Shown piece after piece: positions 1 through 57,310 of a stretch of 57,310 nucleotides of DNA (positions within the stretch are counted from its first letter, which is position 1; each line of letters opens with the position of its first letter). The notes beneath the pieces were generated by a model. The model did no database searches. It saw only the letters and a program-made list of their open reading frames with translations, and had not been told where the DNA came from. Source of the DNA: Sphingomonadales bacterium Ga0077559 (GTDB lineage Bacteria > Pseudomonadota > Alphaproteobacteria > Sphingomonadales > Sphingomonadaceae); contig LNFK01000052.1 of assembly GCA_001464315.1 (NCBI GenBank), positions 1 to 57,310 on the forward strand, written 5' to 3'. Position numbers and translations under genes: made by a program.

Positions 1-1758
<1,758 letters not shown>

Positions 1759-2207
1759 AAGGTGCTTGTGCCTTCGTTCAGAATATCAGGCGCGCAAGAT
1801 GCAATCCACAGACGGAAAAAGGCCGCATGGCAATGGCCCCGGATTCGGGTCCTGCCGTGCAGCCGTTTCGCGTATGTGAAAATCCAGTCCCATCAATGCG
1901 TTAGCCAAGTTGCGCGACGACAAGGCCATTCCCGAAGGGGAGGATGTTGGGTGTGGTATAGGCGGCGAGGGGTCCGGGGTCAAGCCTGTCCGGAGCCGAT
2001 TTCGGCGCGCTAAACTGTAAGCCCCGGCTTACAAAGATGAGGAAGATAAGCCTACGTCACCGGCGGAGCACGTTCTTCGGGCAATGTTTGCAAACGGCTG
2101 ATGTACAAGGCCCCATCAACCAGAGGGGCGGTTAGCGATTTTCGTTGCCAGACCTGACCACTCAAATCCTACATTGCAAGTGCGTCGCGTAATTCAGGCC
2201 GCCAGTT
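1759..2207. other. Intergenic region upstream of rpoB
   Basis: This 449-bp stretch contains no credible gene. It holds the rpoB promoter described separately and about 190 bases of untranslated leader. Within the leader, near 1815-1845 on the minus strand, a short GGCC...GGCC pairing runs into a T tract and could be a weak attenuator; I would not rely on it. Nothing recognisable is seen between about 1990 and 2207. Confidence 0.5.
1955..1983 (-). promoter_or_regulatory. sigma70-type promoter for rpoB
   Basis: On the minus strand a -35 TTGACC (1978-1983) and a -10 TATACC (1955-1960) are separated by exactly 17 bases. Transcription would start near 1948 and leave about 190 bases of leader before the rpoB ATG at 1758. 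This fits rpoB being separated from a ribosomal-protein operon. The call rests on pattern only. Confidence 0.55.
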
Positions 2208-2423
2208 TTAACCCTTTTCCTTCCTCAAAGCCCCAGCCTTATGCGCCGCTTTCTTCCCCTCGTCGGTCTCGACGATATATTGAGGGTCATCCTTCGACGC
2301 AGCGACCTTGTGGCCTTTTATTTGCGTAGGCGACGTCTGCTTTTTTACGATCTTGCCGTGCGCGGTGCCTGCGTGGCTTTTCCAGGTTACCTTGTCGCCT
2401 GTTTTTAGCGTCTTTTCGGTCAT
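2208..2423 (-). CDS. DUF2945 family protein (HVA1/TUDOR-like), stress-regulated
   Basis: A 71-residue basic protein beginning MTEKTLKTGDKVTWKSHAGT and containing GKIVKKQTSPTQIKGHKVAAS and DPQYIVETDEGKKAAHKAGALRK. This pattern (a GDKV.W.S..GT opening, then G.I.., then a YIV.. segment with K..AHK..AL) is that of DUF2945, the hypervirulence-associated TUDOR-domain family. Its function is unknown. A GGAAC-N16-CGTT promoter lies 27 bp upstream of the ATG, so expression is probably part of the general stress response. The gene is divergent from lepA. It is a full-length, single-domain protein. Confidence 0.85.
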   Translation of the reverse strand: MTEKTLKTGDKVTWKSHAGTAHGKIVKKQTSPTQIKGHKVAASKDDPQYIVETDEGKKAAHKAGALRKEKG

Positions 2424-2449
2424 CGTTTTGTCCGGTGGGGAGAGGGGCT

Positions 2450-2474
2450 AACGCACGGGCGCCATAGGGGTTCC
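2450..2474 (-). promoter_or_regulatory. EcfG-type general stress promoter before DUF2945
   Basis: On the minus strand GGAAC (2470-2474) and CGTT (2450-2453) are separated by exactly 16 bases. This matches the alphaproteobacterial EcfG consensus GGAAC-N16/17-CGTT. It points at the DUF2945 ATG at 2423, leaving a short leader. Confidence 0.7.
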
Positions 2475-2535
2475 GCGAGTATACAGGCGTTCCGCCATGC
2501 TTGAAGGGGCAGGGCAGCCCTGCTAGGGGCGCGGG

Positions 2536-4353
2536 ATGACCGAACTCTCCCGTATCCGTAACTTCTCGATTATCGCGCATATCGACCATGGCAAATCGAC
2601 GCTCGCTGATCGGCTGATCCAGCAGACGGGTGGCCTGACAGCACGGGAGATGACCAGTCAAGTCCTTGATAATATGGATATTGAGAAAGAACGCGGGATT
2701 ACGATCAAGGCGCAAACCGTTCGCCTCGATTACACCGCGACCGATGGCGTCCTCTACGAACTCAACCTCATGGATACCCCCGGCCATGTCGACTTCGCCT
2801 ATGAAGTCTCGCGCTCCCTCGCCGCATGCGAAGGCGCATTGCTCGTGGTCGACGCGGCACAAGGCGTCGAGGCGCAAACGCTCGCGAATGTCTATCAGTC
2901 GATCGAGCACGACCATGAAATCGTCCCCGTTATCAACAAGATTGACCTCCCCGCCGCAGACGTCGACAAGGTCAAGGCTGAGATCGAGGAAATCATCGGG
3001 CTTCCCGCCGACAACGCCGTCCTCACCAGCGCCAAATCCGGCATCGGCATCGCCGAGGTGCTCGAGGCCATCGTCACCCGCATCCCCCCGCCAAAAGGCG
3101 ACCGCGACGCGCCGCTGAAGGCCATGCTAGTCGATTCATGGTACGACCCCTATCTCGGCGTCGTCATCCTGATCCGCGTGATCGACGGCGTCATCAAAAA
3201 GGGCCAGGAAATCCAGTTCATGGCCGCCGGCACAAAGCATCTGGTCGACCGCGTCGGATGCATGCGGCCCAAGCTTGAAATCCTCACCGAAATCGCGGCG
3301 GGCGAAGTCGGCATCATTACAGCCCAAATCAAGGAAGTTGCGCAAACCCGGGTCGGCGACACCATCACCGACGCCAAACGCCCCGCCGCGGAAGCCTTGC
3401 CCGGTTTCAAGGAAGTGCAGCCCGTGGTGTTCTGCGGCCTATTCCCCACCGACGCCGCCGACTTCGAGAAACTCCGCGAAAGCATCAGCAAGCTCCGCCT
3501 CAACGACGCCTCCTTCAGCTTTGAGACCGAAAGCAGCGCAGCATTGGGCTTCGGCTTCCGCTGCGGTTTCCTTGGGCTGCTCCACCTCGAAATCATTCAG
3601 GAACGCCTGACTCGCGAATTCGACCTCGACCTGATCACCACCGCGCCGTCGGTGGTCTACAAGTTGAAACTCAGCCGTTCGAAGACCGAAGACGCGCGCG
3701 ATATGGAACTGCACAACCCCGCCGACATGCCCGACATCAACCGCATCGCGGAAATTCAGGAGCCGTGGATTGAGGCGACGATTTACTGCCCCGACGAATA
3801 TCTGGGGTCGATCCTTAAACTATGCCAGGACCGGCGCGGCGTTCAGAAACAGCTGACCTATGTCGGCGGCCGCGCGCAGCTCGTCTACGAACTGCCGCTC
3901 AACGAAGTGGTGTTCGACTTTTACGACCGGTTAAAGAGCATATCGCGCGGTTATGCGTCGTTCGATTACCACCAGATCGGCCACCGCGAGGGCGACCTTG
4001 TGAAGATGAGTATCCTCGTCAACGGCGATCCCGTCGACGCGCTGAGCATGATCGTCCACCGCGGCACCGCAGAGGCCAGAGGCCGCGGCATGTGCGAGCG
4101 CCTGAAGGACCTGATCCCCCGCCATTTGTTCAAGATTCCCATCCAGGCAGCGATCGGCGGCAAGGTGATCGCCCGCGAAACCATCGCCGCGATGCGCAAG
4201 GACGTGACCGCGAAATGCTATGGCGGCGACATATCGCGCAAGAAGAAGCTGCTGGAAAAGCAGAAAAAGGGCAAGGCGCGGATGCGGGAGTATGGGAATG
4301 TGAGCATTCCGCAGGAGGCTTTCATCGCCGCGCTGCGGATGGGCGAGGAGTAA
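2536..4353 (+). CDS. lepA: Elongation factor 4 (LepA), translational GTPase
   Basis: LepA/EF4 is a ribosome-bound GTPase that acts on stalled or back-translocating ribosomes and in ribosome biogenesis. The 605-residue protein is the usual full length. The GTPase motifs are intact: AHIDHGKST (G1), the switch-I region with [21 protein letters not shown] (G3), NKIDLP (G4) and TSAKSG (G5). The C-terminal LepA-specific domain is present, ending with [20 protein letters not shown] and a tail close to the family norm. The ATG at 2536 gives the canonical start [20 protein letters not shown]. It stands alone, divergent from the DUF2945 gene. Confidence 0.98.
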
Positions 4354-4826
4354 TCTTTTTAATATGAAAATTGCAAGCCGACGTTAGATCCTATCGATCA
4401 GACCGCAGAGCTAATGCGCGTGCTGCAACGGATCGAGCTTCTGCATTTGGATATGATTTTGCTAAATCTAGCCAATGAATTGAGTTATAGTATCGATGCG
4501 TGTCGCGATCGATATGCCCTTGTTCAAGCTTAGTCATAGACACAAGTTGCGGCAAGGCCATCGGTAATAAGTACAATATGGACCACCCGCCCCCTACCGC
4601 CGTTGCCCCCTAACAAACCGCTTCCACTCAACCTCATCCGGCCCCGGCAGCAACGGGCCGTCGGGTGGCTCGCTGGTTTGTTCGACCTTAAAGTAACGCC
4701 GCTTCACGAACGCCGCGATATGTTCGTCCTCTTGTGACAGGCCCAATAATGGCCGGGCGCGAGTTCCGGGGACACAACGCTAAACAGGCTAGACTGCCTC
4801 TTCGCGTGCCCCCCGAACCCCAGTCC
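4354..4826. other. Intergenic region with two short gene-like remnants
   Basis: No complete gene is seen between lepA and the SDR gene. Two stretches have coding-like composition. On the plus strand 4369-4533 is open and reads LDPIDQTAELMRVLQRIELL followed by a helical segment, with its first ATG only at 4414. On the minus strand 4594-4779 is open without an ATG. Both look like decayed ends of lost genes. No tRNA, terminator or insertion-sequence end is visible. Confidence 0.4.
4594..4779 (-). pseudogene. Possible C-terminal gene remnant
   Basis: A 61-codon open stretch on the minus strand ends at TAG (4594-4596) and is bounded upstream by an in-frame stop at 4780-4782. It reads PGTRARPLLGLSQEDEHIAA and then FVKRRYFKVEQTSEPPDG, LLPGPDEVEWKRFVRGQRR. 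The codons are GC-rich at third positions, as in real genes here, but there is no ATG. The only possible starts are internal TTG codons with no ribosome binding site. I do not recognise the family. It is either a decayed gene end or a chance open frame. Confidence 0.25.
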
Positions 4827-5606
4827 TTATCTATACACCATGCCGCCATCGATGAGCGGGGCCTGTCCGGTCATATAGTCGGAGTCGGGTCCTGCCAGGA
4901 AGGAGACGAATGCAGCCACGTCTTCGGGAGTCTCCGCACGGCCCAGGGCGATGCCGTCCACATATTTCTTGTACGTTGCGCCGACCTCGGCTCCGGTGAG
5001 TTCTGCGAACCGTTTGTCGATTTCGGTCCACATGTCGGTGCCGACGACTCCGGGGCAATAGGCGTTGACGGTGATGCCATCACTGGCAAGCTCTTTTGCC
5101 GCCGCCTGGGTCAATGCCCGGACGGCAAATTTGGTCGCCGAATATAGTCCGAGCATGGCAAAGCCTTCATGGCCCGCAATCGACGATGCGCTGATGATCT
5201 TGCCCTTGACCTTGCGCGCCTTGAACTTTTTGGCAGCCGCCTGAATTCCCCACAGGACGCTCTGGATATTTATCTTCAGTATCCGATCGACCTCCTCCTG
5301 CGTTACCTCCTGCAGCGGCTGGACATTGGCGATGCCTGCATTGTTGACCATGATATCAAAGCCGCCGAGCTCTTTTTCCGCGTGATCAATCGCGGCATAG
5401 ACTTCGCTACGGTTCGACACATCGGCCCGGAAGTGGGTCGCCTTGCGGCCGATGGCTTCAACCGCCTGCGCCACGGTTTTCGCCTTGGCTTCATCAAGGT
5501 CGACAATGGAGATATCAGCGCCGTCTTTCGCCAGTCGAAGCGCAATCGCGCGGCCGATGCCCTGGCCTCCTCCGGTGATGAGAGCCACTTTTCCGTCGAT
5601 GGTCAT
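4827..5606 (-). CDS. Short-chain dehydrogenase, acetoin/2,3-butanediol reductase type
   Basis: A classical SDR of 259 residues. It has the NAD(P)-binding [11 protein letters not shown] motif at the N-terminus, NNAG (about residue 90), the catalytic Ser in [10 protein letters not shown] and the YSATK catalytic Tyr/Lys pair. The segments [34 protein letters not shown] and [20 protein letters not shown] closely resemble BudC/ButA-type acetoin(diacetyl) reductases, so the substrate may be acetoin or diacetyl; related SDRs differ in substrate. I place the start at the ATG at 5606 ([13 protein letters not shown]), which has GGAGAG 5 bases upstream, rather than the TTG at 5618. The ATG overlaps the stop of the small upstream ORF (ATGA), and an EcfG-type promoter lies about 40 bp upstream. 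Confidence 0.88.
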
Positions 5607-5830
5607 GCCGCTCTCCAATCAGGGTGCCAATGCGATAAACAACCAACGGGCTCCGCCACGCGAAGTTCCGCGACGAACTTCCATTCGGGGATATGGTGAG
5701 GGAACTTCTCCGCGTCGGCAAAGGGGAGCGGTGTCCACTCTTCTCTTGGGTACACGGTATCGTATGTTAGCCGCGCCGCCGCGCGCACTCGATGGTCGTG
5801 CTCCAGATGCTGCACGGCATTCTTCTTCAC
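5603..5830 (-). CDS. Small hypothetical protein overlapping the SDR start
   Basis: A 75-residue frame starting with GTG at 5830 (the track's M is a GTG) and ending in a TGA that overlaps the SDR ATG as ATGA. It reads [20 protein letters not shown], then [20 protein letters not shown] and [17 protein letters not shown]. It has many aromatic and proline residues and no membrane segment. I do not recognise the family. The stop/start overlap favours a real coupled gene. The EcfG-like promoter at 5645-5669 lies inside it, which would be unusual, so it may instead be a remnant. Confidence 0.4.
5645..5669 (-). promoter_or_regulatory. EcfG-type promoter before the SDR gene
   Basis: On the minus strand GGAAC (5665-5669) and CGTT (5645-5648) are spaced by 16 bases. 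The expected transcript start near 5638 leaves a leader of about 30 bases before the SDR ATG at 5606, with GGAGAG in place. The site would put this reductase under general stress control. Confidence 0.55.
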
Positions 5831-5892
5831 TTTTCGAATCCGGCGTGAAGGACAGGTGTTCTTATTATGTTCCGAAATCGGGTAAAAGCCAT

Positions 5893-6189
5893 CTAACGAA
5901 GCTTCTGCGCCTCGACCTCTCCGGTAACCGTGATGGTGACCGGAAAGCCTCCGATCTCCGATGGCACATGCGCCGCGACACCGGCGTCAGTTACGCCGAC
6001 CGAAATGGCATATCCGCCGGGGCCGCCCTGGCCGATGCCAACCGAAACAACGCCGGGGATGGCCATCAGCCGCGATTGCTCGGTTGCCAAAAGCTGTTCG
6101 ATAGACGATCGCGGCTGTGTTTCGTCCGGTTTATATTCGACTGGTCCCGACCCAGAAAAATCGGGGCCCGGCTTCCCTTGCTCGCTCAT
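5893..6189 (-). CDS. Small protein resembling the Nal1-type N-terminal domain
   Basis: A 98-residue protein starting at an ATG with AAGGAGA 8 bases upstream. After a disordered, proline-rich start (MSEQGKPGPDFSGSGPVEYK) comes a compact domain: AIPGVVSVGIGQGGPGGYAI, SVGVTDAGVAAHVPSEIGGF and PVTITVTGEVEAQKLR. The order (VVSVGIG, a short hydrophobic strand, a P..I.G/PV turn, then a VxGxVEA strand) matches the segment before the protease domain of the gene 72 bp upstream (GIVGVGIG ... VLVIHTES ... RVVGIVEA). I infer that it is a free-standing copy of that domain, possibly an inhibitor, chaperone or targeting partner of the protease. Both genes face the same way and are probably cotranscribed. Confidence 0.65.
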   Translation of the reverse strand: MSEQGKPGPDFSGSGPVEYKPDETQPRSSIEQLLATEQSRLMAIPGVVSVGIGQGGPGGYAISVGVTDAGVAAHVPSEIGGFPVTITVTGEVEAQKLR

Positions 6190-6261
6190 CGTTCAATCTC
6201 CTTCGCACCGCCGGGATGTAAGAAATCGGCCGCAAAGTTTAAAGGGAAGCCGGGCATCTTG

Positions 6262-7446
6262 TTACGGCAGCAGCCGGATGTTGAGCGCCGACAGCACCGA
6301 ACCGATGGGGTTGGCGTAAGTCGTGCCGCCGCCGCCTGCGAACAGCAAGCCGACAGGCCGCACCCCGGTTGCCCAGTGCCAGATGAGCGAGCCCGAGTCC
6401 CCGCCCGCCGAGAACGGGTTGTTGTTGACCGAACGGATCGCAATCTGGTTTCGGAAATGGGCGACCCCGATGCCGGGGAAGCTGACGTTCACGATCATCC
6501 CGAACTCGGTTATACGGCCCTGAGTAAGCCCCGTGGTGCGGCCGCTCTTGCCGACGGTCAGGCCGAGCGAGGGAGGAAGCGGCGCAGTACCGGTGCGGTA
6601 ATATGCACCGCGGCCGCCCGACAGATAATATTGCTCGCCGCGGATCCGGTCGTGCCAGGCCCAGCCGAACGCCGCATCGACAAAATTGGGTGCGCCGCCA
6701 AAGGCGATCGGCACCCAGCGCGCCAGTACGGCAATCTGGTCGGCGGGGTGCCTGCCTCCGTCATAAGCGCCTGGCTGGATGATGCTGTCGTTGACCCGGC
6801 CCCGGTTGGAGTTTGCCAGCACATGGTTGTTGCTAAGGATCAGGTGCCGGTTGTTCCACGGCGCGGTCAGGCCGATGGCACGGCTGCCGAGCGTTCCCGC
6901 TGTGACCGCGACATGGCCCACCGATACCCCGCCGGGTGCGGGCCGATGCCGGGCGCGGTGCGAATAGGCTTCGACGATGCCGACCACGCGCTGCTGCACC
7001 GCAAGCGTGGACAGCGCACTCGTCCCGGCCGATTGCGCGAGCTGCGCCATCAACGCCTCTTGCGGCATTGCGCTTTCGGTGTGGATGACCAGCACCGGTT
7101 CGCCTGGCGCACCCATGTTGAAGCCGGGTTCGCTCGGGTCGGCAAGGCCGATGCCGACACCGACAATGCCGCCCGTCGATTGCGTTTCGGAAAGTACCGA
7201 ATATTCGCCGGTGGCCGCGAGCAACGAATCGCCGACCGCATCGCGGAGCGCGAGCAGATCGTCCGACACACCCGCCTCGGCGAACACGGCCTCCTGCTCT
7301 GCTTCATAACCCAATGCCTCAAGCCCGGCGGAATCGGCATCGGGATTTTCGGGATTTCCAGACGATGACGCGCCGCCGACCGGCCCGCCTTCGTTTTCCT
7401 CGCCCGGATTGTCCACTTGCGAGCTCGATTTATCTTTACCTGCCAT
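6262..7446 (-). CDS. Nal1-like trypsin-fold serine protease
   Basis: A 394-residue protein. The start is the ATG at 7446 (MAGKDKSSSQVDNPGEENEG), with GAGGAGG 9 bases upstream, not the earlier in-frame ATG at 7470. Residues 1-60 are acidic and disordered. A small domain (GGIVGVGIGLADPSEPGF ... RVVGIVEA, about 90-160) precedes a trypsin-like domain. The apparent catalytic triad is His208 in ILSNNHVLAN, Asp257 in NFVDAAFG and Ser351 in SAGGDSGSLI. A VGKSGRTTGLTQG turn (about 298-310) is typical of Nal1-related peptidases. There is no signal peptide, so it is probably cytoplasmic. The small gene downstream repeats its N-terminal domain. Protease class is well supported; substrate unknown. Confidence 0.82.
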   Translation of the reverse strand: MAGKDKSSSQVDNPGEENEGGPVGGASSSGNPENPDADSAGLEALGYEAEQEAVFAEAGVSDDLLALRDAVGDSLLAATGEYSVLSETQSTGGIVGVGIGLADPSEPGFNMGAPGEPVLVIHTESAMPQEALMAQLAQSAGTSALSTLAVQQRVVGIVEAYSHRARHRPAPGGVSVGHVAVTAGTLGSRAIGLTAPWNNRHLILSNNHVLANSNRGRVNDSIIQPGAYDGGRHPADQIAVLARWVPIAFGGAPNFVDAAFGWAWHDRIRGEQYYLSGGRGAYYRTGTAPLPPSLGLTVGKSGRTTGLTQGRITEFGMIVNVSFPGIGVAHFRNQIAIRSVNNNPFSAGGDSGSLIWHWATGVRPVGLLFAGGGGTTYANPIGSVLSALNIRLLP

Positions 7447-7799
7447 GATAATGTCCTCCTCAATAAACATGATGAAACAGCGCGCGAAATATATGCGGGC
7501 GTTAATATCGATTGATTATTTATTGTTTTTTTGGCGACTCGGACATGATGAATTTAATATATTTTGGATTTAGACTCCAACGGTAATCACTTATTAACTA
7601 TAACTAAAAGTTAAGTTGCAGAATTATCGAAAATAATAATCAAAACAAAGATGTTGTAGTTAATATGCCCGCCGGTCGATTAAGTTGAAGCAAAGTCTTT
7701 ATTTCAAACACTTAAGCGCATGGGCGCGCGCTACCGTCATTATCGAGTTGCAATCGCCCTACCGGGTGAGACAATGGGATCGATCAAGGAGGGGACGGT
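7447..7799. other. AT-rich intergenic region between protease and hydrolase genes
   Basis: This divergent intergenic region must hold promoters for both flanking genes. From about 7500 to 7700 it is strikingly AT-rich (runs such as GATTATTTATTGTTTTTTT and AAAATAATAATCAAAAC) in a window that is otherwise clearly GC-rich. I see no gene and no clean EcfG or CtrA site. At 7785-7799 an AAGGAGGGGACGG ribosome binding site serves the TTG start at 7800. Confidence 0.6.
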
Positions 7800-8747
7800 T
7801 TGAGAAATATAGTGTTCGCCATTTTGCTGGCATCCGCGGCGGCGTCTTGCTCCACCCAGCATTCGCCCGGCCTGCCGCATCGACAAGGCGAGGCGTCGGT
7901 ACTAGAAGACGGCGCGGTGAACGAAGCACAACATATAAATCAACCAAAGCCAATCATGGTTTGGGACGACCTGCTCTCGCGGCCAAAGCCAGCGCCCGAT
8001 GCGACGATCACTTATGGCGCGGATGCTTTGCAATTGGTGGATGTCTGGAAGCCCAAGGGAACTGGCCCGCATCCGGCGGTGGTTATGATCCATGGCGGGT
8101 GCTGGCAGACCGAGGTCGCGACACGTGATATCATGAACTGGATCGCAGATGATTTGCGCGCGCGCGGTGTGGGTGTGTGGAATATCGAATATCGCGGGGT
8201 CGACCGGGGAGGTGGCTATCCGGGGACGTATCTCGATGTGGGTGCAGCGGCGGATATGTTTGCGGCGAAGCGCGGGGAGTATGGGTTTAAGGTTGGCGCG
8301 CCGGTGGTGGTGATCGGGCATTCGGCTGGCGGGCATCTGGCGCTGTGGCTGGCGCGGCGGGCTGGCTTGACGAAGGGGGATGCCTTGCGAGGGGAGAGGC
8401 CTTTGAAGGTGGATGTGGCGATATCGCAAGGCGGTCTGCCTGATCTGCGTGCGCAAATGACGCTGCCCGATCATGGTTGCGGCAACGAGGCGGCGGCGAA
8501 GATGGCTGGCGCGGAATTTGCGCGAACCTCTCCGCCAGAAATGCCCAAAGGGCGTGCGCGCGAGTTGCAGTTTAACAATGACCTCGACAGCATCGCGCCG
8601 CCGTCGTTCGGCGCGGCTTATGGTGCAGAGATGGTAACAACGCCGGGTGAAGGCCATGCCGAGCTAATCGCACCCGAGACGGTGTCTTGGGGCAAGCAGC
8701 GCGCGGTCATATTGAAGGCCTTTGGCCTAAAGGAACCAAAGACGTGA
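7800..8747 (+). CDS. Lipoprotein alpha/beta hydrolase, formamidase/esterase-like
   Basis: A 315-residue alpha/beta hydrolase. It starts at TTG 7800, supported by a strong AAGGAGG site just upstream. The N-terminus MRNIVFAILLASAAASCSTQ is a lipoprotein signal with a lipobox-like AAASC, so the enzyme is probably anchored in the envelope. The oxyanion motif is MIHGGCW, the nucleophile elbow is GHSAGGHLALWLARR, and a C-terminal GEGHAELI supplies the likely His. The HGG.W motif and gene order resemble N-formylkynurenine formamidases; the next gene is kynureninase, translated from a GTG overlapping this stop codon (GTGA). A formamidase role is therefore a reasonable inference, though the envelope location is odd for it. 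An internal ATG at 7956 (MVWDDLLSRP) would give a cytoplasmic form. Confidence 0.8.
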   Translation: MRNIVFAILLASAAASCSTQHSPGLPHRQGEASVLEDGAVNEAQHINQPKPIMVWDDLLSRPKPAPDATITYGADALQLVDVWKPKGTGPHPAVVMIHGGCWQTEVATRDIMNWIADDLRARGVGVWNIEYRGVDRGGGYPGTYLDVGAAADMFAAKRGEYGFKVGAPVVVIGHSAGGHLALWLARRAGLTKGDALRGERPLKVDVAISQGGLPDLRAQMTLPDHGCGNEAAAKMAGAEFARTSPPEMPKGRARELQFNNDLDSIAPPSFGAAYGAEMVTTPGEGHAELIAPETVSWGKQRAVILKAFGLKEPKT

Positions 8748-9958
8748 CTTTGGAGCAGGCGCAAGCACTCGACGCGGTGGACCCGCTGGCTGGGTACCAC
8801 GACCGCTTTGTCCAGCCTGAGGGCGTGATTTATCTCGACGGCAATTCGCTTGGGCTATTGCCGACGGAGACGGTTGCAGCGGGTGCGGATATAATGGAGC
8901 GCGCGTGGGGGCAGCGGCTCATCCGAAGCTGGAACGAAGGCTGGATCGACGCACCGAGCCGGGTGGGCGCGATGATCGCGCCGCTGATCGGGGCCGACGC
9001 GGACGAGGTAATCGCGGCGGATTCGACGTCGGTGAACTTGTACAAGCTGATTGTCGCGGCGCTCCGGCTCGATCCATCGCGCAATGTGGTGGTGAGCGAG
9101 GCGGGGAATTTCCCTACTGACCTGCATATCGCCGAAGGGGCGGTGGCTGCGGTCGCGGGCGCGCAGTTAAAGGTGGTCGAACGCGGCGTGCTGGCCGAGG
9201 CGCTTGGCGATGAAACCGCGCTGCTGCTGCTGACGCATGTACATTACAAGACCGCCGAGCGCTTCGACATGACGGCGTGGACCAGGGTCGCGCATGATGC
9301 TGGCGCTCTGATCTGCTGGGACTTGAGCCATAGCGCAGGCGCGGTTGCAGTGGAGTTGAATGCTGCGGGAGCGGACCTTGCGGTGGGCTGCGGCTACAAA
9401 TATCTGAACGGCGGTCCCGGCGCGCCGGCGTTTCTCTATGTGGCGAAGCGCTGGCAGGATCGGCTGCACAACCCGCTGTCGGGCTGGATGGGCCATGCCG
9501 CGCCGTTCGAATTTGCCGATGGCTATGAAGCGGCGGCGGGAATGAAGCGCTGGCTGACCGGCACGCCGTCGGTGTTGGGACTCGCGGCACTCGAAAGTGG
9601 ACTAAAGCTTTGGGACAGCATCGACCTTGCCCAAATCGAGGCGAAATCGGCTGCGCTGTGGAACATCTTCCACGTAGCCGGAACCGCCGCCGGTCTCGAA
9701 TGCGTCACTCCAGCCGACCCCGCTAAGCGCGGCAGTCATATCTCCTTCCGCCACCCGAATGCCTATGAAATCGTGCAAGCGCTCATCGCGCGCGGCGTCA
9801 TCGGCGACTTCCGCGACCCCGACATACTGCGCTTTGGCCTGACCCCGCTGACGCTCAGCCACGCCGATGTCTGGCGCGCCGGAGAGATGATGCGCGAGAT
9901 CACTGAAAGCGGCGAATATCGAAAGGCCGAATTCGCCGTGCGTAATGCGGTGACATAA
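8744..9958 (+). CDS. kynU: Kynureninase
   Basis: A PLP-dependent hydrolase that cleaves kynurenine to anthranilate and alanine, or 3-hydroxykynurenine to 3-hydroxyanthranilate. The 404-residue length fits the family. Typical features are GVIYLDGNSLGLLP near the N-terminus, VVVSEAGNFPTDLHI, CWDLSHSAGAVAVEL with the PLP-phenol Asp, and VGCGYKYLNGGPGAPAFLYV carrying the Schiff-base Lys. The chosen start is GTG at 8744: it overlaps the TGA of the hydrolase gene (GTGA) and has AAAGGAA at a normal distance. A longer TTG start at 8687 would add residues that overlap the hydrolase. Coupling to the hydrolase supports a tryptophan catabolic unit. Confidence 0.93.
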   Translation: MTLEQAQALDAVDPLAGYHDRFVQPEGVIYLDGNSLGLLPTETVAAGADIMERAWGQRLIRSWNEGWIDAPSRVGAMIAPLIGADADEVIAADSTSVNLYKLIVAALRLDPSRNVVVSEAGNFPTDLHIAEGAVAAVAGAQLKVVERGVLAEALGDETALLLLTHVHYKTAERFDMTAWTRVAHDAGALICWDLSHSAGAVAVELNAAGADLAVGCGYKYLNGGPGAPAFLYVAKRWQDRLHNPLSGWMGHAAPFEFADGYEAAAGMKRWLTGTPSVLGLAALESGLKLWDSIDLAQIEAKSAALWNIFHVAGTAAGLECVTPADPAKRGSHISFRHPNAYEIVQALIARGVIGDFRDPDILRFGLTPLTLSHADVWRAGEMMREITESGEYRKAEFAVRNAVT

Positions 9959-9988
9959 GGCTCCGGCGCTGCTAGGCGCGCGGCCATA

Positions 9989-11854
9989 ATGTTAAATCTG
10001 AACGGAATCACCGTGCGGCTTGGCGGCCGCACCATATTGGACCGCGCGACCGCGACGTTGCCCCCCTTTTCGCGCGTCGGCCTGATTGGCCGCAATGGCG
10101 CGGGCAAATCGACGCTGATGAAGGTGATGATCGGCGAGCTTGAGGCCGACGATGGCAGCATGGATATGCCAAAGAACACGCGTATCGGCTATATCGCGCA
10201 GGAAGCGCCAAGCGGCACCGCGACGCCGTTCGAGACCGTGCTCGCGGGCGATGTCGAACGCGCGGCTTTGATGGAAGAGGCCGAGCATTGCGCCGACCCC
10301 GACCGGCTGGGCGAGCTGCACGAGCGGCTGATTGCGATCGACGCGTATACGGCGCCAGCTAGGGCGGCGCGGATCTTGGTGGGCCTCGGGTTTGACGAGG
10401 AAATGCAAGGGCGGCCGCTCGATAGTTATTCCGGCGGCTGGAAAATGCGCGTGGCATTGGCGGCGCTCTTGTTCTCCGAACCTGACCTGCTGCTTCTCGA
10501 CGAGCCTTCGAACCACTTGGATTTGGAAGCGACGTTGTGGCTCGAAAACTTTCTTAAATCCTATCCGTCGATGATGGTGGTGATCAGCCACGAACGCGAT
10601 TTGCTGAACAATGTGGTCGACAATATCCTGCATCTCGAAGGCGGGGCGGTGACGCTCTATTCGGGCGGATATGACTCGTTCGAGCGCCAGCGCGCCGAAC
10701 GCGCGGCTCAGCTGGCGGCGGCGAAGGCCAGCCAGGATGCGCAGCGTGCAAAGCTGCAGGACTATGTCGCGCGCAATTCGGCCCGCGCTTCGACCGCCAA
10801 GCAGGCGCAGTCACGCGCCAAGGCGCTGGCAAGAATGCAGCCGATTGCGGCGATGGCTGAAGATCCGACTTTGAGCTTCGACTTTCCATCGCCCGACGAA
10901 TTGCGCCCGCCATTGGTGACGCTCGATATGGCGAGCGTTGGCTATGCCGAGAATAAGCCGATATTGCAGCGCCTGAACCTGCGCCTCGACCCCGATGATC
11001 GCGTCGCGTTGCTGGGGCGCAACGGCAATGGCAAGACGACGCTGGCGCGGTTGCTCGCAGCACAGCTCGCCCCGATGGAGGGCGGCATGAACGCGTCGGG
11101 CAAGATGCGCGTTGGCTATTTCACGCAATATCAGGTCGAGGAACTCGACGGCAAGGACACGCCGCTTGAGCATATGGGCCGCCTGATGAAAGGCGCGACT
11201 CCCGGTGCGGTGCGCGCGCAGCTTGGCCGTTTCGGCTTTTCGGGCGCGAAGGCGACGACTTTAGTTGGTAAGCTGTCGGGCGGCGAACGTGCTCGGTTGG
11301 CGCTGGCGCTGATCACCCGCGATGCGCCGCACATGCTGATCCTCGACGAGCCAACGAACCATTTGGACGTCGATGCCCGCGAAGCTTTGGTGCAGGCATT
11401 GAACGACTATGAAGGCGCGGTGGTCTTGGTCAGCCATGACCGGCATATGCTCGAGCTGACCGCCGACCGGCTCGTGCTCGTCGATAACGGTACCGCGACT
11501 GAATATCAGGGTAGTATTGACGATTATACCGATATGATCCTCGGCAAAAGTCCGGCTAAGGAAAAGATGTCGAAGGCCGACCGTAAGGAAGACAAAAAGG
11601 CCCAAGCCGCCGCGCGCGAAGCGCAGACGAAGCTTAAACGTGCCGTCAGCGATGCCGAGGCCGATTTGGCGAAATTCGAAGTCGTGCTGTCCGCCATCGA
11701 CAAAGCCATGTTCGACCCTGTTTCGGCGGCGAACGAGTATAAAGACCTGACGATGGGCGAACTATCGCAGCGCCGGGGAAAGATTGTCGCGGCGCAGGAA
11801 GCGGCGGAGGCGCGGTGGGTTGTGGCGAGCGAAGCGCTGGAAAAGGCGGGTTAA
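9989..11854 (+). CDS. ABC-F family ATPase (YheS/Uup-like)
   Basis: A soluble protein of 621 residues with two ABC domains and no membrane segments, as expected for ABC-F translation factors that bind the ribosomal E site. Domain 1 has Walker A GRNGAGKST, signature SYSGGWKMRVALAALLF and Walker B LLLLDEPSNHLD. Domain 2 has GRNGNGKTT, LSGGERARLALALI and MLILDEPTNHLD. Between them is the charged linker (QRAERAAQLAAAKASQDAQR...). The C-terminus is a Lys/Ala-rich coiled coil (about 530-620). It most resembles the YheS/Uup group; the exact subgroup cannot be fixed by eye. It starts 30 bp after kynU and interlocks its stop with the convergent DUF1289 gene (shared TTAA). Confidence 0.9.
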   Translation: MLNLNGITVRLGGRTILDRATATLPPFSRVGLIGRNGAGKSTLMKVMIGELEADDGSMDMPKNTRIGYIAQEAPSGTATPFETVLAGDVERAALMEEAEHCADPDRLGELHERLIAIDAYTAPARAARILVGLGFDEEMQGRPLDSYSGGWKMRVALAALLFSEPDLLLLDEPSNHLDLEATLWLENFLKSYPSMMVVISHERDLLNNVVDNILHLEGGAVTLYSGGYDSFERQRAERAAQLAAAKASQDAQRAKLQDYVARNSARASTAKQAQSRAKALARMQPIAAMAEDPTLSFDFPSPDELRPPLVTLDMASVGYAENKPILQRLNLRLDPDDRVALLGRNGNGKTTLARLLAAQLAPMEGGMNASGKMRVGYFTQYQVEELDGKDTPLEHMGRLMKGATPGAVRAQLGRFGFSGAKATTLVGKLSGGERARLALALITRDAPHMLILDEPTNHLDVDAREALVQALNDYEGAVVLVSHDRHMLELTADRLVLVDNGTATEYQGSIDDYTDMILGKSPAKEKMSKADRKEDKKAQAAAREAQTKLKRAVSDAEADLAKFEVVLSAIDKAMFDPVSAANEYKDLTMGELSQRRGKIVAAQEAAEARWVVASEALEKAG

Positions 11855-12027
11855 GCCTTCAAATGCTTCAGCCGTTCCGGCAGCAGCGCCAATATTGCCT
11901 GCCGTTCCTCTTCGCTCACGCTTAGCCACGAAGCAATCTCGTCGAGCGAACGTCCGCAGCCGATGCAAAATTTGCAGCTTTCGTCGACATCGCAAATGTC
12001 GATGCAGGGGGATTGCACTTCAGTCAT
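11851..12027 (-). CDS. DUF1289 family small cysteine-rich protein
   Basis: A 58-residue protein, MTEVQSPCIDICDVDESCKF then CIGCGRSLDEIASWLSVSEE and ERQAILALLPERLKHLKA. The pattern of five cysteines, C.D.C......C..C.GC.R...EI..W, is that of DUF1289, a family of small, probably metal- or Fe-S-binding proteins of unknown function. The ATG shares its A with the TAA of the upstream ribosylnicotinamide kinase gene (TAATG), so translation is probably coupled. The stop interlocks with that of the ABC-F gene on the other strand (TTAA). Confidence 0.9.
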   Translation of the reverse strand: MTEVQSPCIDICDVDESCKFCIGCGRSLDEIASWLSVSEEERQAILALLPERLKHLKA

Positions 12028-12557
12028 TAGGTTACGCTCCCGCCTGAACCGATTGCGGCCAACGCTGAGTCGAACCGCGTTTCGCTTATACCGGATATTC
12101 TAGAGTAGGGCACCCTGCGGTCCTCTAATTCGGCTCGGCACAGTTCAAAAAATTGGCGACGTTCATCCGCACCCGAGTAAACCCGCAGGCCATCGTCGAC
12201 AAAGGGTAGGTCGATGTCGAGTAGCAGATAGAGATCGGCATATCCGGTGAAAGCGTCGAACCATGGATCGCGTGTTCCGAACATCATTTTCGCCCAGACC
12301 GCCGTTATCAGTGGGTCGGTATCGAACAGTACATATTCTGTGCCCAAATCTGCTGCCCGTGACGATGCTCCGAGGTTCATTGCATCTTGCGTCTCGGCGA
12401 TATGCACCAATTCAGCCATGCCGATATTGGTACCATTTGCTTCACAATAGGCGCGGCCATATTCTGGAACGACTTCGCACCCCAGACGCGCCGCAAGCCG
12501 CGTCCCAAGCGTCGACTTGCCCGTGCTTTCTGGTCCGTGGAGGCAAATGCGCCTCAT
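12027..12557 (-). CDS. NadR-like ribosylnicotinamide kinase (AAA ATPase)
   Basis: A 176-residue P-loop protein equal to the C-terminal kinase domain of NadR. It phosphorylates nicotinamide riboside to NMN. It has the P-loop LHGPESTGKSTLG at the N-terminus, VVPEYGRAYCE, a ETQDAMN segment, and YVLFDTDPLITAVWAKMMFG. There is no N-terminal DNA-binding or nucleotidyltransferase domain. The ATG at 12557 overlaps the TGA of the pnuC gene (ATGA), so I reject the longer start at 12689. Placed right after the nicotinamide riboside transporter, it traps the imported substrate by phosphorylation. Confidence 0.88.
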   Translation of the reverse strand: MRRICLHGPESTGKSTLGTRLAARLGCEVVPEYGRAYCEANGTNIGMAELVHIAETQDAMNLGASSRAADLGTEYVLFDTDPLITAVWAKMMFGTRDPWFDAFTGYADLYLLLDIDLPFVDDGLRVYSGADERRQFFELCRAELEDRRVPYSRISGISETRFDSALAAIGSGGSVT

Positions 12558-13111
12558 GCGCTCTGCACCTTCCGCCATTCCACCAGTCCCGCAATCGCCA
12601 GCACCAGAAACACGCTGTACAATCCTGCCGTCAGATACAATTCCTTGGTCACATATAACGGGATCGAGATCAGGTTTACGATAATCCACCAGTGCCAGCT
12701 TTCAACAAAACGCCGCGCCATCAATATCTGGCCTGCCACCGACAGCATCGCGACCGACGCATCCCAATAAGGGTAGCTGGTTCCTGTGTAGGTGCCCATG
12801 AACGTGCCCCAACCCCAAATCGCCGCGACCGATCCGGTGATCCAAAGGCCATAAGCAAAGGCGGGCAGGCGGCGGACGACAACTTCGCCTGCGTCGGCTT
12901 TATTGCGGTTCCAACACCACCAGCCATACAGGTTTACAATTGCGAAAAACAACTGAAGCCCTGCGTCACTGTATAGCTTGGCATCGCGGAAAATCACGAA
13001 ATATAGGCTGACCATCGCAATCGCGACCGGAAAATTCCACACCGAACGGCGGATGATTAGTATTATGTTGGCTAGCCCGAGCAGGACGGCGATAATCTCG
13101 ATGGCGCTCAT
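12554..13111 (-). CDS. pnuC: Nicotinamide riboside transporter PnuC
   Basis: An inner-membrane protein of 185 residues with about seven hydrophobic segments. It carries PnuC features: an early NIILIIRRSVWNFPVAIAM, the aromatic FFAIVNLYGWWCWNR, and SWHWWIIVNLISIPLYVTK near the C-terminus, with the conserved W...N positions that line the substrate path. PnuC imports nicotinamide riboside by facilitated diffusion and relies on a kinase to trap it. That kinase follows directly with an ATGA overlap. The tspO gene lies 65 bp upstream on the same strand, so all four genes to DUF1289 may share one transcript. Confidence 0.93.
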   Translation of the reverse strand: MSAIEIIAVLLGLANIILIIRRSVWNFPVAIAMVSLYFVIFRDAKLYSDAGLQLFFAIVNLYGWWCWNRNKADAGEVVVRRLPAFAYGLWITGSVAAIWGWGTFMGTYTGTSYPYWDASVAMLSVAGQILMARRFVESWHWWIIVNLISIPLYVTKELYLTAGLYSVFLVLAIAGLVEWRKVQSA

Positions 13112-13176
13112 GACGCAAGCTGGTGCCAGTGTCGAACGGCAAAATCCAGCTTATTACAATGCAGTCGGCGGTTTGC

Positions 13177-13668
13177 CTATGCCCGCGCCTTATCTTCGCC
13201 AAACGGACCGTTCAACCGGACGATGTAAAGGTTCAGTATCGCGGCAAAACTGACCCAGATGAAATAGGGTACGATAAGCCAGCTGGCGAGCACCGAAAAC
13301 TGCCGCAAGCCAATGCACATCGCCAGCACCGACGCCCACAGAAATACCACCTCGATCAGCGACCAATCGGGTCGCCGACGCGTGAAAAACAGTGGCGACC
13401 AGAGGAAGTGGCAGACAAAATTCACCGCATACATGATGATGATCGCACGGCGACCCACATCGTCGGTTGCACCTTGCCATGCCAAAATTGCGGCCCATGC
13501 GCCCAGGCCGAGAATCAGCGTCCACGCTGGCCCGAAAAGCCAATCAGGTGGTTGCCAGCTAGGTTTTTTTAGATTGCGGTACCACGGCCCGATTGTGGTC
13601 AGCAGGCCGCCCGCGCCGCCCAAAAGGACAGCCCAAATAATAGCAATGATGATATGGGTTTCCGGCAT
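13177..13668 (-). CDS. tspO: TspO/MBR family tryptophan-rich membrane protein
   Basis: A 163-residue five-helix membrane protein of the TspO/peripheral benzodiazepine receptor family. It shows the family pattern YRNLKKPSWQPPDWLFGPAW in the first loop, then TLILGLGAWA, NFVCHFLWSPLFF and LIVPYFIWVSFAAILNLYI. Bacterial TspO proteins bind porphyrins and act as outer-membrane or stress-related regulators. Many Trp residues are visible. It is just upstream of pnuC on the same strand. Confidence 0.93.
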   Translation of the reverse strand: MPETHIIIAIIWAVLLGGAGGLLTTIGPWYRNLKKPSWQPPDWLFGPAWTLILGLGAWAAILAWQGATDDVGRRAIIIMYAVNFVCHFLWSPLFFTRRRPDWSLIEVVFLWASVLAMCIGLRQFSVLASWLIVPYFIWVSFAAILNLYIVRLNGPFGEDKARA

Positions 13669-13771
13669 GCATTACTTATGGGCGCGAGTGCTGCATCGCA
13701 CAATAGGGGATTATGTCTCGCGGTCCGCGACACAATTTTTGCTAAGATCGCCGTTTATGCTGCCATGGCAG

Positions 13772-14002
13772 TCAGCGCCGCGCCTTGTCTGAAGCAGAGT
13801 CATCGCCGCCAATATCGGGGAACGCGTCCCATGCCATGCCAGCGGCTTTTTGAACTGCCCAGCCGATGGCAAACGTAACGGCAATCGGCGCTAGAGCAGA
13901 GGCAGCTTTTTGCAAGCTCGCCCCGATTATCGCGCCCTTGATTCCTGAATCGCCGTCAGTCCGGTCGATGGCTGCACCTAATAACGCGCCAAATATGCTC
14001 AT
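13772..14002 (-). CDS. Small Gly/Ala-rich hypothetical membrane-associated protein
   Basis: A 76-residue protein, MSIFGALLGAAIDRTDGDSG then IKGAIIGASLQKAASALAPI and AVTFAIGWAVQKAAGMAWDA. It has two Gly/Ala-rich hydrophobic stretches and an acidic end. The ATG has GGAGA 7 bases upstream. No family is recognised; glycine-zipper proteins are the nearest resemblance. It is divergent from the PHA synthase gene, but nothing in its sequence ties it to PHA granules. Confidence 0.55.
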   Translation of the reverse strand: MSIFGALLGAAIDRTDGDSGIKGAIIGASLQKAASALAPIAVTFAIGWAVQKAAGMAWDAFPDIGGDDSASDKARR

Positions 14003-14119
14003 ATTCTGTCTCCGGGTTTTGACGACTAACCAAAGGACAGGTCAAATGTTCCGCCAATCCGATTGACGGCCTGCGCTGCGCTGTGCCATCTCCCGACAGG
14101 GACAGGAGAGGAACGGCGT

Positions 14120-15856
14120 ATGGCTGACAAGAAAAAAGCGGAAAAGAAGTCGAAAGCAAAGGGTTCGCCTTTTAGCGGCATATCTGGAGCATTTGACGCC
14201 GCGAATGATGCGACTTCGGCGCTTGGACCGCTCGCTGGCCTAGCTCGTGAGGATTTTATCGGTGCCATCGGCCTGATGCTGCGGCAGACCGCGACCAATC
14301 CCGACAAAGCGTTCAAAGCGACCAAGGGATTTAGCGAAGATGTGATGAAAATCATGACTGGCAAGTCGGACCTGTCGCCTGATCCCAAGGACAAGCGTTT
14401 CATGGATCCGGCATGGACGTTCAACCCGTTCTTCAAGGCAGGCGCGCAATATTATCTGGCGGTGCAAAAAGGCGTCAAAAGCTATATCGAAGACCTCGAA
14501 ATGGACGCCATCGAACGCGACCGCGCCAATTTCGTCAGCCAGATGATCATGGACGCGCTGTCACCGACCAACAGCCTGATCGGTAACCCGACTGCGCAGA
14601 AACGGCTGGTGGATTCGGGCGGGCTCAGTCTCGTGAAGGGCCTCAAAAACGCCTATAACGACATGGTTCACAACGACATGATGGTGAGCCAGGTTAATAA
14701 AAAGCCGTTCAAGCTCGGCGAGAATGTAGCGACCGCGAAGGGCGCCGTCGTGTACCGCGATGAACGGTTTGAGCTCATTCAATATGCGCCGACCACCGAC
14801 AAGGTTTACGCCATCCCGCAGTTGACCATTCCGCCGCAAATCAACAAAATGTATATCAACGATCTGTCGCCTGAAAAATCGGTGATCAAATGGCAGACCG
14901 ATCACGGCATCCAGCCGTTCATGATTAGCTGGCGCAACCCGACGCACGATCAGGGCGTGTGGGGAATGGCCGAATATATCGAAAGCTGCATCAAGGCGCT
15001 CGACGTGGTGTGCGACATCACCGGCAGCGAAAAGGTCAATGTCTCGGGCGGCTGTTCGGGCGGGCAGACGATGTCGGTCTTGCTGTCGAAGCTCGCTGCG
15101 ATGGGCGACAACCGCGCCAACGCGATCACGATGATGGTGTGCGTGCTTGAGCCGAAACCCGGCGATACCGAGGCGTCGTCGATGGTGTCGCACAACGGCA
15201 TCGCGCTGGCGCGGCAGCGCGCGGCTAAGAAGGGCGTGATTGAGGGGAGCAGCCTTGCCCGCGGATTTGCGTGGTTGCGGCCTAATGACCTGATCTGGAA
15301 TTATGTTATCAACAATTATCTGATGGGCGATGACCCGCCCGCGTTCGACATTCTCTTTTGGAATGCAGATGCGACCAACCTGTCGTCGGCATTGATGGGC
15401 GATTTTCTCGAACTGTTTGAGGCGAATGCCTATGCCGCGCCGGGGACGTTCGAGATTGCCGATCACACGCTCGATCTGACCAAGGTGACCGGCGACATGT
15501 TTATTCTGGGCGGCACCACTGACCATATTACGCCGTGGCGCGCCTGCTATCGCTCGACGCAATTGTTCGGGTCGAAGAATGTCGAATTCATCCTCAGCCA
15601 AGCTGGCCATATGCAGGCAATTCTGAATCCGCCGGGCAACCCCAAGGCGAAATACTGGCGGCACAGCAAGAACAACACCCCCGCCGATGTGGGTGAGTGG
15701 ATGAAGGGCACCGAGGAAGTTGCCGGAAGCTGGTGGCCCTACTGGATGGAATGGCTCCACGCGCGCTCGGGCAAGGAAGTAGAGGCGCCGACAGCGCTGG
15801 GCAGCAAGGCGTATCCGGCGACGGAGCCAGCGCCGGGATTGTATGTTTTGGAATAA
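14120..15856 (+). CDS. phaC: PHA synthase, class II-like (PhaC)
   Basis: Polymerises hydroxyacyl-CoA into polyhydroxyalkanoate on cytoplasmic granules. The 578-residue protein has the catalytic Cys312 in a lipase-box-like NVSGGCSGG, Asp468 in GTTDHITPW and His497 in QAGHMQAILNPPGNPKAK. The segments KRFMDPAWTFNPFF, LSPTNSLIGNPTA, PPQINKMYINDLSPEKS, FMISWRNPT and NDLIWNYVINNYL match, from memory, class II (Pseudomonas, medium-chain) synthases better than class I. A Lys-rich start (MADKKKAEKKSKAK) is added. The ATG at 14120, with AGGAGAGGAA upstream, is preferred over the one at 14063. An mcl-type PHA depolymerase gene follows 77 bp downstream. Confidence 0.93.
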   Translation: MADKKKAEKKSKAKGSPFSGISGAFDAANDATSALGPLAGLAREDFIGAIGLMLRQTATNPDKAFKATKGFSEDVMKIMTGKSDLSPDPKDKRFMDPAWTFNPFFKAGAQYYLAVQKGVKSYIEDLEMDAIERDRANFVSQMIMDALSPTNSLIGNPTAQKRLVDSGGLSLVKGLKNAYNDMVHNDMMVSQVNKKPFKLGENVATAKGAVVYRDERFELIQYAPTTDKVYAIPQLTIPPQINKMYINDLSPEKSVIKWQTDHGIQPFMISWRNPTHDQGVWGMAEYIESCIKALDVVCDITGSEKVNVSGGCSGGQTMSVLLSKLAAMGDNRANAITMMVCVLEPKPGDTEASSMVSHNGIALARQRAAKKGVIEGSSLARGFAWLRPNDLIWNYVINNYLMGDDPPAFDILFWNADATNLSSALMGDFLELFEANAYAAPGTFEIADHTLDLTKVTGDMFILGGTTDHITPWRACYRSTQLFGSKNVEFILSQAGHMQAILNPPGNPKAKYWRHSKNNTPADVGEWMKGTEEVAGSWWPYWMEWLHARSGKEVEAPTALGSKAYPATEPAPGLYVLE

Positions 15857-15933
15857 ATATGGTGCGGTGCGGCACAAATCTGTTTGCAATCGCGTTTCGC
15901 TATTAACAAATGCTAGTTCGAAAAGGAAACATT

Positions 15934-16764
15934 ATGGGTCAACGCCTGCCTGAATATTCGATGGAAACCATCGATGGCCGCAGTTTGCGGGTTGCTGTCT
16001 GGCGTTGCAGCAAGGCGACGACCAAGCTGCCGATCTTGTTCTTCAACGGCATTGGCGCGAATATTGAGGCGATGGCTCCGCTGGCTGAGCATCTCTCCGA
16101 CCGCGACTTTATCACTTTTGACATGCCGGGGATTGGCGGATCTCCTGATCCGGTGGTGCCATACAACGCGATCCTGATGTCGCGGATTGCGGCGCTATTG
16201 CTCGACCGGTTCGAAATGCCTCTGGTTGATGTCATGGGCGTCAGCTGGGGAGGGGCGATGGCGCAGCAATTTGCGCTGCAGAACGGGCCGCGCACGAACA
16301 AATTGATACTGATCGCAACCAGCGCTGGCATGCTAATGGTACCAGGCAATCCAAAGGCGCTGATCAAGATGGCCGATCCGCGCCGCTATATCGACCCCGA
16401 TTTCATGGCGAAGCATTTCAAAACGCTATATGGCGGCATGGTTGGCAACAAGGCCGAACATATCAATCGTCTGAAACCCCCTTCGAAGACCGGATATTTT
16501 TATCAGCTGATCGCGATGATGGGCTGGACCAGCGCGCCGTTCCTGCCATTTATGAAAACCGAAACGCTGATCGTGATGGGCGGCGAAGACCAGATTGTGC
16601 CGGTGGCCAATGGCAAGTTTTTGGCATTTCTGATCCCGAATAGCGAGTTGCTTGTCGTCGAAAATGGGGGACATCTGTTCCTGCTCAGTCACGTCGAAGA
16701 GAGCATCGCGGCGATCCTCGGGTTTCTCGACCGCGCGGTGGTGGAAGAACGGAAAGCGGCCTAG
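15934..16764 (+). CDS. phaZ: Intracellular mcl-PHA depolymerase (PhaZ), alpha/beta hydrolase
   Basis: A 276-residue alpha/beta hydrolase. It resembles the Pseudomonas intracellular mcl-PHA depolymerase along its length: LFFNGIGANIEAMAPL, FDMPGIGGSPDPVVPY, the nucleophile Ser104 in GVSWGGAMAQQFAL, SAGMLMVPGNPKAL, ADPRRYIDPDF and the C-terminal His in ENGGHLFLLSHVEES. It releases hydroxyacids from stored PHA. I use the ATG at 15934 (MGQRLPEY), with AAGGAAA upstream, not the one at 15910. It follows phaC on the same strand and interlocks its TAG with the stop of the convergent antiporter gene (CTAG). Confidence 0.88.
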   Translation: MGQRLPEYSMETIDGRSLRVAVWRCSKATTKLPILFFNGIGANIEAMAPLAEHLSDRDFITFDMPGIGGSPDPVVPYNAILMSRIAALLLDRFEMPLVDVMGVSWGGAMAQQFALQNGPRTNKLILIATSAGMLMVPGNPKALIKMADPRRYIDPDFMAKHFKTLYGGMVGNKAEHINRLKPPSKTGYFYQLIAMMGWTSAPFLPFMKTETLIVMGGEDQIVPVANGKFLAFLIPNSELLVVENGGHLFLLSHVEESIAAILGFLDRAVVEERKAA

Positions 16765-18128
16765 GCAGCGTCTATCACAGGCGCGCCAACTTTGCCCAAC
16801 TCCCCGCTTGCGCGTGCTTTCTTGCCATAAACCGCCTCGAACAGGGGGCTCGCCATCATCGTGGTGACAATGGCCATCAGCACGAGCATCGAGAATAATG
16901 TTGGCCCGATTATACCCTTTTGCAGGCCGATATTGATGATGATGAGCTCCATTAACCCGCGCGAATTCATCAGTGCGCCGATGCCGAGCGCAGTGCGGTT
17001 GTCCTCGCCTGCGATGCGCGCCGCAGCATAGCAGGCACCGAATTTCGCTGCGATTGATGCGGCTAGGATTGCTAATGCAATCAGCAGAAGTTCGGCTGAA
17101 TTGACCATGTCCATCCGCGTGTTGAGGCCTGAATAGGTGAAGAACATCGGCAGCAGCAAGATGACCGCGAGCGGCTCCACCTTTTTCTTAAGCTCCACCG
17201 CGAATAGCCCGCGCGGCATGACTGCGCCAAGGATGAAGCCGCCGAATATCGCGTGAATGCCGATGGCGTCCATCAGGAAACACGACAGGCAGAATAAGGC
17301 AAGGGTAATGCCCAAGACGGTCAAGCTCATCTCACCTTCGCGTTCGACAATGCGGCCCAATGGGGCGAGCAATCGCCGCCCGAACAGCATAATGAAAGTC
17401 GCGTAGAAGATCGCCCCGCCAATCGCCAATACCGCAACGCCCGGGCCGCCTCCGAATGTCGCCAGCACAACTGCCAGCACGCACCATGATACGGCATCGT
17501 CGAATGCGCCTGCGGTTAGGGACAGCGTGCCGAGCGACGTGTTCGCCAGACCGCGTTCGTTGATAATCCGCGCAAGCATAGGGAACGCCGTTAAAGCAAT
17601 GCATGCGCCCATGAACAATGTTGCATTGAACTGCGAGATACCCGGCGCGAACAGGCCGGGTATTGTGAGTAGCCATGGAGTGATCGCAACCGCGATCAGA
17701 AACGGCACGATGATACCCGCTGCCGATACGCTGATCGCGCTTTTCGCCTTGGATTTGAAATGATCGAGTTGGAGCGTGGTGCCGACGAGGAACATGTAAA
17801 GCCCCACGCCCAACTGCGCGCCTGTGTAAAGAACGTTTTTCGTTTCTTTGGGGAAGATGGCAGCTTGGATCTCGGGGAACAGGAGGCCGAACAGAGATGG
17901 TCCTAAAATGACGCCCGCGATCATCTCGCCAACAACCTGTGGCTGCGCGAGAAGTTTCTGTCCGAGCCACCCGACCACGCGACAGGTCAATATGATGATC
18001 GCCAATTGCAGGAAGAAATGAATACTGTAATCGGTTGGGGTAAAGCTGCTGGCCGCTGCTTCAACGGCGGGACCGTTTGCGCCTAAAGCTTTATCTGCGG
18101 CCTCGATTGCCGCGTTGATTAAATTCAT
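16761..18128 (-). CDS. Kef/CPA2-type cation:proton antiporter
   Basis: An inner-membrane protein of 455 residues with about 12 hydrophobic segments, in the monovalent cation:proton antiporter-2 family. Visible family marks are QPQVVGEMIAGVILGPSLFG, LNTRMDMV, and a central ALTAFPMLARIINERGLANTS followed by SLTAGAFDDAVSW with the Asp pair expected for ion exchange. There is no C-terminal RCK/TrkA domain, so it resembles the NapA/GerN group rather than full KefB/C. The ATG at 18128, with GAGGGG upstream, replaces the longer start at 18236. It is divergent from a TonB receptor gene, with palindromic sequences between them. Confidence 0.87.
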   Translation of the reverse strand: MNLINAAIEAADKALGANGPAVEAAASSFTPTDYSIHFFLQLAIIILTCRVVGWLGQKLLAQPQVVGEMIAGVILGPSLFGLLFPEIQAAIFPKETKNVLYTGAQLGVGLYMFLVGTTLQLDHFKSKAKSAISVSAAGIIVPFLIAVAITPWLLTIPGLFAPGISQFNATLFMGACIALTAFPMLARIINERGLANTSLGTLSLTAGAFDDAVSWCVLAVVLATFGGGPGVAVLAIGGAIFYATFIMLFGRRLLAPLGRIVEREGEMSLTVLGITLALFCLSCFLMDAIGIHAIFGGFILGAVMPRGLFAVELKKKVEPLAVILLLPMFFTYSGLNTRMDMVNSAELLLIALAILAASIAAKFGACYAAARIAGEDNRTALGIGALMNSRGLMELIIINIGLQKGIIGPTLFSMLVLMAIVTTMMASPLFEAVYGKKARASGELGKVGAPVIDAA

Positions 18129-18225
18129 GCTGATCCCCTCAATGGCCCTTACTACGCTTAGAATATCATGTCGAAAACATGAAAATGCGTGCATACGAAT
18201 GCCAGCATCGTCGGTGCAAAGGATT

Positions 18226-18258
18226 GCTGTGGCCATATTGTGACAACATGGCCACAGC
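18226..18258. repeat. 33-bp near-perfect palindrome in the antiporter/TonB-receptor intergenic region
   Basis: Two 16-base arms around one central base differ at a single position. The outer 11 bases GCTGTGGCCAT (18226-18236) and ATGGCCACAGC (18248-18258) are exact inverted copies, and the middle contains TTGTGACAA. The site is 97 bp upstream of the antiporter ATG and 142 bp upstream of the receptor ATG. It is a likely operator for a dimeric regulator; there is no T tract for a terminator. Confidence 0.8.
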
Positions 18259-18308
18259 CCGACCGGAAATCAGGAAAATGGCTGATTCCCTTGGAACAAT
18301 TGCCAAGT

Positions 18309-18322
18309 TTCCGCTAGCGGAA
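18309..18322. repeat. 14-bp perfect palindrome upstream of TonB receptor
   Basis: TTCCGCTAGCGGAA reads the same on both strands. It lies about 78 bp upstream of the TonB-receptor ATG and is a second candidate operator. Confidence 0.6.
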
Positions 18323-18364
18323 GGTTGAGTTCGGGTTCTCGCCTGAAGTCATTCTCCCCCAAAG

Positions 18365-18377
18365 GCGGTTTAACCGC
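18365..18377. repeat. 13-bp palindrome near the TonB receptor start
   Basis: GCGGTT and AACCGC flank one T (GCGGTTTAACCGC). It ends 22 bases before the receptor ATG, so it would lie in the transcript leader or overlap the promoter. It could be an operator or a small leader hairpin. Confidence 0.5.
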
Positions 18378-18399
18378 TGTAAAGTCTTAGAGGAACATC

Positions 18400-21048
18400 A
18401 TGAAATCGATTCACATGCTGCTTGCCAGCGTAGCGGTGCTTGTCGCGCCGACCACTGCCGCATTTGCCCAAGAAGGCGAAGTCGCTACCGGCTCTGCGCA
18501 GGATACAACCGTTACCCAAGACCAGACTGCCACCGAACAAGGTGGTGCTGTCGAAGAAGAATATTCAGACAATGAAATCATTGTCAGCGCGACACGCCGT
18601 GACCAGGCCGCACAGGACGTGCCGCTGGCCGTTAGCGTTGTCGGCGGCGAGCAGCTTGCCAATGCCGGTGTAGTCGACATTCGCGGCATTCAGCAGCTTG
18701 CGCCTTCGTTGAAGACGACCACCGGCCAGTCGTCGGCGACCGGCGCTGTTCTGTCGATCCGCGGTATCGGTACTGCTGGCGATAACCCCGGTTTTGAACC
18801 TGCCGTCGGTGTGTTCATTGATGGCGTTTTCCGTTCGCGCGCTGGTGTGGCACTTGCCGAACTGCCGCCAATCGAGCGCGTCGAAGTCTTGCGCGGACCG
18901 CAGGGCACATTGTTTGGCCGCAACACCTCGGCTGGGGCGCTCAACATCACCACCCAAAAGCCAAAGTTTGAATTCGGCGGTTATGTCGAGGGCAGCTATG
19001 GCAATCTTGACGAAATCGAAGTCAAGGCTGGCGTGACCGGACCTGTATCCGAATTACTCGCGGTGCGTCTCGATGGCGGCTATCACAAGCGTGACGGTTA
19101 CATCACCGACGTCAACAGCGGCAACAAGATAAACAATATCGACCGCTATTTCGTTCGCGGTCAGGCGTTGTTCGAAAATGAAGACGTCAGCTTCCGCTTC
19201 ATCGGCGATTACGCGAAAACCGACGAAGTATGCTGCGGTGCGGTCAATACGCTAAGCGGCCTGTCGATTTTTCCCGGTATCGACGCGACCAGCAATTCGG
19301 CGCTCGCGCTGGTTGCGACCAATATCATCAATGGTTTTGCAGGTGTTCCCGCTTTCGGTGGGACTGCTGGCACCGTCGGTATTCCTGCATATACCAAGGG
19401 CAGCCGCCGCATGGCAGTGACGCCGGGCCGCGATTTGTCCGAAAGTGTCAAGGAATGGGGCGTTTCGGGCGAGCTCAACTGGGATCTGGGCGGTGCGAAC
19501 CTGACCTCGATCACGGCTTATCGTGACTGGGACGCGCGGCGTAACCAAGACATCGATTTCTCGGGCCTAGACCGTGCCTATCGTGACAACTATCGCACCG
19601 GTATCAAGGATTTCACGCAGGAAATCCGGCTTCAGGGTACAGCGTTCAACGACAGCGTCGATTGGCTCGTTGGCGGATTTTACCTGAACGAAAAACTGAC
19701 GCTGAACGACACTGTGCGATTCGGCAACCAGGCCGACCAATATGTCGATGGCGTGATCCGCGAATTGACACGCAGTGCGGCATTGCCGTCTGGCCTGCAA
19801 TTGTTCGGTACGCTTGGCCCGGCAACGCCGTTGTTCGGTCAGGTAGCCTTGGCGTCCAACCCGGCGCTGTTAGCGGCTGCCTTGGCGAACCCCGCCTTGC
19901 TGGCACAGTTCAACAGCCCGCTTCCGCGCACGCCAAATGGTGCCGGTCAGCAGGATGATGCGTATAAGGTGGACACTCAGGCTTTCGCCGCGTTCACGCA
20001 CAACATCATCAACTTCACCGACAATCTGTCGCTGACGCTTGGTCTTCGGTATAATCACGAAACCAAGGATATCGATACCAATCTGACGTCGGTGGTTCCA
20101 GCTTGCTCGTTCTTCCAGAATCCGGGCACCGCGACCTATCGTGCGGCGTTGCAATCGGCCGGGTTGCTTAACTCGGCGTTCTTGCTGACTTGCAACCCAA
20201 CGGTGAACAGCGAATTCAATGGCGCCCGTTCGGACAGCCGTTCGGAAAGCGAATTCACTGGTACAGCCAAGCTGTCGTTCAAGGTGAATGACGATATCCT
20301 CGTCTATGGCGGCTATGATCGCGGCTATAAATCGGGCGGGTACAATCTCGACCGGGGCAGCTTCGACTCGGTCATCCTCGGCGGTGACGGCGCGCAGATG
20401 AGCGATCTTGAATTCGGCAATGAAACCGTTGATGCCTATGAAATCGGCCTGAAGACCAACTTCACCCGCCAGTTCCAGTTCAACGCTTCGTTATTCTATT
20501 CGGATTTCAAAGGTTACCAATCGAACCGTTTCCTTGGAAACAGCTTCGTCGTATTGAACTATGACAAGCTTGTATCGAAGGGTATCGAGCTCGAAAGCAT
20601 CATTCGTCCGCATCCGGATTTGGCGTTTAACCTCGGCTACACCTATGTTAATGCCAAGGTTACCGATCCGCTCGCAGGCGCTGACAATGGCCGTCAGGCA
20701 TCGAACCAGCCAAAGCACACGATTACCGGTGCGATGACCTGGACGCCTGAAATCACCGCTGGCGTTAACGGTCTGTTCCATGCAGATTTCCGGGTGAACA
20801 GCGATGCTTTCCCATTGAACGATCCACTGGCGCGTCGCTTTACCGCGAATGACGGCTTTGGCATCGTTAACTTGCGCGCCGGCGTGAACTTCGGCGATGG
20901 TAAATACAGCATCGAAGGATATGTCGAAAATCTGTTCGACACCTATTATAACATCACCGCCTTCCCGATTCCGGAACAGGGCAACAGCTTTGCAGTTTAC
21001 CCTTCGCCTCCGCGCTTTTACGGCGTGAAGGTCGGAGCTAAATTCTAA
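18400..21048 (+). CDS. TonB-dependent outer-membrane receptor
   Basis: An 882-residue outer-membrane receptor for active uptake of a ligand with energy from TonB-ExbBD. It has a signal peptide (MKSIHMLLASVAVLVAPTTA, cut after AFA), a linker, a TonB-box-like EIIVSATRRDQAAQDVPLAV, a plug domain (RGIGTAGDNPGFEPAVGVFI, PQGTLFGRNTSAGALNITT) and a long beta-barrel ending in FYGVKVGAKF with the typical terminal Phe. This plug style is common in sphingomonad receptors for plant or aromatic compounds and siderophores; the ligand cannot be told. No partner gene is adjacent. A strong terminator follows. Three palindromes lie upstream and suggest regulation. Confidence 0.93.
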   Translation: MKSIHMLLASVAVLVAPTTAAFAQEGEVATGSAQDTTVTQDQTATEQGGAVEEEYSDNEIIVSATRRDQAAQDVPLAVSVVGGEQLANAGVVDIRGIQQLAPSLKTTTGQSSATGAVLSIRGIGTAGDNPGFEPAVGVFIDGVFRSRAGVALAELPPIERVEVLRGPQGTLFGRNTSAGALNITTQKPKFEFGGYVEGSYGNLDEIEVKAGVTGPVSELLAVRLDGGYHKRDGYITDVNSGNKINNIDRYFVRGQALFENEDVSFRFIGDYAKTDEVCCGAVNTLSGLSIFPGIDATSNSALALVATNIINGFAGVPAFGGTAGTVGIPAYTKGSRRMAVTPGRDLSESVKEWGVSGELNWDLGGANLTSITAYRDWDARRNQDIDFSGLDRAYRDNYRTGIKDFTQEIRLQGTAFNDSVDWLVGGFYLNEKLTLNDTVRFGNQADQYVDGVIRELTRSAALPSGLQLFGTLGPATPLFGQVALASNPALLAAALANPALLAQFNSPLPRTPNGAGQQDDAYKVDTQAFAAFTHNIINFTDNLSLTLGLRYNHETKDIDTNLTSVVPACSFFQNPGTATYRAALQSAGLLNSAFLLTCNPTVNSEFNGARSDSRSESEFTGTAKLSFKVNDDILVYGGYDRGYKSGGYNLDRGSFDSVILGGDGAQMSDLEFGNETVDAYEIGLKTNFTRQFQFNASLFYSDFKGYQSNRFLGNSFVVLNYDKLVSKGIELESIIRPHPDLAFNLGYTYVNAKVTDPLAGADNGRQASNQPKHTITGAMTWTPEITAGVNGLFHADFRVNSDAFPLNDPLARRFTANDGFGIVNLRAGVNFGDGKYSIEGYVENLFDTYYNITAFPIPEQGNSFAVYPSPPRFYGVKVGAKF

Positions 21049-21070
21049 GCACTCATAGAATTGGTTTTGG

Positions 21071-21112
21071 AAAAGGGCCGGAGCGTGAAAATGCTCCGGC
21101 CCTTTTCTTTTG
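21071..21112 (+). terminator. Rho-independent terminator after TonB receptor
   Basis: A perfect 14-bp stem, AAAAGGGCCGGAGC (21071-21084) pairing with GCTCCGGCCCTTTT (21093-21106), has an 8-base loop and continues into a T-rich tail. It ends the receptor transcript 23 bases after its stop. Confidence 0.92.
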
Positions 21113-21151
21113 TGCAAAGTCCGTTAGCGTGTTGGTTTAGAGGGAACAGGC

Positions 21152-22459
21152 ATGCGCCATATCGCGATCATCGGGTCAGGTCCTGCGGGCTATTACACCG
21201 CCGAGGCTGCACAGAAGAAGTTTGGCGATGATGTGCGCATCGATATCATCGACCGTCTGCCGGTACCCTTCGGACTGATCCGCTTTGGCGTCGCGCCAGA
21301 CCATCAGTCGATCAAGGCGGTTTCAGACCGCTATGAAAAAGTGGCGCTTTCGGAAAATGTTCGTTTTGTTGGCAACGTCACGGTGGGCAAGGATGTCAGA
21401 ATCGACGAATTGCAATCGCTATATGACGCTGTGATACTTGCGACAGGCGCACCCAATGACCGCAAGCTTGATATACCAGGAGCGGACCTCCCGGGTGTTT
21501 TAGGCAGCGCGGCCTTTGTCGGCTGGTACAACGGTCACCCCGATTTTGCGGACCATGAACCGCCACTTGGTGGCAAACATGTCGTCGTGATCGGCAACGG
21601 CAACGTCGCGCTAGATGTGGCGCGAATATTGTCGAAGACGCGCGCCGAATTTGGCGGGTCTGACATCGTGGGCCACGCGCTCGAGATGCTTGAGCATTCG
21701 CGCATTGAGGAAATAACGATCCTAGGCCGCCGTGGCCCGCATCAGATCGCCATGACGCCCAAGGAATTGGGCGAACTGGCAAATCTGGAACGCGCGACAC
21801 CGCGGGTTGAAAGCGATGATTTACCCGATATTCGCGAGGATGCCTTGCTTGAACCCGGAATGCGCAAATCCGTGACGCATTTGCGCGAATTCGCCGCGAT
21901 TCCCGAAAGTTTTCGCGCCGACAAGCAGATCAGCATCAATTTCGATTTTTTTGCAGGGCCTATAGCCATTGAAGGCGATGGCAAAGTTGAACGCGTCATC
22001 GTAGAGCGCACGAGCCTTGATGACCGGCTGCGCAGCATCGGCACGGGTGAAACCTATGCGCTTGATTGTTCCCTGGTCATCAGCTGTATTGGCTATCAGA
22101 CGCCGTCGATTGAAGGCGTGCCTTATGAACATGGACGAGGGCGCTTCGCCAATGTCGAGGGCCGGATATTGCCGGGGTTGTATTGCGTCGGCTGGGCACG
22201 GCGCGGGCCTTCGGGGACCATCGGCACCAACCGGCCCGATGGCTATAATATTATCGATGCTGTCGCTGAGGATATGCGGGGGGGCGAGGGAAAAAGTGGT
22301 CGCCCCGGGCTCAATGCTTTGCTCGAAAAGCGCGGCGTTCAGGTTGTGACTTTCAGCGACTGGAAAAAGATCGAGGAGGCCGAAATCGCAAGAGCCCGCG
22401 AAGGGGCGCCACGCGAGAAATTTGTCCGGATTGAGGATATGATCGCCGCTGGCGGCTAA
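21152..22459 (+). CDS. Ferredoxin/adrenodoxin-type NADP+ reductase (FprA-like)
   Basis: A 435-residue FAD flavoprotein of the adrenodoxin reductase/FprA family. It passes electrons from NADPH to ferredoxins, often for cytochrome P450s. It has the FAD motif IIGSGPAGYYTAEAA at the N-terminus, RLPVPFGLIRFGVAPDHQ, the NADPH motif VVVIGNGNVALDVARIL (about 145), ITILGRRGPHQIAMTPKEL, and GWARRGPSGTIGTNRPDGYN near the C-terminus. No ferredoxin or P450 gene is in the window. The stop abuts, without overlap, the stop of the convergent RNase H-like gene. Confidence 0.93.
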   Translation: MRHIAIIGSGPAGYYTAEAAQKKFGDDVRIDIIDRLPVPFGLIRFGVAPDHQSIKAVSDRYEKVALSENVRFVGNVTVGKDVRIDELQSLYDAVILATGAPNDRKLDIPGADLPGVLGSAAFVGWYNGHPDFADHEPPLGGKHVVVIGNGNVALDVARILSKTRAEFGGSDIVGHALEMLEHSRIEEITILGRRGPHQIAMTPKELGELANLERATPRVESDDLPDIREDALLEPGMRKSVTHLREFAAIPESFRADKQISINFDFFAGPIAIEGDGKVERVIVERTSLDDRLRSIGTGETYALDCSLVISCIGYQTPSIEGVPYEHGRGRFANVEGRILPGLYCVGWARRGPSGTIGTNRPDGYNIIDAVAEDMRGGEGKSGRPGLNALLEKRGVQVVTFSDWKKIEEAEIARAREGAPREKFVRIEDMIAAGG

Positions 22460-22843
22460 TCACCTATGCATTTGGGCAAGCGCAATTCCCGCCAGATTTT
22501 GATTGCGGGGAGTTTTGCGGATTTTGATGCGATCGAAACGGCAAGAGATTGATTGAAACCGGGCAAGATGCGCTTGGAAATCGGCGTTTCGGCAATTGGC
22601 GGTACCGTTTGCCTGACTAACCACCAACGCAGAATCACCGAGCATCACAATGTCACGCGCGCCAATAGCTTTTGCGATTTCCGCAGCATGGATTAAAGCA
22701 AGCCATTCGGCATCATTGTTGGTTCCGTATCCGACATTGCTGTTGATATACGTCACCCCGCGCGCAACCACCGCCGTTTCCATGTTGCCGGGATTGGGTC
22801 GGCATCCGCCGTCGAAGAATATTTTAAGCGCATTTGTTTGCAT
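22460..22843 (-). CDS. RNase H-like protein with an altered fourth catalytic position
   Basis: A small RNase HI-fold protein, 127 residues from the ATG at 22843 (MQTNALKIFFDGGCRPNPGN). Three catalytic acids can be placed: Asp in FFDGG, Glu in NNDAEWLALIHA and Asp in LGDSALVVSQ. The fourth Asp, expected in an N..AD.LA motif near the C-terminus, is replaced: the sequence there is NQNLAGIALAQ, with Gly. Activity on RNA/DNA hybrids is therefore uncertain. The frame is open to 22888 with other possible starts (MIMMTKLRD...), but the fold begins just after 22843. The real start is not settled because no clear ribosome binding site is visible. Confidence 0.75.
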   Translation of the reverse strand: MQTNALKIFFDGGCRPNPGNMETAVVARGVTYINSNVGYGTNNDAEWLALIHAAEIAKAIGARDIVMLGDSALVVSQANGTANCRNADFQAHLARFQSISCRFDRIKIRKTPRNQNLAGIALAQMHR

Positions 22844-22939
22844 ATCACAAGCCGTCGCCGAATCTCGGAGCTTTGTCATCATAATCACATCAAATCCGCC
22901 TTAAGGCAGGGAATCTCATGCACAGAAGGGCAGCCGTTT

Positions 22940-23617
22940 ATGATCAATCAGATAGGTATCATTACCGGAGTCGATGCCGAGGCGGCCGCGCTTTTTCCGG
23001 GTCAAAGCGCAGATGGCGAGCCGCTGCATGGCTTTTTGGTGCGTCAGGTGAAGCATGCCGGCAAGCATATCGCGATTACCTGCAGCGGCATTGGCAAGGT
23101 AAATGCGGCGATGGCGGCGATGATGCTCGCCGAACATTATCAAGTCGATTTGTTAATTGTTGTCGGAACCGCGGGCAAATTAAGCAATGTCGAAGGCGAA
23201 TGTTTCCAGATAGTCGAGGCCGTGCAGGGCGATTACGGCGCGTCCCGGCATGACCGGTTCGCGCATTATACCGCTGGTGCCTGGCCAATTGGCGAAGCGC
23301 ATGTCGAGCCTTTCCGCGCGAGAACGATGCCCGATGTTGGCTTACCCAAAGTGCGGATTATCAGCGGCGACAGTTTTGTTGAAAATCCCGATCATGGCAG
23401 GCGTTTGTACGAAGCACTTGGCGGCGACCTGATCGATATGGAAACCGCAGCGGTTGCGCAGGCCGCCTCGCGGATGGACCTGCCGTGGGCCGCAATCAAG
23501 GCGACGACCGATAATGCTGATGGCAATAGCGGCGGAGATTTCCAGAGCAATCTGAAACGCGGTGCGCGATTGGCAGCCGATGCCGCCGAACGGATGATTG
23601 CCGCGCTTCCTGCTTAA
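22940..23617 (+). CDS. mtnN: 5'-methylthioadenosine/S-adenosylhomocysteine nucleosidase
   Basis: A 225-residue purine nucleoside phosphorylase-fold enzyme. It cleaves MTA and SAH to adenine and a thioribose, recycling methionine and clearing the SAH inhibitor. Family marks are GIITGVDAEAAALF at the N-terminus, CSGIGKVNAAMAAMMLAEHY, VVGTAGKL, IISGDSFVEN, the substrate-binding DLIDMETAAVAQAA and the catalytic region WAAIKATTDNADGN. The start at 22940 (MINQIGIITG) has AGAAGGG 10 bases upstream; the longer frame from 22838 is not credible. Its TAA interlocks with the stop of the convergent DUF445 gene (TTAA). Specificity within the nucleosidase family is inferred. Confidence 0.85.
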   Translation: MINQIGIITGVDAEAAALFPGQSADGEPLHGFLVRQVKHAGKHIAITCSGIGKVNAAMAAMMLAEHYQVDLLIVVGTAGKLSNVEGECFQIVEAVQGDYGASRHDRFAHYTAGAWPIGEAHVEPFRARTMPDVGLPKVRIISGDSFVENPDHGRRLYEALGGDLIDMETAAVAQAASRMDLPWAAIKATTDNADGNSGGDFQSNLKRGARLAADAAERMIAALPA

Positions 23618-24894
23618 ATCCACAACCCTACCGCGTGGATGACGATCCCGGCCATGCCGCCAACCAGCGTGCCGTTGATGCGGATGAACTGCAAGTCGCT
23701 GCCAACAGCATTTTCGACACGGTCAGTGAGTGTCGAGGCATCCCAGCCCTTGATTGTTTCGGACACCAAAGCGACGATATTGTCGCCGTAATTTTCGGTG
23801 GTGCCGACAATCGCGCGGCGGGCGAAGCGGTTGATCTGGTGCTTGAGCCGTGCATCGTCTTGCAGCGTGCTCCCAAGCTTGATGAGCGCATCGCCGAAGC
23901 TGCCCGCCAGTGCCGCATCGGGGTTACGTGCAGCCTTAAGAAGTCCGGCGCGGCCTTGATCCCACAGGCTGTTGATCCATTTGCTCATCGCCGGATTGTC
24001 GAGCAACTGGCCTTTCCAATGCGCGACTTTCGCTTGCAGCTCCTTGTCATGACGCAAATCATGCGCGAGGCTGGCAAGGCCTTCTTCGCCCTTTTCGCGT
24101 AAGGGATGGTCGGGGTCTGCGGCCATATCGTGCAATAATTTGGTGAGGCCATTGACGATTGCGTCTGCGAGCCGGTCATCAAGGCCGGTCCAGCGCATGA
24201 TGGTGTTCGCACGCTCTTCGACCATCGCGCGGATGAGATGTTCGTTGGCCTCGAGCGTTTTCGATGCCCATTTGATGATCCCGTCGAGCACCGGGACATG
24301 CCGCCGCTCCTTGATCATCGCCGTCAGGAGTTGTCCTAGCAACGGCGCGATATCAAGCTTGTCGAGTTGCTGGCGGATCGCGCCCTTGGCAACACCGCCA
24401 AGGCGTTCGTCGTCGAGCGCGGCGATTATGTCGCCCAGTAGCCGTGATGCCCCCATGCGCATTCGGCCTTCGCCGCCAGCTGGTGCGCTTAGGAATTTGC
24501 CCATTGCGCCTGCCACATCCATGCGCTGGACACGGCGGGCGACGACTTTGGTAGTCAGGAAATTGGTCCGAAGGAAATTCGCCAGCGTCCGGCCAAGGCG
24601 TTCCTTGTTATTCGGGATAATTGCCGTGTGCGGTATAGGGATGCCTAATGGATGGCGGAACAACGCAGTTACTGCAAACCAGTCGGCCAGACCGCCAACC
24701 ATGCCCGCCTCGGCAAAAGCGCGCAGAAAGCCCCAATGGGCGGCGTAGCGCGTTTCCATATAATTGCCCGCGACGAATAACACCGCCATGAATGCTAGCA
24801 AACCTGTCGCAATAATCCGCATCTGGCGCAGCTCGGCGTCGCGCTCTGCGTAACGGGTCTTTTCGGACTGCCCCAGTTGATTGGTCGACTTCAC
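23614..24894 (-). CDS. DUF445 family membrane protein
   Basis: A 426-residue protein with one hydrophobic segment near the N-terminus (MRIIATGLLAFMAVLFVAGN) and one at the end (INGTLVGGMAGIVIHAVGLW), with a long helical region between. DUF445 marks are GMVGGLADWFAVTALFRHPL, IPIPHTAIIPNNKERLGRTL and a late SDLQFIRINGTLVGG. The function is unknown; the ends probably sit in the inner membrane with the helical middle in the periplasm. The annotated start is GTG at 24894. A start nearer the first membrane helix is possible. Confidence 0.9.
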   Translation of the reverse strand: MKSTNQLGQSEKTRYAERDAELRQMRIIATGLLAFMAVLFVAGNYMETRYAAHWGFLRAFAEAGMVGGLADWFAVTALFRHPLGIPIPHTAIIPNNKERLGRTLANFLRTNFLTTKVVARRVQRMDVAGAMGKFLSAPAGGEGRMRMGASRLLGDIIAALDDERLGGVAKGAIRQQLDKLDIAPLLGQLLTAMIKERRHVPVLDGIIKWASKTLEANEHLIRAMVEERANTIMRWTGLDDRLADAIVNGLTKLLHDMAADPDHPLREKGEEGLASLAHDLRHDKELQAKVAHWKGQLLDNPAMSKWINSLWDQGRAGLLKAARNPDAALAGSFGDALIKLGSTLQDDARLKHQINRFARRAIVGTTENYGDNIVALVSETIKGWDASTLTDRVENAVGSDLQFIRINGTLVGGMAGIVIHAVGLWI

Positions 24895-24942
24895 ACCAGC
24901 GCCTTAGCCAAGGCAGTCAGTGCTGCCAAGTGCAGGGTCATT

Positions 24943-27900
24943 TTATTCGGCAGGTTGCAAGCCGCCCAAATCGCCCTTGCCGTCGTCTTTAACGGGCTTT
25001 TTAACGGGCTTGGCGGGGGCCAGTTCGGCCTCGCCATGCTTGTCGGGGTCATAGGTCAGCAGCCGTTTACGCAGCCACGGTCCGACGCGCTTTTCAAAGC
25101 CATCGGCAAGGCTAAAACCTGCCGGGACGATAAGCAAAGTCAGCACTGTGGAGACGATAAGACCGCCGATCACGACAGTTCCCATCGGCGCACGCCACTG
25201 ACCGTCACCGCCAAGTGACAGTGCGGTTGGGATCATGCCTGCCGTCATCGCGACCGTGGTCATGACGATTGGCTGCGCGCGTTTGTGGCCGGCCTCCATA
25301 ATTGCCTGGAATTTGGGTACGCCGCGCGCCATTTCCTCAATTGCGAAATCAATCAGCAGGATCGAGTTTTTGGCAACGATGCCGAACAACATCAGCATGC
25401 CGATGAATACGGGCATTGAGATGGGCTGCTGCACGATGGCCAACGCCATTAATCCGCCCAAGGGTGCAAGCAGTAACGATCCCATGTTGACCAAAGGCGA
25501 CATGAAGCGGTGATAGAGTAGCACCAGTACTGCAAAAACCAGCAACGTTCCCGAGATCAGCGCAACCAAGAAGTCGCGCTGCATTTCGGCTTCCCACTCC
25601 TGACTACCGAAAGGTGCACGCGATACGCCGGTGGGCAGGTTGGTCATCACGGGTAGCTTGTTAATTGCAGCATCGGCGGTCGATGACACAACTCCTGGTG
25701 CAAAATCAGCTCCGACAAAAATGCGGAAATTCTGGTTGCGACGTTCGATCGACGTTGGCCCGGCACCGAAGCTGATGTCGGCAACGCGTGACAGCGGCAC
25801 CGAACCACCACTTGCGGTCTGCACCGGCAAGTTGCGAATGACATCAAGGCTCTGACGGCTTTCTTTGGCTAGCATGACGCGGATTGGTATTTGACGGTCG
25901 GACAGCGAGAATTTGGCGCTGTTTTGGTCGATATCACCCAATGTCGCGATACGGATCGTCTGGCTTAACGCAACAGTGGTCACGCCAAGCTGCGCCGCGA
26001 TATCGGTGCGCGGGGTAATCAGCAGTTCTGGACGCTGCAAATCGGCGGCAATGCGCGGTGAACGAACCTCCTTCAGGCCCTTCATCTGTTCAACCAAAGT
26101 CACTGCCGTCCGGTCAAGCGCCGCAGGGTCTGAACCTGACAGCATGACCGAGACATCGCGGCCCGAACCGCCACCGCCCGGCCCGAATGCCTGGAACGAA
26201 ACGCGCGCATCGGCAATTTGGCTTAACGCAGGGCCAAGGGCCTGTTCAAATTCCTGGCTTGTACGTTCGCGGTCTTTCTTGAGTGTGATGAAGATGCTGC
26301 CGCTGCCTTCGCGCACGCTTTGAAGCGCGGTGTTAACCTCCGGCTGGCGCTCAACGATTGCCGCAGCCTGATCGACAACAGCTTTGGTGCGATCGAGCGT
26401 GGTTCCGGGCACCATCTCGATTCGAACGCGGCTGAAATCCTGATTTCCGGTCGGGAAAAACTGTTTCGGGAGGACAACCATCAGCGCGATGGTCGCGGCC
26501 AAAGCCAGCACCCCGAGGCCCATCATCCAGCGACGATGTCCAAGCGACCATCGCAGAATTTTCATATAGCGGTCCATTAAAGCACCTTCACCATGTTCGG
26601 CAGTGCCCGAGGATTTTAGGAAATACGCAGCAATCATCGGCGTGATCATCCGTGCAACGGCAAGGCTCATTAGCACGGACGCCACAACGGTGAGGCCGAA
26701 ATTCTTGAAATATTGTCCGGCAACGCCGGGCATCAGGCCTACGGGCAAGAATACCGCGACAATCGAGAATGTGGTGGCAACGACGGCAAGGCCGATCTCA
26801 TCAGCAGCGTCGATCGATGCTTGGTAGGCGGATTTGCCCATCCGCATGTGGCGCACGATATTCTCGATTTCCACAATCGCGTCATCGACCAACACACCCG
26901 CGACCAGACCCAAGGCTAGGAGCGACATAGTGTTGAGCGTGAAGCCTAATAGGTCAAGGAACCAGAATGTCGGGATAGCCGAAAGCGGGATGGCGATGGC
27001 CGAAATAACCGTTGCGCGCCAGTCGCGTAGAAATAGGAACACGACAACGATGGCAAGCAACGCGCCTTCAATCATCGCCGCCATCGAGCTTTTATATTGG
27101 CCCTTGGTGTAATCGACGCTGTTGAAAAGCGTCGTGAATTTTATGCCCGGATTTTCCTTTTCGATCTCGGCCATTTTAATCGTGGCTTCGTCGAATACGC
27201 TGACGTCGGATGCACCCTTTGCGCGCGACATGCCGAAGGTAACGACCTGTTTGCCGCCTTCGAAAGCCATCGATTTCTGCTCGCTGAAGCCGTCGGTGAC
27301 TTCGGCAATGTCAGCCAATTTGATCGTGCGACCGCCACCAAGGCTGATCTGCGTTTCGCCCAAGGCAAATGCATTTTCGGCATTGCCAAGCACACGTACC
27401 GACTGGCGCGAACCGGCGATTTCGGACTGGCCGCCTGCTGCATTGACATTTTGCTGGCGCAGAACGCCGTTAACCTGCGCAGCGGTTACGCCAAGCGACT
27501 GCATTTTTGCAGGGTCAAGCACGACACGGATTTCTCTGGAGACGCCGCCGTTGCGGCTAACCGAGGCCATTCCTTCGACCGCAAGTAGGCGGCGCGCGAC
27601 GCTGTCATCGACGAACCAGCTCAACTGTTCGAGCGTCATGTCGCTGGCTTCGACCGCGAAATAGGCGATAGGATCACTCGACGTCGCGACCTTGAAAATC
27701 TGCGGTTCCAATATGCCATCGGGCAGGTCGCTACGGATCTGGTCGACCGCGTTTTTGACTTCGCTCACTGCCGCATTGATATCGTCGCCGATTTCGAACT
27801 CGGCGCTGACCGTTGTGTTGCCCTCGGTCGCGCTGGCATCAATGTTTCGTACACCCTGCACGCTTCGAATCGCGCTCTCGACCTTTTGCGTAATCTGCGT

Positions 27901-28089
27901 GGTCATTTCGGATGGCGCGGCACCCGGCTGCGAAATGGAAACGACGACCACCGGAAATTCGATATCGGGGTCGTTTTGCACCTTCATGTTCATGAATGAC
28001 ATGACGCCCGCCAGCGTCAGCGCCAGGAACAAGACAATAGGAACCACGGGATTGCGGATCGACCATGCAGAAATATTACTAAAATTCAT
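24943..28089 (-). CDS. RND efflux pump, inner-membrane transporter (HAE1/AcrB-like)
   Basis: A 1048-residue proton-driven RND transporter with 12 membrane segments and two large periplasmic loops, as in AcrB/MexB. It begins MNFSNISAWSIRNPVVPIVL. It has the proton-relay Asp pair in VLVDDAIVEIENIVRHMRMG and the second-half VAKNSILLIDFAIEE. FPTGNQDFSRVRIEMVPGTT starts the second periplasmic loop. It follows the adaptor gene by 27 bp and shares its transcript. No outer-membrane channel or TetR-type regulator gene is adjacent, so a channel from elsewhere must complete the pump. Substrates are unknown. Confidence 0.93.
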   Translation of the reverse strand: MNFSNISAWSIRNPVVPIVLFLALTLAGVMSFMNMKVQNDPDIEFPVVVVSISQPGAAPSEMTTQITQKVESAIRSVQGVRNIDASATEGNTTVSAEFEIGDDINAAVSEVKNAVDQIRSDLPDGILEPQIFKVATSSDPIAYFAVEASDMTLEQLSWFVDDSVARRLLAVEGMASVSRNGGVSREIRVVLDPAKMQSLGVTAAQVNGVLRQQNVNAAGGQSEIAGSRQSVRVLGNAENAFALGETQISLGGGRTIKLADIAEVTDGFSEQKSMAFEGGKQVVTFGMSRAKGASDVSVFDEATIKMAEIEKENPGIKFTTLFNSVDYTKGQYKSSMAAMIEGALLAIVVVFLFLRDWRATVISAIAIPLSAIPTFWFLDLLGFTLNTMSLLALGLVAGVLVDDAIVEIENIVRHMRMGKSAYQASIDAADEIGLAVVATTFSIVAVFLPVGLMPGVAGQYFKNFGLTVVASVLMSLAVARMITPMIAAYFLKSSGTAEHGEGALMDRYMKILRWSLGHRRWMMGLGVLALAATIALMVVLPKQFFPTGNQDFSRVRIEMVPGTTLDRTKAVVDQAAAIVERQPEVNTALQSVREGSGSIFITLKKDRERTSQEFEQALGPALSQIADARVSFQAFGPGGGGSGRDVSVMLSGSDPAALDRTAVTLVEQMKGLKEVRSPRIAADLQRPELLITPRTDIAAQLGVTTVALSQTIRIATLGDIDQNSAKFSLSDRQIPIRVMLAKESRQSLDVIRNLPVQTASGGSVPLSRVADISFGAGPTSIERRNQNFRIFVGADFAPGVVSSTADAAINKLPVMTNLPTGVSRAPFGSQEWEAEMQRDFLVALISGTLLVFAVLVLLYHRFMSPLVNMGSLLLAPLGGLMALAIVQQPISMPVFIGMLMLFGIVAKNSILLIDFAIEEMARGVPKFQAIMEAGHKRAQPIVMTTVAMTAGMIPTALSLGGDGQWRAPMGTVVIGGLIVSTVLTLLIVPAGFSLADGFEKRVGPWLRKRLLTYDPDKHGEAELAPAKPVKKPVKDDGKGDLGGLQPAE

Positions 28090-28116
28090 GGGCTTGCGTC
28101 CCGTTGGTTATGCAAT

Positions 28117-29292
28117 TTACTTCTTGAGCAACTTTGGCTTGACGACTTCGTCCGGGTTCAAGAACCCGCCAGCATACAGCACCACGCGTTCAGTGCCGTC
28201 GAGGCCTTCGGCAATGGTCAGACCATTTGCAGTGGTCGTCCCGACCTTGACTGGACGGCGCTTCACCTTGTTGTCCTTGCCGACGATATAGACAAAGCTG
28301 CCTTCGCGGCTTGTTTGGACAGCTGACTCAGGAAGGACTGGCGCAGTCGTTGCGCCAGCCTTGATTTCAACTGAGGCAAAACCGCCAGGGCGTAACGCGC
28401 GGTCAAATGGCAGCGAGATTCGTGCCATTCCCTGACGCGATGTTTCGTTGATCATCGGCGACACCTGCCAGATCGTTCCATTGAACTGCCGGTCGGTGCC
28501 CACCGGTGTAACGCTGGCAGGCACGCCTTCGGAGATCAGCGCAAGATCATCTTCGCTCAATGCCGCCTGCAATTCCATCTGGCCGTCTTGGGCCAGACGG
28601 AACAAGATGCCGCTGCCAGCCGAGACCGTCTGGCCGGTTTCAACATTGCGTTCCAAAACATAGCCCGACACCGGCGCGCGGATATCGAGGCGGGCATTGC
28701 GCGCGCGGGTTTCACCAAGTTGCGCGTTGGCAACATTAACGCGCGCACGTGCGGAGTCGCGGGTTGCAGTCTTGCGGTCCATGTCGGCTTTCGAAATGAA
28801 GCCTCGGTCAATCAACTGCGCCGCACGGTCGAGTTCGCTTTGCGCAAGCAGAAGGTCAGCGCGGGCAACACCGATCTGCGCTTCAAGCGCTGCGGCTTGC
28901 TGTATCTGAACTGAACGGTCGACACTGATGAGTACCTGACCCTGTTTTACCCAGTCACCGGCATCGACATAGACGCGGTTGACCTGTCCACCTTCGCCGA
29001 CAACCCCAACAGGAATTTCGCGGCGCGCGGCAAGTGTACCTGTAGCGTTGATCGCGCGCACCACGGTATCACGGCCTGGTGCGACAACGGTCACGGTTTG
29101 CGCCTGGCCAGCCTTGTCTTCGCCAGGCGTGGCTGCGGTTTTGCCGCCGCTGCCCATCATGAAATAAGCTGCCGCTCCAATGGCAACGATTGCCAAGACA
29201 ACCGCAGCGATAATTAAACGCCGACGCTTGCGCTGCCGATCGTCTTCCAGAATGCCGCCATCCAACGTGCCTATCGTTGTTTCGTAATTCAT
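28117..29292 (-). CDS. RND efflux periplasmic adaptor subunit
   Basis: A 391-residue membrane fusion protein. After a short cytoplasmic lead it has one membrane anchor (RLIIAAVVLAIVAIGAAAYF), then the half-lipoyl motif (PVGVVGEGGQVNRVYVDAGD, WVKQGQVLISVD), a coiled-coil hairpin (AAALEAQIGVARADLLLAQS through LGETRARNARL), the second lipoyl half (IRAPVSGYVLERNVETGQTV) and beta-barrel domains. It links the RND pump encoded next to an outer-membrane channel. I take the ATG at 29292 (MNYETTIGTLDGG) over the TTG at 29304. A sigma70-like promoter lies about 60 bp upstream. Confidence 0.9.
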   Translation of the reverse strand: MNYETTIGTLDGGILEDDRQRKRRRLIIAAVVLAIVAIGAAAYFMMGSGGKTAATPGEDKAGQAQTVTVVAPGRDTVVRAINATGTLAARREIPVGVVGEGGQVNRVYVDAGDWVKQGQVLISVDRSVQIQQAAALEAQIGVARADLLLAQSELDRAAQLIDRGFISKADMDRKTATRDSARARVNVANAQLGETRARNARLDIRAPVSGYVLERNVETGQTVSAGSGILFRLAQDGQMELQAALSEDDLALISEGVPASVTPVGTDRQFNGTIWQVSPMINETSRQGMARISLPFDRALRPGGFASVEIKAGATTAPVLPESAVQTSREGSFVYIVGKDNKVKRRPVKVGTTTANGLTIAEGLDGTERVVLYAGGFLNPDEVVKPKLLKK

Positions 29293-29353
29293 GTGCCAGT
29301 CCAAATTCTTCGGTTACGGGCCACGCGCGGCGCCCCTGATTTCAAGTCGCACT

Positions 29354-29382
29354 GTATTATCCAAATAAGTCACCCTCTGCAA
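29354..29382 (-). promoter_or_regulatory. sigma70-type promoter for the RND efflux operon
   Basis: On the minus strand TTGCAG (29377-29382) and TAATAC (29354-29359) are spaced by 17 bases. The expected start near 29347 leaves about 55 bases before the adaptor ATG. Confidence 0.5.
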
Positions 29383-29494
29383 GACGCAGTTTTAGAGCCG
29401 GATAATGTTGGCTATTTGGTATACGATACAGCAAAGCGAACGGGGCAACAATACAGACCGGCGGCAAATCTGTTCGACAAACGACTTAACGCAC

Positions 29495-29530
29495 ACAAAA
29501 AAGCCGCACAGATCGCTCTGCACGGCCTTA
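29495..29530 (-). terminator. Rho-independent terminator after glsB-like gene
   Basis: Read on the minus strand, GCCGTGCAGA, a GCGA loop and TCTGTGCGGC pair over 10 bp with two G-U wobbles (29503-29526). A run of six T follows. It lies 22 bp after the stop of the GlsB/YeaQ gene. Confidence 0.8.
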
Positions 29531-29547
29531 AAAATTTGAAAACTGAC

Positions 29548-29811
29548 TTAACGGACGCGGCCGCGTTGGACCAGATTGAGAATGCCCAATACAATCACTG
29601 CGCCGACAAAAGCCACGACCAGACCGGTGAGCGAGAATTCCTGCACACTGCCGACAATGCCGAATTGATTGGCGATTAGATTGCCGACCACCGAACCGAT
29701 ACAACCGGCGACAACGTTCCATATCACGCCCATAGAAGCATCGCGGCCCATGACCTTGCTAGCCAGCCAACCAGCGATACCGCCGACGATAATTGCGATA
29801 ATCCAACCCAT
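29548..29811 (-). CDS. GlsB/YeaQ/YmgE family stress membrane protein
   Basis: An 87-residue, three-helix Gly-rich membrane protein starting MGWIIAIIVGGIAGWLASKV and containing NVVAGCIGSVVGNLIANQFG. This is the GlsB/YeaQ/YmgE (transglycosylase-associated) family, usually induced by stress. The ATG has GGAGGA 7 bases upstream. A GGAAC-N16-CGTT promoter lies about 40 bp upstream and a terminator follows, so it is a one-gene general-stress unit. Molecular function is not known. Confidence 0.92.
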   Translation of the reverse strand: MGWIIAIIVGGIAGWLASKVMGRDASMGVIWNVVAGCIGSVVGNLIANQFGIVGSVQEFSLTGLVVAFVGAVIVLGILNLVQRGRVR

Positions 29812-29847
29812 GTTGATTCCTCCATTTTGACGTTCAACGGTGTCCTG

Positions 29848-29872
29848 AACGTGCCCAATGGATAACTGTTCC
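29848..29872 (-). promoter_or_regulatory. EcfG-type general stress promoter before glsB-like gene
   Basis: On the minus strand GGAAC (29868-29872) and CGTT (29848-29851) are separated by 16 bases, an exact match to the EcfG consensus. The target gene family is a known stress type, which strengthens the call. Confidence 0.75.
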
Positions 29873-29925
29873 CCGCGGGAATGCCAAATCGCAATTAGGT
29901 TTGGCGGATGTAAATTTCGGTCACC

Positions 29926-29956
29926 AACAAAAACCCCGCAATTTCTGCGGGGCTTT
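29926..29956 (-). terminator. Rho-independent terminator after sciP
   Basis: A stem CCCCGCA (29934-29940) and TGCGGGG (29946-29952) has a 5-base loop. It is flanked by an A run on the left and a T-rich run on the right, so it can work in both directions. On the minus strand it ends the sciP transcript 28 bp after its stop. Confidence 0.75.
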
Positions 29957-29979
29957 TGTAATCAGTAAATTAGGCCGAA

Positions 29980-30279
29980 TTAGTATTTTTGCTGGCGCTC
30001 GTACAGGTCACGATAATGCTGGATCCGCGTAACGCGCAATCCTGGCATGCCCGAACGATCTACCGCACGCTGCCACGACGCGAACTCTTCAAGTGTCAGG
30101 TCATAACGTTCGCACACATCGTTAATCGACAGCAGCCCGCCGTTGACCGCGGCGACAACTTCGGCCTTGCGACGCACGACCCACCGCGTTGTTCCAGCGG
30201 GGGGAAGGCTGGCCAGTGTCAGTGGTTCGCCCAAGGGACCAATGACCTGTGCTGGACGTATTTTCTGGTTCTCAATCAT
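29980..30279 (-). CDS. sciP: SciP/DUF1153, CtrA inhibitor
   Basis: A 99-residue helix-turn-helix protein. In Caulobacter, SciP binds DNA-bound CtrA and blocks recruitment of RNA polymerase at CtrA-activated promoters. The sequence shows the family core: VIGPLGEPLTLASLPPAGTT, RWVVRRKAEVVAAVNGGLLS, and DVCERYDLTLEEFASWQRAV, ending GLRVTRIQHYRDLYERQQ. Length and order match the family. The ATG overlaps the stop of an upstream small ORF (ATGA). A full CtrA-type box is found elsewhere in the window (46491), so the CtrA circuit is likely active in this organism. Confidence 0.92.
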   Translation of the reverse strand: MIENQKIRPAQVIGPLGEPLTLASLPPAGTTRWVVRRKAEVVAAVNGGLLSINDVCERYDLTLEEFASWQRAVDRSGMPGLRVTRIQHYRDLYERQQKY

Positions 30280-30641
30280 ATTTTCCTCGCTCCATGCCCC
30301 GCATGGGTTAACTGTTCCCCAGTTGCTCCATGCTCTAAATCATGGACTTTGATATTGGTTGAACCGGCGTGGTAAACGCCAGATTCAGATTTATGTTTCA
30401 TTTCCGGATCGCGCCAGAATGCGCCGCGAACCAGGACTTTCCGGCACCCGGCCTGTGCAAAATAATGGATACGTTGTTCTGCCGCATCCCCCTTTTGCTG
30501 AACTGCAGTCTCGGCCTGCCGTACAGCACGCACGGTCCGGCTGCCTGTTTGCCGAGCGATCGCGGCCGCAAGCATTGCCTGGTAACCGGATTGGGCGACC
30601 GAATCCTGACGCTGCGCAAAATGGGGAAATGTCATTTCCAT
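30276..30641 (-). CDS. Hypothetical protein coupled to sciP
   Basis: A 121-residue frame starting at an ATG with AGGGGGG upstream and ending in a TGA that overlaps the sciP start codon (ATGA). The first part (QAMLAAAIARQTGSRTVRAV then RQAETAVQQKGDAAEQRIHY) looks helical and protein-like, with G-rich first codon positions. The last third (HDLEHGATGEQLTHAGHGAR) looks less so. No family is recognised. A plus-strand frame over the same bases is less convincing. The overlap with sciP and the ribosome binding site favour a real gene. Confidence 0.42.
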   Translation of the reverse strand: MEMTFPHFAQRQDSVAQSGYQAMLAAAIARQTGSRTVRAVRQAETAVQQKGDAAEQRIHYFAQAGCRKVLVRGAFWRDPEMKHKSESGVYHAGSTNIKVHDLEHGATGEQLTHAGHGARKI

Positions 30642-30808
30642 GACACCCCCCTAGCGTTACATCATATAACAGCGGGTAAAGGCGAAATTCAGATGATGTT
30701 AGCCGAGGTTAACGGCAATTATCATTTCTGTGCGGCGTCTGTATCATTTCGAGAAATGTCCACGCAAAACTGGCAATTCCAAGCGGTTGCAGTTATGACC
30801 GCTGTCAA

Positions 30809-31933
30809 ATGATTGACAATATTTATCACGCAGATTTTCAACTCGGTGCCGATCTTTCGGGAAAAAGAATCGTTGTTGCCATGTCCGGCGGAGTTGATTC
30901 GTCGGTCGTTGCGGCTTTGGCTGCACGCACCGGCGCGGAAACCATTGGCGTTACGTTGCAACTGTACGATCACGGGAGCGCGGTAAAGCGGGCAGGGGCC
31001 TGTTGCGCGGGGCAAGACATCCGTGATGCGCGGGCGGTCGCCGACAGACTGGGCATCGCGCATTATGTTTTCGATCATGAAAGCCGCTTTCGCGAATCGG
31101 TGATCGACCATTTTGCTGACGAATATATGGCTGGGCGGACGCCCATCCCTTGCGTGCGCTGTAATATGGGAGTGAAGTTCACTGACTTGTTCCGGCTGGC
31201 GAAGGAACTCGGCGCTGATTGTCTGGCGACTGGACATTATGTTCGCCGATTCGAAGGACCGCAAGGCGCCGAGCTCCACCGCGCCGCTGATCCGGCCCGG
31301 GACCAGAGCTATTTCCTGTTTGCAACCACGCAGGACCAGCTTGAATATCTACGCTTTCCATTGGGGGGAATGCCGAAAGCCCAAGTGCGGACGATCGCGC
31401 AGGAAATGGGGCTGGTAGTCGCAATGAAGCCCGATAGTCAGGATATCTGTTTCGTCCCCGATGGCGATTATGCCAGCGTCGTTCGCAAAATTAGGCCCGA
31501 TGCCGACACCTGCGGCGACATCGTCCACCTCGATGGCCGCGTGCTGGGACAGCATAAAGGCATGATTCACTTTACCGTCGGCCAGCGCAAAGGGCTTGAA
31601 GTGGGCGGGCAGCCGATGCCGCTTTATGTGATCCGTCTTGAGCCTGCGACCCAGCGAGTCATAGTTGGCCCGCGTGAAGCTTTGGCGGTCGACGCGGCTC
31701 GCGTGGTCGATGCGAACTGGCTGGGCGATGTCCAAGGCCGTAAGATCATGGCCAAGGTCCGTTCAATGGCCAAGCCGGTCGCGGCGACAATAGATGGCGA
31801 GTGGCTTCGCTTTGCCACCGCCGAATATGGCGTTGCGCCGGGACAGGCGGCTGTGTTTTATGACGGCGATCGCGTGCTCGGGGGTGGGTGGATTGAGGAA
31901 ACCGAGGCGGCAATGATCGACGTTGCTGCCTAG
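30809..31933 (+). CDS. mnmA: tRNA-specific 2-thiouridylase MnmA
   Basis: Transfers sulfur to U34 of Glu, Gln and Lys tRNAs. The 374-residue protein has the PP-loop [16 protein letters not shown] (about residue 27), TLQLYDHG, the first catalytic Cys in [27 protein letters not shown], the second Cys region [15 protein letters not shown], and a C-terminal barrel with [10 protein letters not shown] and [19 protein letters not shown]. The ATG at 30809 gives a slightly long N-terminus without a clear ribosome binding site. It is followed 20 bp later by a small membrane-protein gene. Confidence 0.96.
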
Positions 31934-31953
31934 CGCGGGCTTTTGGGGGGCAT

Positions 31954-32490
31954 ATGGAATTTACCGAACTGCAGCGCGATATGTGCAGGGCTTATGTTAA
32001 CGGAGGACTTGGGGTCCTTGTGTCGGGCATCGTGTGGATCGTTGCGGGATTGGTAACCCAGAATATTTCGCTCCAAGCTGGCATGGTGGCCTTGTTCTTC
32101 GGCGGGATGGCGATTCATCCGTTGTCGCTGCTTATGGAAAAGCTCATTTACAAACGGGAAAAGGCCATTGGGTCGAACCCGCTTGAAATGCTGGCGCTAC
32201 AAACGACGCCGTTTCTGATTGTCGGACTCGTTATTGGGTTTGTTGTCAGTGACACCCACGCCAACTGGTTCTTCCCGATTGCCTTGCTCGCGGTTGGCGC
32301 GCGCTATCTCGTGTTTCAGACAATATACGGCATTCCGCATTATATCATTCTGGGCGCGGTGCTGATTGCCGTCGGTTTTGTGTCGATTTGGTTTTTGCAG
32401 CTGCCGCCATATCAGGTGGCGATTGCGGGCGGCACTATCGAATTGCTGTTTTCCGCTGCAATCTTGCGTCGACCAGAACGCAAGAATTAA
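31954..32490 (+). CDS. DUF7010-like multi-spanning membrane protein
   Basis: A 178-residue protein with about five or six hydrophobic segments. It starts MEFTELQRDMCRAYVNGGLG and continues VLVSGIVWIVAGLV. The segments GGMAIHPLSLLMEKLIYKRE and NPLEMLALQTTPFLIVGLV suggest the DUF7010 family of integral membrane proteins; this assignment is from memory and not secure. It follows mnmA closely on the same strand. Its TAA interlocks with the stop of the convergent gene (TTAA). Confidence 0.7.
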   Translation: MEFTELQRDMCRAYVNGGLGVLVSGIVWIVAGLVTQNISLQAGMVALFFGGMAIHPLSLLMEKLIYKREKAIGSNPLEMLALQTTPFLIVGLVIGFVVSDTHANWFFPIALLAVGARYLVFQTIYGIPHYIILGAVLIAVGFVSIWFLQLPPYQVAIAGGTIELLFSAAILRRPERKN

Positions 32491-32861
32491 AGCGCTTCCA
32501 TCTCGGCTTCGTTCAATTGCACGCACCCGAAAGCACCGCGCCGTTCGGCTACAGCTTCGGCGAGAAACAGTACCGATGCAGTGACCCGCTTGTTTTTAGG
32601 ATCGTCGGAAAGGCCAACCATTTCCATGCCCGCTTCCTTGTCCGTTTCGCACGACGCCATGTCGCGGCCTTCGATATAACGGCACGAACAGGTGATATGC
32701 GCACCATAAGCCGCGCCAACGCGGGCCTGACCTTTGATGCTGTTCCAGTTCCACACCAGCCACAATGCCGCAAGCGCCAGTAGTGCCAATGCCACGAGCT
32801 TGGCATTGCGCCATTTCTTTGAAGGTGCTTTTCGGGGCAGGGTAGAAGTTGCGGTTGCCAT
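32487..32861 (-). CDS. Hypothetical single-pass membrane protein with periplasmic Cys pair
   Basis: A 124-residue protein. The start is the ATG at 32861 (MATATSTLPRKAPSKKWRNA), with GGAGGG just upstream. One membrane helix (KLVALALLALAALWLVW) is followed by a periplasmic domain with GAHITCSCRYIEGRDMASCE, so at least three nearby cysteines, and VTASVLFLAEAVAERRGAFG. I do not recognise a family. The Cys cluster could bind metal or form a disulfide. It is divergent from a lipoprotein serine hydrolase gene, with only 31 bp between the two ATGs. Confidence 0.7.
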   Translation of the reverse strand: MATATSTLPRKAPSKKWRNAKLVALALLALAALWLVWNWNSIKGQARVGAAYGAHITCSCRYIEGRDMASCETDKEAGMEMVGLSDDPKNKRVTASVLFLAEAVAERRGAFGCVQLNEAEMEAL

Positions 32862-32892
32862 TGGCCCTCCAGTTGGTGCATCGGTGCGCGCC

Positions 32893-34032
32893 ATGCCTAG
32901 AAACAAATTCCGTCCCGCCGCAACCGCTTTTTATGGCCTCGCCGCTTTGGCGATTGCCGGATGTGCAAAGCAACCCCCTGCAAAGCCCATCGAACCCGGG
33001 CAATCGATGATCGCTGACGATGCGGTGGTGAGCAAGGAACGGCTGGCCGAGACTATCGCGCCGTTTTTTGAGGATCCGGCTGTTGGGGAAACCCGGGCTT
33101 TGGTTGTGATGCAAGGCGGGCGAGTGGTCGCCGAGCGATATGCGCCGGGCTATGGTCCCGACACGCGCCTTATCAGCTGGTCGATGGCAAAGAGCGTGAC
33201 CGCGACTTTGGTCGGGCTGATGATTGCCGATGGGCGCCTCGCGCTCGACGAGCCAGCACCGGTGCCCGAATGGCAAACCCCTGGCGACCCGCGCGCAAAA
33301 ATCACCATCCGGCACTTACTGCATATGTCGTCGGGCCTCGATCACACCGAAATGGCCGAAGGCGATGTCGAAATTTTCGATGCCGACACCCCGCAAATGC
33401 TTTTTCTCGATGGGCGGGAAAACGTCGCGCGCTATGCCGAGGGTCGCCCAATGGAGGCAGAGCCGGGCGAAAAGTTCGAATATAGCAGCGCGACGAGCAA
33501 CATCCTCGCCGATATCATGACCCGCTCGCTGACCCCAAGCAAAGACCCCGAAGTCCGCCGTGACGCAATGCTCGAATACGCGCGTGGGCGATTGTTCGAG
33601 CCTTTGGGCATGAGCAGCGCATTTATCGAATTCGATCGCAATGGCACGATGCTCGGCGGGAGTATCATTCATGCCACGGCCCGGGATTGGGCGAAATTCG
33701 GTGAATTTCTGCGCAACAACGGATCGGTACGTGCAGCGCAGTTGTTACCAACCAGTTGGACGCGTTTCATGAAAACGCCGAGCAAGACTGACAACAGCTA
33801 TGGCGGGCATATCTGGCTCAACCGGAAGCGCAACGATGGCCGCGATCAGGTATTATTTCCGGACAAAGCGCCGTCCGATGTTTTCGCCGCGCTGGGGCAT
33901 CTTGGGCAGTTCGTGGTGATATCGCCGCAGCACCGGCTGACGATTGTAAGGCTGGGCAATACGCAGGACGATCAGCTTGACCCGATTGATGATCAGTTGG
34001 CGAAGCTGATTTCGATATTTCCCAAGGGTTAG
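32893..34032 (+). CDS. Lipoprotein serine hydrolase, beta-lactamase class C-like
   Basis: A 379-residue protein of the beta-lactamase/esterase family. A lipoprotein signal (MPRNKFRPAATAFYGLAALA, then IAGC) places it in the envelope. The nucleophile motif is SWSMAKSVTATLVGLMIADG (SxxK with Ser/Lys), EYSSATSN holds the likely catalytic Tyr, and GHLGQFVVISPQHRLTIVRL gives the C-terminal H-x-G. Most relatives are peptidases or esterases rather than true beta-lactamases; substrate unknown. The ATG at 32893 is preferred over far upstream starts. Its TAG interlocks with the stop of the convergent DUF3297 gene (TTAG). Confidence 0.85.
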   Translation: MPRNKFRPAATAFYGLAALAIAGCAKQPPAKPIEPGQSMIADDAVVSKERLAETIAPFFEDPAVGETRALVVMQGGRVVAERYAPGYGPDTRLISWSMAKSVTATLVGLMIADGRLALDEPAPVPEWQTPGDPRAKITIRHLLHMSSGLDHTEMAEGDVEIFDADTPQMLFLDGRENVARYAEGRPMEAEPGEKFEYSSATSNILADIMTRSLTPSKDPEVRRDAMLEYARGRLFEPLGMSSAFIEFDRNGTMLGGSIIHATARDWAKFGEFLRNNGSVRAAQLLPTSWTRFMKTPSKTDNSYGGHIWLNRKRNDGRDQVLFPDKAPSDVFAALGHLGQFVVISPQHRLTIVRLGNTQDDQLDPIDDQLAKLISIFPKG

Positions 34033-34319
34033 GTTTTAGCCACCGGAGCGTCGTCGCCGAGGTCTTCATACCACGCCTCGACCGGGCCGCTCAGTTTCAG
34101 CAACAGCGGATTACCCTTGCGGTCGCGCGCCTTGCCCGCCTGAACCTTGATCCAGCCTTCGGAAATGCAATATTCTTCGACAGTCGTGCGCTTTTCGCCC
34201 TTGAAACGAATGCCAATGCCGCGTGCCAGCTTATCGCCATCGAAATGCGGGTTCGCCGGGTGGATTGAAAGATGGTCGGGCGGGGTATCGGTCCCGGCTG
34301 TTGTTGGTTCGTCAGTCAT
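34029..34319 (-). CDS. DUF3297 family protein
   Basis: A 96-residue soluble protein. The start is the ATG at 34319 (MTDEPTTAGTDTPPDHLSIH). The body LARGIGIRFKGEKRTTVEEY, CISEGWIKVQAGKARDRKGN and LLLKLSGPVEAWYED is the DUF3297 pattern, a small alphaproteobacterial family of unknown function. It is in line with the DUF4424 gene upstream, 41 bp away. Confidence 0.85.
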   Translation of the reverse strand: MTDEPTTAGTDTPPDHLSIHPANPHFDGDKLARGIGIRFKGEKRTTVEEYCISEGWIKVQAGKARDRKGNPLLLKLSGPVEAWYEDLGDDAPVAKT

Positions 34320-34360
34320 GGCCGCGCCTTTGCCGCAAAGGCCCGCGCTTGGCAAGTTGC

Positions 34361-35386
34361 CTAGCTCTTCTCGGGATCGAAAAATTCGACGATCAGGATA
34401 TCGAGGTCGGCGGCGGGTTCATAATTGGTTTTCCGCATTTCAAACCGCGTCGGGCTGATTTTTCTCACGCCTGTTCCGCAGAAGCTCATCAAATTTTCAG
34501 GTTTATCCTTGTCGATCACTAGGCGAAAATCCTTGATTGGCCCCTTCCAGTTCGCGCCCGATTTCAGCACATAGCTGACCCAGTGCTCCATGTGAGGCAC
34601 ACCGGAATAATCAGCACCCTTGGCGTTATAGCTCTTCAGTTTCGTCGCATAGGCCTTGTCGAAACCGGTCAGGAACGCTTTGTCGATGCAATATTGCTTG
34701 GCATAATCAGCGAACCGCATTTCTGGATTTTTGCGATATTCGGCAACTAATGCGCCTCCGACACTACCGCCCGCGACGGGCATATATTCATGCTCGACAG
34801 TGATCGTTTTGCCAGCAGGAAATATCTGCTTGCGGGTAATATGCGTGACCAGTTGCCAAGCGGGTTCAACCGACTTGGGGTCGTCCTTTGGGCGTCGCAG
34901 CAAGCCTTCCTTAAGCGCCGCTGCTTTCTGCTTTTCGGGCAGCCCGATCAGCCTCTCCATAAATTCGTAGTTTTCCCAGTAAGCGACTGGCCAACCAAGC
35001 TGCTCCAATCGCACAGAAACATCCTTGCCGCCCACCTCGACGCGGTCGACGCGAGTGAGCATCGCGGCTTTGCCGTCGACCTTGGTACTGAAGCGTAGGT
35101 TGTTCCAGTCGGGATAGCCTTGCTCGCTCAGATACGGCGCGATGCCCCACGGGAGGGGCGGCAACGGGAACGAGACAAGCGTTTCTACATCCTTGTTGCT
35201 GCGGTTGGTGAAACGATATTTGACCTTTACCAACCCCCGCGAAACGAACAGGTCTTCGCTGTCTATGCTAATCGCGTTATTTTGAGTAAGTTCCAACCCA
35301 CCGACGCCGACTGCGGCACTACTATCGTTGGCGGACGCGCTGGGCGTTAGAGCTAGCAGAGCAATAGTTGCGATAATTCTCTTCAT
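34361..35386 (-). CDS. Exported DUF4424 family protein
   Basis: A 341-residue secreted protein with a signal peptide (MKRIIATIALLALTPSASA). The body begins NDSSAAVGVGGLELTQNNAI and has SIDSEDLFVSRGLVKVKYRF and TNRSNKDVETLVSFPLPPL, characteristic of DUF4424. A C-terminal KISPTRFEMRKTNYEPAADL then DILIVEF completes the usual domain. Function is unknown; relatives are periplasmic. The ATG at 35386 is used because the signal peptide starts there; the frame upstream to 35716 is not credible. It is divergent from the YhiN-type flavoprotein gene 31 bp away. Confidence 0.85.
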   Translation of the reverse strand: MKRIIATIALLALTPSASANDSSAAVGVGGLELTQNNAISIDSEDLFVSRGLVKVKYRFTNRSNKDVETLVSFPLPPLPWGIAPYLSEQGYPDWNNLRFSTKVDGKAAMLTRVDRVEVGGKDVSVRLEQLGWPVAYWENYEFMERLIGLPEKQKAAALKEGLLRRPKDDPKSVEPAWQLVTHITRKQIFPAGKTITVEHEYMPVAGGSVGGALVAEYRKNPEMRFADYAKQYCIDKAFLTGFDKAYATKLKSYNAKGADYSGVPHMEHWVSYVLKSGANWKGPIKDFRLVIDKDKPENLMSFCGTGVRKISPTRFEMRKTNYEPAADLDILIVEFFDPEKS

Positions 35387-35416
35387 GTCTGATGTATGCC
35401 ATGCCAAAGGCTCTGA

Positions 35417-36622
35417 ATGAACCCGGGAAATTACGATGCGATAATCCTTGGCGCTGGCGGCGCGGGGCTGATGTGTGCGCTTATGGCCGGACAAAACGGA
35501 CGACGGGTGCTGGTGATCGACCATGCCACCGACCCGGGCAAGAAAATCCTGATATCGGGCGGCGGGCGGTGCAATTTCACCAATGTGAATGCGACGACTA
35601 CGCATGCGCAAGAACGCTATCTGTCGGCAAATCCGCATTTCGCGAAGTCGGCGCTTGGACGCTATACCCCGACCGATTTCATCGAAATGGTCAAAGCCCA
35701 TGGCATCACATTTCATGAAAAGACCTTGGGGCAGCTATTTTGCGACGGTAGCGCGCGGCAAATCGTCGAAATGTTGATGGATGAATGCGACCGTTCGGTT
35801 GCCTGCGGCGGTCATGTCGATTTTGCCTTCAACGCGCCGGTGAACGAGGTGTCGCACGACGGCAGCGTATATAGCGTGACCTATAACGGCTTGCATGCGA
35901 GCGCACCGTCGCTGGTCATTGCCACGGGCGGGCCGAGCATCCCCAAGATGGGCGCGACCGGTTTTGCTTATGATCTGGCCCGACAGTTCGGGCTGAAAAT
36001 CGTCGAACCGCGGCCGGCTTTGGTGCCGTTGACGCTCGGCGGCGATGATGTGCTGTTCCGAGAATTGTCGGGCCTATCGGCCGATGTCGTAGCACGCTGC
36101 GGCAAAACCGAATTTCGAGAGGCGGCGCTGCTTACCCATAAAGGACTCTCCGGGCCTGCCGTTCTTCAGATATCCTCTTATTGGCGGCCAGGGCAGCCCG
36201 TGGGCATCGACTTTGTGCCCGACAAAACGCCCGGATGGTTGCGGATACTGAAGCGCGAAAAGCCACGCAGCAATATAAAGGCGGTGCTCGCGGGCGAGCT
36301 ATCGGGCCGTCTCGCCGAGAGATTAGCTGAGCGCCTCGGCGCAAGCGGCAACCTTGCAGATACGCAAGACCGGGCGCTGGAGGAAGCGGAGCGCCATCTT
36401 GCCAATTGGACCTTTATGCCGAACGGCAGCGAAGGCTATGCCAAGGCCGAGGTGACGCTGGGCGGGATCGCAACAGATGCCTTGTCGCAGCAGACGATGG
36501 AGGCGAAAAAGGTGCCCGGTCTCTATTGCATTGGCGAAGCGGTTGATGTCACCGGCTGGCTTGGCGGCTATAATTTCCAATGGGCCTGGGCAAGCGGAAT
36601 GGCGGCGGGGCAGTCACTGTAG
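35417..36622 (+). CDS. YhiN/HI0933-type FAD-dependent oxidoreductase
   Basis: A 401-residue flavoprotein of the HI0933/BaiN family. It has the dinucleotide motif IILGAGGAGLMCALMAGQNG, the family-specific LISGGGRCNFTNVN, LVIATGGPSIPKMGATGFAY, EAALLTHKGLSGPAVLQISS, and a C-terminal GLYCIGEAVDVTGWLGGYNF then QWAWASGMAAG. The biochemical role of most members is unsettled; some reduce steroid or other alkenes. It starts 31 bp from a divergent gene. Confidence 0.92.
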   Translation: MNPGNYDAIILGAGGAGLMCALMAGQNGRRVLVIDHATDPGKKILISGGGRCNFTNVNATTTHAQERYLSANPHFAKSALGRYTPTDFIEMVKAHGITFHEKTLGQLFCDGSARQIVEMLMDECDRSVACGGHVDFAFNAPVNEVSHDGSVYSVTYNGLHASAPSLVIATGGPSIPKMGATGFAYDLARQFGLKIVEPRPALVPLTLGGDDVLFRELSGLSADVVARCGKTEFREAALLTHKGLSGPAVLQISSYWRPGQPVGIDFVPDKTPGWLRILKREKPRSNIKAVLAGELSGRLAERLAERLGASGNLADTQDRALEEAERHLANWTFMPNGSEGYAKAEVTLGGIATDALSQQTMEAKKVPGLYCIGEAVDVTGWLGGYNFQWAWASGMAAGQSL

Positions 36623-36741
36623 CCACCGATAAAACTGTTGCTGAAGTGCAACATATTCGCATTTAAATAGCTTGTAGTGCATCCTAATCGTCCGTTTCGG
36701 TGTTTCTTCATTGTCATTCAAAGACATGAAAGAAAAACCCA

Positions 36742-37575
36742 ATGAAAATCACCAAGTTTCTGATGCTCGCATCGGCGTCACTCGCGTTTGTCGCAACCCC
36801 CGCATTTGCCCAGTCCGAAGACGAAGAATGGGAAGGCGCGTATATCGGCGGCTCTATTGGCTTGGCTGCACAAAATAACGACCGAAATGAAGGCGTTGTT
36901 TTCGACACCAATCTCGACGGCAATTTTGACAACAACGTCAATACAGTCGCGGGCGCAAATGCATTTTCGCCAGGCTTCTGCGGAGGTGCGGCTACAGGAC
37001 GTACGCCAATCGAAGGCTGCCGCGGTGACAAGGATGGTCTCGAATATAATATCCGTGCCGGTTATGACAGCCAAATGGGCAATATCGTCGTCGGTTTTGT
37101 CCTCGAAGCTGGCAAGAACGAAGCGGTCGATAGCGTAACAGCCTTCAGCACAACGCCCGCCAATTATGTGTTCACACGTGAACTCGATTACACATTGCAG
37201 GCGCGCGCGCGCGTTGGCTATGCGGCACGTGGCGCATTATTTTATGCAACGGGCGGTGCGGCTTATGCCAAGATTGACAACAGCTTTACGTCGTCAAACA
37301 CAGCGAACAGCTTCACCACTAATGGCAGCACCAAGAGCTGGGGCTATTCCTATGGCGGCGGTGCTGAGGTGAAGGTCGCCAAAAACCTGTCGATCGGTCT
37401 TGAATATCTGTACACCAACTATGTCGACGACGACTATCGCGTATCGGTCGGTCGCGGCACAGCGCCGGCGACCAATCCGTTCCTTCTGGTCAACCCAGCG
37501 GGCACCGAAATGCGCCGCGATGACAGCGATTTTGATATGCACAATATCCGTTTTACTGCAGCGCTCCGTTTCTAA
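36742..37575 (+). CDS. Outer-membrane beta-barrel protein
   Basis: A 277-residue secreted protein with signal peptide MKITKFLMLASASLAFVATP, cut after AFA. EWEGAYIGGSIGLAAQNND starts the first strand, and alternating aromatic strands follow (YNIRAGYDSQMGNIVVGFVL, YTLQARARVGYAARGALFYA, LSIGLEYLYTNYVDDDYRV). It ends IRFTAALRF with a terminal Phe. This is the OmpW/OmpA-like barrel family (small 8-stranded OMPs) without a peptidoglycan-binding domain. Two Cys in GFCGGAATGRTPIEGC may form a loop disulfide. Function is probably structural or host/environment interaction. A strong terminator follows. Confidence 0.9.
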   Translation: MKITKFLMLASASLAFVATPAFAQSEDEEWEGAYIGGSIGLAAQNNDRNEGVVFDTNLDGNFDNNVNTVAGANAFSPGFCGGAATGRTPIEGCRGDKDGLEYNIRAGYDSQMGNIVVGFVLEAGKNEAVDSVTAFSTTPANYVFTRELDYTLQARARVGYAARGALFYATGGAAYAKIDNSFTSSNTANSFTTNGSTKSWGYSYGGGAEVKVAKNLSIGLEYLYTNYVDDDYRVSVGRGTAPATNPFLLVNPAGTEMRRDDSDFDMHNIRFTAALRF

Positions 37576-37591
37576 GACGACGGATTAAGCA

Positions 37592-37630
37592 CAAAAAAAG
37601 GGCGCTGGTGAAAGCCAGCGCCCTTTTTGT
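37592..37630. terminator. Bidirectional terminator between OMP and typA
   Basis: The stem GGGCGCTGG (37600-37608) pairs with CCAGCGCCC (37615-37623) around a 6-base loop. An A run precedes it and a T run follows, so it can end both the OMP transcript and the convergent typA transcript. Confidence 0.92.
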
Positions 37631-37635
37631 TGCCT

Positions 37636-39456
37636 TTATGCAGCTTGTTTGGCGCGGCTTTGTTTCTTGCGCTCGTTCGGATCGAGGAAGCGTTTGCGCA
37701 GGCGGATGTTCTTGGGCGTTACTTCGACCATTTCGTCGTCGTCGACATAGGCAATTGCTTGCTCGAGCGTCATCCGCCACGGCGGGGTCAAGCGGATCGC
37801 GTCGTCTTTACCGGTCGAACGGAAGTTGGTGAGCTGCTTTGACTTCATTGGATTGACTTCGAGGTCGTCGGGCTTGGCATTTTCGCCAATGATCATGCCT
37901 TCGTACAGTGCTTCACCAGGCGATACCATCAGGATGCCGCGTTCTTCCAACGGTCCAAGCGCGTACGCAACTGCTTCACCTGCGCCGTTCGAAATCAGCA
38001 CGCCATTTTTGCGGCCTTCGATCTTACCCTTATGCGGGCCGTATTTTTCGAATAGGCGGTTCATGATGCCTGTGCCGCGCGTGTCGGAGAGGAATTCGCC
38101 ATGATAACCGATCAGGCCGCGTGACGGCGCGCTGAAGGTAATACGCGTCTTGCCGCCGCCCGACGGACGCATGTCGGTAAGGTCGCCCTTACGAACAGCC
38201 ATTTTTTCAACAACAGTGCCCGAATATTCGTCATCGACGTCGATCACGACGGTTTCATAAGGCTCGGTCGGCTTGCCATGTTCGTCTTCGCCAAACAGAA
38301 CGCGCGGGCGCGAGATGCCGAGTTCGAACCCTTCGCGGCGCATTGTTTCAATAAGAACGCCCAACTGAAGCTCTCCGCGTCCAGCTACTTCGAAGCTGTC
38401 CTTGTCAGCGGCTTCGGTGATGCGCACGGCGACGTTGCTCTCGGCTTCGCGCATCAGGCGGTCGCGGATCATTCGGCTAGTAACCTTGGTGCCTTCGCGG
38501 CCAGCCATCGGACTGTCGTTGACCGAGAAACGCATCGACAATGTCGGAGGATCGATTGGTTGCGCATGCAGCGGCTCGGTAACGCTCGGCTCGGCGATGG
38601 TGTCGGCCACAGTCGCGGTGGTCATACCGGCGATGGAGATGATGTCGCCAGCCTTGGCCTCTTCGACGGGTACGCGCTCAAGGCCGCGGAATGACATGAT
38701 TTTCGACGCGCGGCCGGTTTCGACGATTTTGCCGTCGGGGCTGAGTGCGTGGATCTGCTGGTTCACCTTGACGGTGCCCGACAGCACGAGACCGGTGAGA
38801 ATACGGCCAAGGAAATTGTCGCGGTCGAGCAGGGTAACCAGCATCTTGAACTCGCCGTCGACATCGGCCTTCGGAGCGGGGACATGGCTGACGATGGTTT
38901 CGAACATCGGTGTCAACGTGCCTTCGCGGCGGTCCGGGTCAGTCGACGCATAGCCGTTGCGGCCCGATGCGTAGAGCACCGGGAAATCGAGTTGCTCATC
39001 GGTCGCATCGAGCGACACGAACAGGTCGAATACTTCGTCGAGTACTTCCTGAATGCGCTCATCGGGACGGTCGACCTTGTTGACGACAACGATCGGACGC
39101 AGCCCAAGCGCCAAGGCCTTACCAGTCACGAACTTCGTCTGCGGCATAGCGCCTTCGGACGCATCGACGAGCAAGATAACGCCATCGACCATCGACAGGA
39201 TACGCTCGACTTCGCCGCCGAAGTCCGCGTGTCCGGGCGTGTCGACGATATTGATGCGCGTATCTTCCCATTCGACCGACGTGCACTTTGCGAGAATCGT
39301 AATGCCGCGTTCTTTTTCGAGATCGTTCGAATCCATCGCACGTTCTTCAACGCGCTGATTGTCGCGGAAGGTGCCAGATTGGCGGAAAAGCTGGTCAACC
39401 AATGTGGTTTTGCCGTGGTCAACGTGCGCGATAATCGCGATATTGCGAAGGGACAT
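37636..39456 (-). CDS. typA: Translational GTPase TypA/BipA
   Basis: A 606-residue ribosome-associated GTPase for 50S assembly and low-temperature or stress adaptation. The start is the ATG at 39456 ([20 protein letters not shown]), not the long extension to 39687. GTPase motifs are [10 protein letters not shown], the switch region [29 protein letters not shown] and NKVDRPDER. The C-terminal BipA-specific domain includes [20 protein letters not shown] and [20 protein letters not shown]. Full length and ordinary for the family. A 33-bp inverted repeat lies upstream, between this gene and the divergent BASS transporter gene. Confidence 0.97.
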
Positions 39457-39526
39457 AGAGTATTGCCTTTTGGGAGTGGGGTGACCGCAATCACCCGATT
39501 TCGCCGCGCCCTTAACGTAAAGTTCG

Positions 39527-39559
39527 TTGCAGCGCAACATCGCTGCTGTTGCATTGCAA
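39527..39559. repeat. 33-bp imperfect inverted repeat in the typA/BASS intergenic region
   Basis: TTGCAGCGCAACA (39527-39539) and TGTTGCATTGCAA (39547-39559) are inverted copies matching at 11 of 13 positions, around a 7-base centre. It sits 71 bp upstream of the typA ATG and about 26 bp before the BASS ATG. It may be an operator for one or both genes, or a leader hairpin. Confidence 0.6.
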
Positions 39560-39584
39560 GTTATGTGTGGCCAAAGCAGCCGCC

Positions 39585-40541
39585 ATGATTGCCCGTATCT
39601 TTGCAGACCGCTTCGTTCTCCTGTTGCTTGCAACGATAGTTTTGGCGAGCGTTTTGCCGGTTCGTGGGCAAGCTGCAGAGACCGCATCGCTGATCTCGAT
39701 GGCGGCCATATTCCTGCTGTTTTTCCTCAACGGAGTTCGCCTGCCACGCGACGAGGTGCTGCACGGGGCGCGCAACTGGCGGCTTCAAGGGGCGATATTC
39801 CTGTTTGTGTTCGGGGTTATGCCGATGGTCGGTTTGGGCTTGTCACATATGTTCGATAACATCCTGCCTGCCACGCTCGCTTTGGGTTTGTTATTCGCGG
39901 GCATATTGCCTTCAACAATCCAGTCGGCTGCTGCTTACAGCGCGCTTGCCAAGGGTAATGTCGCGGCGTCCGTTGTTGCGGCGGCCCTGGTCAATTTGTT
40001 CGGCGTGGTTTTGTCGCCTTTGCTGTTCGCGGCGCTGGCGCATGTGGGCGAGGCTAATGTCTCGGGTGAAGCGGTGGGCCGGATTGCGCTGATATTATTG
40101 CTGCCGTTCGCGCTCGGGCAATTATCGCAACGATGGTTCAAGCCGTGGGTTGATGGCCACAAGTCGCTAGCGACATGGATGGACCGGTTTTCGATTGCGA
40201 TTGCGGTCTATGTAGCATTTTCCGGAGCGGTCGTCGCTGGCATCTGGAGCATTGTACGCGGAGACGAACTGGGCTGGCTGGCTGTCGCGTTGTCGGTCAT
40301 GCTCGCAGTCGGCTTCGGTGGTTCATGGCTGCTCGGCGGGATTATGAAATTGCCGCGCGGCGACCGGATTACTATGCTATTTTCAAGTGGCCAGAAAAGC
40401 ATCGCGATTGGCGCGCCATTGGCGGCCACGATATTCCCGCCCGCGATTGCCGGAATGGTGCTGCTACCAACGCTGGCTTATCATATGGCGCAGTTGATCC
40501 TCTCTGCGCCGTTGGCGACGCATCTGGCTAAAGACTCCTGA
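39585..40541 (+). CDS. Bile acid:sodium symporter-like (BASS) family transporter
   Basis: An inner-membrane protein of 318 residues with about nine or ten hydrophobic segments, of the SBF-like (BASS/ARSB-like) family. Marks are LISMAAIFLLFFLNGVRLPR, LLFAGILPSTIQSAAAYSAL, AALVNLFGVVLSPLLFAAL and LFSSGQKSIAIGAPLAATIF near the C-terminus. These carry organic anions with sodium; the substrate is unknown. The ATG at 39585 is chosen because it begins at the first helix. Its 3' end overlaps the convergent permease gene by 14 bp. Confidence 0.9.
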   Translation: MIARIFADRFVLLLLATIVLASVLPVRGQAAETASLISMAAIFLLFFLNGVRLPRDEVLHGARNWRLQGAIFLFVFGVMPMVGLGLSHMFDNILPATLALGLLFAGILPSTIQSAAAYSALAKGNVAASVVAAALVNLFGVVLSPLLFAALAHVGEANVSGEAVGRIALILLLPFALGQLSQRWFKPWVDGHKSLATWMDRFSIAIAVYVAFSGAVVAGIWSIVRGDELGWLAVALSVMLAVGFGGSWLLGGIMKLPRGDRITMLFSSGQKSIAIGAPLAATIFPPAIAGMVLLPTLAYHMAQLILSAPLATHLAKDS

Positions 40542-43026
40542 GAGCTTCCGAGGGCCTTGCGGCCAATATCGGCAACGAGCCAACGATGCCCAGAACGAAG
40601 GTCAAACCTGCGCCGCCGACCAGGGTCAGCATTAATATCCCGTAATCTGGCGCAAAGCTGAAATCGAAGATTTGCACCACAACATACCATGCCGCGCCCA
40701 TGCCGAGCGCAAGTGACAGTAAACCGAGCACAACCGCCAATATGCCATATTCCATGGCCTGCGCGCCCAATATCTGCCTGCGCGTACCGCCAAGCATTTT
40801 GGTGATCACCGCGTCGTAGATGCGGGACTGGCGCGCAGCGGCAATGGCGCCCACCAATACGGCGATTCCCGCCAAGATGGCGATCGAAGCAGCGGCGGCG
40901 ATGGCTTGCGCCATTTGGGAGAGCAATGTGGTAATCTGTGCGGTGACTTCGCCGACTTCGATAAGCGAGGATGATGGGAAGGCGGGCGGCAAGGCTTTGG
41001 CCAGCGTCCGCTCTGCGTTCTTCGACACCGTCAAAGTCGCGACCATATTGTGCGGTGCGGCGTCGAGGCTGCCCGGAGAGAACACCATCACATAATTGAG
41101 GCCGAAATTTTCCCAATTGACGGTGCGAAGCGAAGCGATTTTGGCGGGTACTTCGACGCCAAGCAGGCTGACCGTCAGGCTGTCGCCAATGCCGACATCG
41201 AGCACTTCGGCGATTTCGGCGTCGAGGCTGACAAGCGCGGGGCCTTTATAGTCGGCTGGCCACCATTCGCCCGCGACAAGCTCGCTGCCTTTGGGAACGG
41301 TGGGGCTGTAGGTCAAACCACGGTCGCCGTTGAGTACCCATGCGCCTTCTGGCAACTCCTCCAACTGGTCGACACGCTGGCCGCCATATTCGATGATCGT
41401 GCCGCGCAAGGCGGGGATGAGGTTTATTGTACCGTTGGGGTCGGCGTCCTTGACCATCGACGTGAATTTCGCCGCGCCGTCGCGGGGAATGTCGAGCACG
41501 AAAAAGCTCGGCGCGCGTTCGGGGACGCTGGTTTTGATCTCGTTATTGATGCTGGTCTGGATGGCGGCGAGCGTGACGAACAGGGTGAGCCCGAGGCCAA
41601 GAGCAACCACCAAAGCCTGCGTCTGCGCGCCGGGGCGGTGCAGGTTGGCGAGTGCGAGGCGGGGCAGTGGTGCCTTGGGGCGCGGCAGGCGAATGGCTAT
41701 GAAGCGCAGAAGGAAGGCTATGCCGGTGAGGAGCAGTAGGAGACCGAACGCCGCGCCAATGAAGGCAAGCGAGAAAAGGGGTTCGCGTGCGGTCACAACG
41801 GCAAGCGCGACAATGGCGCAGATAGCCGCAACCACCCAGATCGTGCTACGCTTGTCGATGCGACTGTCGCCCTCGACAATGGCGCGGAAAAGGCCTGCTG
41901 CGGGCACCGTGCGGGCGCGGGCGAGCGGGGGCAGGGCAAAGGCGAGCGCGATCAGCAGGCCGTAGATCCCGCTCACGGCCAATGGCAGCGAGTGCAGATT
42001 GAAGCCCGGCGCAACGGGCAATATGTCGCCTGCGACCCAGCCGATTGCCATCGGCATGACGCTGCCGACTGCCAGACCGACCAATATTGCCACCGAAGCA
42101 ACCGCTAGGATTTGCAGCATATAGATGCGGAAAATCGTCTGGCTGTCAGCGCCGGTGACTTTCAGCGTGGCGATGCTCGCGCGCTTGCTCGCGAGGTAAC
42201 TGCCGACACCGTTGCCAACGCCGATGCCCGCGATGACCAAAGCTGCGAGACCGACCAACGTCAGGAACTGCCCCATCCGCTCGATAAACCGCCGCGTACC
42301 CGGCGCGCCATTCGAGCGGTCGGTGATGTCCCAGCCTGCCGAAGGGAATTGTGCCTCTAGCGCTTTGGCTACGGCGGCTGCATCTTGGTCAGGCGCGAGC
42401 TTGATTCGATATTTCGCTTCATACATGCTGCCCGGCTGGATCAGGCCGGTGTCGGGAAGCGATTGCATGTTGATAATTGCAACGGGACCCAACGTAAAGC
42501 CCTCGCCCAAGCGGTCCGGTTCTTCGTCGATGATCCCTGCCACTTTGAACGTCGCTTCGCCAAAGCGGACCGTGCCGCCGGTCTCGATGTCGAGCCGTTC
42601 GGACAGGGTAGGGCCGACATATATCTCGCCCTTGGCAGGCGCTTTGACGATGCCGCCGTCACGCAGCTTAAGCGCGCCGTAATGCGGGTAGACATTGTCG
42701 ATGGCTTTGAGTTCGGCCAGCAAACTATCTTCGCCAATAGCCATCGCTCTCAGCCGCACTGTTTCGGAAACCGACCCTGCCTTGCGCAGCGCGGCCATCT
42801 CGGCCTCGGTTGCCTCGCGCTGGGCAATGCCAATTTCAACGTCGCCGCCCAATATCGTCTGCCCGCGCCGCGAAAGTTCGTCGGCAATCCCGGCCGTAAG
42901 GCTACCAATCGCCGCCAATGTAGCGACACCCAGAAACAGGCAGATCGCAAGCAGGCGAAGCCCACGAATGCGCACTGACACGTCACGGCGGGAAATGCGC
43001 CAGATCGCGGCGAGTGGAAGGCTCAA
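40528..43026 (-). CDS. ABC transporter permease, FtsX-like (YbbP type)
   Basis: An 832-residue inner-membrane permease with two FtsX-like domains and about ten membrane segments. It opens MSLPLAAIWRISRRDVSVRI. An ILGGDVEIGIAQREATEAEM region typical of YbbP begins the large periplasmic domain, and pairs of helix clusters end the protein. It starts with TTG at 43026, overlapping the TGA of the ATPase gene (TTGA), with GGAGAG 6 bases upstream. This is the YbbA/YbbP pair with TesA, a conserved locus thought to act on lipids or lysophospholipids in the envelope. Its substrate has not been established. Confidence 0.9.
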   Translation of the reverse strand: MSLPLAAIWRISRRDVSVRIRGLRLLAICLFLGVATLAAIGSLTAGIADELSRRGQTILGGDVEIGIAQREATEAEMAALRKAGSVSETVRLRAMAIGEDSLLAELKAIDNVYPHYGALKLRDGGIVKAPAKGEIYVGPTLSERLDIETGGTVRFGEATFKVAGIIDEEPDRLGEGFTLGPVAIINMQSLPDTGLIQPGSMYEAKYRIKLAPDQDAAAVAKALEAQFPSAGWDITDRSNGAPGTRRFIERMGQFLTLVGLAALVIAGIGVGNGVGSYLASKRASIATLKVTGADSQTIFRIYMLQILAVASVAILVGLAVGSVMPMAIGWVAGDILPVAPGFNLHSLPLAVSGIYGLLIALAFALPPLARARTVPAAGLFRAIVEGDSRIDKRSTIWVVAAICAIVALAVVTAREPLFSLAFIGAAFGLLLLLTGIAFLLRFIAIRLPRPKAPLPRLALANLHRPGAQTQALVVALGLGLTLFVTLAAIQTSINNEIKTSVPERAPSFFVLDIPRDGAAKFTSMVKDADPNGTINLIPALRGTIIEYGGQRVDQLEELPEGAWVLNGDRGLTYSPTVPKGSELVAGEWWPADYKGPALVSLDAEIAEVLDVGIGDSLTVSLLGVEVPAKIASLRTVNWENFGLNYVMVFSPGSLDAAPHNMVATLTVSKNAERTLAKALPPAFPSSSLIEVGEVTAQITTLLSQMAQAIAAAASIAILAGIAVLVGAIAAARQSRIYDAVITKMLGGTRRQILGAQAMEYGILAVVLGLLSLALGMGAAWYVVVQIFDFSFAPDYGILMLTLVGGAGLTFVLGIVGSLPILAARPSEALRSL

Positions 43027-43724
43027 GCCACGCTCTCCACCACATGGCCGTCGTGCATTGTGATAATCCGGTCACACTTCTTGGCAAGGTCGGGGTCGTG
43101 GGTGATGATGAGCAGCGTAGCGCCCAACGCAGCGCGGCGTTCGAACAGCAGGTCGATAATCGATGTTCCCGTTGAGCCGTCAAGATTGCCTGTAGGTTCG
43201 TCCGCAAAAATGATCTTCGGTGCTGCCGCCATGGCACGGGCAATCGCCACGCGCTGTTGCTCGCCGCCCGAAAGCTGAGACGGATAATGAGTCAGACGAT
43301 GCCCAAGGCCGACGGCTTCCAATTCAGCCTCGGCTCGGCCGAACGGGTCATCGATTCCAGCCAATTCCATCGGGATCGCGACATTTTCAAGTGCAGTCAT
43401 CGTGGGCAGCAAGTGAAACGCCTGCAAAACAATGCCAATCCGTCCTCGCCGTGCGCGTGCCAGTTCATCTTCGTCAAGTTTGGTAAAATCGAGGCCATCG
43501 ACCAGCACCGTACCGCCGCTGGCCTGCTCCAATCCCGCCAGCACCGCCATCAGCGAAGATTTGCCCGACCCCGAAGGCCCAAGCAACGCAACGCTGCTGT
43601 CATAGGGGACTTCAAGATCGACCCCGCGTAAAATCGACACTTCGGCGTCGTTCGAACCAAGGCTTAGGGTGACATTTGCCGCGCGGATTGCCATATCCGG
43701 CGATGACGTGATGGGAGCGTGCAA
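43023..43724 (-). CDS. ABC transporter ATP-binding protein (YbbA/LolD type)
   Basis: A 233-residue ATPase. Walker A GPSGSGKSSLMAVLAGLEQ, the Q-loop in GIVLQAFHLLP, signature SQLSGGEQQRVAIARAM, Walker B IIFADEPTGNLDG and the switch His in LLIITHDPD are all present. It pairs with the FtsX-like permease, whose start overlaps this stop. The frame begins at TTG 43724, 13 bases from the TTG start of divergent tesA; an ATG at 43694 (MAIRAANVTLSLG) is a good alternative start. The true start is unsettled. Confidence 0.92.
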   Translation of the reverse strand: MHAPITSSPDMAIRAANVTLSLGSNDAEVSILRGVDLEVPYDSSVALLGPSGSGKSSLMAVLAGLEQASGGTVLVDGLDFTKLDEDELARARRGRIGIVLQAFHLLPTMTALENVAIPMELAGIDDPFGRAEAELEAVGLGHRLTHYPSQLSGGEQQRVAIARAMAAAPKIIFADEPTGNLDGSTGTSIIDLLFERRAALGATLLIITHDPDLAKKCDRIITMHDGHVVESVA

Positions 43725-43736
43725 GGAGATAGCCTT

Positions 43737-44447
43737 TTGAAACGTAGTTCTGGTCTATATGGGGCGTTTGCCCTGCTTCTCCAAGTGCTAGTTGGCTGCG
43801 GGCCAGCAGCAGAATCGACGAAAAGCGAACCAGCTTCTGCAAAGAGCGAAGCGCCTGCGCAATATGACCGTCTGGTAGTCGCATTTGGTGACAGTCTGTA
43901 CGCCGGATACCGGCTTGCGCCTAATGAGGGTCTCGCGCCTCAGCTTCAAGCGGCGTTGAAGGCTGAGGGGATCAATGCGCGTGTTCACAATGCTGGCGTT
44001 TCCGGAGACACCACTGGCGCAGGCAAATCGCGGTTGAGCTTTGTGCTCGATAATCTTGAGCGAAAGCCTGATTTGGTGGTTCTCGGGCTCGGCGGCAACG
44101 ATATGTTGCGCGGGATCAAGCCCGAGGAAACCAAAGCCAATATGGTCGCAATGTTGGACGAACTCAAAAAGCGCGACATTCCGGTTGTGCTGACAGGGAT
44201 GCTGGCTGCACCGAATCTAGGGCAGGATTATGCAAACGCTTTCAATGGCTTATTCCCGCAACTGGCAAAGCAATATGGTGCGCCGCTTTATCCATTTTTC
44301 CTCAACGGGGTAGTGACCGATAAGGGGATGATGCTGCCCGACGGCATCCACCCAAATGCAAAAGGCGTATCGCGGGTGGTCGAAGGATTATCGCCGCTGG
44401 TCGAAGCTGCTTTGAAGGAACAGGGTAATACTGTATTAGAAAAATAA
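43737..44447 (+). CDS. tesA: GDSL-type arylesterase/acyl-CoA thioesterase TesA, lipoprotein
   Basis: A 236-residue SGNH hydrolase. A lipoprotein signal, MKRSSGLYGAFALLLQVLVG followed by Cys, anchors it in the envelope. Catalytic blocks are VAFGDSLYAGYRL (Ser), GVSGDTTGAG (Gly), LGGNDMLRG (Asn) and DGIHPN (Asp/His). TesA-type enzymes cleave acyl-CoA and lysophospholipid esters. The start is TTG 43737, with AAGGAG 8 bases upstream; the GTG at 43719 adds six residues without a better site. It is divergent from the ABC pair, the usual ybbA-ybbP/tesA arrangement. Confidence 0.92.
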   Translation: MKRSSGLYGAFALLLQVLVGCGPAAESTKSEPASAKSEAPAQYDRLVVAFGDSLYAGYRLAPNEGLAPQLQAALKAEGINARVHNAGVSGDTTGAGKSRLSFVLDNLERKPDLVVLGLGGNDMLRGIKPEETKANMVAMLDELKKRDIPVVLTGMLAAPNLGQDYANAFNGLFPQLAKQYGAPLYPFFLNGVVTDKGMMLPDGIHPNAKGVSRVVEGLSPLVEAALKEQGNTVLEK

Positions 44448-44527
44448 TACAGCTGGGGACGGAAGTGCTTGAAATGGTCGGGCACTCGTTCCATCTGTTG
44501 GTGACTTAAGGCCAGAGGGAAGAAGCG

Positions 44528-45733
44528 ATGTCGACCGAAACCGTTACGCAAACTGCCAGCGACCTGAAACTGACCCCGCCCGACCCTGTGCCGACCGTTG
44601 CGCCGCAACAAGCTATGGGGCTAGTGCCGGTCACGGATGAGCAAACGACCAAATTGCAGGAACGCGTTGAGGCTTATGTCGCGGATCTTATCGCTCAGGA
44701 TGTGAACAGCCCTGAATTTGGCAAGCGCGTCGATCAGCTGACCAATATGGGCCGCAAGGAAATCATGGAAGCGTCGAACCAGTCGAACCGCTTCCTCGAC
44801 AAGCCGATCCGGCGAATGGACGAAAGTTCTGGCGTCGGTGCCGACCTTGCCGAATTGCGCCGCGTTGTCGAGGATTTGGATCCTTCGAAAAAGGGCAATC
44901 TGATGACCAAGGAAAAGCTGTTCGGCATCATTCCTTGGGGCAGCAAGCTCCGCAATTATTTCGACAGCTATCAAAGCTCGCAAACGCATATCAGTTCGAT
45001 TTTGGGCCGTCTTGGCAATGGCAAAGACGAATTGCTGATGGACAATGCCGCGATTGACGTCGAGCGGCAGAATCTGTGGGTTGCGATGGGCAAACTCGAG
45101 CAGATGATCGTTATGTCCAAGCAATTGGATGCGAAACTGGAGGAAAAAGCCGCCGAGTTGGAACTGTCCGACCCGGCCAAGGCACGTGCGATCAAGGAAA
45201 GCGCGTTATTCTATGTCCGTCAGCGCACGCAAGATTTGCTGACGCAGATGGCCGTGACAGTGCAAGGTTATCTCGCGCTCGACCTAGTCAAGAAGAACAA
45301 TGTGGAGCTTGTGAAGGGCGTGGACCGTGCATCAACCACGACCGTGGGCGCGTTACGTACCGCAGTTACCGTGGCGCAAGCGATGACCAACCAGAAACTG
45401 GTGCTCGACCAGATAACGTCGCTCAACACTACGACCGCCAATATCATCGACAGTACGGGCAAGTTGCTGCGCGACAACACCGCGCGCATTCACGAACAGG
45501 CGGCGGCATCGACAATCCCGCTCGAAACTTTGAGCCGCGCGTTCCAGAATATCTACGATACGATGGATGCGATCGATACTTTCAAGATGAAAGCGCTCGA
45601 CAGCATGAAGCAGACGTCCGAAGCCCTCGAAAAAGAAGTCGAAAAGTCCAAAGGTTATATCGCGCGCGCCGAAGGGCAGGCCCAGGCTACAAAATCGGTT
45701 CAAGACAGCGGTTTGCTGTCGCTGGAGGCTTAA
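44528..45733 (+). CDS. TelA/KlaA-like toxic anion resistance family protein
   Basis: A 401-residue soluble, mostly helical protein of the TelA family (tellurite resistance/toxic anion). It shows the core IIPWGSKLRNYFDSYQSSQT, HISSILGRLGNGKDELLMDN, AAIDVERQNLWVAMGKLEQM and coiled-coil stretches before the end (RAEGQAQATKSVQDS). It has no signal peptide or membrane segment. Function in cells is unknown; members are linked to membrane and phage or anion stress. The next gene (45737) is a small membrane protein and starts 3 bases after this stop, so the two are a unit. No ter operon genes are near. Confidence 0.9.
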   Translation: MSTETVTQTASDLKLTPPDPVPTVAPQQAMGLVPVTDEQTTKLQERVEAYVADLIAQDVNSPEFGKRVDQLTNMGRKEIMEASNQSNRFLDKPIRRMDESSGVGADLAELRRVVEDLDPSKKGNLMTKEKLFGIIPWGSKLRNYFDSYQSSQTHISSILGRLGNGKDELLMDNAAIDVERQNLWVAMGKLEQMIVMSKQLDAKLEEKAAELELSDPAKARAIKESALFYVRQRTQDLLTQMAVTVQGYLALDLVKKNNVELVKGVDRASTTTVGALRTAVTVAQAMTNQKLVLDQITSLNTTTANIIDSTGKLLRDNTARIHEQAAASTIPLETLSRAFQNIYDTMDAIDTFKMKALDSMKQTSEALEKEVEKSKGYIARAEGQAQATKSVQDSGLLSLEA

Positions 45734-45736
45734 TCC

Positions 45737-46450
45737 TTGCCGAACATTGCTTCACAATCCGACCAAATCCTCGAGGGCAGCCGCCGCGCGCTGCGTAATG
45801 TCCGGATGCCGCCCATTGGTACTAAGAGCCAGGCGCTGCGCCGCGCGCATTTTTGGGGTAAAGTCTCGAAGGCCGCACTCGCGGTTGGCGTGGTGCTGGT
45901 CGGAGCAGGCGTTGTCGGAGCAGTCATCGACGGTATCGGATTTTGGGGCGTGATGATTACCGGCCTTGTCGGCGCTGCGGCGGCCTATGTACTCATGCGT
46001 TATCCCGAAATGCCGATGCCTACCACGGAGAGCTTGCGTCAAACTGATCTCGGCACACTGGCTGGCAAAACCGAAATATGGCTCGAGGCGCAGCGGCCTG
46101 CATTGCCTGCGCCCGCGGTAACGATCATGCAGGATATCGGCGTTCGGCTAGACCAGCTTGCCCCGCAACTGCAGACATTGGACGAAAACGACCCCGCATC
46201 GCGCGAAGTACGTAAACTGGTGGGCGAGCATCTGCCCGAACTTATCAACGGCTACAAACGAATCCCCGACAGCCTCAAGCGCAAGGAACATGGCGGCAAG
46301 ACGCCGGAGCAACAACTTGTCGACGGGTTAAAGCTCATTGACCGCGAGATCGAAACGATGACCGGCCAGATATCTCGCGGTGAACTGGATAAGCTTGCGG
46401 TGCGCGGCCGGTATCTCGAACTGCGTTACGACGGTTCAGAAAACGATTGA
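45737..46450 (+). CDS. XpaC-like membrane protein partner of TelA
   Basis: A 237-residue protein. An N-terminal basic region (RALRNVRMPPIGTKSQALRR) is followed by two close membrane helices (VSKAALAVGVVLVGAGVVGA and GVMITGLVGAAAAYVLMRYP). The C-terminal half is helical, with MQDIGVRLDQLAPQLQTLDE and EQQLVDGLKLIDREIETMTG. The gene order and layout resemble xpaC-telA pairs of Firmicutes. The XpaC assignment is by gene order and helix layout, not by a clear motif. It starts with TTG 45737, with GGAGG 10 bases upstream inside telA. Confidence 0.68.
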   Translation: MPNIASQSDQILEGSRRALRNVRMPPIGTKSQALRRAHFWGKVSKAALAVGVVLVGAGVVGAVIDGIGFWGVMITGLVGAAAAYVLMRYPEMPMPTTESLRQTDLGTLAGKTEIWLEAQRPALPAPAVTIMQDIGVRLDQLAPQLQTLDENDPASREVRKLVGEHLPELINGYKRIPDSLKRKEHGGKTPEQQLVDGLKLIDREIETMTGQISRGELDKLAVRGRYLELRYDGSEND

Positions 46451-46490
46451 AAAACGGCATAGAGCCGCCGAAGTTGCATAATAATCACAG

Positions 46491-46505
46491 TTAAACTTTC
46501 TTTAA
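46491..46505. promoter_or_regulatory. Full CtrA-type box TTAA-N7-TTAA
   Basis: TTAA (46491-46494) and TTAA (46502-46505) are separated by exactly seven bases, the consensus CtrA binding site of alphaproteobacteria. It lies about 90 bp upstream of the autotransporter protease ATG at 46595. SciP, the CtrA inhibitor, is encoded in this window. Confidence 0.6.
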
Positions 46506-46594
46506 ATTGGGCCGTTGCGAAGGATCTGTTTTGCGTGTTACCCGAACCCTATAATTGTGGGGATAGACCCTGCAGAATTAGGGGAATTTGCGAC

Positions 46595-49500
46595 ATGTTT
46601 AACTCGATTGCTTATCGCTTGCGCGGCGCGTTACTTGCATCTTCAGCGCTTCTTGCAATGCCTGCTGCGGCATTCGCCCAAGATGGCGCAGACCGCCCAA
46701 TCGAAGCGTTTGAACTGCCACACAATGATATCGCAATTACAGATGGTTTAAACGACGCGGTTGAAAATGCCCAGCGTAACGCTGCGTCGCGCGTCTCGAT
46801 TGTTGAGGCAATCGAAATGCCCGAAATCACCATCAACAACAACTTCACGCCAACCGATGCGCGCGACCCTGTCAACATTAACGGTATCGGCCAGATCGTC
46901 ACCGACGCGGGCGGTGGCTCGGTAGGCCTGTGCACAGCCTCACTGATCAATCCGCGTGTTGTCCTTTTTGCCGCACACTGCGTTAATGGACGCGCCGCGA
47001 CCGCTTACGGCGCCGGTTCGGGCGGTGTGGGCATCGCCATCGGTTTCGAAACTAACACACGCGCCAACGCCGCTGGCCAGCCGGATGAACTGGTGAATTG
47101 GTTGCTCGGCGCTGGTGCCGGACCAGGACGCTACCAGACCAACCGTGCACAGCAATTGTACAATATCGACCAGATTTTCTATAACCCTGCGTCGCTTGCC
47201 GCAGCTTCGTGCACCGCACCTGGCTCCTGCTTCCTCGAAGCCGATATTGCGACTGCTGTGCTTGATGCGCCGACGCGCGGAGTTCCGACCTGGGCGTTGC
47301 TGTTTTCACCGCTAGCGACGCCTGCCGCGATCAACCCAGCAACGGGTACAGGTTATCATGTCACTGTCGCTGGCTACGGCCGTTTTGGTACTGGTACGAC
47401 TGGTCAAAATGGCGGCAATGATTTCCGCCGGCGCGCCGCAGAAAATATGCTGGGCGCCCTGACTTCGATTAGCGAACGTAACCTGTTCCTCTTCGGCACA
47501 ACCGGTACGCCATCGCGTCCGCAGTTGCTATATTGGTTGGACTTCGATGATCCAGCCCGTGGAACCGCGGCGGCGAATCCGCGCGATTTTAACAGTTTCC
47601 GTGATAACGCACTGCCACGTGAAGGTTCGACCGGCCCAGGTGACTCAGGCGGCCCGTTGATCCTTGATCAAGCCTTTTCGAAGAGCGTTGTCCTTGGCGT
47701 TCTGTCGGGCGGTTCGACCTTCTTCGCAGGCCAGCCCGGCGGCAGCTATGGTACGCAGAGCTTTTACCAGCCCTTGTTCCTCTATTGGGACTGGATCGTT
47801 GCCAACAATCCATATCGCTATGTCACCGCAAATGCCGGTAACCGGAATTGGGAAGACGCGACTGCTTGGGTTACGACACTTGATCCGGCCTATAACATCA
47901 TTTCGGGTGGTCAGCTGGTAAATGGCGTTCCAACCGAGCTCGGTGGTACGATTGTCGCGACAACGCCGAAGTTTGGGGAGCAATGCTTCCAACTCGGCGG
48001 CACCAATGAGTGTCAGGACATCACGACTGGCGCAATTCGCAATGGCGTACCAAACACGCCCGGTGGAACCGTCGACAGTTCGCCATCGCTGACAGCGGTG
48101 CTTACCGATGCCGCTGCGCCAGACAGTGTGGCGATTGAAGCAGCGGCAGCTGCGTTGACAACTGATGAAGCAATTACAGCGGCCACGCGCGAGGGTATGG
48201 TCGCGTCCGAATCGCCTATGGCCGCACCCGGCTTCCGCGATGGACCGTTGCCCGCACCTACGATTTTAAACGGCCTTCCTGGCGCAACCAACTTCGTACC
48301 AAATAACGTCGACAGCGTGCGTGCCACGGGCGTTGCGGGGCGTTATTATGATGTGACGCTGCGCAATGCAGGCATCGTGACGCTCAATTCGAATGTCACC
48401 GTCGACCGTTTCACGGTGTTGGGCGCTTCGTCGCAACTGACCGTGAATTCAGGCGCTTCGCTGACAAGCCTGATCGACGTTATGCACTCGACCGGTATTG
48501 TGCAGAATAACGGGACGATCACCACCGGCGGCGATTATCTGTTCTCGTCCGGGCTGTTGGGCGGCACCGGTCGCGTCAATACGCCGTTCCTGACCAGCGT
48601 GTTGGGTAACTTTGCTCCTGCGACTCTTGGAACGGTCGGCACGCTCACTATTGGCGGTAACCTTGTCATGGCATCGGGAAGCACCTTTGCCGTCGACCTT
48701 GGACCAAGCGGAACTTCGGACCGTCTGGCAGTTGTCGCAAACGGCACGAGTACGGGTATGGCGAATGTCGGTGGCCGCGTTGTGTTCTCGGCAGCGGGCG
48801 GCAACATTATCCGCGCAAACGATCTTTACACGATCCTTACGGCAACAGGCGGTGTGACAGGAACATTCTCGACCACCACGCTCAGCGCAATCTTGACACC
48901 GCAATTTATCTACACCGCTAACACGGTTCAGGCGCGGATCAATGCAGGCAGCTATTTCCCGCTTGCCCTGACGCCAGTTCAGCGGAGCTTCGCGGCGTTA
49001 CTTGATAGCAATCGTGGTGGAACGAATGTCGCGCCGCTCTATGATTTCCTAGATTTGCAAAATGCCGGGACAATTCAGGCAGCGCTTGAAAGCTGGGCAC
49101 CGCGGGCCGAAACGCTGAAGGCTGCAATTGGAACGACTGCAATCGACAACATGAACCGGTTCTTCCGTGGTCGCCTGGCATCGATGGACATCCCGGGTGG
49201 CTTCGGCGGTCAGGTAGCAACACTTGGCAACCCGTTGCAGGCTGTCTCGCGCATGTCGTCGAGCCAGTTGCAGCCTGGCCAGCCTGTGATGGGCTATGCT
49301 CAGGACAGCACGGAAACATCGGCGGCGCTGCCCGATACGGTCAGTGTATTCTTTGCAGGTGGCTATCTTGACGGCCAGAGCAGCTCGATGGCGACAGCAA
49401 TTCCGTTTGGCGGTGACGATGATTATGACGGCTATTATGCTGCCGTGGGTATCGAAAGCGAGCTAGGCGATAATGCGGGTATCGGGTTTGCGTTGTCCTA

Positions 49501-50167
49501 CACCGACATTGATGGCACCACGAGTGGCGCTGTACAGAATGCATCGGGCAAGCTGTTCCAGGGGACACTGTATGGAAAGCTGCAATATGGCAGCGGCATA
49601 ATGCTCGATACGCAGGTTAGTGCGGCTCTGTTCCGTGCCACTACCGATCGTACGGCGGTCCTTGGACCGACGAGCTACCGTCTGCAGAGCGAAGACGATA
49701 CGCTGGCGCTGTCGGCAGAAGTCGGCCTCAGCAAGATGTTCGAAGCTGGCTCGCTCGAAATCGGGCCGCGCGTTGCCATGCGCGCCAGCCGGATCGAGTT
49801 TACGCCAACAATTGAAACCGGCGGTGCGCCTGCACTGGCATTCGACCGTGGTCGGTATGACAGCCTGCAAGGGCTTGCCGGCCTGACATTGTCGGGTGGA
49901 AGCATGAAGTTCCGGCCTTATGCTTCGGCTTATTATGTCCATGAATTCCAGGACATGCCCGCGTCATTCGGTGCAAATTTCGTCGGCGGTGTTGGCCTGC
50001 CAGCGGTATTTGCACTGACTGGAACCGATTCGGATTGGTTCGAAGCCAGTGCGGGTATCGCCTTTGGCAGCGAGAAGTTCGAAATCGCGCTCGGTGCGGA
50101 CACCACTATCGGACGCAGCGATGTGTCGAACCAGTCGTATCGCGGAACGGTAACCTTTCGCTTCTGA
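46595..50167 (+). CDS. Autotransporter with trypsin-like serine protease passenger
   Basis: A 1190-residue type V secreted protein. The start is the ATG at 46595 (MFNSIAYRLRGALLASSALL), with AGGGGAA upstream and a signal peptide cut after AFA. The passenger is an S1-type protease: His128 in FAAHCVNG, Asp217 in EADIATAVLD and Ser351 in GPGDSGGPLILDQ. A beta-helical stretch (TVDRFTVLGASSQLTVNSG..., about 600-740) leads to a C-terminal barrel (GYAQDSTETSAALPDTVSVF to YRGTVTFRF, Phe-terminated) that translocates the passenger. The catalytic triad is intact, so it is likely an active surface or released protease. A CtrA-type box upstream suggests cell-cycle control; a terminator follows. Confidence 0.92.
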   Translation: MFNSIAYRLRGALLASSALLAMPAAAFAQDGADRPIEAFELPHNDIAITDGLNDAVENAQRNAASRVSIVEAIEMPEITINNNFTPTDARDPVNINGIGQIVTDAGGGSVGLCTASLINPRVVLFAAHCVNGRAATAYGAGSGGVGIAIGFETNTRANAAGQPDELVNWLLGAGAGPGRYQTNRAQQLYNIDQIFYNPASLAAASCTAPGSCFLEADIATAVLDAPTRGVPTWALLFSPLATPAAINPATGTGYHVTVAGYGRFGTGTTGQNGGNDFRRRAAENMLGALTSISERNLFLFGTTGTPSRPQLLYWLDFDDPARGTAAANPRDFNSFRDNALPREGSTGPGDSGGPLILDQAFSKSVVLGVLSGGSTFFAGQPGGSYGTQSFYQPLFLYWDWIVANNPYRYVTANAGNRNWEDATAWVTTLDPAYNIISGGQLVNGVPTELGGTIVATTPKFGEQCFQLGGTNECQDITTGAIRNGVPNTPGGTVDSSPSLTAVLTDAAAPDSVAIEAAAAALTTDEAITAATREGMVASESPMAAPGFRDGPLPAPTILNGLPGATNFVPNNVDSVRATGVAGRYYDVTLRNAGIVTLNSNVTVDRFTVLGASSQLTVNSGASLTSLIDVMHSTGIVQNNGTITTGGDYLFSSGLLGGTGRVNTPFLTSVLGNFAPATLGTVGTLTIGGNLVMASGSTFAVDLGPSGTSDRLAVVANGTSTGMANVGGRVVFSAAGGNIIRANDLYTILTATGGVTGTFSTTTLSAILTPQFIYTANTVQARINAGSYFPLALTPVQRSFAALLDSNRGGTNVAPLYDFLDLQNAGTIQAALESWAPRAETLKAAIGTTAIDNMNRFFRGRLASMDIPGGFGGQVATLGNPLQAVSRMSSSQLQPGQPVMGYAQDSTETSAALPDTVSVFFAGGYLDGQSSSMATAIPFGGDDDYDGYYAAVGIESELGDNAGIGFALSYTDIDGTTSGAVQNASGKLFQGTLYGKLQYGSGIMLDTQVSAALFRATTDRTAVLGPTSYRLQSEDDTLALSAEVGLSKMFEAGSLEIGPRVAMRASRIEFTPTIETGGAPALAFDRGRYDSLQGLAGLTLSGGSMKFRPYASAYYVHEFQDMPASFGANFVGGVGLPAVFALTGTDSDWFEASAGIAFGSEKFEIALGADTTIGRSDVSNQSYRGTVTFRF

Positions 50168-50190
50168 TCGAATTCACCTTAAAGACAAAA

Positions 50191-50225
50191 AGGGCCGTCT
50201 TCCGAAAGGAGGGCGGTCTTTTTTC
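50191..50225 (+). terminator. Rho-independent terminator after autotransporter
   Basis: GGCCGTCTTCC (50193-50203) pairs with GGAGGGCGGTC (50208-50218) over 11 bp with three G-U wobbles and a GAAA loop, followed by a T run. It lies about 25 bp after the autotransporter stop. Confidence 0.85.
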
Positions 50226-50283
50226 TTCGCCCCCCGGTAAGCGCTGCCAAAGGCGCCAAAAATGCGCTATACTCGGTGGGTCG

Positions 50284-50901
50284 ATGCCTGATGCCGGTGA
50301 ACCCTTGCGCAAACCGCTTTGCGAGATTGAAACGCAACTCTCCGATGGTCGCGCCGTGTGTTTACGTACCATCCGTCCAAGCGATGAGGCGCGGATCAGG
50401 GAGGGCATCGCCGAAATGTCGGACCGGTCGCGCTATCTCCGCTTCTTTTCCGCCTTCCGCGAACCGCCGGAAAGCATCGTCAAACGGCTTAGTGCCGTTG
50501 ATGGCCACGACCATATCGGATGGGGCGCAATCCTGCTCGATGGGCAAGATTATCCGCCTATTGCAGCAGCGCACGCGATTAGATTGCCCGAAAAGCGAAG
50601 GCATGCTGAACTCGCGATTGCGGTACTCGACGATTATCAAGGCGTCGGTCTTGCGAGGACATTAATTGCCGCAGTGCTGCTCGACTGTCTGGCCGAAGAC
50701 TTGCCCATAGTTGAAATGCAGGTTCTCAGCGAAAATAACGCGGCGACAGCTTTGATTAAATCGCTTGGCGCGAAGCGTGAACCAACATTGGATAGCGTAA
50801 CGCACTACACGCTAGACGTCGCAGCTGCCGTAAAACTCATGCAAAAAATGCGCCAGCCAGAGGGTCTTTCCGACGTCTTTCAGGCATTTGCGAGCAGATA
50901 A
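50284..50901 (+). CDS. GNAT family N-acetyltransferase
   Basis: A 205-residue acetyltransferase. The start is the ATG at 50284 (MPDAGEPLRKPLCEIETQLS). Fold elements are VCLRTIRPSDEARIREGIAE, SDRSRYLRFFSAFREPPESI, HAELAIAVLDDYQGVGLART as the acetyl-CoA-binding Q..G.G/A loop, and MQVLSENNAATALIKSLGAK. The Pat-like opening (RPSDEA...F..) resembles GNATs fused to protein-acetylating enzymes, but this protein has only the GNAT domain. Substrate is unknown. The start falls 55 bases after the terminator, so it has its own promoter. Confidence 0.88.
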   Translation: MPDAGEPLRKPLCEIETQLSDGRAVCLRTIRPSDEARIREGIAEMSDRSRYLRFFSAFREPPESIVKRLSAVDGHDHIGWGAILLDGQDYPPIAAAHAIRLPEKRRHAELAIAVLDDYQGVGLARTLIAAVLLDCLAEDLPIVEMQVLSENNAATALIKSLGAKREPTLDSVTHYTLDVAAAVKLMQKMRQPEGLSDVFQAFASR

Positions 50902-51425
50902 GAACTTTTTGCGGACTGGCATTATGGTTCCCCGGTAAGCATATAACAAAAGCATATAAATCAATGAGATAAACGCTCAATTTGTCTCTTTGTGGACCAT
51001 GCAATTCTGCGGTGCCCCGCATGCAATGTCTCACACAATTATTCATGCAGACGGGGGATTGGTCGACGCTTTCAGTATTTTAATGTGCAACACATGCTTC
51101 TCGATATCTTTGGATCAATAACGGGGGAACATAACGTCGGCTTATCGAAAATCTTAACCTAAAGCAGCCTTTCAAGATACAACAACTTGTCGGGCGGTTA
51201 TAAGGTTCTGGCGTTTTTTAAAAGCTGCCATTCGTTCAGCTTCCGTTTCTGGGCCGGAAGCCGACTGGCTGCTTTCGGGTCGCTGGAGCGAGGAGCGGAC
51301 CTTCAGCCGGCGAAGGGCCGATGTCTGCCTTCGACCCATTAAAATCCTTTTCGGCTTTCGGAGACGCCGCTATGGTGCGCCCATGCAAGGGGCCACTCTA
51401 GGCTTATTGGCGGGGGATAGGCACG
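50902..51425. other. Intergenic region with a degenerate repeat
   Basis: No gene is seen in this 524-bp stretch. The first half is AT-rich. Around 51230-51340 it contains a sequence (AGCTTCC...GGGCCGGAAGCCGACTGG, GGCTGCTTTCGGGTCGC, GAGGAGCGGACC) that resembles three or four other intergenic stretches near the right end of the window. A palindrome CTTCC...GGAAG is part of it. Confidence 0.5.
51228..51345. repeat. Degenerate intergenic repeat, copy A
   Basis: It shares words with copies at 53150-53265, 55245-55295, 56970-57035 and 57205-57290. These include GGCTGCTTTC followed by (A/G)GTCGC, and GGAGCGGAC. No coding frame is present. Copies are too diverged for confident alignment by eye. Confidence 0.45.
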
Positions 51426-53099
51426 ATGCGTGTTTTTTTTGACGTGTGGCTGGTTGCCGGCGCGATTTCGGCCGCTATGTGCGCGGCTTCCCCGGCATTC
51501 GCCCAAGCCCCAGTCCAGCAGAAGGTCGAGGCGGTGAAACCGAGGGCGGGAGCGAACCCGGCGCCCGCACGGGCGGCTGGCGAAGGTGCAGGGCCGTTCC
51601 GCAAAATGGTGATCCGCGGCGCGATGCTGATTGACGGCACCGGCGCTCCGCCGCGCGGACCGGTTGACATCGTTGTTGAGAACAATCGGATCACGGACAT
51701 TCTAGACGCGGGTACGCCCGGGCTGCCGATGAAGCAGGGGCGTGAGCCCCGCGACTTCGACCATGAAATAGACGCCGCCGGCATGTGGGTACTGCCTGGC
51801 TTCGTTGACACTCATGTCCACGGCAGTTCGGCCGACAAAGCGCCGGACCTCGGCTATTCCTATAAGCTGTGGCTGGCCCATGGGGTGACGTCGGTCAGGG
51901 GTGTGAATCTGGCTCCCTGGAACGTCTCAACCGTCGAGAAGGCTCGCTCCGCCCGCAACGAGATCGTTGCCCCTCGCATCTTCGATTACCAGCGGCTCGG
52001 CCAAGGCTGGGATGGGGGACCGGTCCTCACGTCGCAGCAGGCTCGCGAGTGGGTCCGCTGGGCCGCTAAGAACAATATCGACGGCATCAAGTTCGGGATC
52101 GGCCCGACCGAAGGACCGGAGGTATTCAAAGCCGCGATCGATGAGGCAAAGAAGCTGGGGCTTGGCACCACGGCGCACCTTACGCAGACCGGGGTCGCGA
52201 TGATGAACGCGCAGCAGGCGGGGGAGGCGGGGCTCGGAACGGTGACCCACTTCTACGGCCACATGGAATCGCTTCTGAAGAACGGGGCGATCCAGGATCA
52301 TTCTACCGACTACAGCTTCAATGACGAGCAGTATCGCTTCGCGGAGGTCGCAGACATTTGGGACGACATCTACGAGCCGGGCTCCAAGGAATGGACCGAC
52401 TATCTGAAGGCGCAGAAGGAACAGGGGGTCACCTTCGATCCCACCATGAGTATCTACGCGGCCTCGCGGGACCTGATGCGGGCGCGGAACGCCGACTGGC
52501 ACGACGAGTATACGATGCCGCAGCTCTGGAGCTTCTTCCAATCGTCCCGCGAGAATCACGGCTCCTACTTCTTCGACTGGACAACCAAGCACGAGACACA
52601 ATGGCGCAATTTCTACCATCGCTACATGCGGCTCTTAAATGACTATAAGAATATCGGCGGCCGGGTGACTACCGGGACTGACAGTGGCTTCATCTTTAAA
52701 ACCTATGGCTTCGGCTTCCCCGAGGAGTTGGAGATGCTGCAGGAAGCGGGCTTCAATCCGCACCAGGTGATCCGCGCTGCAACGATGAATGGCGCGCAGA
52801 CGCTTTATGAGCCCAAAGGGATCACCGAACCTCCAATCGGGATGGTCCGGGTGGGGAAGCTTGCCGACCTCGTGATCGTTAGAGAAAACCCGCTTCAGAA
52901 CTTCAAGACGCTCTACGGTACAGGGACGCTGCGGCTGAACGAGCAAACCCAAAAGCTGGAGCGGGTCGGCGGCGTCAGTTACACCGTGAAGGACGGGATC
53001 GTCTACAATGCTAAGCAGCTGCTCGCGGACGTCGCCGTAATGGTAGCGGCAGAGAAGCGGCGGATGGGCTGGCCGGAACAGGGCCTTCCGCGACAGTGA
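51426..53099 (+). CDS. Exported amidohydrolase, imidazolonepropionase-like
   Basis: A 557-residue metal-dependent hydrolase of the amidohydrolase superfamily with a signal peptide (MRVFFDVWLVAGAISAAMCA, cut after AFA), so periplasmic. MVIRGAMLIDGTGAPPRGPV starts the small beta domain. Metal ligands are His130 and His132 in VLPGFVDTHVHGSSADK, later His in TTAHLTQTG and THFYGHMES, and the late Asp in VTTGTDSGF. The substrate is probably a cyclic amide, peptide or similar N-acyl bond; no family member can be named. It is richer in GC than many neighbours and flanked by repeat copies on both sides, which may mark an acquired segment. Confidence 0.88.
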   Translation: MRVFFDVWLVAGAISAAMCAASPAFAQAPVQQKVEAVKPRAGANPAPARAAGEGAGPFRKMVIRGAMLIDGTGAPPRGPVDIVVENNRITDILDAGTPGLPMKQGREPRDFDHEIDAAGMWVLPGFVDTHVHGSSADKAPDLGYSYKLWLAHGVTSVRGVNLAPWNVSTVEKARSARNEIVAPRIFDYQRLGQGWDGGPVLTSQQAREWVRWAAKNNIDGIKFGIGPTEGPEVFKAAIDEAKKLGLGTTAHLTQTGVAMMNAQQAGEAGLGTVTHFYGHMESLLKNGAIQDHSTDYSFNDEQYRFAEVADIWDDIYEPGSKEWTDYLKAQKEQGVTFDPTMSIYAASRDLMRARNADWHDEYTMPQLWSFFQSSRENHGSYFFDWTTKHETQWRNFYHRYMRLLNDYKNIGGRVTTGTDSGFIFKTYGFGFPEELEMLQEAGFNPHQVIRAATMNGAQTLYEPKGITEPPIGMVRVGKLADLVIVRENPLQNFKTLYGTGTLRLNEQTQKLERVGGVSYTVKDGIVYNAKQLLADVAVMVAAEKRRMGWPEQGLPRQ

Positions 53100-53149
53100 A
53101 GCTTTCGCTATCGCAGCGACCCGTTGCATAGCCGGGGAGTATCTGCTTT

Positions 53150-53265
53150 CAACCCATAGCAGACATTTCGCACTCAAGTCTGGATCGTCGCTTCAGAAAT
53201 GGCTGGAAGTGGGCCGGGGCGGACGGGCTGCTTTCAGTCGCCAACCTGTCCTAACCTGCCACCTC
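53150..53265. repeat. Degenerate intergenic repeat, copy B
   Basis: Contains GCAGACATTTCGCAC, AATGGCTGGAAGTGGGCCGG and GGGCTGCTTTCAGTCGCC. The first is shared with the 55280 copy, the second with the 57215 copy and the third with copy A. It lies in the 188-bp gap between the amidohydrolase and DUF885 genes. Confidence 0.45.
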
Positions 53266-53287
53266 TCCTTGACGGCCATGACCTAAC

Positions 53288-55120
53288 TTATTTGGCCCGT
53301 CCTGCAATCCATTCGTCAACCCGGCGTTCGAGGATCGATAATGGCTGCGAACCAGATGCGATAAGGAGATCATGGAAACCCCTAATGTCGAATTTGTTAC
53401 CGAGCGCCTCCTCGGCTCTTTTGCGCTCTTCCATAATTTTGATCATGCCGATCTTGTATCCTGTGGCCTGCCCCGGCAGTGTAATGTAGCGCCGCACTTC
53501 GGAGCGCGACCGTTCGATTGGTTGCCGACCCGTCGAATTCATATATTGCACGGCTTCGTCCTCGGTCCAGCCAAGCGCATGAATACCTGTATCGGTTACG
53601 AGGCGCGCCGCGCGGAACAATTCGGCATCCAACCGCATAAAATCAGCCGCGACGTCAGGAAAAGCATTCATTTCCTTACATAAGGCCTCCGCGTAAAGTC
53701 CCCAGCCTTCGCCAAAGGCCACATAACCGGTTACTGAACGGAACTTTGGTCCGCCACTTTGCCGGACCTGGATGTCGCCTTGGGTATTATGGCCTGGAAC
53801 GGCTTCGTGACACATCAGCGTATAGAGAGCCGCAGGGTCCCCAGTATTTCCTACAAGGTGAACATATGTGCGAGCAGGACGCACACCATCGGGACTTGGC
53901 GCCGATGCATGCGCTGCGCCACCGGCAACTTCACTAAAAGCTGGCTCGCGAACCACCTCGATCCGGTAAGCTGGCAACATACCAAAATATGCCGGAAGCA
54001 AAGTGCGGGTTTTAGCGACAAACGCATTGGCGGTGGCGAGATATTCGGCGCGTGAGGCGTCGTCATAGGGCTTGGGCGGAAAAAGCTTTGCGCGTTCGGC
54101 ATAAAACGCGCTTCGGTCCTTGAATCCTTCCTTTTGTGCCAACGCATCTTGCTCGGCTTCGATCCGCGCCACCTCTTGAAGGCCAATCTTGTGTATTTGG
54201 TCGGCGCTATAATCAGTCGTCGTATTCAGTTTCAGTTCGTTCGCATAATAATCAGCACCACCGGGCAGCGAAATGGCGCCGACGCGTCCGCTGGGCGCAT
54301 CCGGCAAACTGGCCTTCGCCCATTCAATCACTCGACCATAAGCAGGTTTGAGCGCCAATATGGCAGCGCGTGCTTCCGCAAGCAGCGTGTCGGCTTCTTT
54401 GCTCTGAAGTTTGCCTGACGTGACGAGAGCTTCAGTCTTCGCCTGAACGTCCGCCCATAATGCCGCATCGGGGCCTTTGTTAAAAGGAGCGCCGCTAGTC
54501 AGCTTTTCACTGCCCGCGATAACAGTTTCGATCTGAAATTTTGGCGCTCGAACGCCAGCGCGCTCGCTGGCTTTGCTTCGGTCGATTGCGACATCGAGCA
54601 CAGCCGGTATTCCGCGCAGCCGAGCGATATAATGCTTCAAGTCGATGACATCTGCTACTCCGTGCGTGTTGACTAAGAAATCGGCCAGTTGGCTATGAGC
54701 CGAATACAGCCGAGAATAAAAAGGTGGCCGATAGACCCGGTTCGCTTCGGCAATGACTGCCCGATCAGCTTCGAGTGCCCAGATGTCGTAATTTACCTGC
54801 GCTTCGGGTGACAGAGCATCGCGATTAAAGCTCGCCTTCATTCGGGCGACACTTGCCTTACGCCAAGCGACTTGATCCGCAGCAGCCTCGTCGCTTATGT
54901 CATTCCAACGATCTCCTCCTTCTTTCATCCCCAGGCGTGTGGCAACCTGCGGCTGCTGCTTCAGATACTCGCTGAATTCACCGTCGAGAAATAAAGTTAG
55001 GCGGGTGTCCGCCGTTTCAGGAACCGCCGCCACCGTAAGCTTTTGCGCACGCGCAGGGCTAACTGACAACAGTGATGCCGCGATTGCAGTTACAACGCAG
55101 GCGTTCAAAATGATTTTCAT
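53288..55120 (-). CDS. Exported DUF885 family metallopeptidase-like protein
   Basis: A 610-residue secreted protein with signal peptide MKIILNACVVTAIAASLLSV, starting at the ATG at 55120 (GGAG 6 bases upstream; the start at 55144 is rejected). DUF885 proteins have a zinc-binding HExxxGH and a downstream Glu: here CHEAVPGHNTQGD, then VAFGEGWGLYAEALCKE. The C-terminus (HALGWTEDEAVQYMNSTGRQ and RRYITLPGQATGYKIGMIKI) is also typical. Some relatives hydrolyse peptides, others are uncharacterised. It is on the minus strand, convergent with the amidohydrolase gene. Confidence 0.9.
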   Translation of the reverse strand: MKIILNACVVTAIAASLLSVSPARAQKLTVAAVPETADTRLTLFLDGEFSEYLKQQPQVATRLGMKEGGDRWNDISDEAAADQVAWRKASVARMKASFNRDALSPEAQVNYDIWALEADRAVIAEANRVYRPPFYSRLYSAHSQLADFLVNTHGVADVIDLKHYIARLRGIPAVLDVAIDRSKASERAGVRAPKFQIETVIAGSEKLTSGAPFNKGPDAALWADVQAKTEALVTSGKLQSKEADTLLAEARAAILALKPAYGRVIEWAKASLPDAPSGRVGAISLPGGADYYANELKLNTTTDYSADQIHKIGLQEVARIEAEQDALAQKEGFKDRSAFYAERAKLFPPKPYDDASRAEYLATANAFVAKTRTLLPAYFGMLPAYRIEVVREPAFSEVAGGAAHASAPSPDGVRPARTYVHLVGNTGDPAALYTLMCHEAVPGHNTQGDIQVRQSGGPKFRSVTGYVAFGEGWGLYAEALCKEMNAFPDVAADFMRLDAELFRAARLVTDTGIHALGWTEDEAVQYMNSTGRQPIERSRSEVRRYITLPGQATGYKIGMIKIMEERKRAEEALGNKFDIRGFHDLLIASGSQPLSILERRVDEWIAGRAK

Positions 55121-55244
55121 GTTATCTCCGCAGATGGATGGCAAAGGTAATGGTTCTGATGGGTAATGAGAAGCTTAGTCAGCGTATCAAGCCTGCGGTA
55201 AACTGTTTATGCGACACCCCTATTTTTGATTTTCAACAGTAGCC

Positions 55245-55295
55245 TTGCGAGCGCCGGTCGCTGAAAGCAAGCCTCTTGCAGACATTTGCTTGGGC
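55245..55295. repeat. Degenerate intergenic repeat, copy C (short)
   Basis: A short segment, GGTCGCTGAAAGCAAGCC (55256-55273) followed by GCAGACATTTGC. The first is the reverse complement of a GGCTTGCTTTCAGCGACC form of the repeat word; the second is shared with copy B. It lies in the gap between the DUF885 and M20 genes. Confidence 0.4.
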
Positions 55296-55306
55296 ATGAT
55301 TGGCAG

Positions 55307-56920
55307 CTATTTGCCGTCGTCAGTCCCAGTCGGTTTCTCCAGCACCGGAAATTGAATGCCGAGTTGGTCTAGGTAGGTCGGATATCGCACCGGGTCATAA
55401 TAATATTTGCTGAGCTCAGGCTTGTAGCGGGCCATGATCTCGGCGTTTATCTCGATCGCGGGTTTGTCGTTCGGGCCGATCATCGGCAGATATTTCTGCG
55501 TCTTGGTTTGGACGTTTGTGAAATAGTCTCTTGCTGCCTGGCGGAGCTTAGCGTTGGTGAGAAGATCAAGTGTCGTCATCGCGACGACCTTCGCACCTGC
55601 CACCACACCTTTGTGAGCAATAGGTGTCGCCATCGCGATTGCATTGGACCAATGGTGGCCTGGCAGCTCAGGAATGTTGGACGGATAGTTGATGGTAATC
55701 GTCGGCACCGTCCATGACACGTCGCCGATGTCGTCGGACCCGCCGCTTTTGGGTTCCGCCAACGGTGGCTCGAACTTCTTGAGATCGACCGCTAAACCCT
55801 CCTGCTTCTCTGCTTGCACATTCTTCTGGACGAGCTTGGCAAAGGCCTGTTCGCCATCAGTCCATTTTGGCAGTCCAACCGCTTTGATGTTCGCATAGGC
55901 AGCTTCCGCTATCGGTCGGTTGAAGTGTCTCGGGGCCGCAGTGCCAATGATTCGCCGCGTGACCGTTGTATCTGTCATCTTCGCGGCTGCTTCCGATATC
56001 GAATTGCCGATGTCGAAGCTTTTCTGGATTCCCTTGAAATCCTGTTCGCGGAAGAAATACCAGACCGACGCCACGGAAGGCACGACGTTCGGCTGATCGC
56101 CACCGTCGCTGATAACATAATGCGAGCGCTGCTCCGGACGGAGATGCTCGCGCCGCATATTCCAGCCCATGTTCATCAGTTCGACGGCATCGAGTGCAGA
56201 GCGGCCGCGCCATGGGGCAGCGGCCGAATGCGCGCTTTCGCCATTGAATGTATATTCAACCGATACCAGACCGGTGCCTAATGGTTGACCCCATGCTGTT
56301 TCGAGATTGTTGCCGACATGGGTGAACAGCACCGCGTCAACGTCTTTGAATACGCCTTCGCGCACCATGAATGCCTTGCCCGCGACCAGTTCTTCGGCGA
56401 CCCCTGGCCAAAGTAGCAACGTGCCGGCAATGTTGTGGCGCTTCATCAGGTCTCTGACCGCCAGCGCTGCGACGATGTTCACTGCCTGACCTGAATTATG
56501 TCCTTCACCGTGCCCGGGTGCCCCGGCGACCAGCGGCTCGCGCCAGGGGATGCCTGGCTTTTGGTTGGCCTTAGGGATGCCATCGATGTCGCTTCCCAGT
56601 GCGATTACCGGCCCACCAGTGCCGTTGGTCCAGCGGGCAACCCAACCAGTTGGAAGTCCGGCTACACCGCGCTGGACTGTAAATCCTTCCTTTTCGAGGG
56701 CTTCTGTCAGATACTTGGCGGTTTCATATTCTTGGAAAGCCAGTTCGCTGAAGCTGAACAAGGAATCATTGATTTCCTGCGCCAGTTTCATCCGTGCCTC
56801 GACTTCTACCACAGACTGAGACTTAAGCGTGTTCACTGGCGGGGAAGCGACCGCTGCTGCCGCTGTCCCAAAGCCCAAAACCCACGCAATCGCGCAAATA
56901 GCCGACCTTTTCCTGATCAT
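55307..56920 (-). CDS. Exported M20-family amidohydrolase, AbgB-like
   Basis: A 537-residue metal hydrolase of the M20 amidase group, close in layout to p-aminobenzoyl-glutamate hydrolase subunit B. A signal peptide (MIRKRSAICAIAWVLGFGTA) makes it periplasmic, whereas AbgB is cytoplasmic. Marks are NDSLFSFSELAFQEYETAKY, VIALGSDIDGIPKANQKPGI, GAPGHGEGHNSGQAVN as the metal-binding His region, FNGESAHSAAAPWRGRSALD, and the late GHHWSNAIAMATPIAHKG. The metal region reads HGEGHNSGQ rather than the usual HGCGHN. The real substrate is unknown. GGGAGAG upstream of the ATG supports the start at 56920. Confidence 0.88.
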   Translation of the reverse strand: MIRKRSAICAIAWVLGFGTAAAAVASPPVNTLKSQSVVEVEARMKLAQEINDSLFSFSELAFQEYETAKYLTEALEKEGFTVQRGVAGLPTGWVARWTNGTGGPVIALGSDIDGIPKANQKPGIPWREPLVAGAPGHGEGHNSGQAVNIVAALAVRDLMKRHNIAGTLLLWPGVAEELVAGKAFMVREGVFKDVDAVLFTHVGNNLETAWGQPLGTGLVSVEYTFNGESAHSAAAPWRGRSALDAVELMNMGWNMRREHLRPEQRSHYVISDGGDQPNVVPSVASVWYFFREQDFKGIQKSFDIGNSISEAAAKMTDTTVTRRIIGTAAPRHFNRPIAEAAYANIKAVGLPKWTDGEQAFAKLVQKNVQAEKQEGLAVDLKKFEPPLAEPKSGGSDDIGDVSWTVPTITINYPSNIPELPGHHWSNAIAMATPIAHKGVVAGAKVVAMTTLDLLTNAKLRQAARDYFTNVQTKTQKYLPMIGPNDKPAIEINAEIMARYKPELSKYYYDPVRYPTYLDQLGIQFPVLEKPTGTDDGK

Positions 56921-57310
56921 CCCGCTCTCCCATTTTAATCTTGTCCCTCATTGTTATCGGTCCAGCTGCCCGAAAGCAAATTGTCCCGCAGAAGGTACGT
57001 GTGCGAGCGTCCGCTTTCAGGCAAGTCGCGAGCACATGCGATTGCCCGATTTTGGACGCAAAGTTGCCATCATGGGGATGGATCAACAAGATGACTGCTG
57101 TCGCCAATAAATGCTGCCGGTTAAATGGCTAATCCCGCGTCGCGAAACCTGTCGTTCGTTCATCTTGCATTGTCACCGCTGCCAACGACTGCTTCTGTGG
57201 ATCAGATCGGAGTACTAATGGCTGGAATGTTGGGGGGAGCGGACAGGCAGGTCTTCGACGAAGAGTTGAGATAGCTGCCGTTCGCCAGAACAATAATTCA
57301 TCAACAAAGT
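56921..57310. other. Intergenic region to window edge with repeat copies D and E
   Basis: No gene is seen. Two repeat-like stretches are present: 56970-57035 (CGAAAGCAAATTG and GTCCGCTTTCAGGCAAGTCGC) and 57205-57290 (TAATGGCTGGAATGTTGGGG and GGAGCGGACAGGCAGG). The next gene lies outside the window. Confidence 0.45.

What the first reader, a model, noticed from the sequence alone, without database searches (positions are those of the whole stretch)
5893..7446. Nal1-like protease with a separate small protein resembling its own N-terminal domain
The 394-residue trypsin-fold protease has an intact-looking triad (His208, Asp257, Ser351), no signal peptide, and a small VVGVGIG-type domain before the catalytic domain. 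The next gene, 72 bp on, encodes a 98-residue protein with a matching VVSVGIG/VxGEVEA layout. A free pro-domain-like partner suggests an inhibitor, adaptor or prodomain acting in trans. I know of no described system of this exact make-up; the resemblance between the two segments was judged by eye. The pair lies between an SDR and an AT-rich spacer, so it may be accessory.
Basis: partly seen in the sequence, partly recalled or inferred. Interest (0 to 1): 0.72.

Follow-up and report, generated by a model that had tools for sequence, protein, structure and literature searches.

The report
Protease with free prodomain-like partner gene
A bacterial protease related to the rice protein NAL1 sits beside a small gene that encodes a free version of the protease's own front domain, and this pairing recurs in many kinds of bacteria, which suggests a widespread regulatory or folding partner for these proteases.

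Summary
Both genes are on the minus strand: a 394-aa Nal1-like serine protease (7446-6262) and, 72 bp on, a 98-aa protein (6189-5893). The small protein is a free NAL1_N domain, the domain that precedes the catalytic domain in Nal1-like proteases. Compared directly, the window's two copies match only weakly (hhalign 39%); through the wider family the link is secure (93.0 to 99.6%). Of the 80 closest cellular relatives kept, 65 have a free NAL1_N gene within 300 bp, across many bacterial phyla and one archaeal MAG; of 54 viral-contig relatives only 5 do. Free copies form an old lineage of their own, and in one Chloroflexota MAG such a copy is fused to the protease's C-terminus. The pair belongs to a ~3.6-kb segment missing from two congeners. 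The small model's best Foldseek matches are alpha-lytic protease pro regions (E 0.015 at best; no sequence homology detected). Best reading: a dedicated partner that binds the protease and acts like a pro-domain in trans, as inhibitor or folding factor. Binding and inhibition are untested. The paper searches made here found no description of it.

The parts
6262..7446 (-). Nal1-like serine protease, 394 aa; low-confidence N-terminus, NAL1_N-like domain ~62-161, catalytic domain ~168-394, triad H208/D257/S351
   Evidence: (PHROG 20754 E 8.4e-39)
6964..7263 (-). cis NAL1_N-like domain of the protease (residues ~62-161)
   Evidence: (94.2% to other cis domains)
5893..6189 (-). free-standing NAL1_N-domain protein, 98 aa (domain ~25-95)
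6166..6255 (-). 14-bp perfect inverted repeat from just after the protease stop codon into codons 4-8 of the small gene; the predicted RNA fold encloses the small gene's start (z -4.4)
4354..7950 (.). accessory segment (SDR gene, pair, AT-rich spacer) absent between lepA and the hydrolase gene in two congeners
   Evidence: edges are the ends of blastn matches

Best explanation
The locus is a two-gene module: a Nal1-like serine protease plus a dedicated free NAL1_N-domain protein that works in trans the way a protease pro-domain does. Most likely the free domain docks on the protease and holds it inactive, or assists its folding or assembly, until it is displaced or degraded. The protease's own N-terminal copy stays in cis as a structural domain and in the window's subfamily has drifted far from the family consensus. 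Shown here: domain identity, conserved linkage, an old separate lineage, one in-frame fusion, fold likeness to S1E pro regions. Inferred: binding, and an inhibitory or folding role.
Confidence: 0.5

Rival explanations
1. The free domain is a structural or substrate-recruiting subunit that co-assembles with a protease oligomer and delivers or gates substrates, without being an inhibitor or folding factor.
For: Same domain as the one built into the protease; old separate lineage and an in-frame fusion; several NAL1 entries hold 6 chains, others 3, which hints at an oligomer.
Against: No oligomer evidence for the bacterial proteins; fold likeness to pro regions points to the catalytic domain as the partner.
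Confidence: 0.25
2. Effector and immunity pair: the protease acts on other cells or on its own host under stress, and the free domain protects the producer.
For: Some free proteins have lipoprotein-like or secreted N-termini whereas their neighbouring proteases lack one; the locus is accessory and patchy; some Nal1-like proteases carry or are annotated with nuclease domains, as in the trypsin-NucA systems of PMC7159879 (passages).
Against: No delivery domain or trafficking signal seen in the window pair; no third gene was found that is shared by most loci.
Confidence: 0.12
3. The small gene is a redundant duplicate of the protease N-domain kept by proximity only.
For: Own free vs own cis identity is low (median 33% in 60 pairs).
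Against: The free lineage is old and survives changes of gene order across phyla; conserved core and C-terminal end.
Confidence: 0.05

Closest known systems
Rice NAL1 (NARROW LEAF 1; Pfam NAL1_N PF25608 + Nal1_C PF25819)
   Different: Here a second NAL1_N domain comes from a neighbouring gene; whether plants have such a partner was not looked at
Alpha-lytic protease and other S1E enzymes with their pro region
   Same: Nearest solved catalytic fold after NAL1; small protein resembles the pro region in fold. In alpha-lytic protease the pro/mature junction lies across the active site and the pro region speeds folding (PMC2829044, passages)
   Different: No secretion signal in the window proteins; no sign that the cis domain is cleaved off; a second copy has its own gene; no sequence homology detected
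Stand-alone propeptide-like inhibitors: SUB1-ProM (PMC6993865, abstract), crammer (PMC3551606, search listing only)
   Same: Free copy of a protease propeptide; the SUB1-ProM gene lies beside protease genes
   Different: Other protease clans (subtilisin; papain, the latter recalled); here the pairing spans many bacterial phyla; inhibition untested
Trypco1/Trypco2 trypsin-co-occurring proteins (PMC7159879, passages)
   Same: Small proteins encoded beside trypsin-fold peptidases
   Different: The free NAL1_N proteins gave no Trypco hit in Pfam at E up to 0.1 (that Pfam holds Trypco models is recalled)

Membership tests
Nal1-like serine protease | NAL1-type catalytic domain with H/D/S triad | tested here: met
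   Pfam Nal1_C E 1.4e-5, 24.8 bits, just under the 26.1 cut-off for the window protein; family profile vs PDB best match NAL1, E 5.1e-11; triad invariant in 68 of 68
Nal1-like serine protease | NAL1_N domain before the catalytic domain | tested here: met
   Not hit by Pfam in the window protein; hit in 41 of 68 aligned proteases; window subfamily's domain matches other cis domains at 94.2%; same element order in the model
Free NAL1_N protein | small protein consisting of a NAL1_N domain | tested here: met
   Window subfamily by profile 97.6%; Pfam hit in 14 of 70 members, best 7.3e-9, not in the window copy
S1E pro region | homology to S1E pro regions | tested here: inconclusive
   hhalign 2.0% (free) and 0.1% (cis) against 28 pro regions; Foldseek ranks 1-7, prob 0.92-1.00 but E 0.015-0.17
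Stand-alone propeptide inhibitor | inhibits its cognate protease | not testable with these tools
   needs an assay
Trypco1/Trypco2 | match to the Trypco families | tested here: not met
   no Trypco hit among 70 members at E up to 0.1; presence of the models in Pfam is recalled
PADLOC-listed defence protein | match to a PADLOC model | tested here: not met
   0 families for both window proteins at E up to 1

The most novel reading that the evidence does not exclude
NAL1_N is a pro-region-like regulatory domain of an S1E-related protease family, and prokaryotes run a split pro-domain system in which one copy is retained in cis and an anciently separated copy is supplied in trans from a neighbouring gene to switch or fold the enzyme.
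Probability: 0.3. Interest if true: 0.8.

Novelty: new variant of a known kind. Interest (0 to 1): 0.62.

Why it matters
It offers a simple two-gene bacterial model for the N-terminal domain of NAL1, a rice protein known for leaf and grain-yield effects (titles and abstract starts in the listing), and makes a question directly testable: does NAL1_N regulate or fold the protease, and can it do so in trans? A conserved, unnamed protease partner would also put a function hypothesis on many small proteins now annotated as hypothetical.

Tried and rejected
Direct comparison of the window's two subfamilies alone was weak (39%); I rely on the family-wide comparisons. P0002 alone found nothing in plasmids; P0002 and P0001 as single sequences found no relative in viral contigs. 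In 199 genomes of the family P0002 matched only its own genome and two weak places (L003, L004), which I set aside as probable chance. P0006 (R. leguminosarum) and P0008 (Clostridiaceae plasmid) were looked at as possible partners; neither passed the free-domain profile, so they are not counted. A sequence link between NAL1_N and S1E pro regions was sought and not found (in one search nothing rang anywhere, so it says nothing of absence). No third gene common to most loci was found; the two largest clusters, with members in 16 and 13 loci, were not annotated, and the first is mostly ORFs that overlap the protease on the other strand. That loss of a recognisable cis domain goes with having the free gene is suggestive only: 20 of 21 vs 45 of 59, Fisher p 0.10, rows related. 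Foldseek against viral structures gave two good whole-protein matches and then generic serine proteases. Papers: searches listed no description of a bacterial free NAL1_N protein; the library lacks most subscription papers, and papers on the NAL1 structures were not found in it.

In 398 genomes drawn from the window's phylum 5 non-own genomes had a protease match at E<=1e-10; 3 of these 5 (L151-L153) have the free gene, L150 has the cis domain only, L154 showed neither domain. Of 13 plasmid records with the protease I fetched 5; 3 of 5 pass the profile for a free gene. The two family relatives L006 and L007 have none. The free-domain profile was seeded by sequence only (50 phmmer hits plus P0002), not by position. 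Alignment A5 uses 67 of the 80 relatives (13 left out); A4 holds the 69 free proteins of those loci with E up to 1e-6. The tree took 8 viral rows, a subset, and cis rows of the window subfamily cut out by motif.

Full report

The small protein is a free NAL1_N domain. Single-sequence searches place it in no family. Searching the ORFs of the fetched loci with it recovered small neighbours of the protease in dozens of loci and, weakly, the N-domains of several proteases. In hhalign the window's small-protein subfamily matches N-domains of other Nal1-like proteases at 97.6%; other free proteins match the window protease subfamily's N-domain at 93.0%; other free vs other cis domains 99.6%; direct window subfamily vs subfamily only 39.0%. 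Controls: catalytic region 0.1-0.2%, 20 column shuffles at most 3.6%. Pfam NAL1_N is hit in 14 of 70 free proteins and 41 of 68 proteases, not in the window copies. The small model (mean pLDDT 72.5) has helix 25-42, strands 47-54 and 60-66, helix 69-72, strand 82-88; the protease N-domain has helix 62-82, strands 94-101 and 117-123, helix 129-140, strand 150-154.

Conservation. In 65 of 80 a free NAL1_N gene lies within 300 bp: 48 downstream and 14 upstream on the same strand, 3 downstream on the opposite strand; 15 overlap or abut when the longest ORF is read. Loci with the pair, by phylum: Pseudomonadota 21 of 23, Actinomycetota 17 of 19, Chloroflexota 6 of 8, Bacteroidota 6 of 6, Planctomycetota 3 of 4, Cyanobacteriota 2 of 2, Calditrichota 2 of 2, Bacillota 2 of 3, Thermodesulfobacteriota 1 of 3, Acidobacteriota, Thermomicrobiota and Bathyarchaeota 1 of 1 each, no phylum given 2 of 3; Omnitrophota 0 of 2, Lentisphaerota 0 of 1, Myxococcota 0 of 1. 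Of the 15 loci without it, four (L050, L060, L068, L088) have a free-domain ORF 0.9-1.3 kb away, L080 is the fusion, and L025 ends 219 bp after the protease. In viral contigs 5 of 54 have a flagged free ORF, and in all five the protease ORF shows no detectable cis domain; 41 have the cis domain only, 8 neither. In the less biased draw from the window's phylum, 3 of 5 non-own genomes with the protease have the free gene.

Spread. The nine closest proteases (L015-L023) are 72-77% identical in their best segment and come from Achromobacter, Rhodovibrionaceae, Rhodospirillales, Acetobacteraceae and other alphaproteobacterial records and an Acidobacteria MAG, a pattern that suggests horizontal transfer. 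The protease was found in 4 of 199 family genomes, own included, and in none of the 20 other genus genomes searched. In two of these (L186, L187), the two that hold the hydrolase gene, lepA is followed after 255 and 103 bp by the hydrolase; matches stop at window 4352-4353 and resume at 7947-7954. The SDR gene too was not found in the other genus genomes at E<=1e-60. So the SDR gene, the pair and the AT-rich spacer (46% GC at 7500-7999) form an accessory segment.

Evolution of the two copies. A tree of 151 NAL1_N domains needs 7 changes between 'free' and 'cis' (3 forced by well-supported branches) against about 50 in shuffles; it rests on 83 columns and many forks are open. The free copies are thus mostly an old lineage, not fresh duplicates of their neighbour; own free vs own cis identity has a median of 33% (20-49%, 60 pairs). 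In L080 the protease ends with a second NAL1_N domain (355-432) that groups with free copies of other Chloroflexota with strong support: the partner appears fused to its protease (one MAG, so an assembly fault is not excluded). The cis clade of the window subfamily and kin sits on two long branches (1.22 changes per column each), so the cis copy has drifted more than the free one.

Expression. In the window a 14-bp perfect inverted repeat links the region just after the protease stop with codons 4-8 of the small gene; the RNA fold encloses the small gene's start (-45.3 kcal/mol, z -4.4, 0 of 200 shuffles as good). In the 9 close relatives that I folded (L015-L023) the gap holds a stem-loop of a different, local form soon after the protease stop (z against mononucleotide shuffles from -0.8 to -6.9). 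This would fit tuning of the ratio of the two proteins; not tested.

Against. Nine of 69 free proteins have a hydrophobic N-terminal segment, four of these with a lipobox by my pattern (L033, L037, L042, L058) and two more with a lipobox-like end by eye (L075, L076); among the 80 proteases only L016 (in an upstream extension of the ORF) and L083 show such a segment. In those pairs the partners may meet elsewhere, or the free copy may have a surface role. The role could differ between lineages.

Known systems. The passages read in PMC7159879 describe other small trypsin-neighbour families (Trypco1/2) and trypsin-NucA systems; the latter resemble the Nal1-like protease fused to a nuclease-like region in L007 and the plasmid hits annotated as DNA/RNA non-specific endonuclease; L007 showed no free gene. 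No paper listed in the searches describes free NAL1_N proteins (searches named under Tried and rejected).

Noticed in passing
window 6166-6255 and L015-L023 intergenic regions: Strong RNA stem-loop between the protease stop and the small gene; in the window it encloses the small gene's start, in the 9 relatives folded it is a local hairpin of differing sequence.
   Followed up: partly
L080:2004-3302: Protease with a second NAL1_N domain at its C-terminus that groups with the free lineage: apparent in-frame fusion of protease and partner.
   Followed up: yes
L058, L075, L076, L033, L037, L042, L026, L031, L043: Free NAL1_N proteins with hydrophobic, some lipoprotein-like, N-termini although the neighbouring proteases have none.
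   Followed up: partly
L011, L012 (Rhizobium plasmids): Protease and an opposite-strand free NAL1_N ORF lie next to radical-SAM and HEXXH peptide-modification genes, a modified-peptide-like setting.
   Followed up: no
L007:475-2385; one search hits H3, H5, H6, H7, H9: Nal1-like protease with a C-terminal nuclease-like region (L007, by eye) or annotated as DNA/RNA non-specific endonuclease; L007 has no free NAL1_N gene.
   Followed up: no
L050, L068, L088, L094: A ~300-residue protein directly downstream of the protease; in L050, L068 and L088 a free NAL1_N ORF lies about 1.0-1.3 kb downstream of the protease.
   Followed up: no
L106, L118, L135 (viral contigs): Protease ORF without detectable cis domain preceded by a separate NAL1_N ORF: a split form or a broken gene.
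   Followed up: no
window 4354-7950: SDR gene, pair and AT-rich spacer missing as one block between lepA and the hydrolase in congeners G953 and G954.
   Followed up: yes
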